NCBI RefSeq assembly: GCF_008326305.1
Contig: NZ_BIXY01000048.1
Location: 1 to 53,125 of the forward strand
Direction of reading: 5' to 3'
DNA from: Dictyobacter arantiisoli
GTDB lineage: Bacteria > Chloroflexota > Ktedonobacteria > Ktedonobacterales > Ktedonobacteraceae
Length of the DNA: 53,125 nt
This document shows, one piece after another, positions 1 through 53,125 of the stretch. Positions within the stretch are counted from its first letter, which is position 1. The number at the start of each line of letters is the position of its first letter. The position numbers were made by a program, and so were the translations under genes. The notes beneath the pieces are model-generated. The model did no database searches. It was given only the letters and a program-made list of their open reading frames with translations, and was not told the origin of the DNA.

Positions 1-114
1 CGGCTCTCTCGCGATCACGAGGGCTTGCCCGAAAGTTCGGAGGCGTTTATCAGAATCGCCTCCTGCCATCGCCTCTTGACCAAGCTCGCGCCTGCATACC
101 CATCGTGATGGGAA
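1..114. other. Left-edge non-coding stretch with two inverted repeats
   Basis: I see no gene here. A 7-bp stem GGAGGCG/CGCCTCC lies at 39-45/57-63, and a compact palindrome CCCATCGTGATGGG lies at 99-112. The second sits directly after the stop codon of the leftward gene at 115 and may help end its transcript, but there is no clear T-run. It could also belong to a gene beyond the left edge. Confidence 0.35.
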
Positions 115-504
115 TCAAACACTCTCTATGACAATATAGACACGGTCGGGATTCTCTTGACCGACTATTTTCTCAAACTGCTCACCATATTTGTGGGCTA
201 AAGCGGCGCGGGCAGCGGCGCGCTCTTCAAGCGCGGCGTCACGCCCCTGACCGACTACTTCTGGCTCACCTAACAATTCTCCCATGCGACCAGAAGGGGT
301 CATGCTTACACGCCCGTTATCGCGAATACGCTTGATTTTTCCAGCATTTTTAAAGGTCGTCACATAAACCTTGCCGTTGTCATTGGCGAACCAGACAGTA
401 GTAGGAACGGGCGTCCCATCATGGCGATAGGTGGTCATGACAACGTACTCGTGCGCGGCCAGGAAGGCAAAAGGATCTTCGATATTTACATCAGGTGTGG
501 TCAT
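115..504 (-). CDS. PPOX-class F420-dependent / pyridoxamine 5'-phosphate oxidase-like protein
   Basis: A 129-residue protein with the split-barrel flavin-binding pattern of small PPOX-class enzymes: an early strand reading YVVMTTYRHDGTPVPTTVWF, then a GKVYVTT strand, then KIKRIRDNGRVSMTPS. These are typical of F420- or FMN-dependent reductases that act on small cytoplasmic substrates. Length fits the family (about 130-150). The open frame extends upstream to a GTG at 537, but AGGAG about ten bases before the ATG at 504 supports the shorter start. It is a single leftward gene whose divergent neighbour is a secreted protein. Family assignment is fairly sure. The cofactor (F420 versus FMN) and substrate cannot be read from sequence. 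Confidence 0.8.
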   Translation of the reverse strand: MTTPDVNIEDPFAFLAAHEYVVMTTYRHDGTPVPTTVWFANDNGKVYVTTFKNAGKIKRIRDNGRVSMTPSGRMGELLGEPEVVGQGRDAALEERAAARAALAHKYGEQFEKIVGQENPDRVYIVIESV

Positions 505-1049
505 ATGTGTAACAACTCCTCTAAATATGCGTATCACGCAACAGCTTCAATCCTGATACTACTCTGTCTCATCAATAGATACTATCATAACGCTTTATCC
601 ACAGCAAAAGGATAAATCCTCAGCGTCATCTTGCTCTGCTTAATATACGCATGTTTCCCCGATTAGTCAAGGATCATTGTGGTAGTAAGGCGACTGAAGA
701 AGGGTTACCGATCGTTTCAGCGGGAGGAAACCACACATGAAAATCTTAACCAGGAAATGGTACTTTCATACCAAATTGTAAAAATAGAGGAAGAGATGCA
801 TTTTGATATGCTAACATCGCAAGCAGGCGTGATATATATGGATACTTCAATAAGTGGTCATGCTATGTCACTGTGATTCCCTGTAATTGCCAGTTGAGCA
901 GTGATAGCTTTGATACACAACCGGTTGACCGGAGAACAGATCTCATATTTTCTCATTGCTTTCTCAGTCCTGCCATATGGAGTTTATCAGTTATCAGCAG
1001 GGCTGGGCTGATGCAAAAATAGCACAGTGCAAGAAAAGGAACACAACAT
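505..1049. other. Long intergenic region with a possible 14-codon mini-ORF
   Basis: About 545 bases between divergent genes, with no convincing gene of normal size. A mini-ORF of 14 codons (737-781, plus strand) begins nine bases after GGGAGG, a strong ribosome site; its product would be short and basic (MKILTRKWYFHTKL). The end of this mini-ORF contains ATACCAAATTGTAA, which recurs at 5088-5101 just ahead of the CHRD-like gene. Both may be chance. The region should also hold the promoters of the two flanking genes, but I see no clear -35/-10 pair. Confidence 0.3.
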
Positions 1050-2666
1050 ATGCGCAAACCAGGACGCCAATCCTTTGGTTCTCAGGCCGGAAGACACCAG
1101 CATTTTTCGCCCTATGCACTCGTGACGACGGTTGTGACATTACTGGTAGTGATAGGTGCCGGGACTTATTTTGTCATACTCCCATTGGCACGTTCTCATG
1201 CCGCAGGTCAACAGATAAACCTTAATCTCAACTGTACACTGCTGGTGCCAGCCAATCCCTTATCAGCGAAAGGGCTGGCGACTCCTTACCAGCTTGTAGC
1301 GACCAATCCCAATGATGGTCCCTGTCATGAAAGCAACCTGGCACAAAGCGCCTTTGTCCAGGGCGTCATTTACGATCCCGCTAGCGGTAATTTTAGCGTG
1401 TATAATCCACTGATCATCGATAAGGATACCCGGCCAGCCATAAATCCGACGGTGCCAGCCTTGCCCAGGCACGCAGTCGTCGGACTCTGGTTTGGTTTTA
1501 ACGCGACCAATCTGACATTGAAAGCCAGACAGGTGGAGACACTGCAACAGGCAGGATGTGTCAATGGCCTGGAAGGCTCAGTATTTGGGCAATTTGCCTA
1601 TTGTAACGCACCGGCATTTTTCGCCGCCGCCAATCAAGGCATCGTAGCCGGCAGGGTCAAAATTCCTGCGCTGGCACGCGCTCGAGATGGCATGCCCTGT
1701 CCTACCGTTCGTGATTTCGGTATGATCGATCAGGATCAAAGCGATAACGTGCAAACACAATATCTGGCGACCACTGATGGACGTATCGCGCAGCAATCTA
1801 CCGCCAATCGAGCACGCATCAACAACACGACCCTGATCGCCAATCCCAGTGATAATGCCCTGCTCACCAACTTCATCGATCCCGCCCTTGACTGTCAACC
1901 GTGGCAGGCTCCCAATCTCGCTGATAACAACGCTCCCGTCTCAGCGCTGCCATTAGACGAATTACAAGCGTCAGTTATTCAAAAAGCGCCGGTAGCATTG
2001 GTTCCATTAACTGATCCAATGGTGATCAATGGCAACGATCAAAGCCTGACAAAGACAAATCTTTATCGTCGTGGTGTTGATCAGATTATAGCTACCACTA
2101 ATCAGCAGGCCAGCGGCACACTCTACTGTCAGAACTACTTACAGATTGGTCTGACACGCATCCTGGTGGATAAGCAGTTCACAATCAATGCCATTTCACC
2201 CGATCCAGCTGCGGCCAACTCGCTCTTTACCTTCCTGGCAAACCGCTTCCAGGGCGCCTATACCCTGCTCAATTGTCCCAAGCTCCTCAACGTACCCAAT
2301 CCTGTCACCACTCAGATGAACAAGAATGGAGTCGTCATCTCCGCCACCATCCATGCACCAAACATCAACGCAGGCGGAACCGGCACCACTACTGGAACCG
2401 GCACCACCACTGGAACTGTCAGCGGAAAAGGCACCGGCACTGGCACCACTGGAACTGCTACTACTCCCGGGAAAGGAGCAACTGGCAATAACGCAGGGAC
2501 TGGTAGCACCGGCACTGGCACTGGAAATCCATCCCAGACGCTCAATTGTAGCGTTAATGGACAACTGGTGCGCGGGTGTATAGGCACCGTCACAATTAAT
2601 AATCAAACCTGTACACTCACAATTGCCTATAACACAGTTTCAATCAACTGTCCCAACAACCAATAA
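1050..2666 (+). CDS. Secreted, membrane-anchored protein of unknown function with Gly/Thr-rich linker
   Basis: A 538-residue protein starting nine bases after AAGGA. A short basic cytoplasmic tail is followed by one hydrophobic segment at about residues 23-46, so the rest should be outside the cell. The outer part has a Cys-containing domain at about 55-430 (motifs such as AFVQGVIYDP, VGLWFGFN and LYCQNYLQIG). Next is a low-complexity linker at about 440-495 built of GT, TG and GK repeats. A small C-terminal module (about 497-538) carries four cysteines that could form disulfides. I do not recognise the main domain. Extracellular proteins with a similar look occur in actinomycetes and fungi, from memory only. 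It is convergent with the membrane protein at 2821, with a hairpin between. Confidence 0.75.
   Translation: MRKPGRQSFGSQAGRHQHFSPYALVTTVVTLLVVIGAGTYFVILPLARSHAAGQQINLNLNCTLLVPANPLSAKGLATPYQLVATNPNDGPCHESNLAQSAFVQGVIYDPASGNFSVYNPLIIDKDTRPAINPTVPALPRHAVVGLWFGFNATNLTLKARQVETLQQAGCVNGLEGSVFGQFAYCNAPAFFAAANQGIVAGRVKIPALARARDGMPCPTVRDFGMIDQDQSDNVQTQYLATTDGRIAQQSTANRARINNTTLIANPSDNALLTNFIDPALDCQPWQAPNLADNNAPVSALPLDELQASVIQKAPVALVPLTDPMVINGNDQSLTKTNLYRRGVDQIIATTNQQASGTLYCQNYLQIGLTRILVDKQFTINAISPDPAAANSLFTFLANRFQGAYTLLNCPKLLNVPNPVTTQMNKNGVVISATIHAPNINAGGTGTTTGTGTTTGTVSGKGTGTGTTGTATTPGKGATGNNAGTGSTGTGTGNPSQTLNCSVNGQLVRGCIGTVTINNQTCTLTIAYNTVSINCPNNQ
2381..2530 (+). repeat. In-frame short tandem repeats encoding a Gly/Thr linker
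   Basis: Degenerate 6- to 18-bp units such as GGCACCACTACTGGAACC recur and encode GTTTGTGT-type low-complexity sequence. This is the flexible spacer between the main outer domain and the small cysteine module of the host gene. Its length is likely to vary between strains by slippage. Confidence 0.7.
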
Positions 2667-2706
2667 TCATACAATCCCAACCGTGAAGGGCAATACCGCT
2701 TAAACA

Positions 2707-2751
2707 AGAGGAATTTTGACGAATGATTTTCGTGATTCTCGTTATTCCTCT
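2707..2751. terminator. Hairpin between convergent genes
   Basis: AGAGGAAT (2707-2714) pairs with ATTCCTCT (2744-2751), and a second ACGAA/TTCGT stem lies within the loop. It lies between the stops of the convergent genes at 2666 and 2821 and probably ends both transcripts. There is no long T-run. Confidence 0.5.
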
Positions 2752-2820
2752 GAAATTGGGAGCAATTTCATCCTTCCTGATTGAGCAAAAGAATTACGGG
2801 AAAGGTTTGTTTTTAGCCGA

Positions 2821-4791
2821 TTATTTTTCAGGTACGGGCGTATGGCGCTCAGGTCTGGCTGAACGCAGGTCGCGGGCAGAGAACTGAGTGTGCAGATATC
2901 CAATCCGCTGCTTGAGTTGTTCGATCTGATGCCTTAAATGACTCATCGATCCTTTGAGGCGTCCATAGGTGAGACGGTCCGTGTTAGCAGCTATAGTTGA
3001 ATTTTCGATTTCAGTACATTGTTGATAGAGATGGTGCATCTGTGTTTCGATAGAAGCTAATGTCTGCATTTGCGCTTGCCATTGCTGCTGTTGCTGGCGC
3101 TGGAAATAGAGCAGTGAGAGGAAAATGGGACTCAGCTCCGGCGTGCGCTGGTTATTCCTGGGAAGAGGCACTAATAGAGCCCCGTTCGCGAACTGTTCTA
3201 CGGTTGTGCGTAAGAGATCACATTCAGCACGCAGACGCTCATAAGCTTCTGTTTGTTGCTTGAGCAATCCCAAACGTTCAACCATCAAATTAAAGCTCAG
3301 GGCCATTGGCACCAGTGGTCCTGGCGGGACACTGGCACGAGCGGAAAAGTCACCACGTGCCAGCAAAGTATGGGCGGTCCGAAGGGATTCCAGCGCCTCC
3401 TCCAGGGTACGCTTCTCCTGCATCTCGCACGTCACGGCTACAATCTCAGTACGTGACGCGCCCAATTCACGCTGCGTCACTAATAACGCATCCAGTAACT
3501 GCCGCGCCGCTCTGGCATTTTCAAAGAGGATGATAATCTGGCGCATCATGAAGACGGCGATCAATGCGCCTGCGCAGGAGGTGGATTGCAACAGGAGGTG
3601 ACTGCCATGTGCCGCCACGACCGTACTCAAGAGGGCACAGACGATCAGGGCCAGTAGAAAGGGCGTCAGGGTACGTAAAGAGAGGGACAGCTGTGGCATC
3701 ATCGGAAGAGGTAAGGGTTGACGTGCCAACCGCACATGCTCGTTAACAACCGACTGAGGATATTTGATGGCCGCGCTGGCGATGAGCAAAAGAGCGCAGG
3801 GATCAAGCAGCGCGCGGATCAATTCTAAGCCTAATGTCCGGTTGAGTGCTTCATATTGTAGAAGGCTGTCACTCACAGCGAGCAAGCAGAGTCCCCAGAA
3901 GATAGCACCAAAAACAGGATCTAATTCAGGTGAAAGTGTCGTGCAACACAAGAAAAAAGCCGCTAACGAGACCAGAATGATATCGCTGGCTGGAAGATAT
4001 ACGGCCAGACCTTGCGTAAGCAGATCACTATGCATACTGGCAAGCAGTGGTGCCAGCAAAAAAAACCAGGAAAGTGCCAGCGTGGCACCCAGGATCATCA
4101 AAGCATCCAGTATCAGACGGAAACGTCCAGGCAGCGTAGCATGTATGCGTGCAAGCAACAACAATCCTATGAAGAAGCAGGGATACATGCAGGCGGCTGG
4201 TAACGGGTTGAGATCAGAAAAAGCCGCTAACGGCTGATGCACGGCAATCTTAAACCAGATCCATAATCCCTGTGTGAAGCAGGCAGCAAGCACACCCAGA
4301 GTTAAAAGCAGCCATATCAAGCATGCGGAACGCAACGCCTGGAGCTCACTCTGCAAAGTCGCCTCGCCTGAAGAGGTAGTCTCCGCAATAATGCGCTGCA
4401 ATTTACGAATCAAGCCTGCTTTAATCCACAGCATACTACTACAAAAGAGCAGGGCCAGAATGCCTCCTAATGCCGGTGCCACATACGTCAGGACAGTAAG
4501 TGCGGCGCGCTGGCCGGTGATGAAAAGAATGCCAGCCAGCAGGACAGAGAGTACGAGCAATCCAACAGAGATCATTCCTCCGTAGCGCTCCAGCCAGATG
4601 CTGCGCGCCAATACTTCATTATACGGTGGCTCACTGTCTCTCAACATGCCAGGAGGAGAGGAAAAAGCATGGGCAACGCCACGCGGTTGAAGGGAAAAAT
4701 TGCGGGTCACCCCGGTACTCAAGCGGGAAGGGTCATGCCAACTCTCGCGTCCAGTTGAGCGGGCAAAATCTAAAGGATTTCTGTTAGACAT
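2821..4791 (-). CDS. Polytopic membrane protein with HAMP-like region and coiled coil
   Basis: A 656-residue protein. GAGGAG lies 11 bases before the ATG at 4791; a GTG at 4803 overlaps that site, so the shorter start is preferred. An N-terminal cytoplasmic stretch of about 80 residues precedes about ten hydrophobic segments (roughly residues 90-430). After the last one comes a HAMP-like pattern (LLARGDFSARASVPPGPLVP... LSFNLMVERL), then a long Gln/Leu/Arg-rich, probably coiled-coil cytoplasmic tail to the C-terminus. I see no histidine kinase, cyclase or receiver domain. The layout suggests a membrane sensor or scaffold that passes a conformational signal through HAMP to a partner, but that is inference. 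No linked partner gene is visible. Confidence 0.7.
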   Translation of the reverse strand: MSNRNPLDFARSTGRESWHDPSRLSTGVTRNFSLQPRGVAHAFSSPPGMLRDSEPPYNEVLARSIWLERYGGMISVGLLVLSVLLAGILFITGQRAALTVLTYVAPALGGILALLFCSSMLWIKAGLIRKLQRIIAETTSSGEATLQSELQALRSACLIWLLLTLGVLAACFTQGLWIWFKIAVHQPLAAFSDLNPLPAACMYPCFFIGLLLLARIHATLPGRFRLILDALMILGATLALSWFFLLAPLLASMHSDLLTQGLAVYLPASDIILVSLAAFFLCCTTLSPELDPVFGAIFWGLCLLAVSDSLLQYEALNRTLGLELIRALLDPCALLLIASAAIKYPQSVVNEHVRLARQPLPLPMMPQLSLSLRTLTPFLLALIVCALLSTVVAAHGSHLLLQSTSCAGALIAVFMMRQIIILFENARAARQLLDALLVTQRELGASRTEIVAVTCEMQEKRTLEEALESLRTAHTLLARGDFSARASVPPGPLVPMALSFNLMVERLGLLKQQTEAYERLRAECDLLRTTVEQFANGALLVPLPRNNQRTPELSPIFLSLLYFQRQQQQQWQAQMQTLASIETQMHHLYQQCTEIENSTIAANTDRLTYGRLKGSMSHLRHQIEQLKQRIGYLHTQFSARDLRSARPERHTPVPEK

Positions 4792-5130
4792 CGTTAACGC
4801 CACTCCTCATTGCAACATTCCGCCACACAAAGATGTCATAAGGCCAAATATATCAGAACAATCCAAAAATGTTACATGGATATACAACAACAATTTCTCT
4901 TATTATAGCATATTGTTGCGACAAAAGTATCAACTCATCCGAAATATGTGTTTTCATGAATATTGAGAGCACAGTAAAGGTAGAGCGCGTATGTCCAATT
5001 GCTGGCATTGAATAGCGTATAAGGACCATCTATAGAGCATAAAACACAATATTGCTGACATTGCAATCTCGCAAAACAAGCGGACATAATACCAAATTGT
5101 AACAGCGATCATGAAAGAAAGGGAGTTGAT
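4792..5130. promoter_or_regulatory. AT-rich divergent promoter region; candidate promoter of the CHRD-like gene
   Basis: A 339-base AT-rich gap between divergent genes. For the rightward gene a plausible pair is TTGCAA (5061-5066) and CATAAT (5085-5090), 18 bases apart, giving a leader of about 35 bases. Promoters for the leftward membrane protein probably lie in the AT-rich stretch 4850-4920, but none stands out. Confidence 0.35.
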
Positions 5131-5982
5131 ATGTCTTCAAAAACCTCAACACAGATAAGAGGGAACTTATCAACGTGTGTCAAAGGAGCGACCGCCTTGC
5201 TATTGTTGACAATGTTGTGGTTGGTGCCAGCCACCGTGTCCGCGCAAAAAAGTGCCACCACCACAGCAACTGCCAAACTCCTGCACAGCCCACTAGGCAA
5301 AGCTCAACTTGTTTACGATCAAAGCAATCAGACCCTCACCGTCACCATTCGGCAAGTGGGGCTCACCCCCAACAGCACCCACCCAGCCCATATCCATGCC
5401 ACCGGCACCTGCCAGAATCCGGTGGATACCATCAAATATCCATTGAATAATGTCGTTGCGAATAGTACAGGCATGGGCACCAGTATAACTACCATTGCCA
5501 ATGTCAAAACAGGTATTCCCGCCACAGGCTGGTTTATCAATGTGCATAACGGTCCCAACCTCGTACCAGCCGCGCAATACGCCCCCATCAGTTGTGGCAT
5601 GATCAGTAATGCCAGCGGCGCAACAGCCGTTACCACCGTGCTGGGACCAACAACCAGTCCCAATGAAAGCGCCATGGGAACGGGAAGCTTGAGCCTCACC
5701 AATGGCACACTGACAGTCACCCTGAAAATAAGTGGGCTGGCCCCCAATAGTATGCATGCGGCCCATATTCACGCAGGCAACTGCTTGAACACTGGAAAGG
5801 TGCTGTATGACCTCAGTCCGTTACAGGCCGATAGCAATGGTTCTGTTACTAAAACCATGACCTTCAGTAACGTCCCAGCTATCCCCAGCACAGGCTGGGA
5901 TATCAACGTTCACTATACCAACAACATCGCCACACAGACAGGCTATAATCCTATTCTCTGCGGGAACATTGTACCTGCTTAG
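5131..5982 (+). CDS. Secreted protein with two CHRD / SOD-like repeats
   Basis: A 283-residue protein with AAAGGGAG six bases before the ATG. Residues 1 to about 39 form a signal peptide (basic start, LLLLTMLWLV core, VSA cleavage-like site). The mature part holds two related domains of about 110 residues. Each has a strand reading LTVTIRQVGLTPNS or LTVTLKISGLAPNS, followed by a His-rich AHIHATGTC or AHIHAGNC motif and later a GW(F/D)INVH motif with a C-terminal cysteine. This matches the CHRD / Cu-Zn-SOD-like beta-sandwich found in secreted bacterial proteins. The HxH and NVH histidines could bind metal, but the full SOD copper-zinc set is not evident, so I do not call it an active dismutase. 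A strong hairpin follows. Confidence 0.72.
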   Translation: MSSKTSTQIRGNLSTCVKGATALLLLTMLWLVPATVSAQKSATTTATAKLLHSPLGKAQLVYDQSNQTLTVTIRQVGLTPNSTHPAHIHATGTCQNPVDTIKYPLNNVVANSTGMGTSITTIANVKTGIPATGWFINVHNGPNLVPAAQYAPISCGMISNASGATAVTTVLGPTTSPNESAMGTGSLSLTNGTLTVTLKISGLAPNSMHAAHIHAGNCLNTGKVLYDLSPLQADSNGSVTKTMTFSNVPAIPSTGWDINVHYTNNIATQTGYNPILCGNIVPA

Positions 5983-5995
5983 CAATTGTATCAAC

Positions 5996-6037
5996 AAGCG
6001 GCTTCTCTACCTGTTCTGAAGTGTAGAGAAGCCGCTT
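5996..6037. terminator. Bidirectional terminator-like hairpin
   Basis: A perfect 15-bp stem (5996-6010 pairs with 6023-6037; left arm AAGCGGCTTCTCTAC) with a 12-base loop. It begins 14 bases after the stop of the CHRD-like gene and lies ahead of the stop of the convergent DUF11-like gene. Confidence 0.75.
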
Positions 6038-6076
6038 ATCATATGATGAACTATCCAGAGAGAATTGGACAGGAAC

Positions 6077-8770
6077 TTATAGAGGCAAAAACGTCTTTCT
6101 CGCGGCAGTTCGCGCTATGTCCTGTGTATGGTCATAGTCAGGATGGATGGGCATACCCTGCCGGTTCTGGCTCGCTGACTGAATAAGCAGTGTAGCGAAG
6201 GCAGTATGGTTGGCGGCATCACTATTATGCGGCACCGTTATCGTTGCGGTTGAAGTGAGAATCGGAAAGGCATCGGCTGTCAGTTGACCGGTGATGATGA
6301 TGGGCGCAAGCGCTACCCCCGGTCCAATAGCCCGCTTGCCAATGTATTGAGCATGGATAACAACCGGGCTGATCGTATCGCTAACAGTAACCTTCCAATC
6401 GTTGCCGATAGTCTGGATATGCGAGAGGCCCAGGGGAATCACTGCATCCAGAGCAATTGTATCCGGCCTGACAATCGTGCCCGCGCCAGCAGCGTTTGCC
6501 GCTCGCAGCTCAAAACTAATTAAATGCCCGACGGCAGCATAATCCCAATACAGCGTAGTGCTGGTAAGGGAAAGAGCTGGCCGGGATTCTTTGGACGACG
6601 CTTCGCTGCTAATGTGTATCATGGTCGGCGTGACAGGCAAACTGGACACAACTGTTCCTTCCAACGAGGCTACGACAGTTGGACTAGCGGAAACTGCCTC
6701 CATCGGAGTGGGCGTTGCCTGCACAGCAGGCTTCACTGTGGCAACGATAGGAGTCGGGTGGACAGGAGAGACAGGAGGGACAGAAGTCGCCTGTATTTCG
6801 ATTGTATCCACGACCATCGGTTGTGTTCCGGCCAGACTATTAGAGGAGAGAACTGTTACGGCGGTCGAGAGTTGTGGGAGAGCGGCGCTGGTCAGGATGC
6901 CGCTGAGTGTAACAGTTGGCAAAACAGTGCCTGCGGCAATAGGATAGGGGCCATTGAAGGTTGCGGCGAATACGGCTGGTCCGATATTGCTGGATGCATC
7001 AAATGTCCAGTTTGTTCCGCTGATCGTGAGATTACGCAGGCCAAGCGAAACAATATCTAAGAGTCGGATCATTTGATTCTGGCTCCCCGCCAGATTCGTG
7101 ACGCTCAGATGATAACTGATGCTCTGCCCAACAACATAATGGCCGTCAGGGAGCGCATCGGATCGCTCCAGGCTCAGTTGCAATCTGGCTGGCGTCATCA
7201 TGGGCTGTGGAGTTGGCTGTGATGTTGGCTGTGGGGTTGGCTGTGGGGTTGGTTGCGAAATTGGTTGTGATGCTGGCAGTGGGGTTGGCACGAGGATATG
7301 CGATGGAAGAGGAGTTGCCGTTGGCGTGGGAAGTGCAGTCAATTCAGGGGTTGCGGTTGGCTGTCCACCTGATGAGGAGATGACGGTTGGCGAACCGGTT
7401 GGCGAGGTTGTCATCGTTGGCCGGACGGTCGGTATTATAGCTGAAACAACGGTGGGAGTTGCCGTTGGAGAGATCACTTGATCCACAAAAATTGTGTCGG
7501 TGTCGGTATTGTTGGCAGGATTGCTGTCGCCGGGCGTCGCAACATTGGCGGTTGTGGTGATGGATGGGATGGCATCACGATCCAGGAGTCCCTGGATGAA
7601 AATTGGCGCGAGGTTCATGCCTTCTTTAATGGGATATTTACCAGTATAAGTGGCCTGGATGACAACAGGACTGGTTGTGTCGCTGACAAACACACGCCAG
7701 CCATTTCCATGGGCGTAAACATTTTTCAGTCCCAATGGGATGATATTCGTAATGGCAATCGCATGCTGCTTGGTGATTGCCGCACCCCCATTATGCATCG
7801 ATAAGGTATAGGTCAGTATTTTGCCAACGGTATTATGTAAAGAACCGCTATGGGTGATGCTAAGTGATAAGTCAGGCGCGCTCACAAGCGCTGTGCCGGT
7901 TGGCGTGATAGTAGGCACGACAATGCCTGCTGATGTGGGCGTGACGGTTGACGTTGCGGTTAGCGTACCAATTGGGGTCGCCGTCTGGATCGTAGCCGAA
8001 GTGTCGGTAGGCGTGACGGTAGAAGTAAAAGGGGCCAGCGGCAGGCCTGGTACCACGACGTGGATCGTACTGATCACAGTATTATTGGAGGGATTATGAT
8101 CGCCTGCTACGTGGATGGTCATTGTGTTGGACAAGCGCTTGCCCGCCTGAGCGTTCAAGCTGGCAAACAGGACAATCCGAGGGAGACGCTGGCCCGCAGG
8201 TAACGGCTTCGCACTCCGGTAGGTGCCACGCAGTATCAAGGGACTGGTGTGTCCATACGGTGTGAATACCCATCCACTATTCCATTGTGTCGAGATGCGT
8301 ACATTGGATAACCCGATTGGCAGTGTATCACTAAAGGTGATGAGGGTTTTAGCAGGAAGCGTATGCGCGCCACGCATGTTGGTGAGCGTAAAGGTCAATG
8401 CCAGCGTCTGTCCCAGTGTCGCCATTTCCGGCTGGCCGGTCACGGTCACAGATAGATCAGGGGCACTGCTACGTTTGTGCCTTAAATGCAGCTTATGAAT
8501 TTTATGAATTTTTTGATGCCACTTCTGCCGAGCCCTGTGATGCTGCCTATGCTGGAGAGAGTGTGCATGGTTCCCTGTACCATTACTGACGCTTGGAACA
8601 TGTCTTTGCCCGGCGACGTAATGTGCAGTAGCGTCGTGAGGCACAAGATTGCCGGGTATGGTAAACAGGATGCTTGTTAGCAATAGGCCCAGTAGACCAC
8701 CCATAAAAAGTATAAATAGTCGTGAGCCTTTGCCACCTGGCATGCCTGATGCTCGCTTAGATCTATGCAT
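6077..8770 (-). CDS. Large cell-surface protein with four DUF11-like repeats
   Basis: An 897-residue protein. The frame opens at 8797, but only the ATG at 8770 has a suitable site (AAGAAAGAG) in front. Residues about 10-35 form one hydrophobic export segment. Four Ig-like repeats of 110-130 residues follow. Each starts with a pattern like PDLSLSITHSG, carries a central I(P/V)LGL(K/S)N(V/I) motif, a TSPVV(I/F)xAxYxGxxP strand and, in some copies, a closing D(S/H)NPxNNT motif, as in DUF11/CARDB-type surface proteins. Linkers are rich in Thr-Pro-Thr, and one linker is a QPTPQPTP array. No sorting signal is evident at the C-terminus. It is likely an adhesive or structural envelope protein that stays anchored by its N-terminal helix. 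Confidence 0.75.
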   Translation of the reverse strand: MHRSKRASGMPGGKGSRLFILFMGGLLGLLLTSILFTIPGNLVPHDATAHYVAGQRHVPSVSNGTGNHAHSLQHRQHHRARQKWHQKIHKIHKLHLRHKRSSAPDLSVTVTGQPEMATLGQTLALTFTLTNMRGAHTLPAKTLITFSDTLPIGLSNVRISTQWNSGWVFTPYGHTSPLILRGTYRSAKPLPAGQRLPRIVLFASLNAQAGKRLSNTMTIHVAGDHNPSNNTVISTIHVVVPGLPLAPFTSTVTPTDTSATIQTATPIGTLTATSTVTPTSAGIVVPTITPTGTALVSAPDLSLSITHSGSLHNTVGKILTYTLSMHNGGAAITKQHAIAITNIIPLGLKNVYAHGNGWRVFVSDTTSPVVIQATYTGKYPIKEGMNLAPIFIQGLLDRDAIPSITTTANVATPGDSNPANNTDTDTIFVDQVISPTATPTVVSAIIPTVRPTMTTSPTGSPTVISSSGGQPTATPELTALPTPTATPLPSHILVPTPLPASQPISQPTPQPTPQPTSQPTPQPMMTPARLQLSLERSDALPDGHYVVGQSISYHLSVTNLAGSQNQMIRLLDIVSLGLRNLTISGTNWTFDASSNIGPAVFAATFNGPYPIAAGTVLPTVTLSGILTSAALPQLSTAVTVLSSNSLAGTQPMVVDTIEIQATSVPPVSPVHPTPIVATVKPAVQATPTPMEAVSASPTVVASLEGTVVSSLPVTPTMIHISSEASSKESRPALSLTSTTLYWDYAAVGHLISFELRAANAAGAGTIVRPDTIALDAVIPLGLSHIQTIGNDWKVTVSDTISPVVIHAQYIGKRAIGPGVALAPIIITGQLTADAFPILTSTATITVPHNSDAANHTAFATLLIQSASQNRQGMPIHPDYDHTQDIARTAARKTFLPL
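7201..7275 (-). repeat. Short tandem repeat encoding a QPTP array
   Basis: Repeats of a 12-base unit (plus-strand form GTTGGCTGTGGG) encode Gln-Pro-Thr-Pro in the linker between DUF11-like repeats. It probably forms a rigid extended spacer and may vary in copy number. Confidence 0.7.
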
Positions 8771-8968
8771 AAAATACACAACTCTTTCTTTCATCAATCA
8801 AATCTAGTAAAAACTGCATGAACAAAAAGAGCATTTACGATAAAAATACACACAGATGTCCCAACATGCAGTTCATATTTAGTATATAGAAAGCATAAAA
8901 ATAAACTGGTAAGTTAATCGCGCCGCCTGTGCTTGAGAAAAGAGATGGTGATGTGTTGGGGTATTGTT

Positions 8969-8977
8969 TGTTATAAT
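8969..8977 (+). promoter_or_regulatory. Extended -10 promoter of the thiamine pyrophosphokinase gene
   Basis: TGTTATAAT is a perfect extended -10 element about 42 bases before the ATG at 9020. No good -35 is seen 17 bases upstream, as is usual for extended -10 promoters. Confidence 0.5.
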
Positions 8978-9019
8978 GATTGCGGATTTATTATTTATAT
9001 ACGATGAGGGATTTTTGTC

Positions 9020-9670
9020 ATGCATGTCGTTGTCTTTGCGGGCGGGACGCTACGCCCAGGCACAGCCGTAGCCGAGGCTTTATCCACCGCTGATCTCGTT
9101 CTGGCTGCCGATGGCGGAGCTGCCGCCGCCCTGCAGTATGGCTATAGGCCCGCTGTAGTTTTAGGAGACTTTGATTCCCTGGACCCTCTCTTATTAGAGG
9201 ATCTGGCAATCCATGGCAGCGACATTATCCGCCTATCCCCCCACAAAGATGAGACCGATACAGAGCTAGCCTTGCTTGAAGCGCACAAACGCGGTGCCAC
9301 CCGTATCACGCTCCTCGGTGCCCTGGGTGGCACACGCATCGAACATACATTGGCGAACATCTTTCTGTTAACATCCTTCAGCGATATCCCCACACGGATC
9401 ATCGATGGACCTTCAATCTGCTGGCTCCTCACCGGCCCTGACACCACGGCTATCACCGGATCAGCAGGAGACTATCTCTCTCTTATTCCTCTCACACCAA
9501 CAGTCACCGGCATCCACACAACCGACCTTGCCTATCCATTGCACGGGGCAACCCTGCGGCTGGGCACACCACGTGGCGTAAGTAACGAGCTCATCCGCGC
9601 AGAGGCCACAGTCAGCATCGATCAGGGCATGCTCTTACTGATCAGTACGCGCCGACAAGAGGTAGAGTAA
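9020..9670 (+). CDS. thiN: Thiamine pyrophosphokinase
   Basis: A 216-residue cytoplasmic enzyme that transfers pyrophosphate from ATP to thiamine, giving thiamine diphosphate. Family motifs appear in order: VVFAGG at the start, AADGGA (about 30-35), VVLGDFDSL (about 48-56), the HKDETDTELAL motif (about 76-86) with its Asp/Glu pair, and GALGGTRIEHTLAN (about 96-109), equivalent to the GGRxDH motif but with Glu for the usual Asp. Near the C-terminus are the TPRGVSNEL motif and a final hydrophobic strand. Length is normal (210-220). GAGGG lies nine bases before the ATG, behind an extended -10 promoter. No other thiamine gene is adjacent, and I see no TPP riboswitch in the short leader. Confidence 0.92.
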   Translation: MHVVVFAGGTLRPGTAVAEALSTADLVLAADGGAAAALQYGYRPAVVLGDFDSLDPLLLEDLAIHGSDIIRLSPHKDETDTELALLEAHKRGATRITLLGALGGTRIEHTLANIFLLTSFSDIPTRIIDGPSICWLLTGPDTTAITGSAGDYLSLIPLTPTVTGIHTTDLAYPLHGATLRLGTPRGVSNELIRAEATVSIDQGMLLLISTRRQEVE

Positions 9671-9904
9671 AAACATGTGTTTTTATCATCTACTAGCAAA
9701 TAATAAATTTTTTAGCACAGTAATGGTAATCAAGCGCAAAAAGCAAACAATACGCATGGATGAGTTCTAAAAATTGGTATAATAGGAAGATAAAAAGTGT
9801 GTATCGGAGGCAAAAGGAGCCCTTATCAAAAGGGTTGAGACCACCGGGATACAATGCTTTTATAATGCAGCGATTACAGCATTGGTGTACAAGGAGAGAG
9901 AAAG
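9671..9904 (+). promoter_or_regulatory. Intergenic leader with extended -10 promoter
   Basis: TGGTATAAT at 9775-9783 is an extended -10 element and predicts a transcript with a leader of about 115 bases ahead of the small gene at 9905. A second TATAAT is at 9861-9866. The leader contains a small CCCTT/AAGGG hairpin (9819-9833 area) whose role, if any, is unclear. Confidence 0.4.
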
Positions 9905-10150
9905 ATGGTTGAGAAGAGAGCCCAAGAGGAGCAACAACTCTTGTTCGCTCGCTCACAAACAAAATACGCATGGAAAAACGTCCAGTCGGTAGAGCGTGGA
10001 AACTTTATTGTGATCAAGCAGGAGGAGGTACGCATCCTCGGCCTGAAGCCAGATAATGATTTCCTGATGCTTAGCTATACCGATCCCGTTAGCGGTACCA
10101 AAGCCGAGCAACTCTTCAACCTCACAGACTATGTCTATACCAGACTTTAA
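9905..10150 (+). CDS. Small protein of unknown function
   Basis: An 81-residue soluble protein with AAGGAGAG directly upstream. It has a charged N-terminal helix (about residues 1-18) followed by what look like three or four beta strands (NFIVIKQEEVRILGL, FLMLSYTDP, AEQLFNLTDYVYTRL). I do not recognise a family. The alternating pattern suggests a compact beta domain. It lies alone between thiN and the convergent ABC operon and is closed by a very strong hairpin, so it probably has its own transcript. Confidence 0.7.
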   Translation: MVEKRAQEEQQLLFARSQTKYAWKNVQSVERGNFIVIKQEEVRILGLKPDNDFLMLSYTDPVSGTKAEQLFNLTDYVYTRL

Positions 10151-10165
10151 ACCAGAATATCCAAG

Positions 10166-10220
10166 ATGTATGCTATGTGTAGGAAATGTATTTACCATGT
10201 TTCCTACACATAGCATACAT
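10166..10220. terminator. Very strong bidirectional hairpin (21-bp perfect stem)
   Basis: Perfect 21-bp inverted repeat, arms 10166-10186 and 10200-10220, with a 13-base loop. It lies between the stop of the small gene at 10150 and the stop of the convergent ABC ATPase gene at 10246. It most likely ends transcription from both sides. Confidence 0.75.
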
Positions 10221-10245
10221 CACCCTGCTGCGCTACGCTATGCTG

Positions 10246-11838
10246 TTAGACTTCATTTACAATGCTGCTACCAGTCATGAGGCATCCCAGTTCTTCTTCA
10301 GTTGCTTCGGGGGAGACAATATCAACGATCTGTCCTTCATACATGACGGCGATGCGGTCAGAGAGCGAACGAATCTCGTCGAGTTCGGCTGAGATAAGGA
10401 GGACCGCCTTACCAGCATCCCGTTGCGCGATGAGTTGCCGGTGGATAAATTCGATGGCACCAATGTCAACACCACGCGTGGGCTGTGCAGCAATCAAGAA
10501 AATAGGATTTGAACCTAGCTCACGGGCGATGATCAGTTTCTGCTGATTTCCTCCCGAAAGGGTACGCATGGCAGCTACCGCCGATGGCGTGCGTACGTCG
10601 AATTCAGTAATGAGCTTGTTGGCCCAGCTGGCAATCTGTTTGAGCCTGAGAATGATGCTATTGCGCGAAAACTCGCGCCAGTGATGTCGTCCCAGAATCG
10701 AGTTGTCGACAATCGATTCAGTAATCACCAGGCCACTCTCACGGCGATCCTCAGGAATATGCGCCACGCCAGCAATACGTGCATTACTGGCCCCAATATT
10801 GGTGATATCTTTAGCCGGACCTGCCACCCCATCTTTCACCTCGGTGAGCGTGATCTGGCCGCCGGTCGCTTTGCGCATCCCCGCCAGGACTTCGACCAGT
10901 TCGGTCTGCCCATTGCCTTCAACGCCAGCAATTCCCAGGATCTCACCGGCATGAACCTCAAAATTGATACCATGCAGGACCGCCAGATCCCGATCAGATT
11001 GCGCTTGCAGATTTTTCACCTGGACCACCACCGCACCTGGTCTGGCGGGCTCTTTCTCGACACGTAACAGGACGTCACGTCCGACCATCGCACGAGCAAT
11101 TTCACGCTGATTGGTCTCGCGAGTGATCAATTCACCAACATTCTTGCCGCGTCGCAGAACGGTAATCGTATCAGTCACGGCTAACACTTCGCGCAATTTA
11201 TGGGTGATAAAGATAACCGTCTTGCCCTGTTTCACCAGATCCCGCAGAACAGCAAAGAGATCATCGGTCTCCTGTGGTGTCAACACGCCGGTCGGCTCAT
11301 CCATCACCAGGATGTCCGCGCCACGATACAACATCTTCAGGATCTCAACCCGCTGCTGCTGTCCTACCGAGAGTTTCTCTACCAGGACGTTCGGATCAAT
11401 TGGCAAGCCATAGCGCTCGCTTAAAGCTTTGATCTCTTCGTTGGCGCGGCGGCGTTGATAGCCAGAAACCAGGCCGCCCGGCTCATTGCCCAGCACAATA
11501 TTCTCAGCGACGGTCAGAGGCGGGATCAACATAAAGTGCTGGTGGACCATGCCGATACCCAGGCGGATCGCATCACGCGGCCCGGCGATATGGACCACGC
11601 GATCATTAATCAATACCTCACCGCTGTCTGGCGTCACCAGGCCATAAAGGATATTCATCAGGGTGGACTTGCCAGCCCCATTTTCTCCAACCAGCGCGTG
11701 AATCTCGCCTTTACGCACCCGCAAATTGACATGATCGCTCGCGACCACACCGGGCCAGGCTTTATAGATCTCGCGCATCTCTACCGCATAGAGCGAGGAA
11801 GAGGCAGGACGTTGAGTTACTACAGTGCTCTCTTGCAT
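10246..11838 (-). CDS. BMP-type (nucleoside) ABC importer, double ATPase subunit
   Basis: A 530-residue protein with two fused ATPase halves, as in the YufO/NupA and RbsA-type families. The first half has GENGAGKST (Walker A), LSVGQQQRVE (signature) and ILVMDEPT (Walker B). The second has a degenerate P-loop GVEGNGQTEL, signature LSGGNQQKL and IFLIAAQPTRGVD, so only the first site may bind ATP fully. AGGAGG lies nine bases before the ATG at 11838; the longer frame to 11919 overlaps the upstream permease gene. The start is 13 bases after that gene's stop. It is the last gene of a four-gene leftward operon with two permeases and a BMP lipoprotein, which points to nucleoside uptake. Confidence 0.9.
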   Translation of the reverse strand: MQESTVVTQRPASSSLYAVEMREIYKAWPGVVASDHVNLRVRKGEIHALVGENGAGKSTLMNILYGLVTPDSGEVLINDRVVHIAGPRDAIRLGIGMVHQHFMLIPPLTVAENIVLGNEPGGLVSGYQRRRANEEIKALSERYGLPIDPNVLVEKLSVGQQQRVEILKMLYRGADILVMDEPTGVLTPQETDDLFAVLRDLVKQGKTVIFITHKLREVLAVTDTITVLRRGKNVGELITRETNQREIARAMVGRDVLLRVEKEPARPGAVVVQVKNLQAQSDRDLAVLHGINFEVHAGEILGIAGVEGNGQTELVEVLAGMRKATGGQITLTEVKDGVAGPAKDITNIGASNARIAGVAHIPEDRRESGLVITESIVDNSILGRHHWREFSRNSIILRLKQIASWANKLITEFDVRTPSAVAAMRTLSGGNQQKLIIARELGSNPIFLIAAQPTRGVDIGAIEFIHRQLIAQRDAGKAVLLISAELDEIRSLSDRIAVMYEGQIVDIVSPEATEEELGCLMTGSSIVNEV

Positions 11839-11851
11839 AGATACCTTCCTC

Positions 11852-12799
11852 CTACTCTGCCGCTGGCTCATAGGGAACACCATCAGCCGCCGGTGCCATG
11901 GTGCGACCAACCAGACCAACCAGAGCGACCAGCGTCAATAGATATGGCAGGGTGCTGAGGAGATTGGCCGAAATTCCTGTATCCTGCAAACGTGGGCTTA
12001 ACGCTTCACCAAGACCAAAGACAATACAGGCGCCCGCGGCACCGAAGGGAGTATATTTGCCAAAGATCATAGCAGCCAGAGCAATATAGCCCTGTCCAGC
12101 AGTCATGTCCTGGTTGAAAATACCCGCGATACCCAGCGACAAGAATGCGCCCGCCAGACCAGATAGCAAACCGCTGGAGACGACACAGAGATAGCGGACC
12201 AGGCGAACATTGACGCCAGCCGTATCTGCCGCCTGGGGATGCTCACCAACCGCGCGAATACGCAAACCAATATTGGTACGGAACAGCAGGAAGTGCAATA
12301 GAATAACGATCAATACAACAACATAAAAGAGAATATTCTGCTGAAACAGAACTGGACCGATAAAAGGAATATGGGCGAGAGGTCCCAGCGCAGCCTGTGG
12401 CAAACGCAAAGAGCTATCCAGCGCCGTGATACCCTGTCCATTGGTCTGGATCGGCAACAGAAAATTGGTCAGACCGAGGGCCGCAATATTGATTGCGATA
12501 CCACTTACGGTCTGATTTGCCATAAAGTTGATCGAGACAATCGCATGAACCAGAGCCAGCAGGCCACCGGCGATCATCGCGCCCAGTACGCCCAGCAATA
12601 TATTGTGGGTCGCCACGGCCACCATCACGCCTGCATAGGCACCGATCAGCATCATACCTTCCATCGCGATATTGACGACACCACTCCGCTCAGAAATCAC
12701 ACCACCCAGAGCGGGCAGCAACAGCAGGGCCGCAAATTGTAAGGCCGCTTGCCAGAGATCGCTCGTGATGAGGACATGCCCAAGTACTTGCAAAAACAC
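11852..12799 (-). CDS. BMP-type (nucleoside) ABC importer permease, second subunit
   Basis: A 315-residue protein with about eight to nine membrane segments. It resembles YufQ/NupC-type permeases: an early LLLPALGGVISERSGVVNIAMEGMMLIGAYAGV motif region and a later FRTNIGLRIRAVGEHPQAADTAGVNVRLVRY stretch, which is the ATPase-contacting loop of this family. The GTG start at 12799 is seven bases from AGGAGG and only two bases after the stop of the first permease, so the two are translated together. It pairs with that permease to form the channel. Confidence 0.9.
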   Translation of the reverse strand: MFLQVLGHVLITSDLWQAALQFAALLLLPALGGVISERSGVVNIAMEGMMLIGAYAGVMVAVATHNILLGVLGAMIAGGLLALVHAIVSINFMANQTVSGIAINIAALGLTNFLLPIQTNGQGITALDSSLRLPQAALGPLAHIPFIGPVLFQQNILFYVVVLIVILLHFLLFRTNIGLRIRAVGEHPQAADTAGVNVRLVRYLCVVSSGLLSGLAGAFLSLGIAGIFNQDMTAGQGYIALAAMIFGKYTPFGAAGACIVFGLGEALSPRLQDTGISANLLSTLPYLLTLVALVGLVGRTMAPAADGVPYEPAAE

Positions 12800-12801
12800 G
12801 A

Positions 12802-14145
12802 CTAATCCTCCTGACTCGTTGCTGGAGTCGGCGCATCCGTCGCCCCCACACTATTATCGGTTAGAGTCGCCTCCGGCGGACCAGCAGTTGACGAGCCAGA
12901 CGCATGTTCAAGCAGCGCCTCACTCTTAATCAGATTAGGGACTAGAGGCGGAGCCAGCACAGGCTTCGTACGACGCATAAAAGGTGGTAAGAAGCGTTGG
13001 AAAGAAGGCACATACTCAACGGCTACCGCAAAAAGGACTAGCGCCTGCAAGATATAGATCAGGTCGCCCGGCACTCCAACATTCAACTGCAAAAACGGAC
13101 CGGCTTGCTGTAAACCACCAAAGAGTAAGGCGGATAAAATAACGCCGATCGCGGTTGTACGGCCCAGTAAGGCCACGCCAATCGCGTCAAAGCCAGTGCT
13201 ATCGCTCGAAAAACCTGAGCTGATCAACTGATAGGGAGACTGACCCATCAAACGCGTCGCGCCCGCCAGGCCCGCAAAAGCCCCGGCCAGCGCCATCGCC
13301 AACACCAGATTGCGCTTCACCGAGATACCCGCATAGCGAGCCGCCTTCGGATTTTGTCCAATCACGCGCAGACTATAACCAAAGGTCGTGCGTGAAGTGA
13401 GAAACCAGTACACAACCAGCGCAACAAAAGCCAGCAACAGGCTGACATCCACGGTATATTGCGCCGCCAGAGGGATCTGTCCAAAGATGGTCCCTAATGT
13501 CTGATTGTAGAGATTTGCCAGCGAGGGCAGGGTCGCGGAAGCAGACAAGGGAGTCGTCTGCTGCGAGAGGCCGGGAGCCTGGAAAGGACCCTCTACCAGG
13601 GCTGCGCAGACATAGAAAGCAATCCAGTTGAGCATGATCGACGTGACAACCTCATGGGCACCACGCCACGCCTTCAGTATGCCGACGATTGATCCCCAGA
13701 ATGCGCCCGCCAGCATGCTTGCAACCAGCATCATAGGCACCAGGATTACACCCGGCAACGAACCCAGTTTCAGGCCAATAATGCCAGCCACCATCGCTCC
13801 AACAGCCAATTGTCCTGCCGCGCCAATATTAAACAGACCGGCGCGATAGGCCAGTGCGACAGCCAGGCCGGTAAAAATAAGTGGGGTCGTTTTGGCGAGC
13901 GTATACGAAATGCTCTGGATGTTGCCAAAAGAGCCCATTACCAGATTATAATAAGCGGAAACAGCAGTGTTGAAACGGTCTCCCAATGCTCCTGGAGACG
14001 CGATCATCACAATGATCATGCCCAGAATAAATGCGACCAGCACCGCTATCAGCGGACGTCCTAACGAGGACTTAAGCGTGTGCATCCACCGGGTCAACCT
14101 TGACGCAGGAGTGGATGTCCTACGCTGCACTGTTGGCATTGCCAT
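12802..14145 (-). CDS. BMP-type (nucleoside) ABC importer permease, first subunit
   Basis: A 447-residue membrane protein with the YufP/NupB pattern: an N-terminal helix (LIAVLVAFILGMIIVMIASP), a block AYRAGLFNIGAAGQLAVGA, and the coupling-loop stretch SRTTFGYSLRVIGQNPKAARYAGI near residues 255-280. The C-terminal tail of about 70 residues is polar and longer than usual (Thr, Ser, Pro-rich). AGGAGG is six bases before the ATG at 14145. It is followed at two bases by the second permease. A 300-base gap with a long inverted repeat separates it from the upstream lipoprotein gene. Confidence 0.9.
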   Translation of the reverse strand: MAMPTVQRRTSTPASRLTRWMHTLKSSLGRPLIAVLVAFILGMIIVMIASPGALGDRFNTAVSAYYNLVMGSFGNIQSISYTLAKTTPLIFTGLAVALAYRAGLFNIGAAGQLAVGAMVAGIIGLKLGSLPGVILVPMMLVASMLAGAFWGSIVGILKAWRGAHEVVTSIMLNWIAFYVCAALVEGPFQAPGLSQQTTPLSASATLPSLANLYNQTLGTIFGQIPLAAQYTVDVSLLLAFVALVVYWFLTSRTTFGYSLRVIGQNPKAARYAGISVKRNLVLAMALAGAFAGLAGATRLMGQSPYQLISSGFSSDSTGFDAIGVALLGRTTAIGVILSALLFGGLQQAGPFLQLNVGVPGDLIYILQALVLFAVAVEYVPSFQRFLPPFMRRTKPVLAPPLVPNLIKSEALLEHASGSSTAGPPEATLTDNSVGATDAPTPATSQED

Positions 14146-14261
14146 ACGGCTCCTCCTGCGCGCATTACAGAGATTGAAATATGTTGATGGGGAAAATCGT
14201 TGTGCTAATAATAGCACTCACGTCTCTCCTATACAACTATGTGAAATTCAGTGATTTCGTC

Positions 14262-14320
14262 CGCCGCCTGCGGCGGAGTTTTTTAGGATATTTGGGGATT
14301 TGGGGATCTCCCCCTGGCTC
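14262..14320. repeat. GC-rich hairpin element between lipoprotein and permease genes
   Basis: CCGCCGCCTGCGGCGG is followed by a run of six T on the plus strand (about 14264-14286). Next comes a G-rich stretch (ATTTGGGGATTTGGGGATCTCCCCC), which resembles the repeats near 28640 and 36110. On the plus strand it looks like a terminator, but the operon runs on the minus strand, so it may block antisense transcripts or be a dispersed repeat. Confidence 0.45.
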
Positions 14321-14338
14321 TCTTGCATTTTAACAGGC

Positions 14339-14429
14339 AAACACCGTGAAGGGCTGTCAGGAACTGCTCCACCATCTCAGATGCGATGCGATGGGATGTA
14401 GCAATCCACCAGCCAGCTTCACGGTGTTT
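14339..14429 (-). promoter_or_regulatory. Long-range inverted repeat after the BMP lipoprotein gene
   Basis: AAACACCGTGAAG (14339-14351) is perfectly complementary to CTTCACGGTGTTT (14417-14429), with a 65-base spacer. It starts 13 bases after the stop of the lipoprotein gene and precedes the permease genes. A stem here would protect the upstream message from 3' decay or reduce read-through, giving more binding protein than transporter, as in many ABC operons. Confidence 0.5.
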
Positions 14430-14441
14430 AGAAGCAACCTG

Positions 14442-15518
14442 CTACTGTACAGTTTCAGGGATGTTCAAGGAACCATCTTTGATCTTTTTGACGTATTCAT
14501 TAACTACAGGCTGTACCTCTGCGGGTACGGCACTGCTGAAGGAACCGAGACCAACACCATCGTTCGAGAGATCGAAGACAGGAGGCTTGGCGGTGAATTT
14601 GCCTCCCTGCAAAGCTTTGATGATGTCATAGACCGAGGTGTCGACGCGCTTGACGGCGCTGGTGACCACGCTGCTGTTTACATGAGCCTGATCGCTATCA
14701 ACACCGATACTATAGACGCCTTTGGCTTGAGCGGCCTGCAAAGCACCAACGCCACAACCACCGGCTACCTGGAAGACGAAGTCAGACTTCGACTGGGTAA
14801 TCTGGTTGTTGGCAATGTCCTGACATTTAGCGGTATCCTGGAAATTGTTCGAGTAGTTGATTTTGACTGAGACCGAAGGATCTACCTGCCTGGCACAATA
14901 CTGGTAACCAGCGATGTAGTGCACGACCGCGGGAATTTCCATGCCACCAACGGCACTGATGGTATTGTTCCCCTGTAATTTGGAGACCCTGGCTTTTCCT
15001 AATGACTCCATTTTACCAGCAACGACGCCAGCCAGACAGCCTGCCTGCTGCTCTTTATAGGATAAAGGGGCTACATTACTCAGGTTATCACACTTGTTGG
15101 TATCTTTAGGATCGGTCGGGCAGGAGTCTACCAGGGCAAAATATTTGGTGGGATATGCACGAGCAACCTGATCCATGGCCGAAGCCATCAGGAAACCTAC
15201 GCCAACAACCATATCAGAACTCTGAGCCGCACGGGTCAGATTGCTCACATAATCGCTCTCGGACTGGGTTTCAATCACCGAACGTTTGAAGTTATACTGG
15301 CTCATGGCTTTTTGATAGCCAGTATACGCCGACTGGTTGAAACTTTGATCATTGATGCCACCGATGTCAGTGACCAGAGTGACGGTCTTGCCAGCGGGAG
15401 TAGATGATGAGCCACCGCTTGTAGTACCGGTCGTAGAGCCGCCACCACAGGCAGTAAGCAGAACACCACACAAAACAAAGAGCGAGACGAGCAAGCTCAA
15501 TTTTCCGGACCTTCTCAT
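14442..15518 (-). CDS. BMP-family substrate-binding lipoprotein (nucleoside ABC importer)
   Basis: A 358-residue lipoprotein. AAAGGAA lies about ten bases before the ATG at 15518. The signal peptide ends in the lipobox LLTAC, followed by a flexible Gly/Ser/Thr linker. The mature part has the BMP/PnrA fold pattern: TLVTDIGGINDQSFNQSAYTGYQKA at the start, VVGVGFLMASAMDQVARAYPTKYFALVDS, then QQAGCLAGVVAGKMES, and a late YSIGVDSDQAHV. Proteins of this family bind purine nucleosides. It is the first gene of the operon leading to two permeases and the ATPase. The longer frame to 15581 adds only non-signal sequence. Confidence 0.9.
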   Translation of the reverse strand: MRRSGKLSLLVSLFVLCGVLLTACGGGSTTGTTSGGSSSTPAGKTVTLVTDIGGINDQSFNQSAYTGYQKAMSQYNFKRSVIETQSESDYVSNLTRAAQSSDMVVGVGFLMASAMDQVARAYPTKYFALVDSCPTDPKDTNKCDNLSNVAPLSYKEQQAGCLAGVVAGKMESLGKARVSKLQGNNTISAVGGMEIPAVVHYIAGYQYCARQVDPSVSVKINYSNNFQDTAKCQDIANNQITQSKSDFVFQVAGGCGVGALQAAQAKGVYSIGVDSDQAHVNSSVVTSAVKRVDTSVYDIIKALQGGKFTAKPPVFDLSNDGVGLGSFSSAVPAEVQPVVNEYVKKIKDGSLNIPETVQ

Positions 15519-16130
15519 TGAGGTAGGTTCCTTTCTTTGCTTCCAAAGAGCATGCGAAATAAATTGTGATAAATACAGCAAACGCTGATGTGTATGAGAA
15601 AAAGATACATATTACCCTGGAATATCTATACATCGCCGCAAAATGCGAACGTGATGCATCCATGACATTATACGCATATTCAATGCAGATTCCTTCCACC
15701 TATAAAACTCAAGTGGATGGTAGTTCGCTTGTTTCCATACATATATACGTATAAAGGTGTGCAATTCTCACAATGATATGCGCAAATTTTATCACAAATT
15801 TTCATAATCTCCACAATATCCCTTGCTCTGGATAGAGAGAAAAGATCTGCTGAGAAGTTCCGGAACGACTATCCTATTTCCTTGCAGTTCAAGTTCCCTA
15901 CGGTTTATGATAGAGGTACTTGTTTACACCAGCGTTGATCTCCATTGAAACAGGCTGGATCTAATCTATACATGTATTCGCAATACAGACATATCTAAAC
16001 AAAACCCAAACGGCGATAGAAAAAAAGCTTGACAGCCATTGTTCAGATACCAGAATTCCGCAATATACGTATACTCTTTATACCTATTCTCTACCTTAAA
16101 CACGTTCACGCGGAACACGAGGAGTAAATT
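15519..16130. promoter_or_regulatory. Divergent regulatory region between BMP operon and protein kinase gene
   Basis: About 610 AT-rich bases with no convincing gene. For the rightward kinase gene, TTGACA (16029-16034) is a perfect -35 and CAGAAT (16051-16056), 16 bases on, is a fair -10. The leftward operon promoter should lie near 15560-15800, where several TA-rich stretches occur, but I cannot pick one. No purine riboswitch fold was recognised. Confidence 0.4.
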
Positions 16131-17327
16131 ATGCTCATGCAAGAGCTCATACATATGACAGTCGATCATTACTATATTGAACGAGGTCTCGCCAGGGGAG
16201 GAATGTCTGAGGTCTATCTGGCCCGTGACCAGCACAACGGCCAGATTGTGGCGATGAAAGTGGTACGCAGAAGCGCGGGTGAATATTATGAACGCTTCCG
16301 TCGTGAGGCACGGGCAATGGGCAATCTGCACCATCCTCATATTCTGCCATCGCTTGACTTCGGAGATTATGATCAATGGTCGTATCTGGTAATGCCTTAT
16401 ATCGAATATGGCACATTAACACGCCGCATCCAGGAAGGCCCGATGCCGATGGAGGAGGCGGGGCATGTTCTGGAACAGATAGCAGGTGCCCTGCAATTCG
16501 CCCATGAACACGGCATACTGCATCGGGATATCAAAGCCTCCAATGTCCTGCTACGCGATGGGCATTACGCCTATCTAACCGACTTTGGCCTGGTCAAAAG
16601 TATTGAGGATGAATATAGCCTGACGCGCTCAGGATTTTTAATTGGTACACCTGAGTATATGGCTCCAGAGTTGGTGGAAAACGCCGCTACACCCGCTAGC
16701 GATATCTATGCGCTGGGAATTTTGCTCTATCAGATGGTCACGGGAACTGTGCCGTTTAAAGGCACAAATCCGGTGAACATCGTGATGAAGCATCTGCGGG
16801 ATGCGCCGCCCCGACCAACTAACTTCAACAAAGATATTGTACCCGATGTGGAACGAGTCATCCTTCAGACGATTGAAAAAGATCCCATGCGGCGCTTTCA
16901 TACGGCACGTGCGCTCTCAAACGCTTTTTATCATGCGTACCGCGTCGACGCTCCGCCTGTGCCAATTCCCAACTTACTCAATCTTACGACCAGCCAGCAA
17001 CCATCGGTCCAGATCATGCCTGTCAGCCAGAGAAAATCGACCAGTCTGGGAATGTCACAGCTACGCAACATTCCGAAATCCCTCTGGATCATCGGAGTAA
17101 CGGTCCTGGTGCTCGTTCTCCTTATCTTTCTGATCAGCACGCTTACCCATAAAACTGGTCAGGAACTACCCATCAAGCCCCATGTGACCGCCACAGCGGT
17201 TACAAAGCAACCAGCAGTGACAGCTATGGTGATTACCAGGCAACCAGGCGCAACTGGACAACAAAAAACCATTCAGCAAACGAGTAAACACCAGATGAAG
17301 CATGCCCCGAAACCGCTTCATCAATAA
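16131..17327 (+). CDS. Membrane-anchored Ser/Thr protein kinase
   Basis: A 398-residue Hanks-type kinase, with GAGGAG six bases before the ATG. The catalytic domain covers about residues 15-275: Gly-rich loop GLARGGMSEV, Lys in VAMKVV (about 43), HRDIKASN catalytic loop (about 131), DFGLVKS (about 151), and GTPEYMAPE activation segment. One membrane segment follows at about 318-337. A short outer tail of about 60 residues is rich in Thr, Gln and Lys and has no recognisable sensor domain. It lies 62 bases before a PadR regulator and a membrane protein on the same strand, and the three may share a transcript. Targets are unknown. Confidence 0.9.
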   Translation: MLMQELIHMTVDHYYIERGLARGGMSEVYLARDQHNGQIVAMKVVRRSAGEYYERFRREARAMGNLHHPHILPSLDFGDYDQWSYLVMPYIEYGTLTRRIQEGPMPMEEAGHVLEQIAGALQFAHEHGILHRDIKASNVLLRDGHYAYLTDFGLVKSIEDEYSLTRSGFLIGTPEYMAPELVENAATPASDIYALGILLYQMVTGTVPFKGTNPVNIVMKHLRDAPPRPTNFNKDIVPDVERVILQTIEKDPMRRFHTARALSNAFYHAYRVDAPPVPIPNLLNLTTSQQPSVQIMPVSQRKSTSLGMSQLRNIPKSLWIIGVTVLVLVLLIFLISTLTHKTGQELPIKPHVTATAVTKQPAVTAMVITRQPGATGQQKTIQQTSKHQMKHAPKPLHQ

Positions 17328-17389
17328 CGCAACAGCATAAAACACCTCCTCAGATCGAGGAAGCGAGCACAGAAGAAAGGTCGTGATGC

Positions 17390-17770
17390 ATGGCGACAGA
17401 CGAACGGAACCCGGATGCCCTGCTGCCCCTGACACCGGCAGTATTTCATATCTTGCTGGCACTGGCGGATAGTGAGCAGCATGGCTATAGCATTATGCAA
17501 GAGATTAAGCAGCAAAGCCAGGGCAAGCTACGCATTGGGCCCACAACACTCTATCGTTCAATTAAACATATGCTCGCCGACGGCTTGATCACCGAATCCG
17601 AAGAGCGTCCCGATCCCAGAGAGGATGATGAGCGAAGGCGCTATTATCGTCTCACTGCGTTTGGACAACAAGTGGCTCGCGCCGAGGCCGCGCGCCTCTC
17701 CGCCACGCTCTCAGTAGTCCGCACAAAATCCCTGTTCCATGGCCTGTCGCTTGATATCACCAACGCTTGA
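17390..17770 (+). CDS. PadR-family transcriptional regulator
   Basis: A 126-residue regulator with the PadR winged helix-turn-helix: LTPAVFHILLALADSEQHGYSIMQEI (about 14-39), then GPTTLYRSIKHMLADGLI (about 50-67), and the YRLTAFGQQVARAEAARL wing and helix. The C-terminal dimerisation part is short, as in the brief PadR forms. GAAAGG is nine bases upstream. Its stop is 12 bases before the next gene, a membrane protein of the kind often paired with PadR, so it probably controls its own small operon in response to an unknown ligand. Confidence 0.9.
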   Translation: MATDERNPDALLPLTPAVFHILLALADSEQHGYSIMQEIKQQSQGKLRIGPTTLYRSIKHMLADGLITESEERPDPREDDERRRYYRLTAFGQQVARAEAARLSATLSVVRTKSLFHGLSLDITNA

Positions 17771-17782
17771 AGGAGCTTCAGG

Positions 17783-18388
17783 ATGCGCTCACCGTGGATT
17801 ATCATCCTTTCATGCCACTGCTATCGCTGGCTGCTTGCACTGGGACCGGAAGAATTCAGAAGCGAATATGGCGAACAGACGCTACAAGTATTTGAAGAAT
17901 GCTGTCGGGATGCTTATCAAAATAGTGGGATACGCGGTGTACTTGCGCTATGGCCCTCGCTATTTAGTGAAGCGCTGACCGGGATGCTGATCGAACAGGG
18001 GCAGCAATCCCGTCCCTGGTGGCCGTGCCTGCTCGCCTTGACCCTGATTCTGATCCCTTTTTACTGGCTCAGTGCCGTCTGGTCCAATTTCGGCAACCTC
18101 TTCTACAGTATCTTTGCCACCACCACCGAGCACAAAATCGGCCATGCCGCCCTCTTCTGCATCCTCGGCCTGCTGATCTTCCAGTCATTTCCATCGCTCC
18201 GCAACCGTCCCTTGAGCTACAGCGCCAGCATGCTCTGCATGATCCTGGGAGAAGAGCTCATCCACAAAGTACGCCTTCCCCTACCTATCAACCAGACGGA
18301 TCTGCTCAGCGACCTCATCGGCATCTGTGGTGCCTACCTCGTCATCAAACTCTGGCAGAGCGCCCAACAGAGAGTCAGCGCTAATTGA
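17783..18388 (+). CDS. PadR-linked membrane protein, VanZ-like C-terminal half
   Basis: A 201-residue protein with AAGGAG seven bases before the ATG. Residues about 14-60 (ALGPEEFRSEYGEQTLQVFEE) match the cytoplasmic prefix seen in membrane proteins encoded next to PadR regulators. The rest has about four membrane segments. A stretch reading EHKIGHAALFCILGLL, later ILGEELIHKVRL, resembles the VanZ-like fold, where His and Glu residues line a membrane pocket. The combination may be a stress- or antibiotic-responsive envelope protein, but this is inference. It is translated directly after PadR. Confidence 0.7.
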   Translation: MRSPWIIILSCHCYRWLLALGPEEFRSEYGEQTLQVFEECCRDAYQNSGIRGVLALWPSLFSEALTGMLIEQGQQSRPWWPCLLALTLILIPFYWLSAVWSNFGNLFYSIFATTTEHKIGHAALFCILGLLIFQSFPSLRNRPLSYSASMLCMILGEELIHKVRLPLPINQTDLLSDLIGICGAYLVIKLWQSAQQRVSAN

Positions 18389-18446
18389 TACATATAAATA
18401 CATTGCGATCCTGTGCCGTCAGGGCCAATGATGAACAAAAGATGCA

Positions 18447-19943
18447 TCAGGAAATAGCAGGCCAGCACTGGCGCTCGGCTGATTGGGGATCGTGCGCGAG
18501 TTGGCTGGCTTGATTGAAGAGCATGGTGGGGCGCTGCTCGAGGTTATAACAGGGCCAGTCTGGCAGTCCGGCACGCCTGGGATCAAGGTTGGGATTGCCA
18601 GTGCGGATGAAGGAAATCCAGGCAGCATGCATGATATCTCCCAGCTCCTGGCGGTTGGGGGCTTCGTCGGTAAAGAGTTGGGCGAGATCACTGTCAAGGG
18701 TGTTCCAGGCAAAAGGGATTTCAAGGGCGTGGCAGGCTCCCAAACGCCCACCAAAGGCGGGGGTCGGCCAGTCAAAACGATACATCCAGACATGAGGATT
18801 ATGCTTGAGCTGCTGTTCGGCGAGACGGATGGCGGGAATACGGAAGGCGCGGTCGGTGAGGATATCGATCCAGGCCTGCGGGGCGGAGCCATCTGCTCGT
18901 GCCTGACGATAGATTTCCAGGACCTGTGAGGCTTGCGCGCCAAATAACTGTTGTAGAGCCTTCTGGTTAACCACAACATGGTCCTGACTGGTCAATGTGA
19001 ACATCCTGGCCTCATCACGGTTGGTGCCAATGAGAAGAGGGATGTCTGAAGCCGAGCCAGTGGCAATCAGTTCAAGCGGGGGAGCGGTCAGCAGGGTGCC
19101 ATCAATGACGGGGCTGAAATTGTGGATACCGCTCCCGCATTGCTGCTGGGCGGCGAGTATGCGCGCAATTTCGATGGTTTCGAGGGACGCAAACCGGGCC
19201 GCATCCAATCCGAGCTGAGCGAGAAAGGTCTGGGCGATACGCATGGCAGCGTGTCTGGTAAGTACATTACGACAGGCACCACTCTCTAAAATCGCACGAT
19301 GAAATAATCCATGAGCACGCGGCACCGCCAGCAAGCTACCGATACTCATCGCGCCAGCCGACTCGCCCGCCAGCGTGATACATTCAGGATCTCCCCCGAA
19401 AGCCGCAATATTCTCCTGAATCCATTCCAGGGCGGCAATCTGATCGAGCAGGCCGCGATTACTAACAGCTTCATCCAGAGAAGCTGTCAGCCCATCAAGA
19501 TATAAGAAGCCGAGGGCACCCAGGCGATAATTGAGTGTCACGACCACGATATCCCCATTGCGAGCAAACGAACTACCATCAGTCCATGGTTCAGCGCCAG
19601 AGCCAGAGACAAAGGCACCACCGTGCAACCAGACCAGGACAGGCCGCCGCGCCTGATCAGCAGCAGGTGACCAGATATTGAGATAGAGACAATCCTCACC
19701 AGCTAACGGCGTAGATGATGGGCTGTTAAATAGATCCACTATGCTATCTGGCTGGGCTGAAGCAGAACCAAATCTGGTCGCATCCCGTATCCCTGTCCAC
19801 GGTTGAAGTCTCTGCGGAGCACGCCAGCGCAGTGCTCCCAGCGGAGGCTGCGCAAACGGTATCCCTTTCCAGCAGGATACTCCCCGCTGCTGCTTGCCCC
19901 TCAGTGCGCCAGAACTCGTCTCAACAATCACATCACGCATCAC
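18447..19943 (-). CDS. Type B carboxylesterase (para-nitrobenzyl-esterase-like)
   Basis: A 498-residue alpha/beta-hydrolase that cleaves carboxylic esters. It has no signal peptide and should be cytoplasmic. Visible landmarks: the N-terminal block KGIPFAQPPLGALRWR, EDCLYLNIWSP, an oxyanion-hole motif WLHGGAF, nucleophile elbow GESAG (Ser about 195), acid in NRDEARMF (Glu about 311) and GACHALEIPF (His about 405). The triad and the family length are complete. The site GGGAG is eight bases before the GTG at 19943 and eleven before the ATG at 19940, so the GTG is slightly favoured. It is convergent with the PadR-VanZ pair and divergent from a secreted glycosidase. Confidence 0.92.
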   Translation of the reverse strand: MMRDVIVETSSGALRGKQQRGVSCWKGIPFAQPPLGALRWRAPQRLQPWTGIRDATRFGSASAQPDSIVDLFNSPSSTPLAGEDCLYLNIWSPAADQARRPVLVWLHGGAFVSGSGAEPWTDGSSFARNGDIVVVTLNYRLGALGFLYLDGLTASLDEAVSNRGLLDQIAALEWIQENIAAFGGDPECITLAGESAGAMSIGSLLAVPRAHGLFHRAILESGACRNVLTRHAAMRIAQTFLAQLGLDAARFASLETIEIARILAAQQQCGSGIHNFSPVIDGTLLTAPPLELIATGSASDIPLLIGTNRDEARMFTLTSQDHVVVNQKALQQLFGAQASQVLEIYRQARADGSAPQAWIDILTDRAFRIPAIRLAEQQLKHNPHVWMYRFDWPTPAFGGRLGACHALEIPFAWNTLDSDLAQLFTDEAPNRQELGDIMHAAWISFIRTGNPNLDPRRAGLPDWPCYNLEQRPTMLFNQASQLAHDPQSAERQCWPAIS

Positions 19944-20199
19944 ACAAAATTCTCCCTCCAGGCTATCTCACATATACAAAGTGGAAATACAGTATCACCA
20001 TATCACATTTACTGGCACAGCACCTTCTTCATAGAAGAGGAAAATACGCAGTATGCATACCACAAAGAATGCGTTCCTTCCAGCAGCTGCTCACAAAAGT
20101 ACTTCTATTTCAGTATTTCAACATTTTTGTTTTAAGATATAGCAAACTGGACAGAAACAACAAATTGTCTCAAAACCATACTATGAAAGGATAAACATT
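19944..20199. promoter_or_regulatory. Divergent promoter region, esterase / glycosidase
   Basis: About 255 AT-rich bases between divergent genes. AAAGGA at 20184-20189 is the ribosome site of the rightward gene. I could not choose a clear promoter for either side. Confidence 0.3.
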
Positions 20200-21726
20200 A
20201 TGTATAACAAACCGAGCTTGCTATTGCTCCATATATTTATCTGCTGTCCACTACTCGTACTGACAAATATCTGTATCTCACCCTGGCAAGCTCACATTCA
20301 CGCGACTGGACTCTCCACTATTCCCAGTACCATCTTCCAGGATACAAACCTTCCCACCTTTACGCTTCAGGCTCCCGCCTCTGGTACGTTGAACTTTATC
20401 ATTACCAATTTAGATGATACGACTGTATTGACGGGAGTAACCCACAGTATCAATGGAACTATTCAATTGGTACTTCCTCTACAAAGCGATGGCTATTACA
20501 TACTGAATATTGCCAATCAACACATCCCCTTTGGTATCGTCCCGCCTGTCAGCGGCAACACTCAATCCCCTTTCGGTGTCGAAAGTCATCTCGAATATAA
20601 TGATAGCCATCTAGCACCCTTAATCCTTGCTGGTGGCATGCGTGCTGTGCGTGGAGATATTCGCTGGTCTATTGTCGAACCGAGCATGCAGGGGCACTAT
20701 ACTTTTAGTCTCTATGATCCCTGGATAGCTAGCATGCAACAAAATGGGATTACGCCTCTGATCACTCTAGACTATACGAATTCACTGTACGACAATGGTA
20801 TGACCCCCTACGATACGAGCGGCTATAAAGCGTTCGCCAATTACGCCAGAGCTGTACTACAACACTATGGATCGGCAATCAAAGCGCTGGAAGTCTATAA
20901 TGAATATAACGATCACTTTTCAAATGGGCCCTGTGCAAAAAATCCTGCCTGCTATGTGCAACTGCTGCAATATACCTATCAAGCGGTCAAGTCTGTACGC
21001 CCGGATGTCACGATTGTAGCTGGCGCGGCCTCTGAAAGCGCCCTGGACTGGTTTGAGCGCTTGTTTCAGAACGGCGCATTGCGCTATGCCGACGTGATCT
21101 CAGATCATCCTTATACGCAACAACAAACCAGTCCACCCGAGTCAGGCCCGCTCGATCAGCAGATGGCAAGCCTGGAGACGCTGATCAAGCGCTACAATCA
21201 TGGGCAGCCTAAACCGATCTGGCTCAGTGAATTGGGCTGGCCGACCTGCTGTAAACATGTTACTGAGCGCCAGCAGGCCGACTATCTGGTACGCAGCGTG
21301 CTCTTAGCACGTAGTGCAGGAGTGCGTAAATTTTTCTGGTATGATCTGGTCAATGATGGCAGTAGTACAACCGATACCGAGAGCAACTTTGGCCTGCTGA
21401 ACCTGCCTGACAGCAGTAACTACTATACGCCTAAGCCCGCCTATGTGGCCTATGCAGTACTGGCTCAACAATTAAATGGACATATCTTCACCACCAATCA
21501 TTCCAACCCGCCGGATATCTATGATGAACTATTCAACAATGACCTGCATGTCATGTGGACACCCCTCGCTGCGCGACAGGTAACCTTCGTGACACCCTGG
21601 CCCGTGACCGTCACTACCATGACCGGAAATACCAAAACCTACACGCCAACCAATGGCCGCATCTCCTTCATCCTCACCCAGGATCCCTGCTACGTGCACG
21701 GCTTTATCTCAGCGGTCCTGCCCTGA
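20200..21726 (+). CDS. Secreted clan GH-A-like glycoside hydrolase
   Basis: A 508-residue exported protein (hydrophobic N-terminus, residues about 5-30). Residues 40-120 form a small beta domain. The TIM barrel follows, at about 125-425. It starts with FGVESH and GMRAVRGDIRWSIVEP; ALEVYNEYND holds the likely acid/base Glu (about 235), and WLSELGWP holds the likely nucleophile Glu (about 344). That spacing fits clan GH-A families such as GH39 or GH5. A C-terminal beta domain closes the protein. The substrate (xylan, glucan or other) cannot be told. The start is eight bases after AAAGGA. It probably breaks down external polysaccharide. Confidence 0.8.
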   Translation: MYNKPSLLLLHIFICCPLLVLTNICISPWQAHIHATGLSTIPSTIFQDTNLPTFTLQAPASGTLNFIITNLDDTTVLTGVTHSINGTIQLVLPLQSDGYYILNIANQHIPFGIVPPVSGNTQSPFGVESHLEYNDSHLAPLILAGGMRAVRGDIRWSIVEPSMQGHYTFSLYDPWIASMQQNGITPLITLDYTNSLYDNGMTPYDTSGYKAFANYARAVLQHYGSAIKALEVYNEYNDHFSNGPCAKNPACYVQLLQYTYQAVKSVRPDVTIVAGAASESALDWFERLFQNGALRYADVISDHPYTQQQTSPPESGPLDQQMASLETLIKRYNHGQPKPIWLSELGWPTCCKHVTERQQADYLVRSVLLARSAGVRKFFWYDLVNDGSSTTDTESNFGLLNLPDSSNYYTPKPAYVAYAVLAQQLNGHIFTTNHSNPPDIYDELFNNDLHVMWTPLAARQVTFVTPWPVTVTTMTGNTKTYTPTNGRISFILTQDPCYVHGFISAVLP

Positions 21727-22185
21727 AGCGTTGCTACAGACGGCATCAATCGTCAGGAGATACCCACCATCTCCGCCCCAACGCTCTGTGATGCCCGCAG
21801 ACATGGCGGATGAGCCTACGGGTGAGCATGTCGTACGATGGACGGGAAAGCGCACCTCGGTTGCGACCTCGGCACGCACCTACATCGCTTCCCAACGCTC
21901 TTTCCCGCCCCCTGGCGCCGTTGCGGGGGTACGAATACACCTCGTTTTTCCCCATCTATTCTTGTTGTTTGGTATTGACTATGTGGGGATTGAGGCGAAG
22001 GTGGGCGCTAGAGGAGCTTTTGAGTAGTCTGGAGGCATGATCTGAAGTAGCTGGAGTCAAAATACTTGTCCTTGCATCGGCGCGAAAGCCTGACATACAA
22101 TCAGGCTGCCCGGTTGTATGGATTATGGGGGCTGTGTGGACCAATGATCAGGTAGGGATGCGCGGATCGGATAAGGATTGCTTGT
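21727..22185. other. Intergenic region holding dispersed repeat copy A
   Basis: About 460 bases with no convincing gene. The segment 21759-21868 is related, in inverted orientation, to 52840-52932. The rest is GC-rich, and the permease ribosome site AAGGA lies just before 22186. A promoter for the permease must lie here, but none stands out. Confidence 0.5.
21759..21868 (+). repeat. Dispersed intergenic repeat, copy A
   Basis: It contains CCCACCATCTC-CGCCCCAACGC, then ACGGGTGAG, then GGAAAGCGCACCTCG in that order. The same blocks with the same spacing appear on the minus strand at 52932-52840. A 27-bp perfect match also exists in direct orientation (21842-21868 equals 52938-52964). This is a non-coding dispersed repeat of about 100 bp. 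Confidence 0.75.
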
Positions 22186-23484
22186 ATGCTCCATGATAAA
22201 TTGGTGACGATCTCGCTACGGCGCGAGGTGCTGGCTGGCCTGACGACCTTTGTGACGATGGCATATATCTCGGTGGTAAATCCTGTGGTGCTGGGGGGTG
22301 CAGGAGTGCCATTTCAGCAGGCATTTACGGCGACGATTATCGCGACGGTAGTGGGCACGCTCTTGATGGCCCTCTATGCGAATTATCCAATCGCTATCGC
22401 GCCGGGCATGGGCCTGAATGCCTACTTTGCCTATTCGGTGGCAAGCAGCCATCATGGGATCAATTATCACGTGGCGTTTTCGGCTGTATTTCTGGCAGCC
22501 ATCATTTTTGTCCTGCTCTCGCTGACACCCCTACGCACACATCTGATCAATGCCATCCCTGAGAATTTAAAATATGCGATTACAGCGGGTATTGGTCTTT
22601 TTATCGCATTTATCGGCCTGCGCATGACAGGAATTGTCAGGGCCGATCCCACGAATCTGGTGGCGCTGGGGAATCTCCATGCGCCGCAGGTATTACTGGC
22701 GCTGGCTGGATTGATCTTTACAGTCATCCTGATGTCACTTCAGGTGCCGGGAGCGATCTTCATCGGGATTGTCTTTATTACCCTGATCACTTTAATTACG
22801 GGACAGTTAACGTTCACTGGTATTGCGGCATTACCGCGTTTGCCCGAAGGTTTGCTAGCCTATAATCCTGTCACGGCTATTGCCGATACGCTTCATTATG
22901 GCTTATATGGGGCCATTTTTTCGTTTGTACTGGTAACGATTTTTGACACGACAGGCACGGTCCTGGGAGTATCTCGGCAGGCGGGCTTGATGGTCGATGG
23001 CAAGCTGCCACGCGCCGAGCGGGCCTTCCTGGCTGATTCGATCGCCACATTGGTTGGCTCGATCTTTGGGACCAGCCCCACTTCCGCGTATGTTGAATCG
23101 GCAGCAGGTGTAGCAGTAGGCGGACGCACAGGGATCACAGCACTGGTAGTCGCCATTCTCTTTATCCTGACAGCCTTCTTCAGCCCGCTGATCAGTGCGC
23201 TTTCAGCCGTCGCCGCGATCACAGGTCCGGCCCTGATTATCGTCGGTTCCCTGATGATCGGACAAATCCAGCATATTCATTGGGAGCATTTTGACGAAGC
23301 ATTTCCAGCCTTTATCACAATCCTGATCATGCCGCTATCCTCAAGCATCGCCGACGGCATCGCGCTCGGCTTCATCTTTTATCCTATCCCCAAGCTTGTC
23401 ACGGGCCACTGGAGAGAGGTTCATCCCCTGGTGTATATCTTTGCCATTCTCTTCCTCTGCCAGCTCCTCCTCTTCTCTCGTTGA
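22186..23484 (+). CDS. AzgA-type purine (hypoxanthine/guanine/adenine) permease
   Basis: A 432-residue membrane protein with about 12-13 hydrophobic segments, a little shorter than usual for the NCS2/AzgA family. Diagnostic stretches are EVLAGLTTFVTMAYI near the start; YPIAIAPGMGLNAYFAYSV, the AzgA substrate-site loop; TIFDTTGTVLGVSRQAGL, with its Asp; and SPTSAYVESAAGVAVGGRTGITALV, with its Glu. These carriers take up purine bases with protons. AAGGA is eight bases before the ATG. Together with the BMP-type importer it suggests purine salvage. A perfect 10-bp inverted repeat follows at 23573. Confidence 0.88.
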   Translation: MLHDKLVTISLRREVLAGLTTFVTMAYISVVNPVVLGGAGVPFQQAFTATIIATVVGTLLMALYANYPIAIAPGMGLNAYFAYSVASSHHGINYHVAFSAVFLAAIIFVLLSLTPLRTHLINAIPENLKYAITAGIGLFIAFIGLRMTGIVRADPTNLVALGNLHAPQVLLALAGLIFTVILMSLQVPGAIFIGIVFITLITLITGQLTFTGIAALPRLPEGLLAYNPVTAIADTLHYGLYGAIFSFVLVTIFDTTGTVLGVSRQAGLMVDGKLPRAERAFLADSIATLVGSIFGTSPTSAYVESAAGVAVGGRTGITALVVAILFILTAFFSPLISALSAVAAITGPALIIVGSLMIGQIQHIHWEHFDEAFPAFITILIMPLSSSIADGIALGFIFYPIPKLVTGHWREVHPLVYIFAILFLCQLLLFSR

Positions 23485-23572
23485 TCACATGTCCTAGAGT
23501 AGTGGTACGGTCCATGCCTGAAACGGTTATTTGTGATCGAGTTGTGATGCGTCTATGAGTTCCAGTGATGGG

Positions 23573-23602
23573 GATGAGAGCACAAAAACGTATGCTCTCA
23601 TC
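23573..23602. promoter_or_regulatory. Perfect 10-bp inverted repeat between permease and universal stress protein genes
   Basis: GATGAGAGCA (23573-23582) and TGCTCTCATC (23593-23602) with a 10-base spacer. It starts about 88 bases after the permease stop and ends 40 bases before the next start. It could be a terminator hairpin without a T-run, or an operator, because TAGAAT/TAAAAT-like -10 sequences follow at once. Confidence 0.5.
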
Positions 23603-23642
23603 AGAACAATTAGAATAAAATGAGGCAGAAAGGACAACAGTC

Positions 23643-24611
23643 ATGTTCAAATATATACTTGTACCATTAGACGAGTCATCCAATGCTGAGCAAGCGCTAC
23701 CGATTGCGGCACGTATCGCACATATCAATCAAGCAGAAGTGTCGCTGGTGCATATCCTACTTCCACTCACCGATTACGGCATTGCCACCTCAGCCGCTGC
23801 GATGGCGATGAATGAGTCGTATACCATTGAATTGCAGGATGCCGAGAATTACATGCATACGATAGCGCATGCAGCTATCCTCAAGGGACTCAAGGTCACG
23901 ACCCATATTCTCAATGGACCCTTAAATCAGGCGCTACTCGACTTCGCAAAACTACAACAGGACAGCCTGATCGTGCTCAGTAGTCAGGCAGATACCGGCC
24001 TATGGCGCTTTCTCAAAGGCGGCCTGGGACAAAATCTCATTCGCCATAGCGCCTCACCAGTCCTGGTCCTGCGCAATGACTACTCGGTTGAGATTCTCAA
24101 GCAGGTAGATCAACACCATCCATTCAGCATGCTGGCAGCATTGGATGGATCGAGTAGTTCTGAATCAGCCCTACTCCCGGCTGCACAATTGAGCGCGGCC
24201 CTCTCAGCCCCTAATCCCGGCAAGCTCCACTTGCTACATATCGTCCGTCCCAGCAAGCTCAAGCAGAGGCAGCAAGGACAAAATGAGAGCGCAGCGACGG
24301 AGCAAGCTGTCAGGGAGGCTCAAGCCTATCTTGGGCGAGTAAAAGAAGACATTCAGCACAAGCTGGCGCTTTCCATACCATTGGACATCACATCATCAGT
24401 CATTGTTGATGACAATATTGCGGCCGCTATCGTGAAGACGGCTGAAGAGAAGCAAGTAAATATGGAAGCAGAGCAAGCGGCCTATCATGCCATTGCGGTC
24501 GTCACGCACAAAGATCATGGGCTCTCCTACTGGTTCGGGCAGCACGTTTCCGAGCATCTCCTGGGTGTCACGCATCTACCATTACTGGTGGTACGCCTGC
24601 ATACCAGCTAA
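23643..24611 (+). CDS. Tandem-domain universal stress protein
   Basis: A 322-residue cytoplasmic protein with two UspA domains (about 1-150 and 155-322). Each starts with a hydrophobic strand and a conserved Asp (ILVPLDESSNAEQAL; LAALDGSSSSESAL) and ends in SASPVLVLRN or THLPLLVVRL. The G-x2-G-x9-G-S/T ATP loop of classical Usp proteins is only partly kept (GLWRFLKGGLGQNLIRH in domain 1; YWFGQHVSEHLL in domain 2), so ATP binding is doubtful. In domain 2 an unusual insert (EEKQVNMEAEQAAYHAIAV) replaces the usual D-LIV-VMG strand. AAAGGA lies eight bases before the ATG. Confidence 0.88.
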   Translation: MFKYILVPLDESSNAEQALPIAARIAHINQAEVSLVHILLPLTDYGIATSAAAMAMNESYTIELQDAENYMHTIAHAAILKGLKVTTHILNGPLNQALLDFAKLQQDSLIVLSSQADTGLWRFLKGGLGQNLIRHSASPVLVLRNDYSVEILKQVDQHHPFSMLAALDGSSSSESALLPAAQLSAALSAPNPGKLHLLHIVRPSKLKQRQQGQNESAATEQAVREAQAYLGRVKEDIQHKLALSIPLDITSSVIVDDNIAAAIVKTAEEKQVNMEAEQAAYHAIAVVTHKDHGLSYWFGQHVSEHLLGVTHLPLLVVRLHTS

Positions 24612-25262
24612 GCAAAGGAAACAGTTAGAACCTTAAAATAAGCGATCATGCTATCTTTTTTCAGACTGCTGATTTGTCCCATTTTCATTTGTAAAAAATC
24701 ATCTATGGGAGCCGCTACGTTGGCTCTTCGCGCTCTCCCACATACATTGGACCTCGCGTCCTGCTCTGCACATGAGAATTAAATAGCCCTGCATGGCGTG
24801 ATCCAAATGTTGACGGGGGTAATGGCTGATGGTATAATCATCGACCGGATAGCCTTGAGATGGCGATCCAGCTATCGAGCGGAATAGAGACATTTACTCT
24901 GGCTGGATCACTATTCTACAAATAACAACGCAACGCTTTCGAGACTTCCTGGCTTGCTCGCGGTCATATGGTCAGCGGTGTTACATGTCACCACACTGAT
25001 CATGCTGATCAAGAAGAAAGCGTTTCAATTACTGAGCAAAGAAGCAGACATACCACGCTCTTCATACTTCTACACTTGCTTCGTGTAACAAATACGGGTT
25101 TTGTGGAACCGGCAGTATCGGCTCATGCTAACAGACACCATTTCAGCGCTCGCTGAAACAGGAGTATTTTTTTGTTATGAGCAGAGCCAGGCCTGTCCTT
25201 CGCAGCACCGAAGGCACGTATTATGTACGGGTAGTCAGAAGAAGTTACAAGAGGAAACTCCA
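24612..25262. other. Long non-coding leader before the EamA transporter gene
   Basis: About 650 bases without a gene I trust. A minus-strand frame of 64 codons (24699-24893) has unremarkable codons and no ribosome site. The 3' part holds a perfect stem TTTCAGCG/CGCTGAAA (25141-25158), then after eight bases a run of seven T (25167-25173), about 90 bases ahead of the TTG start. This could be an attenuator or terminator in a regulated leader. I could not match it to a known riboswitch class. Confidence 0.35.
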
Positions 25263-26165
25263 TTGAAGAAGCTAACAGCCAGCATCCAGGTGCTACTGGG
25301 TGCAGCCTCATTCGGCATCTTATCCACCATCGTCAAACTCAGCTATAGCCACGGCTTTTCAACCGCAGACATCACTGGTAGCCAGATCCTGTTTGGCTGT
25401 CTCTGTTTATGGCTCCTGAGTAGCCGTTCATTCAAAGAACTACGCAGTTTATCCGCCCGCCGCATCGGTACCTTGCTTCTCTGTGGCATCTTTACCGGCA
25501 CCACAGGTATCTTTTATTATCTCGCACTCCAAAGCGTCTCCGCGTCGCTCGGTGTTGTGCTGCTCTTCCAATTCGTCTGGATGGGCTTTTTGCTGGATTG
25601 GATACTCTATCGCCATCGACCAACGCGCAACCAATGGATAGCCATCGTCGTTGTATTGCTTGGTACCGTTCTAGCGGCTGGCAATGAGGCCCTGAGCACC
25701 CGGCATCTCAGCCTGCCAGGAATCATACTGGGTTTACTGGCTGCGGCCAGCTATACCGCCAACCTGACCGTCAATGGACGTATTGAACCAACCGTCTCAC
25801 CGATCCTGCGCAGTACCCTGCTCATCACAGGAGGAACCATCATCACCCTGCTGGTATTCCCGCCGCAATTCATCAGTAACGGCTCACTCAGCCACGAACT
25901 CTGGCTCTATACCATCCCACTGGCCCTCTTTGGCATCATCATTCCGCCCTACCTCTATGCCCGAGGTATTCCAACCGTGGGGCCAGCTATGGCTTCAATT
26001 CTAGGCTCCATTGAGTTGCCAATCGTGATTACCAGTTCCGCGCTGATCCTGAGAGAACCTATCGCCTACAGCCAATGGTTTGGAGTCCTGTTGATTATTC
26101 TCGGCATCTTCATCTCCGAACAGCGTATCATCCTCCATAAAAACTTCAAAATTAGAAAAGCGTAG
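25263..26165 (+). CDS. EamA-family (DMT superfamily) transporter
   Basis: A 300-residue membrane protein with ten hydrophobic segments in two repeats of five, as in EamA/RhaT-type drug-metabolite transporters. Each half ends in a region like LGTVLAAG or LGIFISEQR. The frame opens at 25101, but the first 54 codons are polar and unlike a membrane helix; GAGG lies eight bases before the TTG at 25263, and the first membrane helix begins straight after. Substrate unknown; relatives export amino acids, nucleotides or metabolites. Two hairpins follow the stop. Confidence 0.85.
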   Translation: MKKLTASIQVLLGAASFGILSTIVKLSYSHGFSTADITGSQILFGCLCLWLLSSRSFKELRSLSARRIGTLLLCGIFTGTTGIFYYLALQSVSASLGVVLLFQFVWMGFLLDWILYRHRPTRNQWIAIVVVLLGTVLAAGNEALSTRHLSLPGIILGLLAAASYTANLTVNGRIEPTVSPILRSTLLITGGTIITLLVFPPQFISNGSLSHELWLYTIPLALFGIIIPPYLYARGIPTVGPAMASILGSIELPIVITSSALILREPIAYSQWFGVLLIILGIFISEQRIILHKNFKIRKA

Positions 26166-26181
26166 GCTTATCCAGCGCGTC

Positions 26182-26223
26182 GGGCCGCCTTCCCCTGGCG
26201 GCCCCTGGCAAAACATCTGCCAG
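26182..26223 (+). terminator. Double hairpin after the transporter gene
   Basis: GGGCCGCC/GGCGGCCC (26182-26189/26197-26204) is directly followed by CTGGCA/TGCCAG (26205-26210/26218-26223). Both lie within 60 bases of the stop. No T-run follows. Confidence 0.55.
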
Positions 26224-26718
26224 AATAGGTTAACGACCCATACCCGATAGAGAGGATAGATCACTCGTATATATAGATACTTTTATAAATTATTGCTCTT
26301 CTCTTATTTACAAAAAACTCAATAGCATCTTACGGAGAGCAAAGTAGCTAAGCCCATATACATGGATGTGATTTTCCTGTGAGATTATTAGCAGAATTAT
26401 TATTTAATCACAGGTATAATAGGGGCATACTATTTACACTGGCTACATTCAAATGTGAAGTGAAAAGTAAACCATTTGAACCAGACCAGCAACATCACTC
26501 CCAGGCGTATGGAACATGCCACACGTACCATTGATTTGAAGGTGGGCAGTGTTACCTTCAAATATTGAAATAATATAGTGGGCATACATTGTTATAACAG
26601 GTGTCTAATAATTATTCTGATAGATGCAGGTTTTCCATAGCATGCCCGGTTGGATGAAACAAAATATTCACACAAAGTGCCTGACCAGGGCATTGGCTGC
26701 ACAGAGGAGTATGTTACA
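26224..26718. promoter_or_regulatory. AT-rich upstream region of the glycosyltransferase gene with perfect inverted repeat
   Basis: About 500 AT-rich bases without a gene. A perfect 10-bp inverted repeat, ATTTGAAGGT (26535-26544) and ACCTTCAAAT (26555-26564) with a 10-base spacer, lies about 155 bases before the chosen start. It may be a regulator site or an mRNA hairpin. GAGGAG at 26704-26709 marks the likely ribosome site. Confidence 0.4.
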
Positions 26719-28632
26719 TTGACACATTTTGCTACATGGGGAAATCCTTGTGAAAGCCTGCCTGTCAGTGTTACTTTAGAAAATACGGCAGAAAATACGG
26801 ATATGATACAAGAAAAAACCCAACAAAATAATCTCATTACACAATTGGCGCTTCCACGCCCCACTTATGTAAGTGTGCAAATACAGGATGGCAATTTACA
26901 GATAGCAGAGTCAGTGGACAATACCGTGGTTACTTATCATAAAGCATTGCACGATACTGCTCCCGATGAGGCGGTTATCACCTGGCTAAAACAGGCGACG
27001 AACGAACATAATTTACAGTTTATCGCCGCTTCCTTGCGCGAGGGAGATTTTACGCCAGAGTTGCCTTCCAAACTCTGGTTATTGGGAGATATTGTCCCCT
27101 ACTGGACCCCGAAAAATACAGGCGACTATGTTTCCCCAGAGGAACGGGTCAAAACGATCCAGAGACGCTTTGATCAAGATAATCTGGTCAATGTGCCCCT
27201 CACGCCTGAGCGCGAGGTGGTCGTCAGCGAGTTGGTATCGCTGGAAGATTATCGCGCGACGGTCATGCCTGATCAATTTGAGTTACTGGAGCAGTTTGCC
27301 CAGAAGTTCTCTGGCAAGCGGCTGGTCTTTATCAACGCAACCCCCCAGGGCGGTGGTGTCGCTCTAATGCGTCATGCATTGATCCGCCTGCTACGGCTGC
27401 TAGGCGTGGACGCCCACTGGCACATTCTGCTCCCATGCAAAGAGGTCTTCGATGTCACCAAATCCAAGATCCATAATGTCCTGCAAAATGTGGCCGCCCC
27501 TTCTGTTGAATTAAATGAGGAAGATAAACAACTCTATCGAGAGTGGACGCAGGAGAATGCAAACGTGCTGGCGCCAGTATTCCAGCAAGCGGATGTAATC
27601 GTGGTCGATGATCCACAGCCCGCAGGCTTGATTCCGCATATTCGACAGATCAATCCAGCAGCCAGCGTGCTTTATCGTTCACATATTCAAATTGAGGCGG
27701 AACTGGCGACGTGTGAGGGCACACCACAGGCCACTACCTGGAACTTCCTGTGGGATTTCATCCAGCAGGCGGACCTCTTTATCAGTCATCCGATGAAGAT
27801 GTTTGTTCCAAATAACATACCAACCAATAAGATACTCTATATGCCCGCCACGACTGATGCGCTGGACGGCTTGAATAAGCCGCTGACGGAGCAGCAAATG
27901 GAGACATATCTGAAGTTGCTTGATCAACTCCTGATCGAGGATGGACAGAAGCCGCTGGACGCTAGGCGACCATATATCGCGCAAATCGCGCGCTTTGATC
28001 CTTCCAAGGGTATTCCAGATGTGCTCGATGCCTATCGTCAGTTGCGCGAGATACTGGCGGAGAAGCAACAGCCAATGCCACAACTGGTGATAGCTGGCAA
28101 TAGTTCTATCGATGATCCCGATGGCGTGCCAATCTTTAGTCTGATCAAACGTATGCTGCAAACCAAGCCATACGCTGCCTTCGCGGATGATATTAAGGTT
28201 GTCCGCCTGCCACATCGAGATCAAATTCTGGATACCCTGTTACGCAAGAGTCGGGTAGTGCTCCAGCTTTCCATTAAAGAGGGCTTTGAGATTAAAGTGA
28301 CCGAGGCACTACTGAAGGGTAAGCCCGTGGTCGCGTATCGTACCGGGGGTATTCCACTACAGATCCAGGATAATGCGAACGGTTTCCTGGTCCCGGTTGG
28401 GGAGACAACCCAGGTTGCCAAACATCTCTATGATCTGATGACCGACGAGATTCTGTATGAGAGCATGAGTAACGCCGCCACAGGATTAGTCAATCGGGAT
28501 TACCTGACTATTGGTAACGCCACCAACTGGCTCTATCTGGCCGTCACACTTGCCAATGGTAAGGAGATTGAAGGGAACTACCAGTGGGTCAGTGCTCTGG
28601 CACAACCAAACGAGGAAGAAGCAGTGGCTTGA
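26719..28632 (+). CDS. GT4-family glycosyltransferase, trehalose synthase (TreT)-like
   Basis: A 637-residue cytoplasmic enzyme. The C-terminal two thirds resemble TreT/trehalose phosphorylase-type GT4 proteins, which join NDP-glucose and glucose. The first Rossmann half is recognised by NATPQGGGVALMRHALIRLLRLLGVDAHW; then come VVDDPQPAGL, YRSHIQIE and FISHPMKMFVP. The donor half has IAQIARFDPSKGIPDVL, and the E-x7-E motif lies in SIKEGFEIKVTEALLKGKPVVAYRTGGIPLQI. About 150 N-terminal residues before this are not recognised. Start choice is uncertain: TTG 26719 lies nine bases after GAGGAG; TTG 26650 and ATG 26803 are in frame but lack good sites. Trehalose production would fit a desiccation-tolerant soil bacterium. 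Confidence 0.75.
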   Translation: MTHFATWGNPCESLPVSVTLENTAENTDMIQEKTQQNNLITQLALPRPTYVSVQIQDGNLQIAESVDNTVVTYHKALHDTAPDEAVITWLKQATNEHNLQFIAASLREGDFTPELPSKLWLLGDIVPYWTPKNTGDYVSPEERVKTIQRRFDQDNLVNVPLTPEREVVVSELVSLEDYRATVMPDQFELLEQFAQKFSGKRLVFINATPQGGGVALMRHALIRLLRLLGVDAHWHILLPCKEVFDVTKSKIHNVLQNVAAPSVELNEEDKQLYREWTQENANVLAPVFQQADVIVVDDPQPAGLIPHIRQINPAASVLYRSHIQIEAELATCEGTPQATTWNFLWDFIQQADLFISHPMKMFVPNNIPTNKILYMPATTDALDGLNKPLTEQQMETYLKLLDQLLIEDGQKPLDARRPYIAQIARFDPSKGIPDVLDAYRQLREILAEKQQPMPQLVIAGNSSIDDPDGVPIFSLIKRMLQTKPYAAFADDIKVVRLPHRDQILDTLLRKSRVVLQLSIKEGFEIKVTEALLKGKPVVAYRTGGIPLQIQDNANGFLVPVGETTQVAKHLYDLMTDEILYESMSNAATGLVNRDYLTIGNATNWLYLAVTLANGKEIEGNYQWVSALAQPNEEEAVA

Positions 28633-28635
28633 TCG

Positions 28636-28690
28636 GGGTATTTGGGGACACCCCAAACCCCGGCAAAGGGCTCGCCGCCCTTTGCAATCC
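28636..28690. repeat. GC-rich intergenic element with two stems (terminator-like)
   Basis: TTTGGGG/CCCCAAA (28641-28647/28651-28657) is followed by GCAAAGGGC/GCCCTTTGC (28663-28671/28677-28685). It sits between two convergent genes and probably ends both transcripts. The block ACCCCAAACCCCGGCA resembles sequences near 32670 and, more loosely, 14290 and 36130, so it is a dispersed element. Confidence 0.6.
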
Positions 28691-28773
28691 CGCTTGAAAA
28701 GCAAATGAACTGTAACGCAGACCAGGATGTCCGACTCACAGATAAACAGGTTTGTTTGTTCATAACTAAAATG

Positions 28774-29520
28774 TCAGTTTAGCGGAGCCCAGGCTTGCCA
28801 GCTTCCAGCTTGATAGTAGGTTTGTTGAAGAAGATTATTGATGGTACGCGAGAAGACATCAATACGACCAGGTTCCCAGACGGTGGCAGCAGGGCTTGAG
28901 GTCATGACACCTCCCAGGGTCTCCCAGGCGTGCCAGGTTCCATCATAATTGATACGCTGAAGGACGTTGCCGACGCCGCGCACAAAGACATCCAGATGAT
29001 TGAGGCCGACAGAGACAGCTGCTGGATCGGATTCAAAGGAACCGCCGAGCGATTCCCAGTTGTGCCACGAACCATCATAACCTCGATGCCATAAGGCGCT
29101 ATCGGTACCACGCACAAAGACATCCAGCCGGTTCACGCCCCAGCTCGCCGCGGATGGGCTTGACAGCAACACACCATCCAGACGATCCCAATCGTGCCAT
29201 GAGCCATCAAAGGCTTTATGCCATAAGGCATTATCAGTACTGCGCGCAAAGACATCCAAACGGCCAGGCCCCCAGGCCACAACTGAGGGATCAGTAGTCA
29301 ATGTGCCCCCCAGCGATTCCCAGGCATGCCACGAACCATCATACCAGGCATGCTGAAGCGTATTATCCGCTCCACGCGCAAAAGCATCCAGGCGGCCCGC
29401 GCCCCAGCTTGTCACGACCGGATCGAATGCTAATCCATTGAGCGCTAACGTCCAGGCATGCCAGGTTCCATCATAGTGACGCTGCCAGAGTCCACCATCC
29501 GTGCCCCGCACAAAGATATC
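28774..29520 (-). repeat. Six in-frame 132-bp repeats coding the propeller blades
   Basis: Near-identical 44-codon units run from about 29517 down to the stop of the kinase gene. The recurring plus-strand motif is CCAnGCATGCCA(G/C)G or a close variant, encoding SWHAWE. High similarity between neighbouring units suggests recent internal duplication or gene conversion. Confidence 0.75.
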
Positions 29521-31299
29521 CAATTGACCAGCAAGCCCGGAGACAACAGAGGGGCGGGTCGCATTCAGTACCGTAGGATTCTGCGACACCGGGGTAGGAG
29601 TTGACGGGACGACTGTCGCGGTCGGTGGCGCGCTTTTGTGATGCGGCCGGACAGGGATAGGTGTAGGAACAGCTGGCACGGGCTGAAATTTCCCTTCAAT
29701 AGCCGCAATAGCGCTTCCTCCCACCACGCCAGCTACCAGCACGCTCGCTAATCCTCCAATTACAATACGTCGACGCGCAAGCAAAGTATTGGGCGCTTGT
29801 ATAGGCGGCGGGGCAGCTCGTACAGATTGTGTTGCGAGCAACAGGTTACGCGACGGAGGCAATGGGCGCATTGCCAGGCGCTGACTGCTGGATGGCAACA
29901 GCGGAGGCAGAAGTTCCTGCTGGTTGGGCGAGAGCAAAGGAATCGAAAAGACCTTTTTTACCGCTGGTACAGCCTTGTTCATCCAGAGATGTTTCACAGC
30001 GGGAACGCCATGCTCTGTCCACTTCTGCTTCAAATCGGTCAAGACAACCGTAGCCTTTGCAGTCAGAGCCGGTGTCCCTGCCGTCTGATCATCCTTAACG
30101 ACGGCATCCGAGAGAGGCTGAAGTCCAGGCGAAGAGGCGTAATCCAGGAAACGCCGGGTGCCGCTATTGGATTGTGCGGCGGGCAATTTCAAGGAGTTTG
30201 GAGGCAGCGACACTTCCAGATGTCTGCTCACAGTATCTGAGGGCTGCGATGTCAGCAGCTTACTGCTATTGGCCTGTGGGGTGAGGCCGGGCTTACCAAA
30301 ACGCAATAATTGTGGTTGCTTCCCTGAGAGGGAGAGATCTTGTACCGACATGCTCTGTACAGGAGATACAACAACCTCTGTCTTATCGGATGTGGATGCG
30401 GGAGGCAAGGAACTCAGAGCCAGAGCCGACAGGTGAGGCGGGACCGGCGTGCTATCGATGTGCACGCGATCACGCTGCGCGGCATGCTCAAAGGCCACAG
30501 CAAAATCCTGCATTGAAGAGTAGCGATCTTGCGGATTCTTGCTCAGGGCACGCATGATGACTGCTTCCAGTTCCAGCGGCACCTCCAGCACTTTATCACA
30601 CAATGAAGGTGGCGAGATATGGACATGCTGAAGAGCGATTTCCATGTCTGAGCCAACAAAAGGCGGCGTGCCGGACAGCCATTCATAGGCTGCAATTGCC
30701 AGTGAATATTGATCGCAAGCAAAACTCGCCTCGCTGGTAAATAATTCAGGGGCCATATAGGTCGTAGTGCCCACAGTTTCTGAAAGATGGGCCGTCGCTA
30801 CGCCTGGATTGCTGGGCATTCCCTGTAAGGTCACAGCGATACCAAAATCGCTCAATACCAACGCCTTCTGCTCATCCACCAACATATTCTCAGGCTTGAC
30901 ATCGCGATGGATAATCATCTGCTCATGGGCATAGTGGAGGGCCTGGGCCATCTGCTTGACATAGAGTGTAACCAGATCCAGAGGAACACTGCTGCCGATA
31001 GGATGCAAGCGGCGCAGGGAGCCATAGGGCGCATAGCTCATCACCAGAAAAGGGATCTCCTGCTCGATACCAAAATCATGGACCATCACAATATGGGGAT
31101 GGCGCAAACGAGCAATTGTACGCGCTTCCGCGAGAAAGGGAGCGAAAGATTCCGCGCTCAACTGCATGCGTAACACTTTGATCGCAGCCGATGTCTTTAA
31201 ATAAATATGTTCTCCCAGGTAAACATCGGCAAATCCGCCCTGTCCCAGCAGCTTGAGGAGCTGGTAGTTGCCTAATTGCTTCCCTTCATCATAGGTCAT
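28774..31299 (-). CDS. Ser/Thr protein kinase with external six-blade lectin-like propeller
   Basis: An 841-residue membrane receptor-type kinase. The kinase domain spans about 8-270: LGQGGFADVYLG, AAIKVL, HRDVKPEN, SDFGIAV and TTYMAPE, so it looks active. A long Ser/Pro-rich linker leads to one membrane segment at about 512-534. Outside, a Pro/Thr spacer is followed from about 594 to the end by six repeats of 44 residues, the last one shorter. Each has the pattern D(V/I)F(V/A)RG.DN.LWH...YDGSWH.WESLGG. This is the PLL/DUF346 beta-propeller type, whose known members bind fucose or other sugars. It may sense external glycans. The start at 31299 is about 12 bases after AAGGG; the longer frame to 31356 has no site. 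Confidence 0.9.
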   Translation of the reverse strand: MTYDEGKQLGNYQLLKLLGQGGFADVYLGEHIYLKTSAAIKVLRMQLSAESFAPFLAEARTIARLRHPHIVMVHDFGIEQEIPFLVMSYAPYGSLRRLHPIGSSVPLDLVTLYVKQMAQALHYAHEQMIIHRDVKPENMLVDEQKALVLSDFGIAVTLQGMPSNPGVATAHLSETVGTTTYMAPELFTSEASFACDQYSLAIAAYEWLSGTPPFVGSDMEIALQHVHISPPSLCDKVLEVPLELEAVIMRALSKNPQDRYSSMQDFAVAFEHAAQRDRVHIDSTPVPPHLSALALSSLPPASTSDKTEVVVSPVQSMSVQDLSLSGKQPQLLRFGKPGLTPQANSSKLLTSQPSDTVSRHLEVSLPPNSLKLPAAQSNSGTRRFLDYASSPGLQPLSDAVVKDDQTAGTPALTAKATVVLTDLKQKWTEHGVPAVKHLWMNKAVPAVKKVFSIPLLSPNQQELLPPLLPSSSQRLAMRPLPPSRNLLLATQSVRAAPPPIQAPNTLLARRRIVIGGLASVLVAGVVGGSAIAAIEGKFQPVPAVPTPIPVRPHHKSAPPTATVVPSTPTPVSQNPTVLNATRPSVVSGLAGQLDIFVRGTDGGLWQRHYDGTWHAWTLALNGLAFDPVVTSWGAGRLDAFARGADNTLQHAWYDGSWHAWESLGGTLTTDPSVVAWGPGRLDVFARSTDNALWHKAFDGSWHDWDRLDGVLLSSPSAASWGVNRLDVFVRGTDSALWHRGYDGSWHNWESLGGSFESDPAAVSVGLNHLDVFVRGVGNVLQRINYDGTWHAWETLGGVMTSSPAATVWEPGRIDVFSRTINNLLQQTYYQAGSWQAWAPLN

Positions 31300-31553
31300 C
31301 GAAATGCATGTCCCTTCTGACCCGGCAAGGTGTTGAAATACAGACAGAAACGCCATCGAAAATACGGAGGCAATTTTCTATATTGCACGAGCAAAGCTAT
31401 TTTACCATGCCAGAAAGGTTTTCTCTTCTATGCTATAAGAAAAGTGGGTAAAAAGTACCCCATTTTCTTCCTAAAAGACAGAGGCCCAGGCAAACACTTT
31501 GAATGTGTCGGACTCCCAGTACCATCGGGATCTTACTGTTTGACCTGCTGGCA

Positions 31554-31573
31554 GGCGCAGGCGCGCCTGCGCC
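31554..31573. repeat. Perfect 20-bp GC palindrome
   Basis: GGCGCAGGCGCGCCTGCGCC is self-complementary over all 20 bases and is followed at once by CTTTTT. On the plus strand this has the form of an intrinsic terminator. It is joined directly to the much larger palindrome at 31574. Confidence 0.8.
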
Positions 31574-31634
31574 CTTTTTAGTGTGTGGTGTCGGAAAAGT
31601 TCTTCGAACTTTTCCGACACCACACACTAAAAAG
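31574..31634. repeat. Perfect 29-bp-arm palindrome (61 bp)
   Basis: Arms 31574-31602 and 31606-31634 are exact reverse complements around a three-base centre (TTC). Both ends are A/T-rich (CTTTTTAGTG... and ...CACTAAAAAG), so it has a T-run on either strand. It lies downstream of the leftward hydrolase gene and upstream of the leftward kinase gene. It could be a bidirectional terminator, a cruciform-forming element or a protein-binding palindrome. Confidence 0.85.
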
Positions 31635-31719
31635 ATGTTTGAGCACCGCAGGTGCGAAAACTCATGCACAGAGATGGTGGAGGGCATGAGAGGCTAACAC
31701 CTTGTTTGTCTTTGTGGGC

Positions 31720-32583
31720 TTAGCGAGCCAGCCAGCTAAGTATAGTGCGACTGACGAGATCGGCGGCATCATGTTGTACGAAATGGCTGGCATGTGGGAT
31801 AGTGAGTAAGGTCCAGTCACGCTCCAGATACTTCCAGGTATCGTTTAAAGCACCCGGCAGGAGATACTGGTCATCCAGACCATGAATCTGCAAAACGGAA
31901 GCCTGGATCTTTATGATGGGAGAAGTGTCTTCGGCATAGGGCGGGCGGTCGTAATTCTGTTTATAATACTGCAGGACGCCTTCCATGCTGGTGCGCTTAA
32001 AGGCTTCAATATAACGGCTATGCGCGACTGGATCAGTGACCCAGGCACTCAATTTTTCCGGCGTTGAGTTCAGATGCGCGCCTTCTTGCTGATAATTGCG
32101 CGCATACTGGCTGTTCTTTTGCTGCTCGGGATTGTGCGCCAGTTCGCGTCTCAGAGCCCGTGGATGCGGCAGATTTAAAATAATCAAGCGTTCGGTCATT
32201 TGTGGGAAGTCGGTTGCGAATTGCCAAGAAACCGCTCCACCCCAGTCATGGCCAACCACGATAGCCTGTTGCTGGCCCTGAGCTTCAATAACTGCTTTCA
32301 TATCGCCGACCAGATACTTCATAGCATACTGCTCGCCCTCTGCAGGCTGATTGCTCAGATTATAGCCGCGTTGATCGTAGGCAACAACACGATAATGGGG
32401 AGCAAGCGCCAGCATCTGATTGCGCCAGGTATACCAGAAATCTGGATAGCCGTGTACCATTACCACCAACGGACCGCTGCCCAGCGCGGCATAGTGTATC
32501 TTGACACCATTATTATCTGCATAACCATGCTCTACATATTGCTCAATATCGTTTGCCGATACATTTGTAGGGATTTTTTCCAT
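31720..32583 (-). CDS. Alpha/beta hydrolase, epoxide-hydrolase-like
   Basis: A 287-residue cytoplasmic enzyme of the epoxide hydrolase / haloalkane dehalogenase branch. Landmarks: [11 protein letters not shown] (oxyanion motif HGxP), [14 protein letters not shown], nucleophile elbow VGHDWGG (Asp as nucleophile), a cap domain rich in Tyr and Gln (about 150-215), ILQIHG-like [11 protein letters not shown] with the acid, and [11 protein letters not shown] with the catalytic His. Asp in the elbow and HGYP favour epoxide hydrolysis. The ribosome site AAGGA is close, about four bases from the ATG. Length is normal. It stands as a single leftward gene. Confidence 0.9.
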
Positions 32584-32878
32584 ATATCCTTCTCACTATT
32601 CAGAACTTTCCCATTCTCTTTATTGTCGTCTTCGGCGGTGGGGAGGGAAGGAGTGGGAAACACACACACCCCACACCCCGGCAGGAGAACTGCCGTTCCC
32701 TGCCTGAGAATTGGAAGGCCCTTTTCTATTATTTACCGAGACGGCACGCAAACTGGCTCGCAGCCTGCAGTGTGTCCATTATTTAAACGAGCGAACAGGC
32801 GAAGATGTTCCGTTTCATCGTGGAATATATTCATCAGAAAAGCAAGCCAGCACTGCTTGATACTATCAGGAGGAGCGA
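32584..32878. repeat. Intergenic element with CCCCGGCA-type hairpin
   Basis: About 295 bases without a gene. At 32660-32710 the sequence ACCCCACACCCCGGCA is followed by a GGCAG/CTGCC stem. This matches the form of the element at 28645 (ACCCCAAACCCCGGCA followed by a GCAAAGGGC stem) and suggests the same repeat family. The rest has no clear signal. Confidence 0.45.
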
Positions 32879-33823
32879 TTATGGGAAGCGTTGAAACCAG
32901 TGCAGGCTAAGCATACTGGCAGTCAGGAAGAGAAAGGCACCAAGCATGCTGAGTATAGCAGTAATTTCAGTGGACTCTTTGACCCAGCTAATCTGGCTGC
33001 TCAGGTCAGCATAGATTTGCTGTAACGCTTTGCTCTCTCCGGCATAAAAGTAGTGGCCGTTGGTTTGATGGGCAATGGCTTGAAGCGCCGCCTCGTCCAG
33101 TCCTGTGCCTGGTTGGCCTTCAGGACCAGATGTATTGCCGCGCGCACCAATGCCAATCGTATTCACTTTAATATGGGCATTACGGGCTCGTAAGGCCGCC
33201 AGCGCAGGATCTGTCCCCATGTTGTTGGCTCCATCTGAGAGCAGGACAACGGTTCCAGTTCCAGGATCTCCATTGGCGGCGCGCGGCAATTGCTGAAATT
33301 GATCCAGAGCAGTATTAAGGCCATCCCCAATGGCGGTACCGCCGCCGGGCGTGAGACTATCAATAGCACGCTGTACGAGACCGCGATCCAATGTTAATGG
33401 CGTACGTAGTGAGGCCACGTTGTTAAAGCTAACCACACCGATCTGGACATTGCCTGGTAACGCATTGATGAATGTATGGGCAGCCTGACGTGCGGCCATG
33501 ATTCTACTTGGATGCATGTCCTGTGAACCCATTGAGCCGGATACGTCGAAGACCAGCATGACATTGGCTCGCTCCTGTGGCACAGCCAGGATAGCGGTCG
33601 GGCGAGCCAGACTGAGAATCAGGATTGCCAACGCACAGCCAAAGATGATCGCCGGTACGTGCCTCCGCATGCCTGGACCACGACCAACAACGCTGCCCAG
33701 CAGGGCGAGATTAGTGAAACGTACCGCATATACGCTGCGCTTCTTCTGGGCCAATAGATAAAGCCAGATGAGTAGCGGGATGAGTAGGAGTAAGAAGAGG
33801 CAAAAAGGCCATTGGAAGGTCAT
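32879..33823 (-). CDS. BatA-like von Willebrand factor A membrane protein
   Basis: A 314-residue protein with two N-terminal membrane segments (about 5-25 and 45-70), a VWA domain (about 75-270) and one C-terminal membrane segment (about 285-305). The MIDAS metal site is intact: DVSGSMGSQD, then TALD/GTA-type Thr and VLLSDGANN. AGGAG is seven bases before the ATG at 33823. The ATG overlaps the stop of the DUF58 gene by ATGA, so translation is coupled. MoxR-DUF58-VWA operons are thought to act as metal-dependent chaperone or maturation systems at the membrane. Confidence 0.9.
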   Translation of the reverse strand: MTFQWPFCLFLLLLIPLLIWLYLLAQKKRSVYAVRFTNLALLGSVVGRGPGMRRHVPAIIFGCALAILILSLARPTAILAVPQERANVMLVFDVSGSMGSQDMHPSRIMAARQAAHTFINALPGNVQIGVVSFNNVASLRTPLTLDRGLVQRAIDSLTPGGGTAIGDGLNTALDQFQQLPRAANGDPGTGTVVLLSDGANNMGTDPALAALRARNAHIKVNTIGIGARGNTSGPEGQPGTGLDEAALQAIAHQTNGHYFYAGESKALQQIYADLSSQISWVKESTEITAILSMLGAFLFLTASMLSLHWFQRFP

Positions 33824-34866
33824 TGCGCTTCTCCTTTCCTGCCAGCTATCTCCACATCGGATACATGTCCAACACGCGGAAGTGTACTTGTATGGCGCAA
33901 CCGGCGTGTTTGGCGTTTCTGTAGAAAAGAGATCAGGGTCGCCAGGAGCTCTGCATCGGTGCTGAGAGAGAGTAACTCGCTGCCACACCTGATAAGATCA
34001 GCCTGGAGCCGCTGCGTCTGCTGATGGGCAGATTGCTGAAAACGGGCTCGTAGCCGGGCATTGCTTGTATCCACCAGAAGTTGTTGGCCCGTCTCTGGAT
34101 CTTCAAAGGTGACCAACCCGACATCAGGCAGTTCGCCTTCACGTGGATCGGTGATGCGGACAGCGATGATTTCATGGCGTTGCGCTAATTTTGCCAGCGT
34201 GCTCTGCCAGCCATCTGTGACCAGAAAGTCAGAGATCAGCACGATTAATGAGCGACGCCGGATGACTGTATGGGCACGCTTCAGGACAGCTGTTAGATCG
34301 GTTGGTCCACCATGTGGATCGGCAACCTGCTGATGCAGTTGTGTAAGGAGGCGGGTCAGGTGGACATGTCCACAAGCGGGTGGAATCAACAGACCCGGAT
34401 ATTCGGCAAACAGTAAAGCACCCAGGCGGTTGCCCGCTCGACTGAGCAACTGACCCGCCAGCGCGACAAACTCCAACGCTTGCTCGCGCTTCAGGCAATT
34501 CGCCGTGCCCCAATTCGTCGAGGCGCTTGTATCCAGGAGAAACCAGACATCCAGAGCACGTTCCACACGCGATTCGCGGATCATCGGCTGCTCCATACGC
34601 GCAGAAATGTTCCAATCAATAAAACGAATGTCATCGCCCGGCTGATAGGCACGAATCTCAGAGAACTCGACGCCGGGTCCCAGAAAGTACGAATGCTCGC
34701 TACCGCCCAGATAGCTGGCGAGAGGCCGAAGTATTCTCCAGTTCAGGCGGCTCAACAGACGCTGCCTGCTCACCTGCTTGTGAGAGATGGAGACTGCTTC
34801 ATCCACAACGGCAGGGGACGGCGAGAAAGTTTTCAGGGATTTTATAACAGGCCAATCACGCCACAT
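33820..34866 (-). CDS. DUF58 domain protein
   Basis: A 348-residue protein with the DUF58 signature GVEFSEIRAYQPGDDIRFIDWN near residues 65-86 and a VWA-like fold around it (VWFLLDTSAS at about 110-119, LIVLISDFL at about 205). The DxSxS pattern is kept, so metal binding is likely. GGGGGAT precedes the ATG at 34866. The gene overlaps the MoxR gene by 11 bases and the VWA gene by four, so all three are one transcript with coupled translation. The usual role is as partner of MoxR in folding or assembly of envelope proteins. Confidence 0.92.
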   Translation of the reverse strand: MWRDWPVIKSLKTFSPSPAVVDEAVSISHKQVSRQRLLSRLNWRILRPLASYLGGSEHSYFLGPGVEFSEIRAYQPGDDIRFIDWNISARMEQPMIRESRVERALDVWFLLDTSASTNWGTANCLKREQALEFVALAGQLLSRAGNRLGALLFAEYPGLLIPPACGHVHLTRLLTQLHQQVADPHGGPTDLTAVLKRAHTVIRRRSLIVLISDFLVTDGWQSTLAKLAQRHEIIAVRITDPREGELPDVGLVTFEDPETGQQLLVDTSNARLRARFQQSAHQQTQRLQADLIRCGSELLSLSTDAELLATLISFLQKRQTRRLRHTSTLPRVGHVSDVEIAGRKGEAQ

Positions 34867-35887
34867 AGTTATCCCCCAGATCAATCTGTGGTGGTGGAAA
34901 ACGTTGCAGCAGGTCCGCGACAATCGTATCCGCCGTCACTCCATCAGCCGCAGCTTCATAGCTAAAGACCATGCGATGACGCAACACATCGAGCGCCAGA
35001 TCAGCCACATCGCGTGGCAGGACATAGTGGCGTCCACGCAGAAAGGCCAGCGCACGCGCACCCGCAACCAGATTGATCGAGGCACGCGGACTACCACCAT
35101 AGAGCAACGCCTGCTTCAAATGTCCCAGGCCATGGCGCTCCGGCTCACGCGTCGCATGCACCAGCGTCGCCGCATAAAACACAACATGTGGATCTACATA
35201 GATCTGATCCACCCGCTGCTGAAACTCGCGGAGTTGATCCGACGACAGGAGGGTCCGCAACGTCACATGGACACCGGTCATGCGCTCAACAATCACCACC
35301 TCATCCTCATACGACGGATAATCGACCAGCACTTTGAACATAAAGCGATCCAGTTGCGCTTCGGGGAGAGGATAGGTTCCATCAGATTCGATAGGATTCT
35401 GCGTCGCCAGAACGAGGAAAGGATCAGGGATACGATGCGTCTCTTTGCCAATCGTCACCTGATGCTCTTGCATCACTTCTAAAAGGGCAGATTGCACTTT
35501 AGCCGGAGCACGATTAATCTCATCCGCCAGTAAGAGGTTCACAAAGATGGGCCCCAATTCAACCATAAATTCAGCGTTTTTTGCATTATAGATGCGCGTC
35601 CCAATCAAATCTGCTGGAACCAGATCAGGCGTAAACTGCACGCGTCCGAATTTGCCACCGATTACCTGAGCCAGGGCCTTGATCGTTGCCGTCTTCGCCA
35701 GCCCTGGCACTCCTTCCAACAAGACATGTCCACGGGCCAGCAAAGCCACCAGTAGACGTTCCAGGAGATGATCTTGACCAACGATCAAGCGCTTCACCTC
35801 AAACAATACCGGCTCAATCGGTGATGGTTGTACAGGTGCCAGGGATGGTCCAGGTGGCGCGGAACGCTGTGGTTGAGGATGAATCAT
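34856..35887 (-). CDS. MoxR-family AAA+ ATPase
   Basis: A 343-residue cytoplasmic ATPase. It has Walker A GVPGLAKT (about 59-66), Walker B LLADEINR, sensor-1 ATQNPIE, arginine-finger region LPEAQLDRF, and a C-terminal lid (SPRASINLVAGARALAFLRGR). An extra Pro-rich N-terminus of about 25 residues precedes the family core. Two ATGs exist: 35893 and 35887. The second has the better distance from AAAAGGA (eight bases). It is the first gene of the MoxR-DUF58-VWA operon. MoxR proteins remodel or insert metal cofactors into partner proteins; no such target is obvious next door. Confidence 0.93.
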   Translation of the reverse strand: MIHPQPQRSAPPGPSLAPVQPSPIEPVLFEVKRLIVGQDHLLERLLVALLARGHVLLEGVPGLAKTATIKALAQVIGGKFGRVQFTPDLVPADLIGTRIYNAKNAEFMVELGPIFVNLLLADEINRAPAKVQSALLEVMQEHQVTIGKETHRIPDPFLVLATQNPIESDGTYPLPEAQLDRFMFKVLVDYPSYEDEVVIVERMTGVHVTLRTLLSSDQLREFQQRVDQIYVDPHVVFYAATLVHATREPERHGLGHLKQALLYGGSPRASINLVAGARALAFLRGRHYVLPRDVADLALDVLRHRMVFSYEAAADGVTADTIVADLLQRFPPPQIDLGDNYVA

Positions 35888-36068
35888 CGGCATAATCCTT
35901 TTTTTCGTTCTGACACAATCTCTTCAAGACATTCATTTACTCTTCGTCATTGACTCTATATGGTTTGAAAAACTATCAAAGATAGATATTTGTTATCACT
36001 ATTCATCGACAACCGATCTCATTTACATTACGTATTCCGCAATAAATTGAATATTTTCTACATGATTT

Positions 36069-36196
36069 GTAACTATTCAGGTACCCTGTACCTCTCAAGC
36101 CGCCTTGCGGCGGGGAAGGAGGGGGTTGGGCGGGGACTCCCCGCTCCCCGCGAAGGGGCCTTGCAGGCCCCCTCGACCCCCTTGCTGAATAGTTAC
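36069..36196. repeat. MITE-like GC-rich element with 12-bp terminal inverted repeats
   Basis: GTAACTATTCAG (36069-36080) and CTGAATAGTTAC (36185-36196) are perfect inverted repeats around 104 bases of very GC-rich sequence. Inside are several stems (CCGCC/GGCGG, GGGG/CCCC, GGGGCC/GGCCCC). It contrasts strongly with its AT-rich surroundings and looks like an inserted non-autonomous element. No clear target duplication is seen outside the arms. Confidence 0.65.
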
Positions 36197-36223
36197 CATG
36201 ATTTTATAAATATCGAGCTCTCC

Positions 36224-36313
36224 GTCCTTGCGGGTGATGGTGGAAGAGGAAAGTTGCGAGGACAGCTCGCGCTCCGCCTGGGGCTGCCGCCACTACATCC
36301 CGCTTTCAGCCTG
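36224..36313 (+). repeat. Dispersed 90-bp repeat, copy C
   Basis: The segment from GTCCTTGCGGGTG to CCCGCTTTCAGCCTG matches 38686-38771 along its length with small gaps. Shared blocks include GTGGAAGAGG, TGCGAGGAC, CTGCCGCC and CCCGCTTTCA. It lies 60 bases before the start of the secreted glycosidase gene. Confidence 0.75.
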
Positions 36314-36372
36314 TCTTTTGAGTATCTGGTTACAATAGCATCAAGTAGGTTAGTATGAAAAAGGGAGATGAT

Positions 36373-37677
36373 ATGTACAATACATTAAAAAAGCACACAT
36401 GCTTAGCTGTAGCAATAGTGCTGGTGTTGCTACTGATCGCGAGTAGCCTCAAGGGCAGTATGCAAGCACAGGCGGCAAGTAGCAAGATGCAGACAGGCAA
36501 GGTTGATCCAACCATCGATCAGGTAGCGCAAGAGGTACTCTGGAATATACGTACCAACGGCTTTAATCCTATCGCAAAGACGAAAGGCATGGTTACCGGT
36601 GGCCTGTACGTCAACTGGCGGATGGACAATCCAGGCATCACCAATAATGTAAATCCCAATAGCAACGATGATCCCCCCAGCAGCCACGATATCCAGACAG
36701 ACCTCTTTTATCTCAATGCGCTAGCCGAATATAAATATCTGCATGGACAGGAGAGTAGCCATGATCAGGATATTGCCCGCATTACCCCCATCGTCCATAA
36801 CGAGTTCTTCAATTATAATCTACCTAAAGGCTGGGTTTATTTTTATCTTTTGCGCGATGGCTATCTGCTCAATGATCCAGTTTTAACTCAGGAAGCACAG
36901 ATGGCGGCTACCAACTATTACAATAATTGGTATGATCAGAGATTAGGGCTGCTCTATAATAAATCCCACACGCCTGGTGTCTATAGTGTTGAACATTCGC
37001 TTACCGCTGGAGCCGCCTTGATTGATGCAGGCACACGGATGGGTCATCCAGAGTGGGTACAGGCGGGCAAAGCAACAATCAATACGGTGCTACCCGCCTC
37101 TTATAATATCCAGGCCCAACTCTTTTACAATAATATGACGGTAAATGCTGATGGATCAGAGATGGTAATGAATGAACAGGGAAAGGCCAGCACCCAGGGG
37201 AGCGCGGTTGAAGCACTGCTGGCTGCCTATGAGATCACCCACAATCCACAATATCTCACCATCAGTACCGCAGTTTTGCAGAGCCTGTTCACTACCAGTG
37301 GATTATGGGATCAGAGAAATGGTGGTCTGTTCTTCGCGTATGACTTGAATAGCAGGACGTTAGAACAAAAGTATAAAGAGACACGCGCTCAGGCTCATAT
37401 CTTGATCGGCCTCTACCGCTATAATCAAATCATGCGCCAGCTGGGACAATCACAGCAATTTCTAGATAAACAGCAACAACTGATCAACCTTTTAAGTACT
37501 AATTTCTACCAGCCAATCTACCATGGCTATTTCTATCGTGTCACACCAACCTTTGGGAACGTGATCTCAAACGGTCCCGATGGCACTCCACAGCCCGAAA
37601 TTTACTTTACAACCGAAGCCATGGGACTTGCGCTAGATGCGCTCCAGCAAACTGAATTTTCCACCATTTCATTGTAA
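36373..37677 (+). CDS. Secreted six-hairpin (GH76-like) glycosidase
   Basis: A 434-residue exported protein with GGGAG about five bases before the ATG; an in-frame ATG at 36355 lacks a good site. The signal peptide covers about residues 1-35 (VAIVLVLLLIASSL, then MQAQAAS). The mature part shows the repeated helix-pair pattern of (alpha/alpha)6-barrel glycosidases, for instance SHDIQTDLFYLNALAEY, VEHSLTAGAALIDAG and GSAVEALLAAYEIT, and late Gly/Tyr-rich turns (GGLFFAYDL). GH76 alpha-mannanases are the nearest type I can name, but the catalytic Asp pair is not certain. It lies next to a GntR regulator and a sugar ABC importer, so its products may be their substrate. Confidence 0.6.
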   Translation: MYNTLKKHTCLAVAIVLVLLLIASSLKGSMQAQAASSKMQTGKVDPTIDQVAQEVLWNIRTNGFNPIAKTKGMVTGGLYVNWRMDNPGITNNVNPNSNDDPPSSHDIQTDLFYLNALAEYKYLHGQESSHDQDIARITPIVHNEFFNYNLPKGWVYFYLLRDGYLLNDPVLTQEAQMAATNYYNNWYDQRLGLLYNKSHTPGVYSVEHSLTAGAALIDAGTRMGHPEWVQAGKATINTVLPASYNIQAQLFYNNMTVNADGSEMVMNEQGKASTQGSAVEALLAAYEITHNPQYLTISTAVLQSLFTTSGLWDQRNGGLFFAYDLNSRTLEQKYKETRAQAHILIGLYRYNQIMRQLGQSQQFLDKQQQLINLLSTNFYQPIYHGYFYRVTPTFGNVISNGPDGTPQPEIYFTTEAMGLALDALQQTEFSTISL

Positions 37678-37705
37678 ATGCAAAGCTATCCACAGATGTC
37701 GCACG

Positions 37706-38479
37706 TCAGGGAAGTAGAGTCGTGCCGTCGCTGTTACCTAACAGGCGACGGCGCACTTCCTGACGATACCAGCCGAGAACGGTTTCAACATGATGTTGGG
37801 CGGCCTGCGCGGCTGTGTCAGGATTCCCTCCTTTGATAGCTTCAAAGATGGCCTCATGATGCTCTACCGAGGCAAGTGAGGAGCCGGGCGATCCTCCGGT
37901 CATGACTTTGACAGCCCAGCGTTGGAGATGGAGAATGCTGGCAACGGTTTCGACAAGAAAAGGATTATGAGTGGCATGAGCAATCGCAAGATGAAAACGG
38001 TCGTCACTCTCCATAAAACGCTCTTGCTGGGCGGCTTCGGCTTGCGCACGATTGGCCTGCACAATCTGTTCTAGCTCACGCAGTTCGACCAGCGTAATCT
38101 GTTCCGTAGCCAGGCGAGCAGTAATCATCTCTTGCATACAGCGGAACTCAAAGAGCGCCTGAATGTGCTCAGGGTCAACAACCATAGAGAATTTGAAGGC
38201 TGGTCGGGCTACAAGTTGTGTCCCCTGCGCCACATAGATACCTACTCCTTTGCGCGCCGCCACCAATCCAGTTGCGGTCAGATATTTAATCGCTTCGCGT
38301 ACGATGCTGCGGCTCACCCCAAACTGTTCACCCAGCCGCTGCTCGGTTGGCAGACGATCCCCGGGCTTCATATTCGTAGATGTGATAAAAGCAACGATTT
38401 TTTCGGCCACAATCTCATATTGTGGCCGATACGCAGGGACATTTATCTCTGCAGAAGATGTATGGTCATGATGCTTCAC
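37706..38479 (-). CDS. FadR-type GntR transcriptional regulator
   Basis: A 257-residue regulator. A winged helix-turn-helix (about 20-85: PGDRLPTEQRLGEQFGVSRSIVREAIKYLTATGLV) is followed by an all-helical FCD domain. In FCD the metal-binding residues are visible: Asp in SDDRFHLAIAHAT with its His, a central HNPFL and EHHEAIFEAI, and a late QHHVETVL. FCD regulators bind small carboxylates or sugar acids. The frame opens with TTG at 38500, but AGGTGAG precedes the GTG at 38479, so that start is preferred; this is not certain. It is divergent from the sugar ABC operon, convergent with the glycosidase gene at 28 bases, and has a palindromic operator in front. Confidence 0.88.
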   Translation of the reverse strand: MKHHDHTSSAEINVPAYRPQYEIVAEKIVAFITSTNMKPGDRLPTEQRLGEQFGVSRSIVREAIKYLTATGLVAARKGVGIYVAQGTQLVARPAFKFSMVVDPEHIQALFEFRCMQEMITARLATEQITLVELRELEQIVQANRAQAEAAQQERFMESDDRFHLAIAHATHNPFLVETVASILHLQRWAVKVMTGGSPGSSLASVEHHEAIFEAIKGGNPDTAAQAAQHHVETVLGWYRQEVRRRLLGNSDGTTLLP

Positions 38480-38500
38480 AGGCTCACCTATAACGTGCAA

Positions 38501-38520
38501 TAGTACAACACCTGGTACTA
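38501..38520. promoter_or_regulatory. Candidate operator TAGTAC-N8-GTACTA
   Basis: A perfect 6-bp inverted repeat with an 8-base centre (AACACCTG), directly upstream of the GntR regulator gene. Its size and spacing fit a dimeric GntR/FadR site, so self-repression is likely. Confidence 0.5.
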
Positions 38521-38685
38521 CTCCACGACAATTTTTCCCCGTCGCTGGGAAGTAACATACAGATTTTGCATGCGAGGATCAAAATGTATCATACTCAAGT
38601 ATGAGCAACTCTGCTGAGAGTATACCTATAATTTCCTTCTTTTTCAAGGTACCACAACACTTATACAAAACCACAATGGCTCTCT

Positions 38686-38771
38686 GTCCTTCCGGGTGGT
38701 GGAAGAGGGAAGGTGCGAGGACTGTCATGCCCCTGGCATACCTGCCGCCCCTGCACCCCGCTTTCACCCTG
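38686..38771 (+). repeat. Dispersed 86-bp repeat, copy D
   Basis: It matches 36224-36313 along its length (shared GTGGAAGAGG, TGCGAGGAC, CTGCCGCC, CCCGCTTTCA). An internal stem ATGCC/GGCAT is present. Both copies lie in intergenic DNA around the glycosidase-regulator pair, in the same orientation. Confidence 0.75.
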
Positions 38772-38891
38772 AAGGATGTAGACCCACCACAATCTGCATC
38801 TTGACAAGTATTTCTCTGTAATGTTATAACCCTCATATGGTTCCAAACGTCTAAAGCAAGCAGAGGGGATTAAGCACTTTTCTATTTGTCT

Positions 38892-38920
38892 TTGACACAA
38901 ATGTGTTGAACACATACTGG
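38892..38920 (+). promoter_or_regulatory. Candidate promoter with embedded palindrome for the sugar ABC operon
   Basis: TTGACA (38892-38897) and the weak -10 TACTGG (38915-38920) are 17 bases apart. Between them lies the perfect palindrome ATGTGTT-G-AACACAT (38901-38915). A protein bound there would block the polymerase. Its sequence differs from the site at 38501, so a second regulator is possible. Confidence 0.45.
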
Positions 38921-39051
38921 CATTCAATTTCTCTTCATGTGCAATGTTGGCCGCCTTCGGAGGCGGGTACCCTGCTTCTCATCTGCACAACCGAATATCA
39001 CAGGAAACGTGTTCTCTTGCTTCTCAAGGCATTGTTGCAAGGAAGGTAAAC

Positions 39052-40560
39052 ATGTCGTTATCCAAAGATGAACCTGTCCTTCGGTTACAACATATTTCAA
39101 AGCAATTCCCTGGCGTCTTCGCCGTCAATGATGTCAGCCTGGATGTATATCCGGGTGAGGTGCATGTAGTGGCAGGCGAAAATGGGGCCGGGAAATCTAC
39201 GCTGATGAAACTGTTGTCTCAGGTTGAAAAACCAAGTAGTGGGACGATCTTACTCAATCATGAGCCGATCCGCTTCCACGGTCCTCAGCATGCCCAATCC
39301 CTGGGTATTGCCATGATCTATCAGGAGTTCGCCCTCGCCCCCCATCTCACTATCGCGCAAAACATGTTTTTGGGACAGGAGCCGCTGCGCCTGGGCTTGA
39401 TTGATCGCTCCACCGAGATACAACGTTCACGCACGTTACTGAAACAGGTTGGTCTAAACATCGATCCACGCCGATTGGTTTCCGGGCTCTCCGTGGCTGA
39501 GCAACAATTAGTCGAGATCGCGAAAGCGCTTTCTCTGGATGCGAAGGTCGTAATCATGGATGAGCCGACTGCGACTCTCACCGAACAAGAAATCCATGAG
39601 CTCTTCAACGTCATTCATAACATGACCGAACGGGGCATCGCTATTCTCTATATTTCGCATCGTCTGGATGAGATTTTTCGTATTGCGCACCGCGTGACAG
39701 TGATGCGCGATGGTCAGGTCGTAGCGACCCTGCCGCGCGCCGAGATTGATGAGAAAAAGTTGATCCGCCTGATGGTAGGACGCGAAATTGCCAATCTGTA
39801 TCCCAAACCGAGCACAACAATTGGCGAGGTCGTCCTGCGCGTAACAGGCATCACCCGTGCTCACGTACTGCGAAATTGCTCATTTGAACTTCACGCGGGC
39901 GAAATTCTGGGCTTCGCTGGTCTGGTTGGGGCGGGGCGCACGGAACTGGCGCGGGCAATTTTCGGAGCCGACCGTATCGATGCTGGCACGATTGAAGTCG
40001 AGGGAAAAAAGGTACGCATCAAGTCGCCTGAAGCGGCTATTCAGGCTGGTATTGGCTACCTGACTGAGGATCGCAAACGCGATGGGCTGGCGATGAATCT
40101 CGGCATCGATCAGAACATCACCATGGCGCATTTGCCCGTTGTCGCTGGCATCCTGAATCTGGGTCAGGAGCGGCGAACAGCCCTGCAAGCACGCGACCAG
40201 CTACGCATACGCACGCCCTCGATACGCCGCAAAGTGGAGGTGCTATCGGGAGGAACGCAACAAAAAGTCATCGTCGCTCGCTGGCTAGAAACGCAGGCCA
40301 AAGTCCTTTTCTTCGACGAGCCGACACGCGGCATTGATGTCGGGGCCAAAGCTGAGATCTTTGATCTGATCGGTAAATTGGCTCAGCAGGGACGAGCGAT
40401 TATCCTTATCTCTTCCTATTTGCCTGAACTACTCAATATGTGTGATCGCATTCTCGTTATACGCGAAGGACAGATTGCAGGAGCAGTTGAGCGGGAACAA
40501 TTTTCTGAAGAGAGAATTATTGCGTTGGCTACGGGTGCCAGGGAGATCGAAGCACAATGA
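39052..40560 (+). CDS. Ribose-type sugar ABC importer, double ATPase subunit
   Basis: A 502-residue RbsA/XylG-type ATPase with two fused halves. Half 1 has GENGAGKST, LSVAEQQLVEIAKAL and VVIMDEPTATL; half 2 has GLVGAGRTELARAIFG, SGGTQQKVIVARWL and VLFFDEPTRGID. GGAAGG lies five bases before the ATG at 39052, and the longer frame to 38944 is unlikely. Its stop overlaps the permease start (ATGA). It powers uptake of a monosaccharide or similar ligand; which one is not clear from sequence. Confidence 0.93.
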   Translation: MSLSKDEPVLRLQHISKQFPGVFAVNDVSLDVYPGEVHVVAGENGAGKSTLMKLLSQVEKPSSGTILLNHEPIRFHGPQHAQSLGIAMIYQEFALAPHLTIAQNMFLGQEPLRLGLIDRSTEIQRSRTLLKQVGLNIDPRRLVSGLSVAEQQLVEIAKALSLDAKVVIMDEPTATLTEQEIHELFNVIHNMTERGIAILYISHRLDEIFRIAHRVTVMRDGQVVATLPRAEIDEKKLIRLMVGREIANLYPKPSTTIGEVVLRVTGITRAHVLRNCSFELHAGEILGFAGLVGAGRTELARAIFGADRIDAGTIEVEGKKVRIKSPEAAIQAGIGYLTEDRKRDGLAMNLGIDQNITMAHLPVVAGILNLGQERRTALQARDQLRIRTPSIRRKVEVLSGGTQQKVIVARWLETQAKVLFFDEPTRGIDVGAKAEIFDLIGKLAQQGRAIILISSYLPELLNMCDRILVIREGQIAGAVEREQFSEERIIALATGAREIEAQ

Positions 40561-41594
40561 AAAATATCATCAATTCATCATCCGAGGTCGCAGATCAGCC
40601 ACCCATTGAAGAGGTAGGCGCATCCTTCACGCAACGCTTGCGCGAAAGGTTAGTCGATGTAGTAGCCCAGCTCGCCGCCGGTGGAGCGCTGATTATCGTC
40701 TTTATTTATCTCACATTCGCCTCGCCAGTCTTTTTAACCCTGAATAATCTTTTCAATATTGTCTCACAAACAGCGGTCACCGCTGTCATCGCTATTGGCA
40801 TGACCTTTGTCATCATCACCTCCGGCATTGATCTTTCGGTTGGCTCTAACGCCGCGCTATCCGGGGTGCTGGGCGTGATGCTGATCGTCAACTCTGGTGT
40901 TCCCTGGCCGCTGGCGATCCTGGGAGGAACCATCATTGGTGGCATCATCGGACTGGTCAATGGCTTACTCATCAACGCTGCCCGCCTGAGTCCCTTTATC
41001 ACCACCCTGGGTATGATGGGCGTGGCACGCGGATTGGTCTCGATCTTCACCAACTCGGTGGGCGTATATGGTACACCAGATGACTTCCAATTGCTGGGGC
41101 AGGGAACCATCTATGGCATCCCTATTCCTCTGCTGGTCGTGGTGCTGCTGGCCCTGCTCGCCCATCTTATCCTCAATCGCACGCGGCTCGGTCGCTATAC
41201 CTATGCGATTGGCTCCAATGGCGAGGCCGCACGTCTCTCGGGTATTCCCATCAAACGCTATTTGACCCTTATCTATGTTATCCAGGGGCTGCTGGCGGGT
41301 TTCGCGGGCATGATCGCGTCCTCACGTGTCAATTCAGGACAACCGAACTTTGGCATTGGCCTTGAACTTGATGTTATTGCCGCGGCCGTGATCGGTGGCG
41401 CCAGTCTGTTTGGAGGGCAGGGAACCATTCTTGGTACCCTGATCGGGGCCTTTCTGATCTCAATTATCCGCAATGGCGCGGTCCTTTTGAACGTCAACAT
41501 TTACTATCAGAATGTCATCATCGGTGTAGTGATCTGGCTTGCGGTCTTCTGGGATCAATTCCGACGCCGGAAGTTCGCAGTAGCATCACGATAA
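40557..41594 (+). CDS. Ribose-type sugar ABC importer, permease
   Basis: A 345-residue membrane protein with about nine to ten segments, of the RbsC/XylH/AraH family. Diagnostic stretches: AIGMTFVIITSGIDLSVGSNAAL, the LVNGLLI block, and the coupling loop NRTRLGRYTYAIGSNGEAARLSGIPIKRY. The ATG overlaps the ATPase stop by four bases, so the two are translationally coupled. It should form a homodimeric channel with the ATPase and the lipoprotein that follows. Confidence 0.93.
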   Translation: MKNIINSSSEVADQPPIEEVGASFTQRLRERLVDVVAQLAAGGALIIVFIYLTFASPVFLTLNNLFNIVSQTAVTAVIAIGMTFVIITSGIDLSVGSNAALSGVLGVMLIVNSGVPWPLAILGGTIIGGIIGLVNGLLINAARLSPFITTLGMMGVARGLVSIFTNSVGVYGTPDDFQLLGQGTIYGIPIPLLVVVLLALLAHLILNRTRLGRYTYAIGSNGEAARLSGIPIKRYLTLIYVIQGLLAGFAGMIASSRVNSGQPNFGIGLELDVIAAAVIGGASLFGGQGTILGTLIGAFLISIIRNGAVLLNVNIYYQNVIIGVVIWLAVFWDQFRRRKFAVASR

Positions 41595-41700
41595 ATCCAT
41601 CCATTGCTGCCATTTTCTTTCGTTCCTGTAAACATCCCCATACGGGGACCTATGCCCATTAAGGACATAGTTACACGATGAACCCGCAAAGGAGTACGCA

Positions 41701-42732
41701 ATGAAGCGAAGCATTGCACGGATTCTCACAACGGTGGTCTTAGCCATCGTTGCCTTGCAAACGGTTGCCTGTGGCGGAGTACAAGTTCAATCATCAAACC
41801 CAACAGGTAACAGCGGCGGTAAGAGTACGCCTACGAATGGACCGATCAAGATTGTAGTGGTACCAAAAGCAGTCGGTTCAAACTATTGGGAACAGGTACA
41901 AAAAGGCGCGCAGTGCGCCCAATCAAAACTACAGAACGTGACAATGCAATGGGATGGTGTCTCGGCTGAAACCGATGTCACGGGACAGATTAATCTGCTT
42001 ACCAACTACATTACGCAGGGGGTAAATGGAATTGTCTATGCCGCAACGGATGCCAGGGCACTCACCGAAACCAGCACAAAGGCGGTCAACGCAAATATTA
42101 AGGTCATCAATATCGACTCGGGCACGAACCCTCAACCCGCCAATGTGCCGCTGTTCGCTACAGACAATACAGCATCCGCCGTCAAGGCCGCTGACCTCCT
42201 GTCACAGGCGCTCAATGGCAAAGGCAAAGTTGCCTTCATTCCTTTCCAGGCAGGATCATCCACCAGCGACCAACGGGCCGCGGGCTTTAAACAGGGCTTA
42301 GCCAAGCATCCAGAACTGCAACTGGTCGCGGAACAGTATAGCCAGAGCGATCCAAATACCGCCCTGCGCGTCACTGAGAATATTCTCAGTGCCCATCCTG
42401 ATATCACGGGCATCTTTGCTGCTAACGAGCCAGGCGTTATCGGGGCCGCCCAGGCTGTCCATAAGGCAGGCAAGGATGGAAAAATCACGATCATTGGCTG
42501 GGATGCCGCTCCCGACGAAGTCAAAGGTGTCCAGAATGGCACGATCAGCGCCCTCGTCGTACAGAATCCATTCCGCATGGGCTACGATGGCCTGAATGCC
42601 GCCGTCAATGCTGTACGCGGCAAAGCAGTCAGTAGTGAAGATACCGGTGTCACCTTTGTCACGAAAGCAAACCTCAACGATAGCAAAGTCCAGGCAGTCT
42701 TAAATCCAAGCTGTGCTAATCCTCCCGTGTAA
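41701..42732 (+). CDS. Ribose-type sugar ABC importer, substrate-binding lipoprotein
   Basis: A 343-residue lipoprotein with AAAGGAG six bases before the ATG. The signal peptide ends in LQTVAC, followed by a Ser/Gly/Thr linker. The mature domain has the type I periplasmic-binding fold (PurR/RbsB-like): IKIVVVPKAVGSNYWEQVQKGAQCA, GVNGIVYAATDARAL, KVAFIPFQAGSSTSDQRAAGFKQGL, GIFAANEPGVIGAAQAV and GWDAAPDEVKGVQNG. The 106-base gap from the permease holds no hairpin. A strong terminator follows, so this is the last gene of the operon. Confidence 0.93.
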   Translation: MKRSIARILTTVVLAIVALQTVACGGVQVQSSNPTGNSGGKSTPTNGPIKIVVVPKAVGSNYWEQVQKGAQCAQSKLQNVTMQWDGVSAETDVTGQINLLTNYITQGVNGIVYAATDARALTETSTKAVNANIKVINIDSGTNPQPANVPLFATDNTASAVKAADLLSQALNGKGKVAFIPFQAGSSTSDQRAAGFKQGLAKHPELQLVAEQYSQSDPNTALRVTENILSAHPDITGIFAANEPGVIGAAQAVHKAGKDGKITIIGWDAAPDEVKGVQNGTISALVVQNPFRMGYDGLNAAVNAVRGKAVSSEDTGVTFVTKANLNDSKVQAVLNPSCANPPV

Positions 42733-42755
42733 ACTCACTGATTAGCTGAAAGGTC

Positions 42756-42802
42756 AGAGAAAAAAAGGAGTATCCCGAAGCGGGATACTCCTTTTTTTCT
42801 CT
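42756..42802. terminator. Intrinsic terminator of the sugar ABC operon
   Basis: A perfect 22-bp stem (42756-42777 / 42781-42802) with loop AAG. The right arm contains seven T and the left arm seven A, so it can work from both sides; it also ends the leftward small gene at 42817. Confidence 0.92.
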
Positions 42803-42816
42803 GGTAGAAGATGAAA

Positions 42817-43035
42817 TTAACGCTCTTTGATTTCTTTCTGAAAAAATCCAACAATCGCGGCGGCCAAACCCATCACCAGTAAAAACACCTCGAAGCCCGG
42901 AAATAACTTCAGAATGGCCGGTGGATTACTGCCGGAAACGGCAAAAATGGCAGGCGCGATATTCTGTGCCAGGCCAACCGCTAACAGCATCAGCACTAAT
43001 CCCAACAACATTAATTTGATCGACTTCATCAACAT
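42817..43035 (-). CDS. Small two-helix membrane protein
   Basis: A 72-residue protein with two hydrophobic segments (about 5-27 and 43-66) and short charged ends. AAAGG lies four to five bases before the ATG at 43035; an ATG two codons later is also possible. I do not recognise a family. It shares the terminator at 42756 with the sugar operon on the other strand. Confidence 0.7.
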   Translation of the reverse strand: MLMKSIKLMLLGLVLMLLAVGLAQNIAPAIFAVSGSNPPAILKLFPGFEVFLLVMGLAAAIVGFFQKEIKER

Positions 43036-43243
43036 AATACCTTTCTAGAAATGAGCACATTATACCTATTTAAGATGAGCAGAGAAAAGATGAATAAGCC
43101 CTTTTCCTTGTAAAATAGCACACGGCAGCCCGCTACTCTGCATTTTTCGACTCCGGGGCAAGAAAATGAACCATTTATCCTAGTCATCGACTCATCTTCA
43201 GCGGAGCAGGTTGCTCGCTACGCGGGCGAAAGGAGAGAGCAAG
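43036..43243. other. Upstream region of the exonuclease-like gene
   Basis: About 210 bases without a gene between divergent transcription units. AAAGGAGAGAG (43229-43239) doubles as the ribosome site of the small ORF at 43244 and as the left arm of an inverted repeat with CTCTCTCCTTT (43275-43285), which a T-run follows. Confidence 0.4.
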
Positions 43244-43354
43244 ATGCATGAGAACGCCCTGCACCTTCTCTCTTCTCTCTCCTTTTTATTGCCGCGAAAA
43301 GCAGAATATGATATATTTCCTCAAGGTGATCGATTGCTTGAGAGGAGACACTGA
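43244..43354 (+). CDS. Possible 36-residue leader peptide before the exonuclease-like gene
   Basis: A 36-codon frame with GGAG eight bases before its ATG, ending four bases before the ATG of the next gene. The GAGGAG ribosome site of that gene lies within its last codons, a typical coupling layout. The product has a Leu/Ser-rich middle and a charged end and matches nothing I know. Its first part lies inside an inverted repeat (43229-43239/43275-43285), so ribosome passage could control folding of the mRNA. It may be a regulatory leader and not a functional protein. Confidence 0.4.
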   Translation: MHENALHLLSSLSFLLPRKAEYDIFPQGDRLLERRH

Positions 43355-43358
43355 AGAT

Positions 43359-44225
43359 ATGGCGCTTGAAAATAATGAGCGTGAACAATTAAATGCAGCG
43401 CTCAAACGCCATGGCTATCGTTGGGTCAAAGAGAACGGTCAGTGGATCTTGAAAGATCCACAGGGCAGGACGATAACGCCAGAAAAAGCGATGAGTATGA
43501 TTCAGAAGAATGTGGCGGCTTCCGCGACATCAGTATCCGCCGCATCGGCGCCGACACCCGCGAAGTCCAGACCTGTACGGCAGGCAAAGGCGTCAACACC
43601 ACCACAAACGGCTACCACTTCCCCGGCACCAGCACCAGCACCAGCACTCCAAAAAGCGCCACCAGTGCAACTCCATTTAAATGATCGACCCGCGATTGTC
43701 AGCTGGGCGCAGCAAATTATCAGGCGGCGTCCACTTATTTTTGATCTCGAGACGATTCAGCCAGGCTTGAATGATGAAATCATTGAGGTGTCGCTGGTAG
43801 ATCTGGCTGGTCGTATCATCTTCCATTCGCTGATCAAGCCCGATCAGGCAATTGAGGCGACCAACAGCGATATGCATGGTATTCCCACGAATATGCTTTT
43901 ACAGGCTCCCATCCTACCTGAGATCTGGCCTCAACTGTATCCATTATTGATTCAAAATGAACTCATTATTTTTAGCGCAGCCTATAAAATACGTATTTTG
44001 AGACAGGCGGCGGCCTTTTATCAACTGGGACTCTCAGCGATTGTATCCCATTGCCTGATGGTGAAATATGCTATGTATGCAGGCGTCAAGGCGACCGAAC
44101 GCGACTATAAATTACATACCTTGCCAGAGGCATGCGCAGCCCTTAAAATACCCACGGGAAGCGGACGAGCACTGGAAGACGCTGAAGCTACCCGCCAACT
44201 TCTCCTGACCCTCACAAACGCATAA
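43359..44225 (+). CDS. DnaQ/RNase T-like exonuclease-fold protein with altered active site
   Basis: A 288-residue protein. Residues 1-50 form a small charged domain, about 55-110 an Ala/Pro/Ser linker, and about 115-288 a DEDD-type exonuclease fold. Exo I is intact (FDLET, Asp129 and Glu131). At Exo II the expected N-A-x-F-D reads SAAYK, placing Lys210 where the catalytic Asp should be. At Exo III the usual H-R-A-L-x-D-A reads GRALEDA, so His is replaced by Gly269 while Asp274 remains. The protein thus probably cannot catalyse two-metal hydrolysis and may bind nucleic acid or act as a decoy. The start at 43359 is 11 bases after GAGGAG and four bases after the mini-ORF. Confidence 0.75.
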   Translation: MALENNEREQLNAALKRHGYRWVKENGQWILKDPQGRTITPEKAMSMIQKNVAASATSVSAASAPTPAKSRPVRQAKASTPPQTATTSPAPAPAPALQKAPPVQLHLNDRPAIVSWAQQIIRRRPLIFDLETIQPGLNDEIIEVSLVDLAGRIIFHSLIKPDQAIEATNSDMHGIPTNMLLQAPILPEIWPQLYPLLIQNELIIFSAAYKIRILRQAAAFYQLGLSAIVSHCLMVKYAMYAGVKATERDYKLHTLPEACAALKIPTGSGRALEDAEATRQLLLTLTNA

Positions 44226-44227
44226 GC

Positions 44228-44268
44228 CAATGTGTAGACCTCGCCTTTTCGGTGCGGTCTACACATTG
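44228..44268. terminator. Bidirectional terminator-like hairpin
   Basis: A perfect 13-bp stem CAATGTGTAGACC/GGTCTACACATTG (44228-44240/44256-44268). It starts three bases after the stop of the exonuclease-like gene and faces the convergent gene at 44309. Confidence 0.7.
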
Positions 44269-44308
44269 ATGAGGATATGGTAAGTATATATCCTGCCAGG
44301 ATAGCTGC

Positions 44309-44605
44309 TTATTGAGGTGGGGGGGAATCTTGAGGATTATTAGATGAATGCTTTCCTAATAATCCCCCCAGAATGCCGCCTGCATTGCTGACAAGGTGAC
44401 CAACCTGATTTTGCAGATTGTTCAGAACACCTGAAGCGGCTCCCTTGGCTTGATCGGCAAATTGTTCACCCCCGGGAAGCTTTCCCGCGAACTGATCAAT
44501 AACCTGGTCAATCTTCTGCTGCGCCACTTCACGTGCAGCTTGAAGTTGTTCAGGACTTTGTACCTCAGCGTTATCTGCTGGAGGAGTATTTTCTTGCTCT
44601 GACAT
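44309..44605 (-). CDS. Small Gln/Ala/Gly-rich protein of unknown function
   Basis: A 98-residue protein with GAGAGG ten bases before the ATG at 44605; the frame itself extends to 44623. It has an acidic, Pro-rich N-terminus, a helical Gln/Ala/Asp middle (about 20-65), a weakly hydrophobic Gly/Leu stretch (GGILGGLLGK, about 75-84) and a Pro-rich tail. The pattern recalls small stress or surface-associated helical proteins, but I recognise no family. Confidence 0.65.
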   Translation of the reverse strand: MSEQENTPPADNAEVQSPEQLQAAREVAQQKIDQVIDQFAGKLPGGEQFADQAKGAASGVLNNLQNQVGHLVSNAGGILGGLLGKHSSNNPQDSPPPQ

Positions 44606-44758
44606 GATCTCGAAACCTCTCACTTTTCCCGGGTACTCATATTGACAAAGACAGATCTGTTAACTGCGACAATGCAAGAACATGAGCTATGATTCAGAAC
44701 ACAGACACTCTAAGAACGTTTTTTGTCTCTATTCGGAGTCACTCATCGTGAGCAAGTT

Positions 44759-44950
44759 TTAGAAATAATGTCTTTTCAACCAGCGAGCACGCAGGCGTAC
44801 CAGGAGATAGGTTCCCAGGCTACCACAGACCAGGGCAACCGCAGTCCAGCTATAGATGGTGCTATAGCTGGAGGTGGTGAGTCCCAGGCCAAAGAGCGGG
44901 AACAGGATGATCATTGCCAGGCTTTTGGTTGTGCTTCTGTTGGGGGGCAT
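44759..44950 (-). CDS. Small two-helix membrane protein, translationally coupled
   Basis: A 63-residue protein with two hydrophobic segments (about 13-31 and 34-52) and a basic tail (RLRARWLKRHYF). A frame start at 44962 follows directly after an in-frame stop and has no ribosome site. The ATG at 44950 overlaps the stop of a 20-codon frame as TAATG, and that frame has a perfect AGGAGG. I therefore prefer the coupled start. Codon use looks like that of neighbouring genes. Function unknown. Confidence 0.55.
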   Translation of the reverse strand: MPPNRSTTKSLAMIILFPLFGLGLTTSSYSTIYSWTAVALVCGSLGTYLLVRLRARWLKRHYF

Positions 44951-45012
44951 TATACTTGCCATTCAGCAGTTTTTTTGCAACACAGCCCTTCATTTTGCTT
45001 GGTTATGGCCAT
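44950..45012 (-). CDS. 20-residue leader ORF coupled to the small membrane protein
   Basis: AGGAGG (plus-strand CCTCCT at 45022-45027) lies nine bases before this ATG. The frame is 20 codons long, contains two adjacent Cys and two adjacent Lys codons (the Lys codons in a run of seven A), and ends with TAATG, where the ATG starts the next gene. It may be a regulatory leader peptide. A frameshift origin was considered, but the shifted frames meet a stop or do not join the membrane protein. Confidence 0.4.
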   Translation of the reverse strand: MAITKQNEGLCCKKTAEWQV

Positions 45013-45204
45013 CTGCTTCACCCTCCTGAAGCAATCTACCACTTTTCACAACTAAGTGTCACTGTAGTACTAAGATCAAAAAACGTATAGATATTTTTCA
45101 AGCATTATAGTATACTTGCTAGATAGACTAACGCAGATATAGGCGAGTTCCACGTGCATACATTGTAATATATTATTGCGTTTAACTTATTTAAGGAGAT
45201 GTTG

Positions 45205-45891
45205 ATGTCAACCAGGTTATTCCGTGTTCTGGCTGCAATTTGTGGTATCATTGGGGTCCTCTTGCTCATTACATCTTTCATAATTATTCCGAACCCACCT
45301 GCCCACCCGACTGTCGCACAATTGGTTGCGTATAAAAACCAGTATGACATACCCTTTGTCATTGGCTGCTGGCTTCAGGCTGTAAGTCCCGTGCTTATCG
45401 TGTTGTTCGCATTCTCAGTTGTACGCCTTGCAGGCAAACAAAACCATTTGGTGGGCTGGATGACATTCTTTGGAGGTGTCATCCTCGTGATGGTGAGCCT
45501 TGTAGAAGTCACATTTTACCTCAGCGCAATCAATGGCAATCCGGCAACGACAAGTTTAATAAGTCTCGATCTCATCGCAGCTGTCCAGCATCTCTATTCA
45601 ATCGTGGCCGCGCCGATTCTTTTCTTTCCGCTAAGCCTGGTGTTTCTGAGCTCACCTGTGTTACGCAAGGTTATTGGCGCTATTGTAGCCTGCATTGGTT
45701 TTGCGATTGGCGCTGCATTTTCTATCTTAGGCATGATCGGCCTTTTTACGCCTGATCAGAATGTCGTCAATATTATGTCAATCGTCCAGGGAAACTGGTG
45801 GTTATTTGCCGCAATCGTGTTGATATTCTGGCCCGGCAAGGAGATTGAGGCGCCAGCGATAAAGATGGCTGAAACTGTACCCGCTATCTGA
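45205..45891 (+). CDS. Six-helix membrane protein (DUF4386-like)
   Basis: A 228-residue protein with six hydrophobic segments and short loops. It resembles DUF4386-type proteins in length and layout (helix 1 IIGVLLLITSFIII; IGCWLQAVSPVLIVLFAF; VEVTFYLSAIN; a final NWWLFAAIVLIFWPG). AAGGAG lies six bases before the ATG at 45205; an ATG two codons earlier is too close. Function unknown. The segment 3-4 region with VEVTFYL and the conserved Glu could be functionally important. A hairpin follows at 45921. Confidence 0.65.
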   Translation: MSTRLFRVLAAICGIIGVLLLITSFIIIPNPPAHPTVAQLVAYKNQYDIPFVIGCWLQAVSPVLIVLFAFSVVRLAGKQNHLVGWMTFFGGVILVMVSLVEVTFYLSAINGNPATTSLISLDLIAAVQHLYSIVAAPILFFPLSLVFLSSPVLRKVIGAIVACIGFAIGAAFSILGMIGLFTPDQNVVNIMSIVQGNWWLFAAIVLIFWPGKEIEAPAIKMAETVPAI

Positions 45892-46346
45892 ACACGATAT
45901 GCTCTCACCTACCCAAAGAATCAGCAATCCTTGTGAGAGGATTGCTGAGGGGAGTAATGGAGGAAACCCCAGGATACGTGTAAAAATAGCTCATAGCACA
46001 TTTTTGTTCAAGTTTTGCGCTGTTCAGATAACCGGCGTTTCTTGTACTCTACTATTCAAGCGCGAGCATAAAGAGCAGATCATGCTTTCCCTCATGCATA
46101 AATTGAACAGTGGTGAAGCCAATCTCAGTGAGTGTATGCTGCCCTGGCTGGACACCTGGCGCATCGGCTAACAGCTGGCTGCCGAGGCAGATGCCAAGAT
46201 ATCTGTGGCTGGCGTGTTTATAATTTAAGGGATGAGAGATGGTGGTGGTTGATGAGAAACGAGTAGAGAGCGGCTTTCGATCAGTGATCAGTTTTTTGTG
46301 TAGTGATCGAGATATGTGTATCGATCAATGAAAGGTTTTTTGCACG
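45892..46346. other. Intergenic region with hairpin, decayed coding-like stretch and GATC-rich tandem motif
   Basis: About 455 bases. A perfect 11-bp stem TCAGCAATCCT/AGGATTGCTGA (45921-45931/45938-45948) probably ends the upstream gene. A stretch at 46083-46228 reads like protein (ending WLDTWRIG, stop, QLAAEADAKISVAGV) and may be a remnant of a lost gene. From 46279 to 46350 five GATC sites and two copies of GTTTTTTG (46291-46298, 46335-46342) lie just before the next gene. Confidence 0.4.
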
Positions 46347-48725
46347 ATGATCAGACAACGCGTACCTGCCGGTTTAGAGCGACGCTCTGAAGATTATCCT
46401 CTGATTACGGGTCGAGGTGCTTATGTGGATGATATCCGTCTTGCACCCGAGCGACCAGCAATAGTACAAATGGCGGTTGTGCGTAGTCCTCATGCACATG
46501 CTCGTATTGGTACCATTGATCTTGAGGCTGCTCGTACAGTGACCGGGGTGGTGGCGGCGTATACAGGCGCGGAACTGGTACGAGATCTGCCAGCGCTGGT
46601 TCCATTGATCCATTCAGATGCGAAGGATGTAAAACTACCAGAACGCCGTCCGCTCGCCGTGGATAAGGTGCGCTATGCGGGCGATCCTGTCGCGGTGGTG
46701 CTGGCTGAGACGGCTTACGCAGCCAGAGATGGACGTGATCAGGTACACGTTGACTATGAACCATTACCAGCAGTCATTGATCCTGTACGTGCACTGGAGC
46801 CGGATGCCCCCCTGCTCTATGAGGAAATGGGTAGGAATCTGATTCAGCAGACGGTTACGCAGGGCGGCGATCTATCCGCTGCCTTCGCGCAGTCCACGCA
46901 TACTCTGCAACTTCGGCTGGAAAATCAACGCCTGGCTCCGAGTTCAATGGAGCCGCGTGGCTGCCTGTTTGATTATGATGCCAGCAGCGGCGAGCTGAAT
47001 GCCTGGATCTCTTCTCAATCAGTCTTTCAGGCCCGCAATACGCTGGCGCGCTTCCTGAAAATGGAGCCGGAGCGCATTCATGTCCATAATGCCGATGTGG
47101 GTGGGGCGTTTGGCGCGAAAACGATCTTCCTGGGCGAGGAGATTATTGCGGCCTTGCTGGCGGTACGCCATGCCAGACCGGTAAAATGGGTCGAGGATCG
47201 CAGCGAGAATCTACTGGCGCATGTCCATGGACGCGGTCAGGTGAATGAGATTGAGGCCGCCTATACCGATACTGGACGCTTGCTGGGGCTCAAAGTACGC
47301 ATCATTGGCGATACCGGCGCGTTTATCTATGGAATCGGGGCGATGATGCCGATCTTTACCTCTACCATGTTGAGCGGGGCCTATCAAATTCAGGCGATCG
47401 AGTGTACGGTGCTTTCGGTGCTGACGAATAAGGTGCCCATCAGCGCGTATCGCGGCGCGGGACGCCCGGAGGCCGCATATATTGTCGAACGTACGATTGA
47501 GGAGATCGCACGGGCCTTGCAGCTTGATCCCGTTGAGGTGCGGCGGCGCAATCTGATCCCAGCTACGGCCTTTCCCTATCGGACCCCGACCGGGCTGACC
47601 TACGATAGCGGCAATTATCAGTTGGCGCTGGATAAAGCTCTGGCCCTGGCGGATTATGCTGGCTGGCGGGAGAAGCAGCGCCAGCGCCGGGCCCGGCCAA
47701 CCTCAAAGTATCTGGGCATCGGTGTCTCGACCTTTATTGAAACGACCGGCGGCACTATGTCTCAGAATGGATTGCATGAGGCTGCAACGGTGCGTATTTT
47801 GCCCGATGGCAGGCTGAGAGTGCAGTGCGGCGTTGCCCATAATGGGCAGGGACACTTTACAATCTTTGCGCAGCTCGTGGCTCAACTCTTTGATATTCCC
47901 GGCTCCCAGGTTGAGGTGCAGATGAATGATACCAGCCTGCCCGGTTATAGCACTGGTACCAATGCCAGTCGCATCACGCAGACAGCGGGCTCGGCGATCC
48001 ATCTGGCGGCGAATGCTGTACGCGAGAAGGCACTGAAACTGGCCTCTCAACAGCTTGAAGTCGCCACACAGGATCTGATCGTGACCAGCGGCAAGATTAT
48101 GGTTCAGGGCTCCCCCTCACATTTTGTGGAACTGGGAGCGCTGGCACGGGCCGTCGAGCAGCAACCGGAGCTGATCGAGCATGAAGCACCTAATCCCGCC
48201 AATGGTATCCCTATCGAAGGATTGGCCGCGTGGCGCTCGTTCACGCCACAATCGGCTGCCATCGCATCGGGCACGCATATCGCCATCGTCGAAGTAGATA
48301 GCGAGACCGGCGATATACAAATTCTACGCTATATCGCCGTTGATGATGGCGGCCACATCGTCAATCATGAGTTAGCCGAGGCCCAGATGCACGGCGCACT
48401 GACGCAAGGAATCGGGCAGGCACTCTTTGAAGGCGTATTCTATGATGAAGCGGGACGAAATCTGACGACGACCTTTATGGAATATGCGCTTCCGGCCCCG
48501 GATCAGGTTCCCGATTTCACATTAGAACTGGTCGAGACCCCCTCACCGCTCAATCCATTGGGAGCTAAAGGCATTGGAGAGGCAGGCACGATTGGCGCGC
48601 CTCCAACCATCGTCAACGCCACGCTCGATGCTCTCGCGCCCCTTGGCATCACCGATCTTGACATGCCCTTATTGCCAGAGAAAATCTGGTTCGCCATCCA
48701 TGCCAGGCAATCATCCCAGCATTAA
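46347..48725 (+). CDS. Molybdenum hydroxylase large subunit (xanthine dehydrogenase / form II CoxL-like)
   Basis: A 792-residue molybdopterin-binding subunit of the aldehyde oxidase/xanthine dehydrogenase family. The N-terminal 'hammerhead' domain covers about 15-130 (YPLITGRGAYVDDIRL; GRGAYV motif). The cofactor domain has GGAFGAK, a form-II active loop AYRGAGRPEAAYIVER (form I CO dehydrogenases read AYRCSFR), QNGQGH-like AHNGQGHFTIFAQL, and the catalytic Glu in KGIGEAGTIGAPP near the C-terminus. Length is normal. Known enzymes also need FAD and 2Fe-2S subunits, but none is adjacent. AAAGG is about 11 bases before the ATG. Substrate may be a purine, aldehyde or other heterocycle, not CO. Confidence 0.9.
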   Translation: MIRQRVPAGLERRSEDYPLITGRGAYVDDIRLAPERPAIVQMAVVRSPHAHARIGTIDLEAARTVTGVVAAYTGAELVRDLPALVPLIHSDAKDVKLPERRPLAVDKVRYAGDPVAVVLAETAYAARDGRDQVHVDYEPLPAVIDPVRALEPDAPLLYEEMGRNLIQQTVTQGGDLSAAFAQSTHTLQLRLENQRLAPSSMEPRGCLFDYDASSGELNAWISSQSVFQARNTLARFLKMEPERIHVHNADVGGAFGAKTIFLGEEIIAALLAVRHARPVKWVEDRSENLLAHVHGRGQVNEIEAAYTDTGRLLGLKVRIIGDTGAFIYGIGAMMPIFTSTMLSGAYQIQAIECTVLSVLTNKVPISAYRGAGRPEAAYIVERTIEEIARALQLDPVEVRRRNLIPATAFPYRTPTGLTYDSGNYQLALDKALALADYAGWREKQRQRRARPTSKYLGIGVSTFIETTGGTMSQNGLHEAATVRILPDGRLRVQCGVAHNGQGHFTIFAQLVAQLFDIPGSQVEVQMNDTSLPGYSTGTNASRITQTAGSAIHLAANAVREKALKLASQQLEVATQDLIVTSGKIMVQGSPSHFVELGALARAVEQQPELIEHEAPNPANGIPIEGLAAWRSFTPQSAAIASGTHIAIVEVDSETGDIQILRYIAVDDGGHIVNHELAEAQMHGALTQGIGQALFEGVFYDEAGRNLTTTFMEYALPAPDQVPDFTLELVETPSPLNPLGAKGIGEAGTIGAPPTIVNATLDALAPLGITDLDMPLLPEKIWFAIHARQSSQH

Positions 48726-48735
48726 TCGCGTAGGA

Positions 48736-48762
48736 GTCCTATCCAATCTTTGGGGATAGGAC
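48736..48762. terminator. Hairpin between convergent genes
   Basis: GTCCTATCC/GGATAGGAC (48736-48744/48754-48762), a 9-bp stem with a 9-base loop. It starts ten bases after the stop of the molybdenum hydroxylase gene and faces the CHAT-TIR gene. Confidence 0.55.
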
Positions 48763-48796
48763 CCAATCCTCACTCTTCAGGATAAGCTAAGCTACA

Positions 48797-49894
48797 TCAT
48801 TTGAGTTCATCGATGACACGACGTACATCTTTGAGGATAGCATAAGCAGCACTATCTTTATCATCCCAGGCAGCAACGGGCTGCTTCTCCTGAGGGAGCG
48901 ACCAGAGTTCACCAAACAGCTCATCCTTCCACCACTCATATGTTTCTTTGACGATGATAGGAATAACGTGGGTCAGTCCCTGTTCACGGCGCTGGAAAGC
49001 AGGTTTCAATTCATGCTCATAAATACTATCAGAAGCCATAAAAGCAGGGCTCACCAGCAACAACACGATATCAGCCTCATTGAGATAATCGGCCAATACC
49101 GCCGCACTCACCGAGCCAGCCAGGGTATTTTCCGCACGCCGGATCACAACTTCATGCCTGCGTTTCAATACACTGAACTGCTTTTCCAGCGTATCACAGA
49201 ACCGCTTATCCTCAGGAGCATACGAGATAAAGATCGATATTGGTCTATCTATTACCCGAGAAGATAAGCCTGATTGGGTAGGCTGCACCTGCGCCAACTC
49301 CTTCAAAGTCACACGATTGGCATCCACACCCGGCCGCGTAAACAACTGTGGAATGTGATGCTGCGGAATATTCTTGATCTGTATCTGCGTGAGGCCCTGA
49401 TCAAAAGCACTTTGCACCGACTCACCAAATCCCAAAGCCTGATAAAATCCAAATACAAATGCAATCGAAGCCTGATCACTAATAATATCACTCATACCAA
49501 TAACACAATCAATATCTTTAGCAATCATTCTGGCTTGATTATGTGTATGGCAAGCATTTAACACAACTAAATGGATACGGTTTTTAAAAGCGTGTAACAA
49601 TGCTTGAAGACTATCGCCTGTAATGGGCCTGATTTTTCTTTGCTCATCTTCAAAAAGGAGTTCACCTGTTTGTGTGCCATGACCACTGAAATGAACGATA
49701 TTGGGCTGATAAGTATATAAATACTGAGAAAGACCATCATCAGTCACGGCCCATTCATTTTTAATGCTAAAGGCATTTCTATATTTACTAACATTAATTC
49801 TCTCTTTTATTGTGCGAATCTCTCTATCTGATTCTACCTTCATTGTCTGTTTTGGGGAAGCCGCCAGAAATAGGATTTGTACAGGATTGCCCAC
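48797..49894 (-). CDS. CHAT protease - TIR domain fusion protein (putative defence effector)
   Basis: A 365-residue protein. The frame runs to 50119, but AAAGGA lies eight bases before the GTG at 49894, and the domain begins straight after (VQILFLAASP). Residues about 5-185 are a CHAT (caspase-like) domain: VHFSGHG with His72 and VVLNACHT with Cys115, so the protease dyad is complete. A short linker follows. Residues 218-365 are a TIR domain: ISIFISYAPEDKRFCDTLEKQF, then DIVLLLVSPAFMASDSIYEHEL, where Glu295 sits at the NADase position. No membrane helix or repeat sensor is present. Such pairings occur in bacterial conflict systems. It lies in an AT-rich patch, downstream of a methyltransferase gene on the same strand, which hints at transfer. 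Confidence 0.85.
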   Translation of the reverse strand: MGNPVQILFLAASPKQTMKVESDREIRTIKERINVSKYRNAFSIKNEWAVTDDGLSQYLYTYQPNIVHFSGHGTQTGELLFEDEQRKIRPITGDSLQALLHAFKNRIHLVVLNACHTHNQARMIAKDIDCVIGMSDIISDQASIAFVFGFYQALGFGESVQSAFDQGLTQIQIKNIPQHHIPQLFTRPGVDANRVTLKELAQVQPTQSGLSSRVIDRPISIFISYAPEDKRFCDTLEKQFSVLKRRHEVVIRRAENTLAGSVSAAVLADYLNEADIVLLLVSPAFMASDSIYEHELKPAFQRREQGLTHVIPIIVKETYEWWKDELFGELWSLPQEKQPVAAWDDKDSAAYAILKDVRRVIDELK

Positions 49895-50039
49895 AAGGTT
49901 TTTCCTTTCGCTTTTGGTACAACTTGGCATCGTTATTGTAAAGCAGCGAAAAATGCAAGTCAAGAATTTATATATATCAATATATTGGTCCTTATGAAGC
50001 TGTGAGATTATGCGTCTGCTCCAGGGCCGGTGAAGAGAA
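49895..50039. promoter_or_regulatory. AT-rich upstream region of the CHAT-TIR gene
   Basis: 145 bases, with an unusually A/T-rich core (TTTATATATATCAATATATT, 49967-49986) that can hold a promoter for the leftward CHAT-TIR gene. No terminator separates it from the methyltransferase gene, so read-through is also possible. Confidence 0.4.
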
Positions 50040-51266
50040 TCAGGCTGTTGGCTTTTCAGCGACGAGGGTAAAGGTTTTAGGGAGACCAATATCGTCAATT
50101 TTGCTATTCGGTTCTTCATCCAGGCGGCGAATCAGCAGGCCTGCGGCTGCAAAAGCGGTAACAATCTCGCCCAGGGTCCATTGCCGCAGATAGACGACGG
50201 GCGCGTCTTTCTGCTCTTGTCCGGGCAGATGCTTGCTAAAGGCGACCTTTTTGACGATGATCGTTTTGTCGAAATAATTGCCAGTGACACGATGCTTTTT
50301 GCCTTTTGAGGTGATCAGCTTGGTGGAGATAGGATGGAAATCCTGTAGGATCAAGCGACCGCCTGGAGAAAGGAGCTGCTGGACAATCCGGGCCAGCGGC
50401 GCGAGATCGATAAAATAATGCAGGATGCCGAGTTCCATGAAGACAAGCTGATAGCTGGCATTGAGTTCGGCTGGTGCCAGGGCCAACACATCAGCGACAA
50501 GATAGCGGATCTGCGTCTGAGCAGCCGCCGCAACCTCCCGCGCATAATGTGCATTCTCCTGCGAGATATCCACAATCGTGACGTCAGCGCCCAGCAAGCT
50601 CATGGCAATAGCCTTGGCTCCGTGTGAGCCTAAGAGATTGATGACCTTACATCCCGCCAGTGGTACCAGATACTGACTGAGCATCGAGAGGCGCTGCCTG
50701 GGATCTTTCCGTAGCCGCTCACCCAGGCTCTGAGGGGTTCCATGACGATGAATCCAGGCTTCATAGGCATCCTGATTCCAGGCTGCCTGGTTGAGTTGGC
50801 TATTTTCTTGTTGCAGCCGACGCAGATAGGCTCGGATAGCCTGTAGATCCACATCTCCTGCCGGTAAGGTACGGAGATAGAAATCGAGCGCCTTCACCCA
50901 GAATGGCTGCCCGGCATGTTGATAGGCCAATCGATCAGGATCAGTCACGACAACAGTGTTGAGATAGCCATAGAGGTGGACAGCGATACCATTGAGCGTG
51001 AACACACAATATTCATAGCAGCCAGCCCGCTGCTGGATGCCTTCATGTGCCTCAAAGAGCGCACAGGCCCGCGCCATCAAATCCCATTGTAGTGAAATTT
51101 CCAGGGTATCAGGAATAGTTGTTGTCACCCCCTGCACGAAGAGGGAAGTGGAGCCGATGAGAGTAGTGTCAATCGGGATGGTGGCTAAGCGGTTCAGGAC
51201 GGTCATCAACGTCTGCCACCAGAGCTTGTCGGAAATCAATAGATTCACCTCGAGATATTTTGTCAT
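50040..51266 (-). CDS. SAM-dependent methyltransferase with N-terminal nucleotidyltransferase-like domain
   Basis: A 408-residue cytoplasmic protein. Residues about 15-125 resemble a nucleotidyltransferase-fold domain: LIGSTSLFVQGV, then TIPDTLEISLQW at the place of the usual D-x-D, here Asp and Glu. A charged helical middle (130-195) follows. The C-terminal part, about 195-408, is a class I methyltransferase: motif I VINLLGSHGAKAIAMSLLGADVTIVDIS, then YLVADVLALA, LVFMELGILHYFIDL and GGRLILQDFHP. The target is unknown. The start is unsure: ATG 51266 and ATG 51272 lack a strong site, and a TTG near 51238 behind GAGGTGA is also possible. It precedes the CHAT-TIR gene by 145 bases on the same strand. 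Confidence 0.75.
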   Translation of the reverse strand: MTKYLEVNLLISDKLWWQTLMTVLNRLATIPIDTTLIGSTSLFVQGVTTTIPDTLEISLQWDLMARACALFEAHEGIQQRAGCYEYCVFTLNGIAVHLYGYLNTVVVTDPDRLAYQHAGQPFWVKALDFYLRTLPAGDVDLQAIRAYLRRLQQENSQLNQAAWNQDAYEAWIHRHGTPQSLGERLRKDPRQRLSMLSQYLVPLAGCKVINLLGSHGAKAIAMSLLGADVTIVDISQENAHYAREVAAAAQTQIRYLVADVLALAPAELNASYQLVFMELGILHYFIDLAPLARIVQQLLSPGGRLILQDFHPISTKLITSKGKKHRVTGNYFDKTIIVKKVAFSKHLPGQEQKDAPVVYLRQWTLGEIVTAFAAAGLLIRRLDEEPNSKIDDIGLPKTFTLVAEKPTA

Positions 51267-51609
51267 CCCCATTATATACCACGAAGCAGTGCGCCACCCC
51301 CTGAACCACAATCAAACATGGCATCAATAGCGAGTAGACTAAAAAATCAGAAAACGGTGGAGAAGCATCCTGGACAATTGAGAAGTAAACGCTTGTTTTC
51401 TAGTATGCATTCAGTTATACTACACCTTAATTGAAACATAGTCATGTATCATACGTTAGACCCGGATAAAAATAGTGCGTCATAAAACAGCAGCATGGTC
51501 AGTTGAAACTCCAACTATCCCTATTTACTAACCATGACAAATATCATAACTGACAATTCCTGTCTGTTTAAACGCCAGCTTCGCTATTATCAGGAGGATT
51601 TTCATTTTA
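51267..51609. promoter_or_regulatory. Divergent promoter region; candidate promoter of the DUF4352 gene
   Basis: About 340 bases without a gene. TTGTTT (51393-51398) and TATACT (51416-51421) are 17 bases apart and form a good promoter for the rightward gene, with a long leader of about 180 bases. AGGAGG at 51593-51598 is its ribosome site. Confidence 0.45.
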
Positions 51610-52674
51610 ATGAGCAACAATTCTAATTATCCCCCCTACAATCAGCAGCCAGAAAATGAGAGAGCGTACGAACCAACCATACCAGCCACACCCAGCAATC
51701 CTGGTGGCCCAGGCCAGATAGTACCACCATCCCAACCCAATAATAATATCCCCCCCGCACCATATGGGCCAGGAACTACGGGCAATCAAAACAACTATCC
51801 TGCACCGTCACCAGCAAGCAACCAGCAGCCCTATTATGCTCCGCCACCAGCCAATGCGCAAAATAACCCGAGTAACATCAATAATCCCTATAGTGAGCAA
51901 GCGCCTGCACCATATGATCCTTATGCACAAAACCAATATGCACAGTCAGGAGCATATCCACCACCATTACCCGCAGGGGCAGCTCCCTATCCTGGTACTG
52001 GTTATCCCGGCTCTGGTTATCCAACGCCGCCCAAGAAAAAGAACAGGGGATTATGGATTGCACTTGGCATCGTAGGCGGCATCATAGTGTTGAGTATTGT
52101 GGGCTGTATCGTGGCCTCAAGTCTCATCATCAACAACGCACAATCGAATATCAGTAATTCGAATGCGACCGCGACCGCCGTTGCGAAACAGGACAATATT
52201 TCAGCGACTAGCACTAACACAGAAAGCACTAGCACTAACACAGGAGGCACTACTTCGGGAACAAATACCACAAACACAGCGGGTGGGCAAACGCAAACCT
52301 TACAAAACGTGGATTGTACAGTCAGCTCATTAAAAAAGATCGCCGGCGATGATTACGCCTCGCCCAAAGCAGGAAACCAATTCATTGTGCTCCATGTGAA
52401 GATAACCAATCATAGTGGTGCGAGCCAACACTATAATCCATTGGATTTCACAATTACAACATCACAAGGCAAGACCTTGAGCCATTCATATATTGTGCCG
52501 CAGGAATACGATACACAGCTCTCCTTTGGAAATCTGGGGGATGGTAAATCGGTTGAGGGAGATCTGGTGTTTGAAGTTCCCCAAAATGATCACCAGCAGA
52601 CATTCAAGTGGAATCCGACCTTCAACGAGTTCGCAGATAATCCCGGCAACGCCGAGTGGAAGCTAACGCTATAA
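51610..52674 (+). CDS. Membrane protein with Pro/Gln/Tyr-rich tail and external DUF4352 domain
   Basis: A 354-residue protein. Residues 1 to about 140 are a disordered cytoplasmic tail rich in Pro, Asn, Gln and Tyr (YPPYNQQPEN-type, PYSEQAPAPYDPYAQ). One membrane segment lies at about 147-170 (LWIALGIVGGIIVLSIVGCIVA). A Thr/Ser/Gly linker follows, and from about 225 to the end comes a beta-sandwich with the DUF4352 (telokin-like) pattern: GNQFIVLHVKITNHSGASQHYNPLDFTI, then GKSVEGDLVFEVPQ. Such domains are found on surface lipoproteins and signalling proteins. AGGAGG is 12 bases from the ATG, slightly far. The tail's Tyr and Pro repeats could be kinase targets, but that is speculation. Confidence 0.8.
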   Translation: MSNNSNYPPYNQQPENERAYEPTIPATPSNPGGPGQIVPPSQPNNNIPPAPYGPGTTGNQNNYPAPSPASNQQPYYAPPPANAQNNPSNINNPYSEQAPAPYDPYAQNQYAQSGAYPPPLPAGAAPYPGTGYPGSGYPTPPKKKNRGLWIALGIVGGIIVLSIVGCIVASSLIINNAQSNISNSNATATAVAKQDNISATSTNTESTSTNTGGTTSGTNTTNTAGGQTQTLQNVDCTVSSLKKIAGDDYASPKAGNQFIVLHVKITNHSGASQHYNPLDFTITTSQGKTLSHSYIVPQEYDTQLSFGNLGDGKSVEGDLVFEVPQNDHQQTFKWNPTFNEFADNPGNAEWKLTL

Positions 52675-53125
52675 TCGGCGATACCATCACGAGTATCTTC
52701 AAGTAAGCATAAAGAGGAGAATAGTACAACTGTGCTATTCTCCAGAGCGACCATCACGAGTTGTTGATGTGGGAAACAACGACCAACCTTAATGCAGCAG
52801 ATCCCCAAACAGCAGCATGGAATGTGAATCTATAGTTGTCGAGGTGCGCTTTCCTCTTCCTCGTACAATACACTCACCCGTATGATCCCATCCGATCCCA
52901 TCATGCCAGCGCGTTGGGGCGAGATGGTGGGACGTGAACGGGAAAGCGCACCTCGGTTGCGACCCTGGCCACCTACTCCAACAAATGGGGGTGAAGCAAG
53001 AGCTCCCTGCCTGTATGGTTTTCCGTCATCGAGACCCGGCCCTGTTTTCCCTCATCGTATCTGCAGAGGTGGGTGAGAAGGAGCCTGTCTTTCTGCGATA
53101 TACTACCACGAAAAGGAGGGTGATG
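52675..53125. other. Right-edge intergenic region with hairpin, repeat copy B and a possible gene start
   Basis: About 450 bases. The stem GGAGAATAG/CTATTCTCC (52716-52724/52735-52743) is the likely end of the upstream gene. Repeat copy B follows. At the very edge, AAAAGGAGGGTG ends directly before ATG at 53123-53125, which may be the start of a rightward gene that continues past the window; spacing from AAGGA is about five bases. Confidence 0.45.
52840..52964. repeat. Dispersed intergenic repeat, copy B, with 15-bp inverted ends
   Basis: CGAGGTGCGCTTTCC (52840-52854) and GGAAAGCGCACCTCG (52941-52955) are perfect inverted repeats. The interior (52855-52932) read on the minus strand matches copy A at 21759-21868 block by block. 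The right end also carries the 27-bp direct match 52938-52964 to 21842-21868. Copy B is therefore a palindromic form of the same element. Confidence 0.75.

Follow-up and report, generated by a model that had tools for sequence, protein, structure and literature searches.

A receptor-type kinase of Dictyobacter arantiisoli with a lectin-like propeller and a putative internal twin-arginine signal anchor

Sequence and structure prediction support a receptor-kinase architecture with a lectin-like propeller for the product of 28774..31299 (reverse strand) in the window, the whole 53,125-nt stretch of DNA that we analysed from the soil bacterium Dictyobacter arantiisoli. The residues in and before its membrane helix suggest that this helix is a signal anchor of the twin-arginine (Tat) type, placed inside the protein. 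We favour, with moderate confidence, a single-pass receptor kinase whose PLL propeller is exported by Tat in folded form, anchored by an uncleaved helix, furnished with glycan-binding pockets and activated by clustering. We consider it rather probable that Ktedonobacteraceae possess a large class of such receptor kinases, with PLL-like or WD40 propellers delivered by Tat through a mid-protein anchor behind a soluble kinase.

Architecture of the kinase and its propeller

The gene encodes 841 residues when read from position 31299, at whose Met the homologue alignments begin; an alternative start of the open reading frame at 31356 is possible. All of its features lie on the reverse strand. A Hanks-type kinase domain (residues ~12-264; 30508..31266; Pkinase PF00069, E 3.5e-43) contains every catalytic motif, namely the Gly-loop from residue 19, AAIK from 38, the Glu, HRD from 131, SDFG from 150 and MAPE from 182. 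A low-complexity linker, predicted to be cytoplasmic (residues 265-507; 29779..30507), separates it from a twin-arginine motif, A-R-R-R (residues 508-511; 29767..29778), and in PLL orthologues this linker can be as short as about 50 or as long as 290 residues. The motif directly precedes the kinase's one hydrophobic segment, a Gly/Ala-rich, weakly hydrophobic membrane helix (residues 512-534; 29698..29766), which we predict to be the internal Tat signal anchor. A Pro/Thr-rich stalk, predicted to lie outside the membrane (residues 535-578; 29566..29697), then leads to a six-bladed PLL/DUF346 propeller (residues 579-841; 28777..29565), which matches DUF346 (PF03984, E 1.5e-9 for the kinase product) and, by phmmer, the lectin PLL2 (6rfz, E 7e-79). 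The open reading frame, Pfam and the repeat count thereby confirm the coordinates and architecture of the initial annotation (a kinase, one membrane helix and six 44-residue PLL/DUF346 blades). Identity as a PASTA kinase (PknB/Stk1) was rejected: the NCBIfam equivalog scored 225.9 bits, on the kinase part alone, against the more than 450 required, and there were no PASTA matches.

The propeller comprises exactly six 44-residue repeats across residues 583-841, far beyond chance, with blades starting at residues 583, 627, 671, 715, 759 and 803. An AlphaFold2 model built from a 4-row alignment is a closed six-bladed ring (pLDDT 88.5, pTM 0.86), in which the blade number is itself a prediction, as an input of six repeats tends toward ring closure. 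Over its whole length the model superposes on the six-bladed fungal fucose lectins AAL and AFL (Z 29-31, rmsd 2.2 Å, 267 residues), while the nearest relatives in sequence are the seven-bladed Photorhabdus PLL lectins (~40% identity), which lie at an rmsd of ~3 Å from the model. Because its fold fits the six-bladed lectins and its sequence is nearest to the PLL lectins, we regard the predicted propeller as of PLL type, but with six blades. The Pfam match of the kinase product to the fucose lectin family PF07938 fell below the cut-off (22.5 versus 25.3 bits).

Blades within the protein share 37-59% identity, and blades at the same position in congeners share 59-89%. The repeats are therefore older than the genus, and the recent expansion of near-identical blades that had been suggested at first is ruled out.

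The membrane helix across related kinases

We compared 81 kinases with a transmembrane segment (16 PLL, 20 WD40 and 45 other single-TM kinases) from the same genome and from Ktedonobacteraceae relatives; they were located by motif in fetched stretches, a procedure that missed some of 77 kinase matches. An RRx-hydrophobic motif directly before the helix occurs in 15 of 16 PLL and 20 of 20 WD40 kinases (35/36 in total) versus 4 of the 45 others, with a Fisher P-value (2.7e-17) that overstates independence because the kinases share ancestry. The helix averages an octanol energy of -1.2 kcal/mol in PLL kinases, -1.6 kcal/mol in WD40 kinases and -10.6 kcal/mol in the others. With a stricter TatP-style pattern plus an uncharged stretch, 30/36 propeller kinases were recovered versus 3/44 others, and the same combination occurred twice elsewhere in these proteins (54,864 residues); the classes were set by simple patterns, and the judgement of individual rows as Tat-like relied partly on the motif itself. 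Kinases of a sister family with other ectodomains lacked the motif and had hydrophobic helices.

The arginine pair is kept in 35 propeller kinases even though it lies anywhere from 24 to 286 residues beyond the end of the kinase domain, across linkers that cannot be aligned, and it is preceded by Ser or Thr in 28 of these 35. The window's version (ARRRIVIGG) is weaker than the SRR common in orthologues (ISRRAVVGG, MSRRMLLG, VSRRVVIG, LSRRQALLRIG and similar). In the canonical S-R-R-x-F-L-K motif, the positions besides the arginines are merely semi-conserved (PMC7317946). Secreted DUF346 proteins of congeners start with the same SRRVVLAGIAG-type signal at their N terminus, for example ISRRVVLAGIAG in L056, and tatA and tatC are adjacent on contig C19 of the D. 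arantiisoli genome. Searches of Pfam and NCBIfam returned no Tat-signal match; they also missed an N-terminal Tat positive control, so this null result is uninformative. The 40 residues after the helix hold a mean of 3.2 Arg/Lys in PLL kinases and 2.1 in other kinases, a raw difference in means.

Published work on Rieske-type proteins identifies low hydrophobicity of the helix as what determines the handover from Sec to Tat: Sec fails to retain such a helix, and the internal Tat signal, for which twin arginines are required, is then recognised (PMC5449189). By analogy, the arginine pair and weakly hydrophobic helix of the window kinase suggest Tat export of a folded propeller. One point against this reading is that no cofactor evident in the sequence would explain the need for Tat.

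The same residues could belong to an ordinary single-pass kinase that is inserted by Sec/SRP and carries a lectin propeller, with arginines that obey the positive-inside rule. Such a protein would be in keeping with the presence of RR somewhere near the helix in 16/45 other single-TM kinases and of KK, KR or RK in 20/45. However, the positive-inside rule accepts Lys, whereas the pair in propeller kinases is always RR, in a fixed register and before a helix with an octanol energy near zero. Furthermore, the kinases of one clade (L042-L047) have a third Arg within the start of the helix (SRRQALLRIGALAL), a placement that is usual for Tat signals and poor for Sec insertion. The one PLL kinase without RR, L052, has a strongly hydrophobic, Sec-like helix (-14.5 kcal/mol). 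It shows that this architecture is compatible with a Sec-like helix, a point in favour of Sec insertion. Both features differ together in L052, which is possibly a natural switch from Tat-like to Sec-like. Weighing these observations, we consider Sec/SRP insertion of the window kinase unlikely. L052 (G009:C436) also has another type of blade (YWDGSWHGW).

Shared ancestry limits how the association between propeller and arginine pair may be counted. The propeller label changes 8 times on the kinase tree, which provides 8 independent contrasts on the best tree and 2 on firmly supported branches; the phylogenetic contrast test falls short of significance because firmly supported pairs are too few, and no supported contrast ran opposite to the association. 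The pair may be ancestral in the kinase subfamily and lost together with the propeller, and it is not to be counted as many independent gains. WD40 kinases of the same subfamily with the SRR-helix signature include L163, L164, L166, L168, L169 and L171-L175, among others. Two kinases, L115 (G000:C23) and L203 (G009:C789), have no recognised propeller, yet carry SRR before the helix, and the ectodomain of L203 has no Pfam match. A membrane helix is absent from five WD40 kinases.

Two further kinase loci were seen. At 16131-17327 the window encodes a second Ser/Thr kinase with a short tail, whose helix is of the ordinary kind, strongly hydrophobic and lacking RR, and which serves as an internal contrast to the propeller kinase. 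Elsewhere in the genome (L133, G000:C57:6759-13035), three tandem kinases hardly differ in their kinase domains and helices (end branches <=0.03), but their ectodomains differ in length.

A Tat-like signal inside the gene could instead give rise to a separate secreted lectin, either from an internal start codon or by signal-peptidase cleavage. The window has a Met ~30 residues before the arginine pair and an A-x-A at the end of the helix. Neither is conserved: in 15 of the 35 motif-bearing relatives the 45 residues upstream of RR contain no Met, by which we rejected the internal start, and A-x-A is present in 12/35. A secreted product is thus very improbable, and the anchored full-length receptor is favoured because neither the signal-peptidase site nor the internal start is conserved.

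Sugar pockets, neighbouring genes and distribution

In the lectin PHL, the fucose site consists of Thr194, Trp199 and Trp214 of one blade together with the backbone of the preceding blade, and the galactose site consists of Arg91, Glu93 and Trp107 together with part of a longer loop (PMC5584973). The window propeller has largely lost the polar, galactose-type pocket. The fucose-type Thr/Trp/Trp set is intact in blade 1 (T600, W605, W616), blade 3 (T688, W693, W704) and blade 4 (T732, W737, W748), and blades 2, 5 and 6 have Ala, Val or Ile instead of the pocket Thr and Gln instead of the stacking Trp (the Trp199 position). By the yardstick of the initial annotation, under which loss of the pocket residues in most blades would speak against sugar binding, the fucose-type set ends in a tie (3/6 kept).

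Most of the orthologues, which come from seven genera, carry Trp at the Trp199 position of blades 1, 3 and 4, and a different residue (Gln, Leu, Met or other) at that position of blades 2, 5 and 6. L003, L039, L050 and L052 deviate from this pattern in single blades, with L003, L050 and L052 lacking individual blade Trps. Many orthologues have Val, Ala, Ser or Gly in place of the pocket Thr. Fucose-type binding at up to three candidate sites is, from these residues, plausible.

The propeller may also have lost its lectin role and serve as a module for protein binding, cell-wall binding or dimerisation, which would be compatible with insertion by either Tat or Sec. WD40 propellers, which related kinases carry at the equivalent position, usually bind proteins, and the missing stacking Trp in 3/6 fucose-type sites, the mostly missing polar sites and the unconserved pocket Thr all point in this direction. 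Retention of the Trp/Trp pairs of blades 1, 3 and 4 in most orthologues, despite wide divergence of the blades, argues against it. We regard loss of the lectin role as a real but lesser possibility, and glycan binding stays part of the mechanism that we favour.

The surrounding genes give no functional link, because synteny stops at the genus. The convergent neighbour, a TreT-like GT4 glycosyltransferase that is not part of the receptor (26650..28632, forward strand; PF21269, 4e-39), lies beside the kinase in 4/4 congeners and not elsewhere among the genomes compared. Together with abhydrolase, vWA, DUF58 and MoxR genes, it belongs to a neighbourhood kept in two to four of the 4 congeners and nowhere else compared. 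An operon with the TreT-like gene is ruled out, as the genes stand tail to tail, and a link to trehalose was rejected on the same limit of synteny. Among the neighbours named at first, the TreT-like gene and the MoxR-type AAA and DUF58/vWA genes (at 32.9-35.9 kb of the window) were confirmed, while the glycosidase amounts to a weak glycoside-hydrolase match at 20200-21726; we found no support for a functional connection with trehalose synthesis or the glycosidase, nor for host sensing. Upstream of the kinase and before the abhydrolase gene lies a perfect inverted repeat (31578-31630; 25-base arms, 3-base loop), which by its sequence may be a terminator or a repeat element.

DUF346 occurs in 22 of 29 Ktedonobacteraceae genomes, 20 of which, from seven genera, have kinase fusions. 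No kinase-PLL fusion was found outside the family among the DUF346 proteins inspected in 400 Chloroflexota genomes, with few candidates scored per genome. Two other DUF346 loci stood out. A short second DUF346 reading frame in the D. arantiisoli genome (L002, G000:C101:9004-12105; locus positions 1183-1614) has a Tat-like start, SVSRRTMLAG; it looks truncated, and masked stretches and repeated peptides of CRISPR-like appearance are found close to it. In another Chloroflexota family, a TIR domain (PF13676, 4.5e-24) is fused to DUF346 blades (L240, G376:C4), possibly, judging by its domains, a lectin-linked TIR protein.

Proposed mechanism and comparison with known systems

The domains, kinase motifs, predicted closed ring, pocket residues and signature of RR with low hydrophobicity come from the sequence and from structure prediction, and on them we build a mechanism in which we infer the use of Tat, the topology, the sugar binding, the identity of the ligand and the mode of activation. 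The N-terminal kinase would remain in the cytoplasm, where the C-terminal six-bladed PLL-type propeller would fold before crossing the membrane through the Tat translocase. The translocase would recognise the internal twin-arginine signal before the sole helix, and this helix would stay in the membrane, uncleaved, as an anchor. On the outer side, a glycan may be bound by as many as three pockets, located around blades 1, 3 and 4; the most plausible ligands are of the fucose or O-methyl-sugar type, as in PLL lectins. A multivalent ligand would cluster the receptors, and trans-phosphorylation would then activate the kinase.

Fusions of kinases with propellers (WD40 kinases, PknD), PLL lectins and internal Tat signals in a few polytopic families are already known. 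Our literature search, with most subscription journals beyond its reach, found no papers on Tat-inserted kinases or DUF346 kinases; neither the PLL kinase nor, more notably, a class of receptor kinases with an internal Tat signal anchor turned up in it. If correct, the mechanism would make these receptor kinases a novel type of Tat substrate, assembled by a route that is likewise new and in which control over ectodomain folding is coupled to installation of the receptor, and it would account for the display of pre-folded propellers by these kinases. It would widen the Tat pathway from redox enzymes and exports signalled at the N terminus to signalling receptors, with a Tat signal that lies several hundred residues into the protein and that tools oriented toward the N terminus may overlook. 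A simple sequence rule (RR plus a weakly hydrophobic helix) could locate further such proteins. With its lectin-like propeller, this kinase would also be one of the few bacterial receptor kinases that are candidates for sensing glycans directly.

The propeller has two relatives among lectins. The Photorhabdus PLL/PHL lectins (PDB 6rfz, 5mxe, 6t96) share blades of ~40% identity, DUF346 W-motif repeats and the Thr/Trp/Trp set found in three window blades, but they are free seven-bladed proteins without a kinase, whereas the window propeller has six blades, belongs to a membrane kinase and has mostly lost its polar sites. The six-bladed fucose lectins AAL and AFL superpose on the predicted window ring over the full domain, but are 17-19% identical to it and build their fucose pocket in another way (PMC5584973).

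Among kinases, Mycobacterium tuberculosis PknD likewise joins a kinase through one membrane helix to an extracellular six-bladed propeller, which is of the NHL type; the window kinase has no NHL match. We know of no report that PknD depends on Tat. PkwA and other bacterial WD40 kinases also unite kinase and propeller in one protein, with WD40 rather than PLL blades, and we found no mention of signal peptides in the survey that cites PkwA (PMC5587647).

The Sec-Tat dual-targeted proteins (actinobacterial Rieske, Sco3746, polyferredoxin and long YkuE) resemble the window kinase in having an internal RR immediately before a weakly hydrophobic final helix and a folded domain outside; unlike it, they are polytopic, with earlier helices inserted by Sec and with cofactor or metal domains (PMC5449189). 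In the window kinase the arginine pair instead lies behind a soluble kinase and before the single helix, with no Sec-inserted helices ahead of it.
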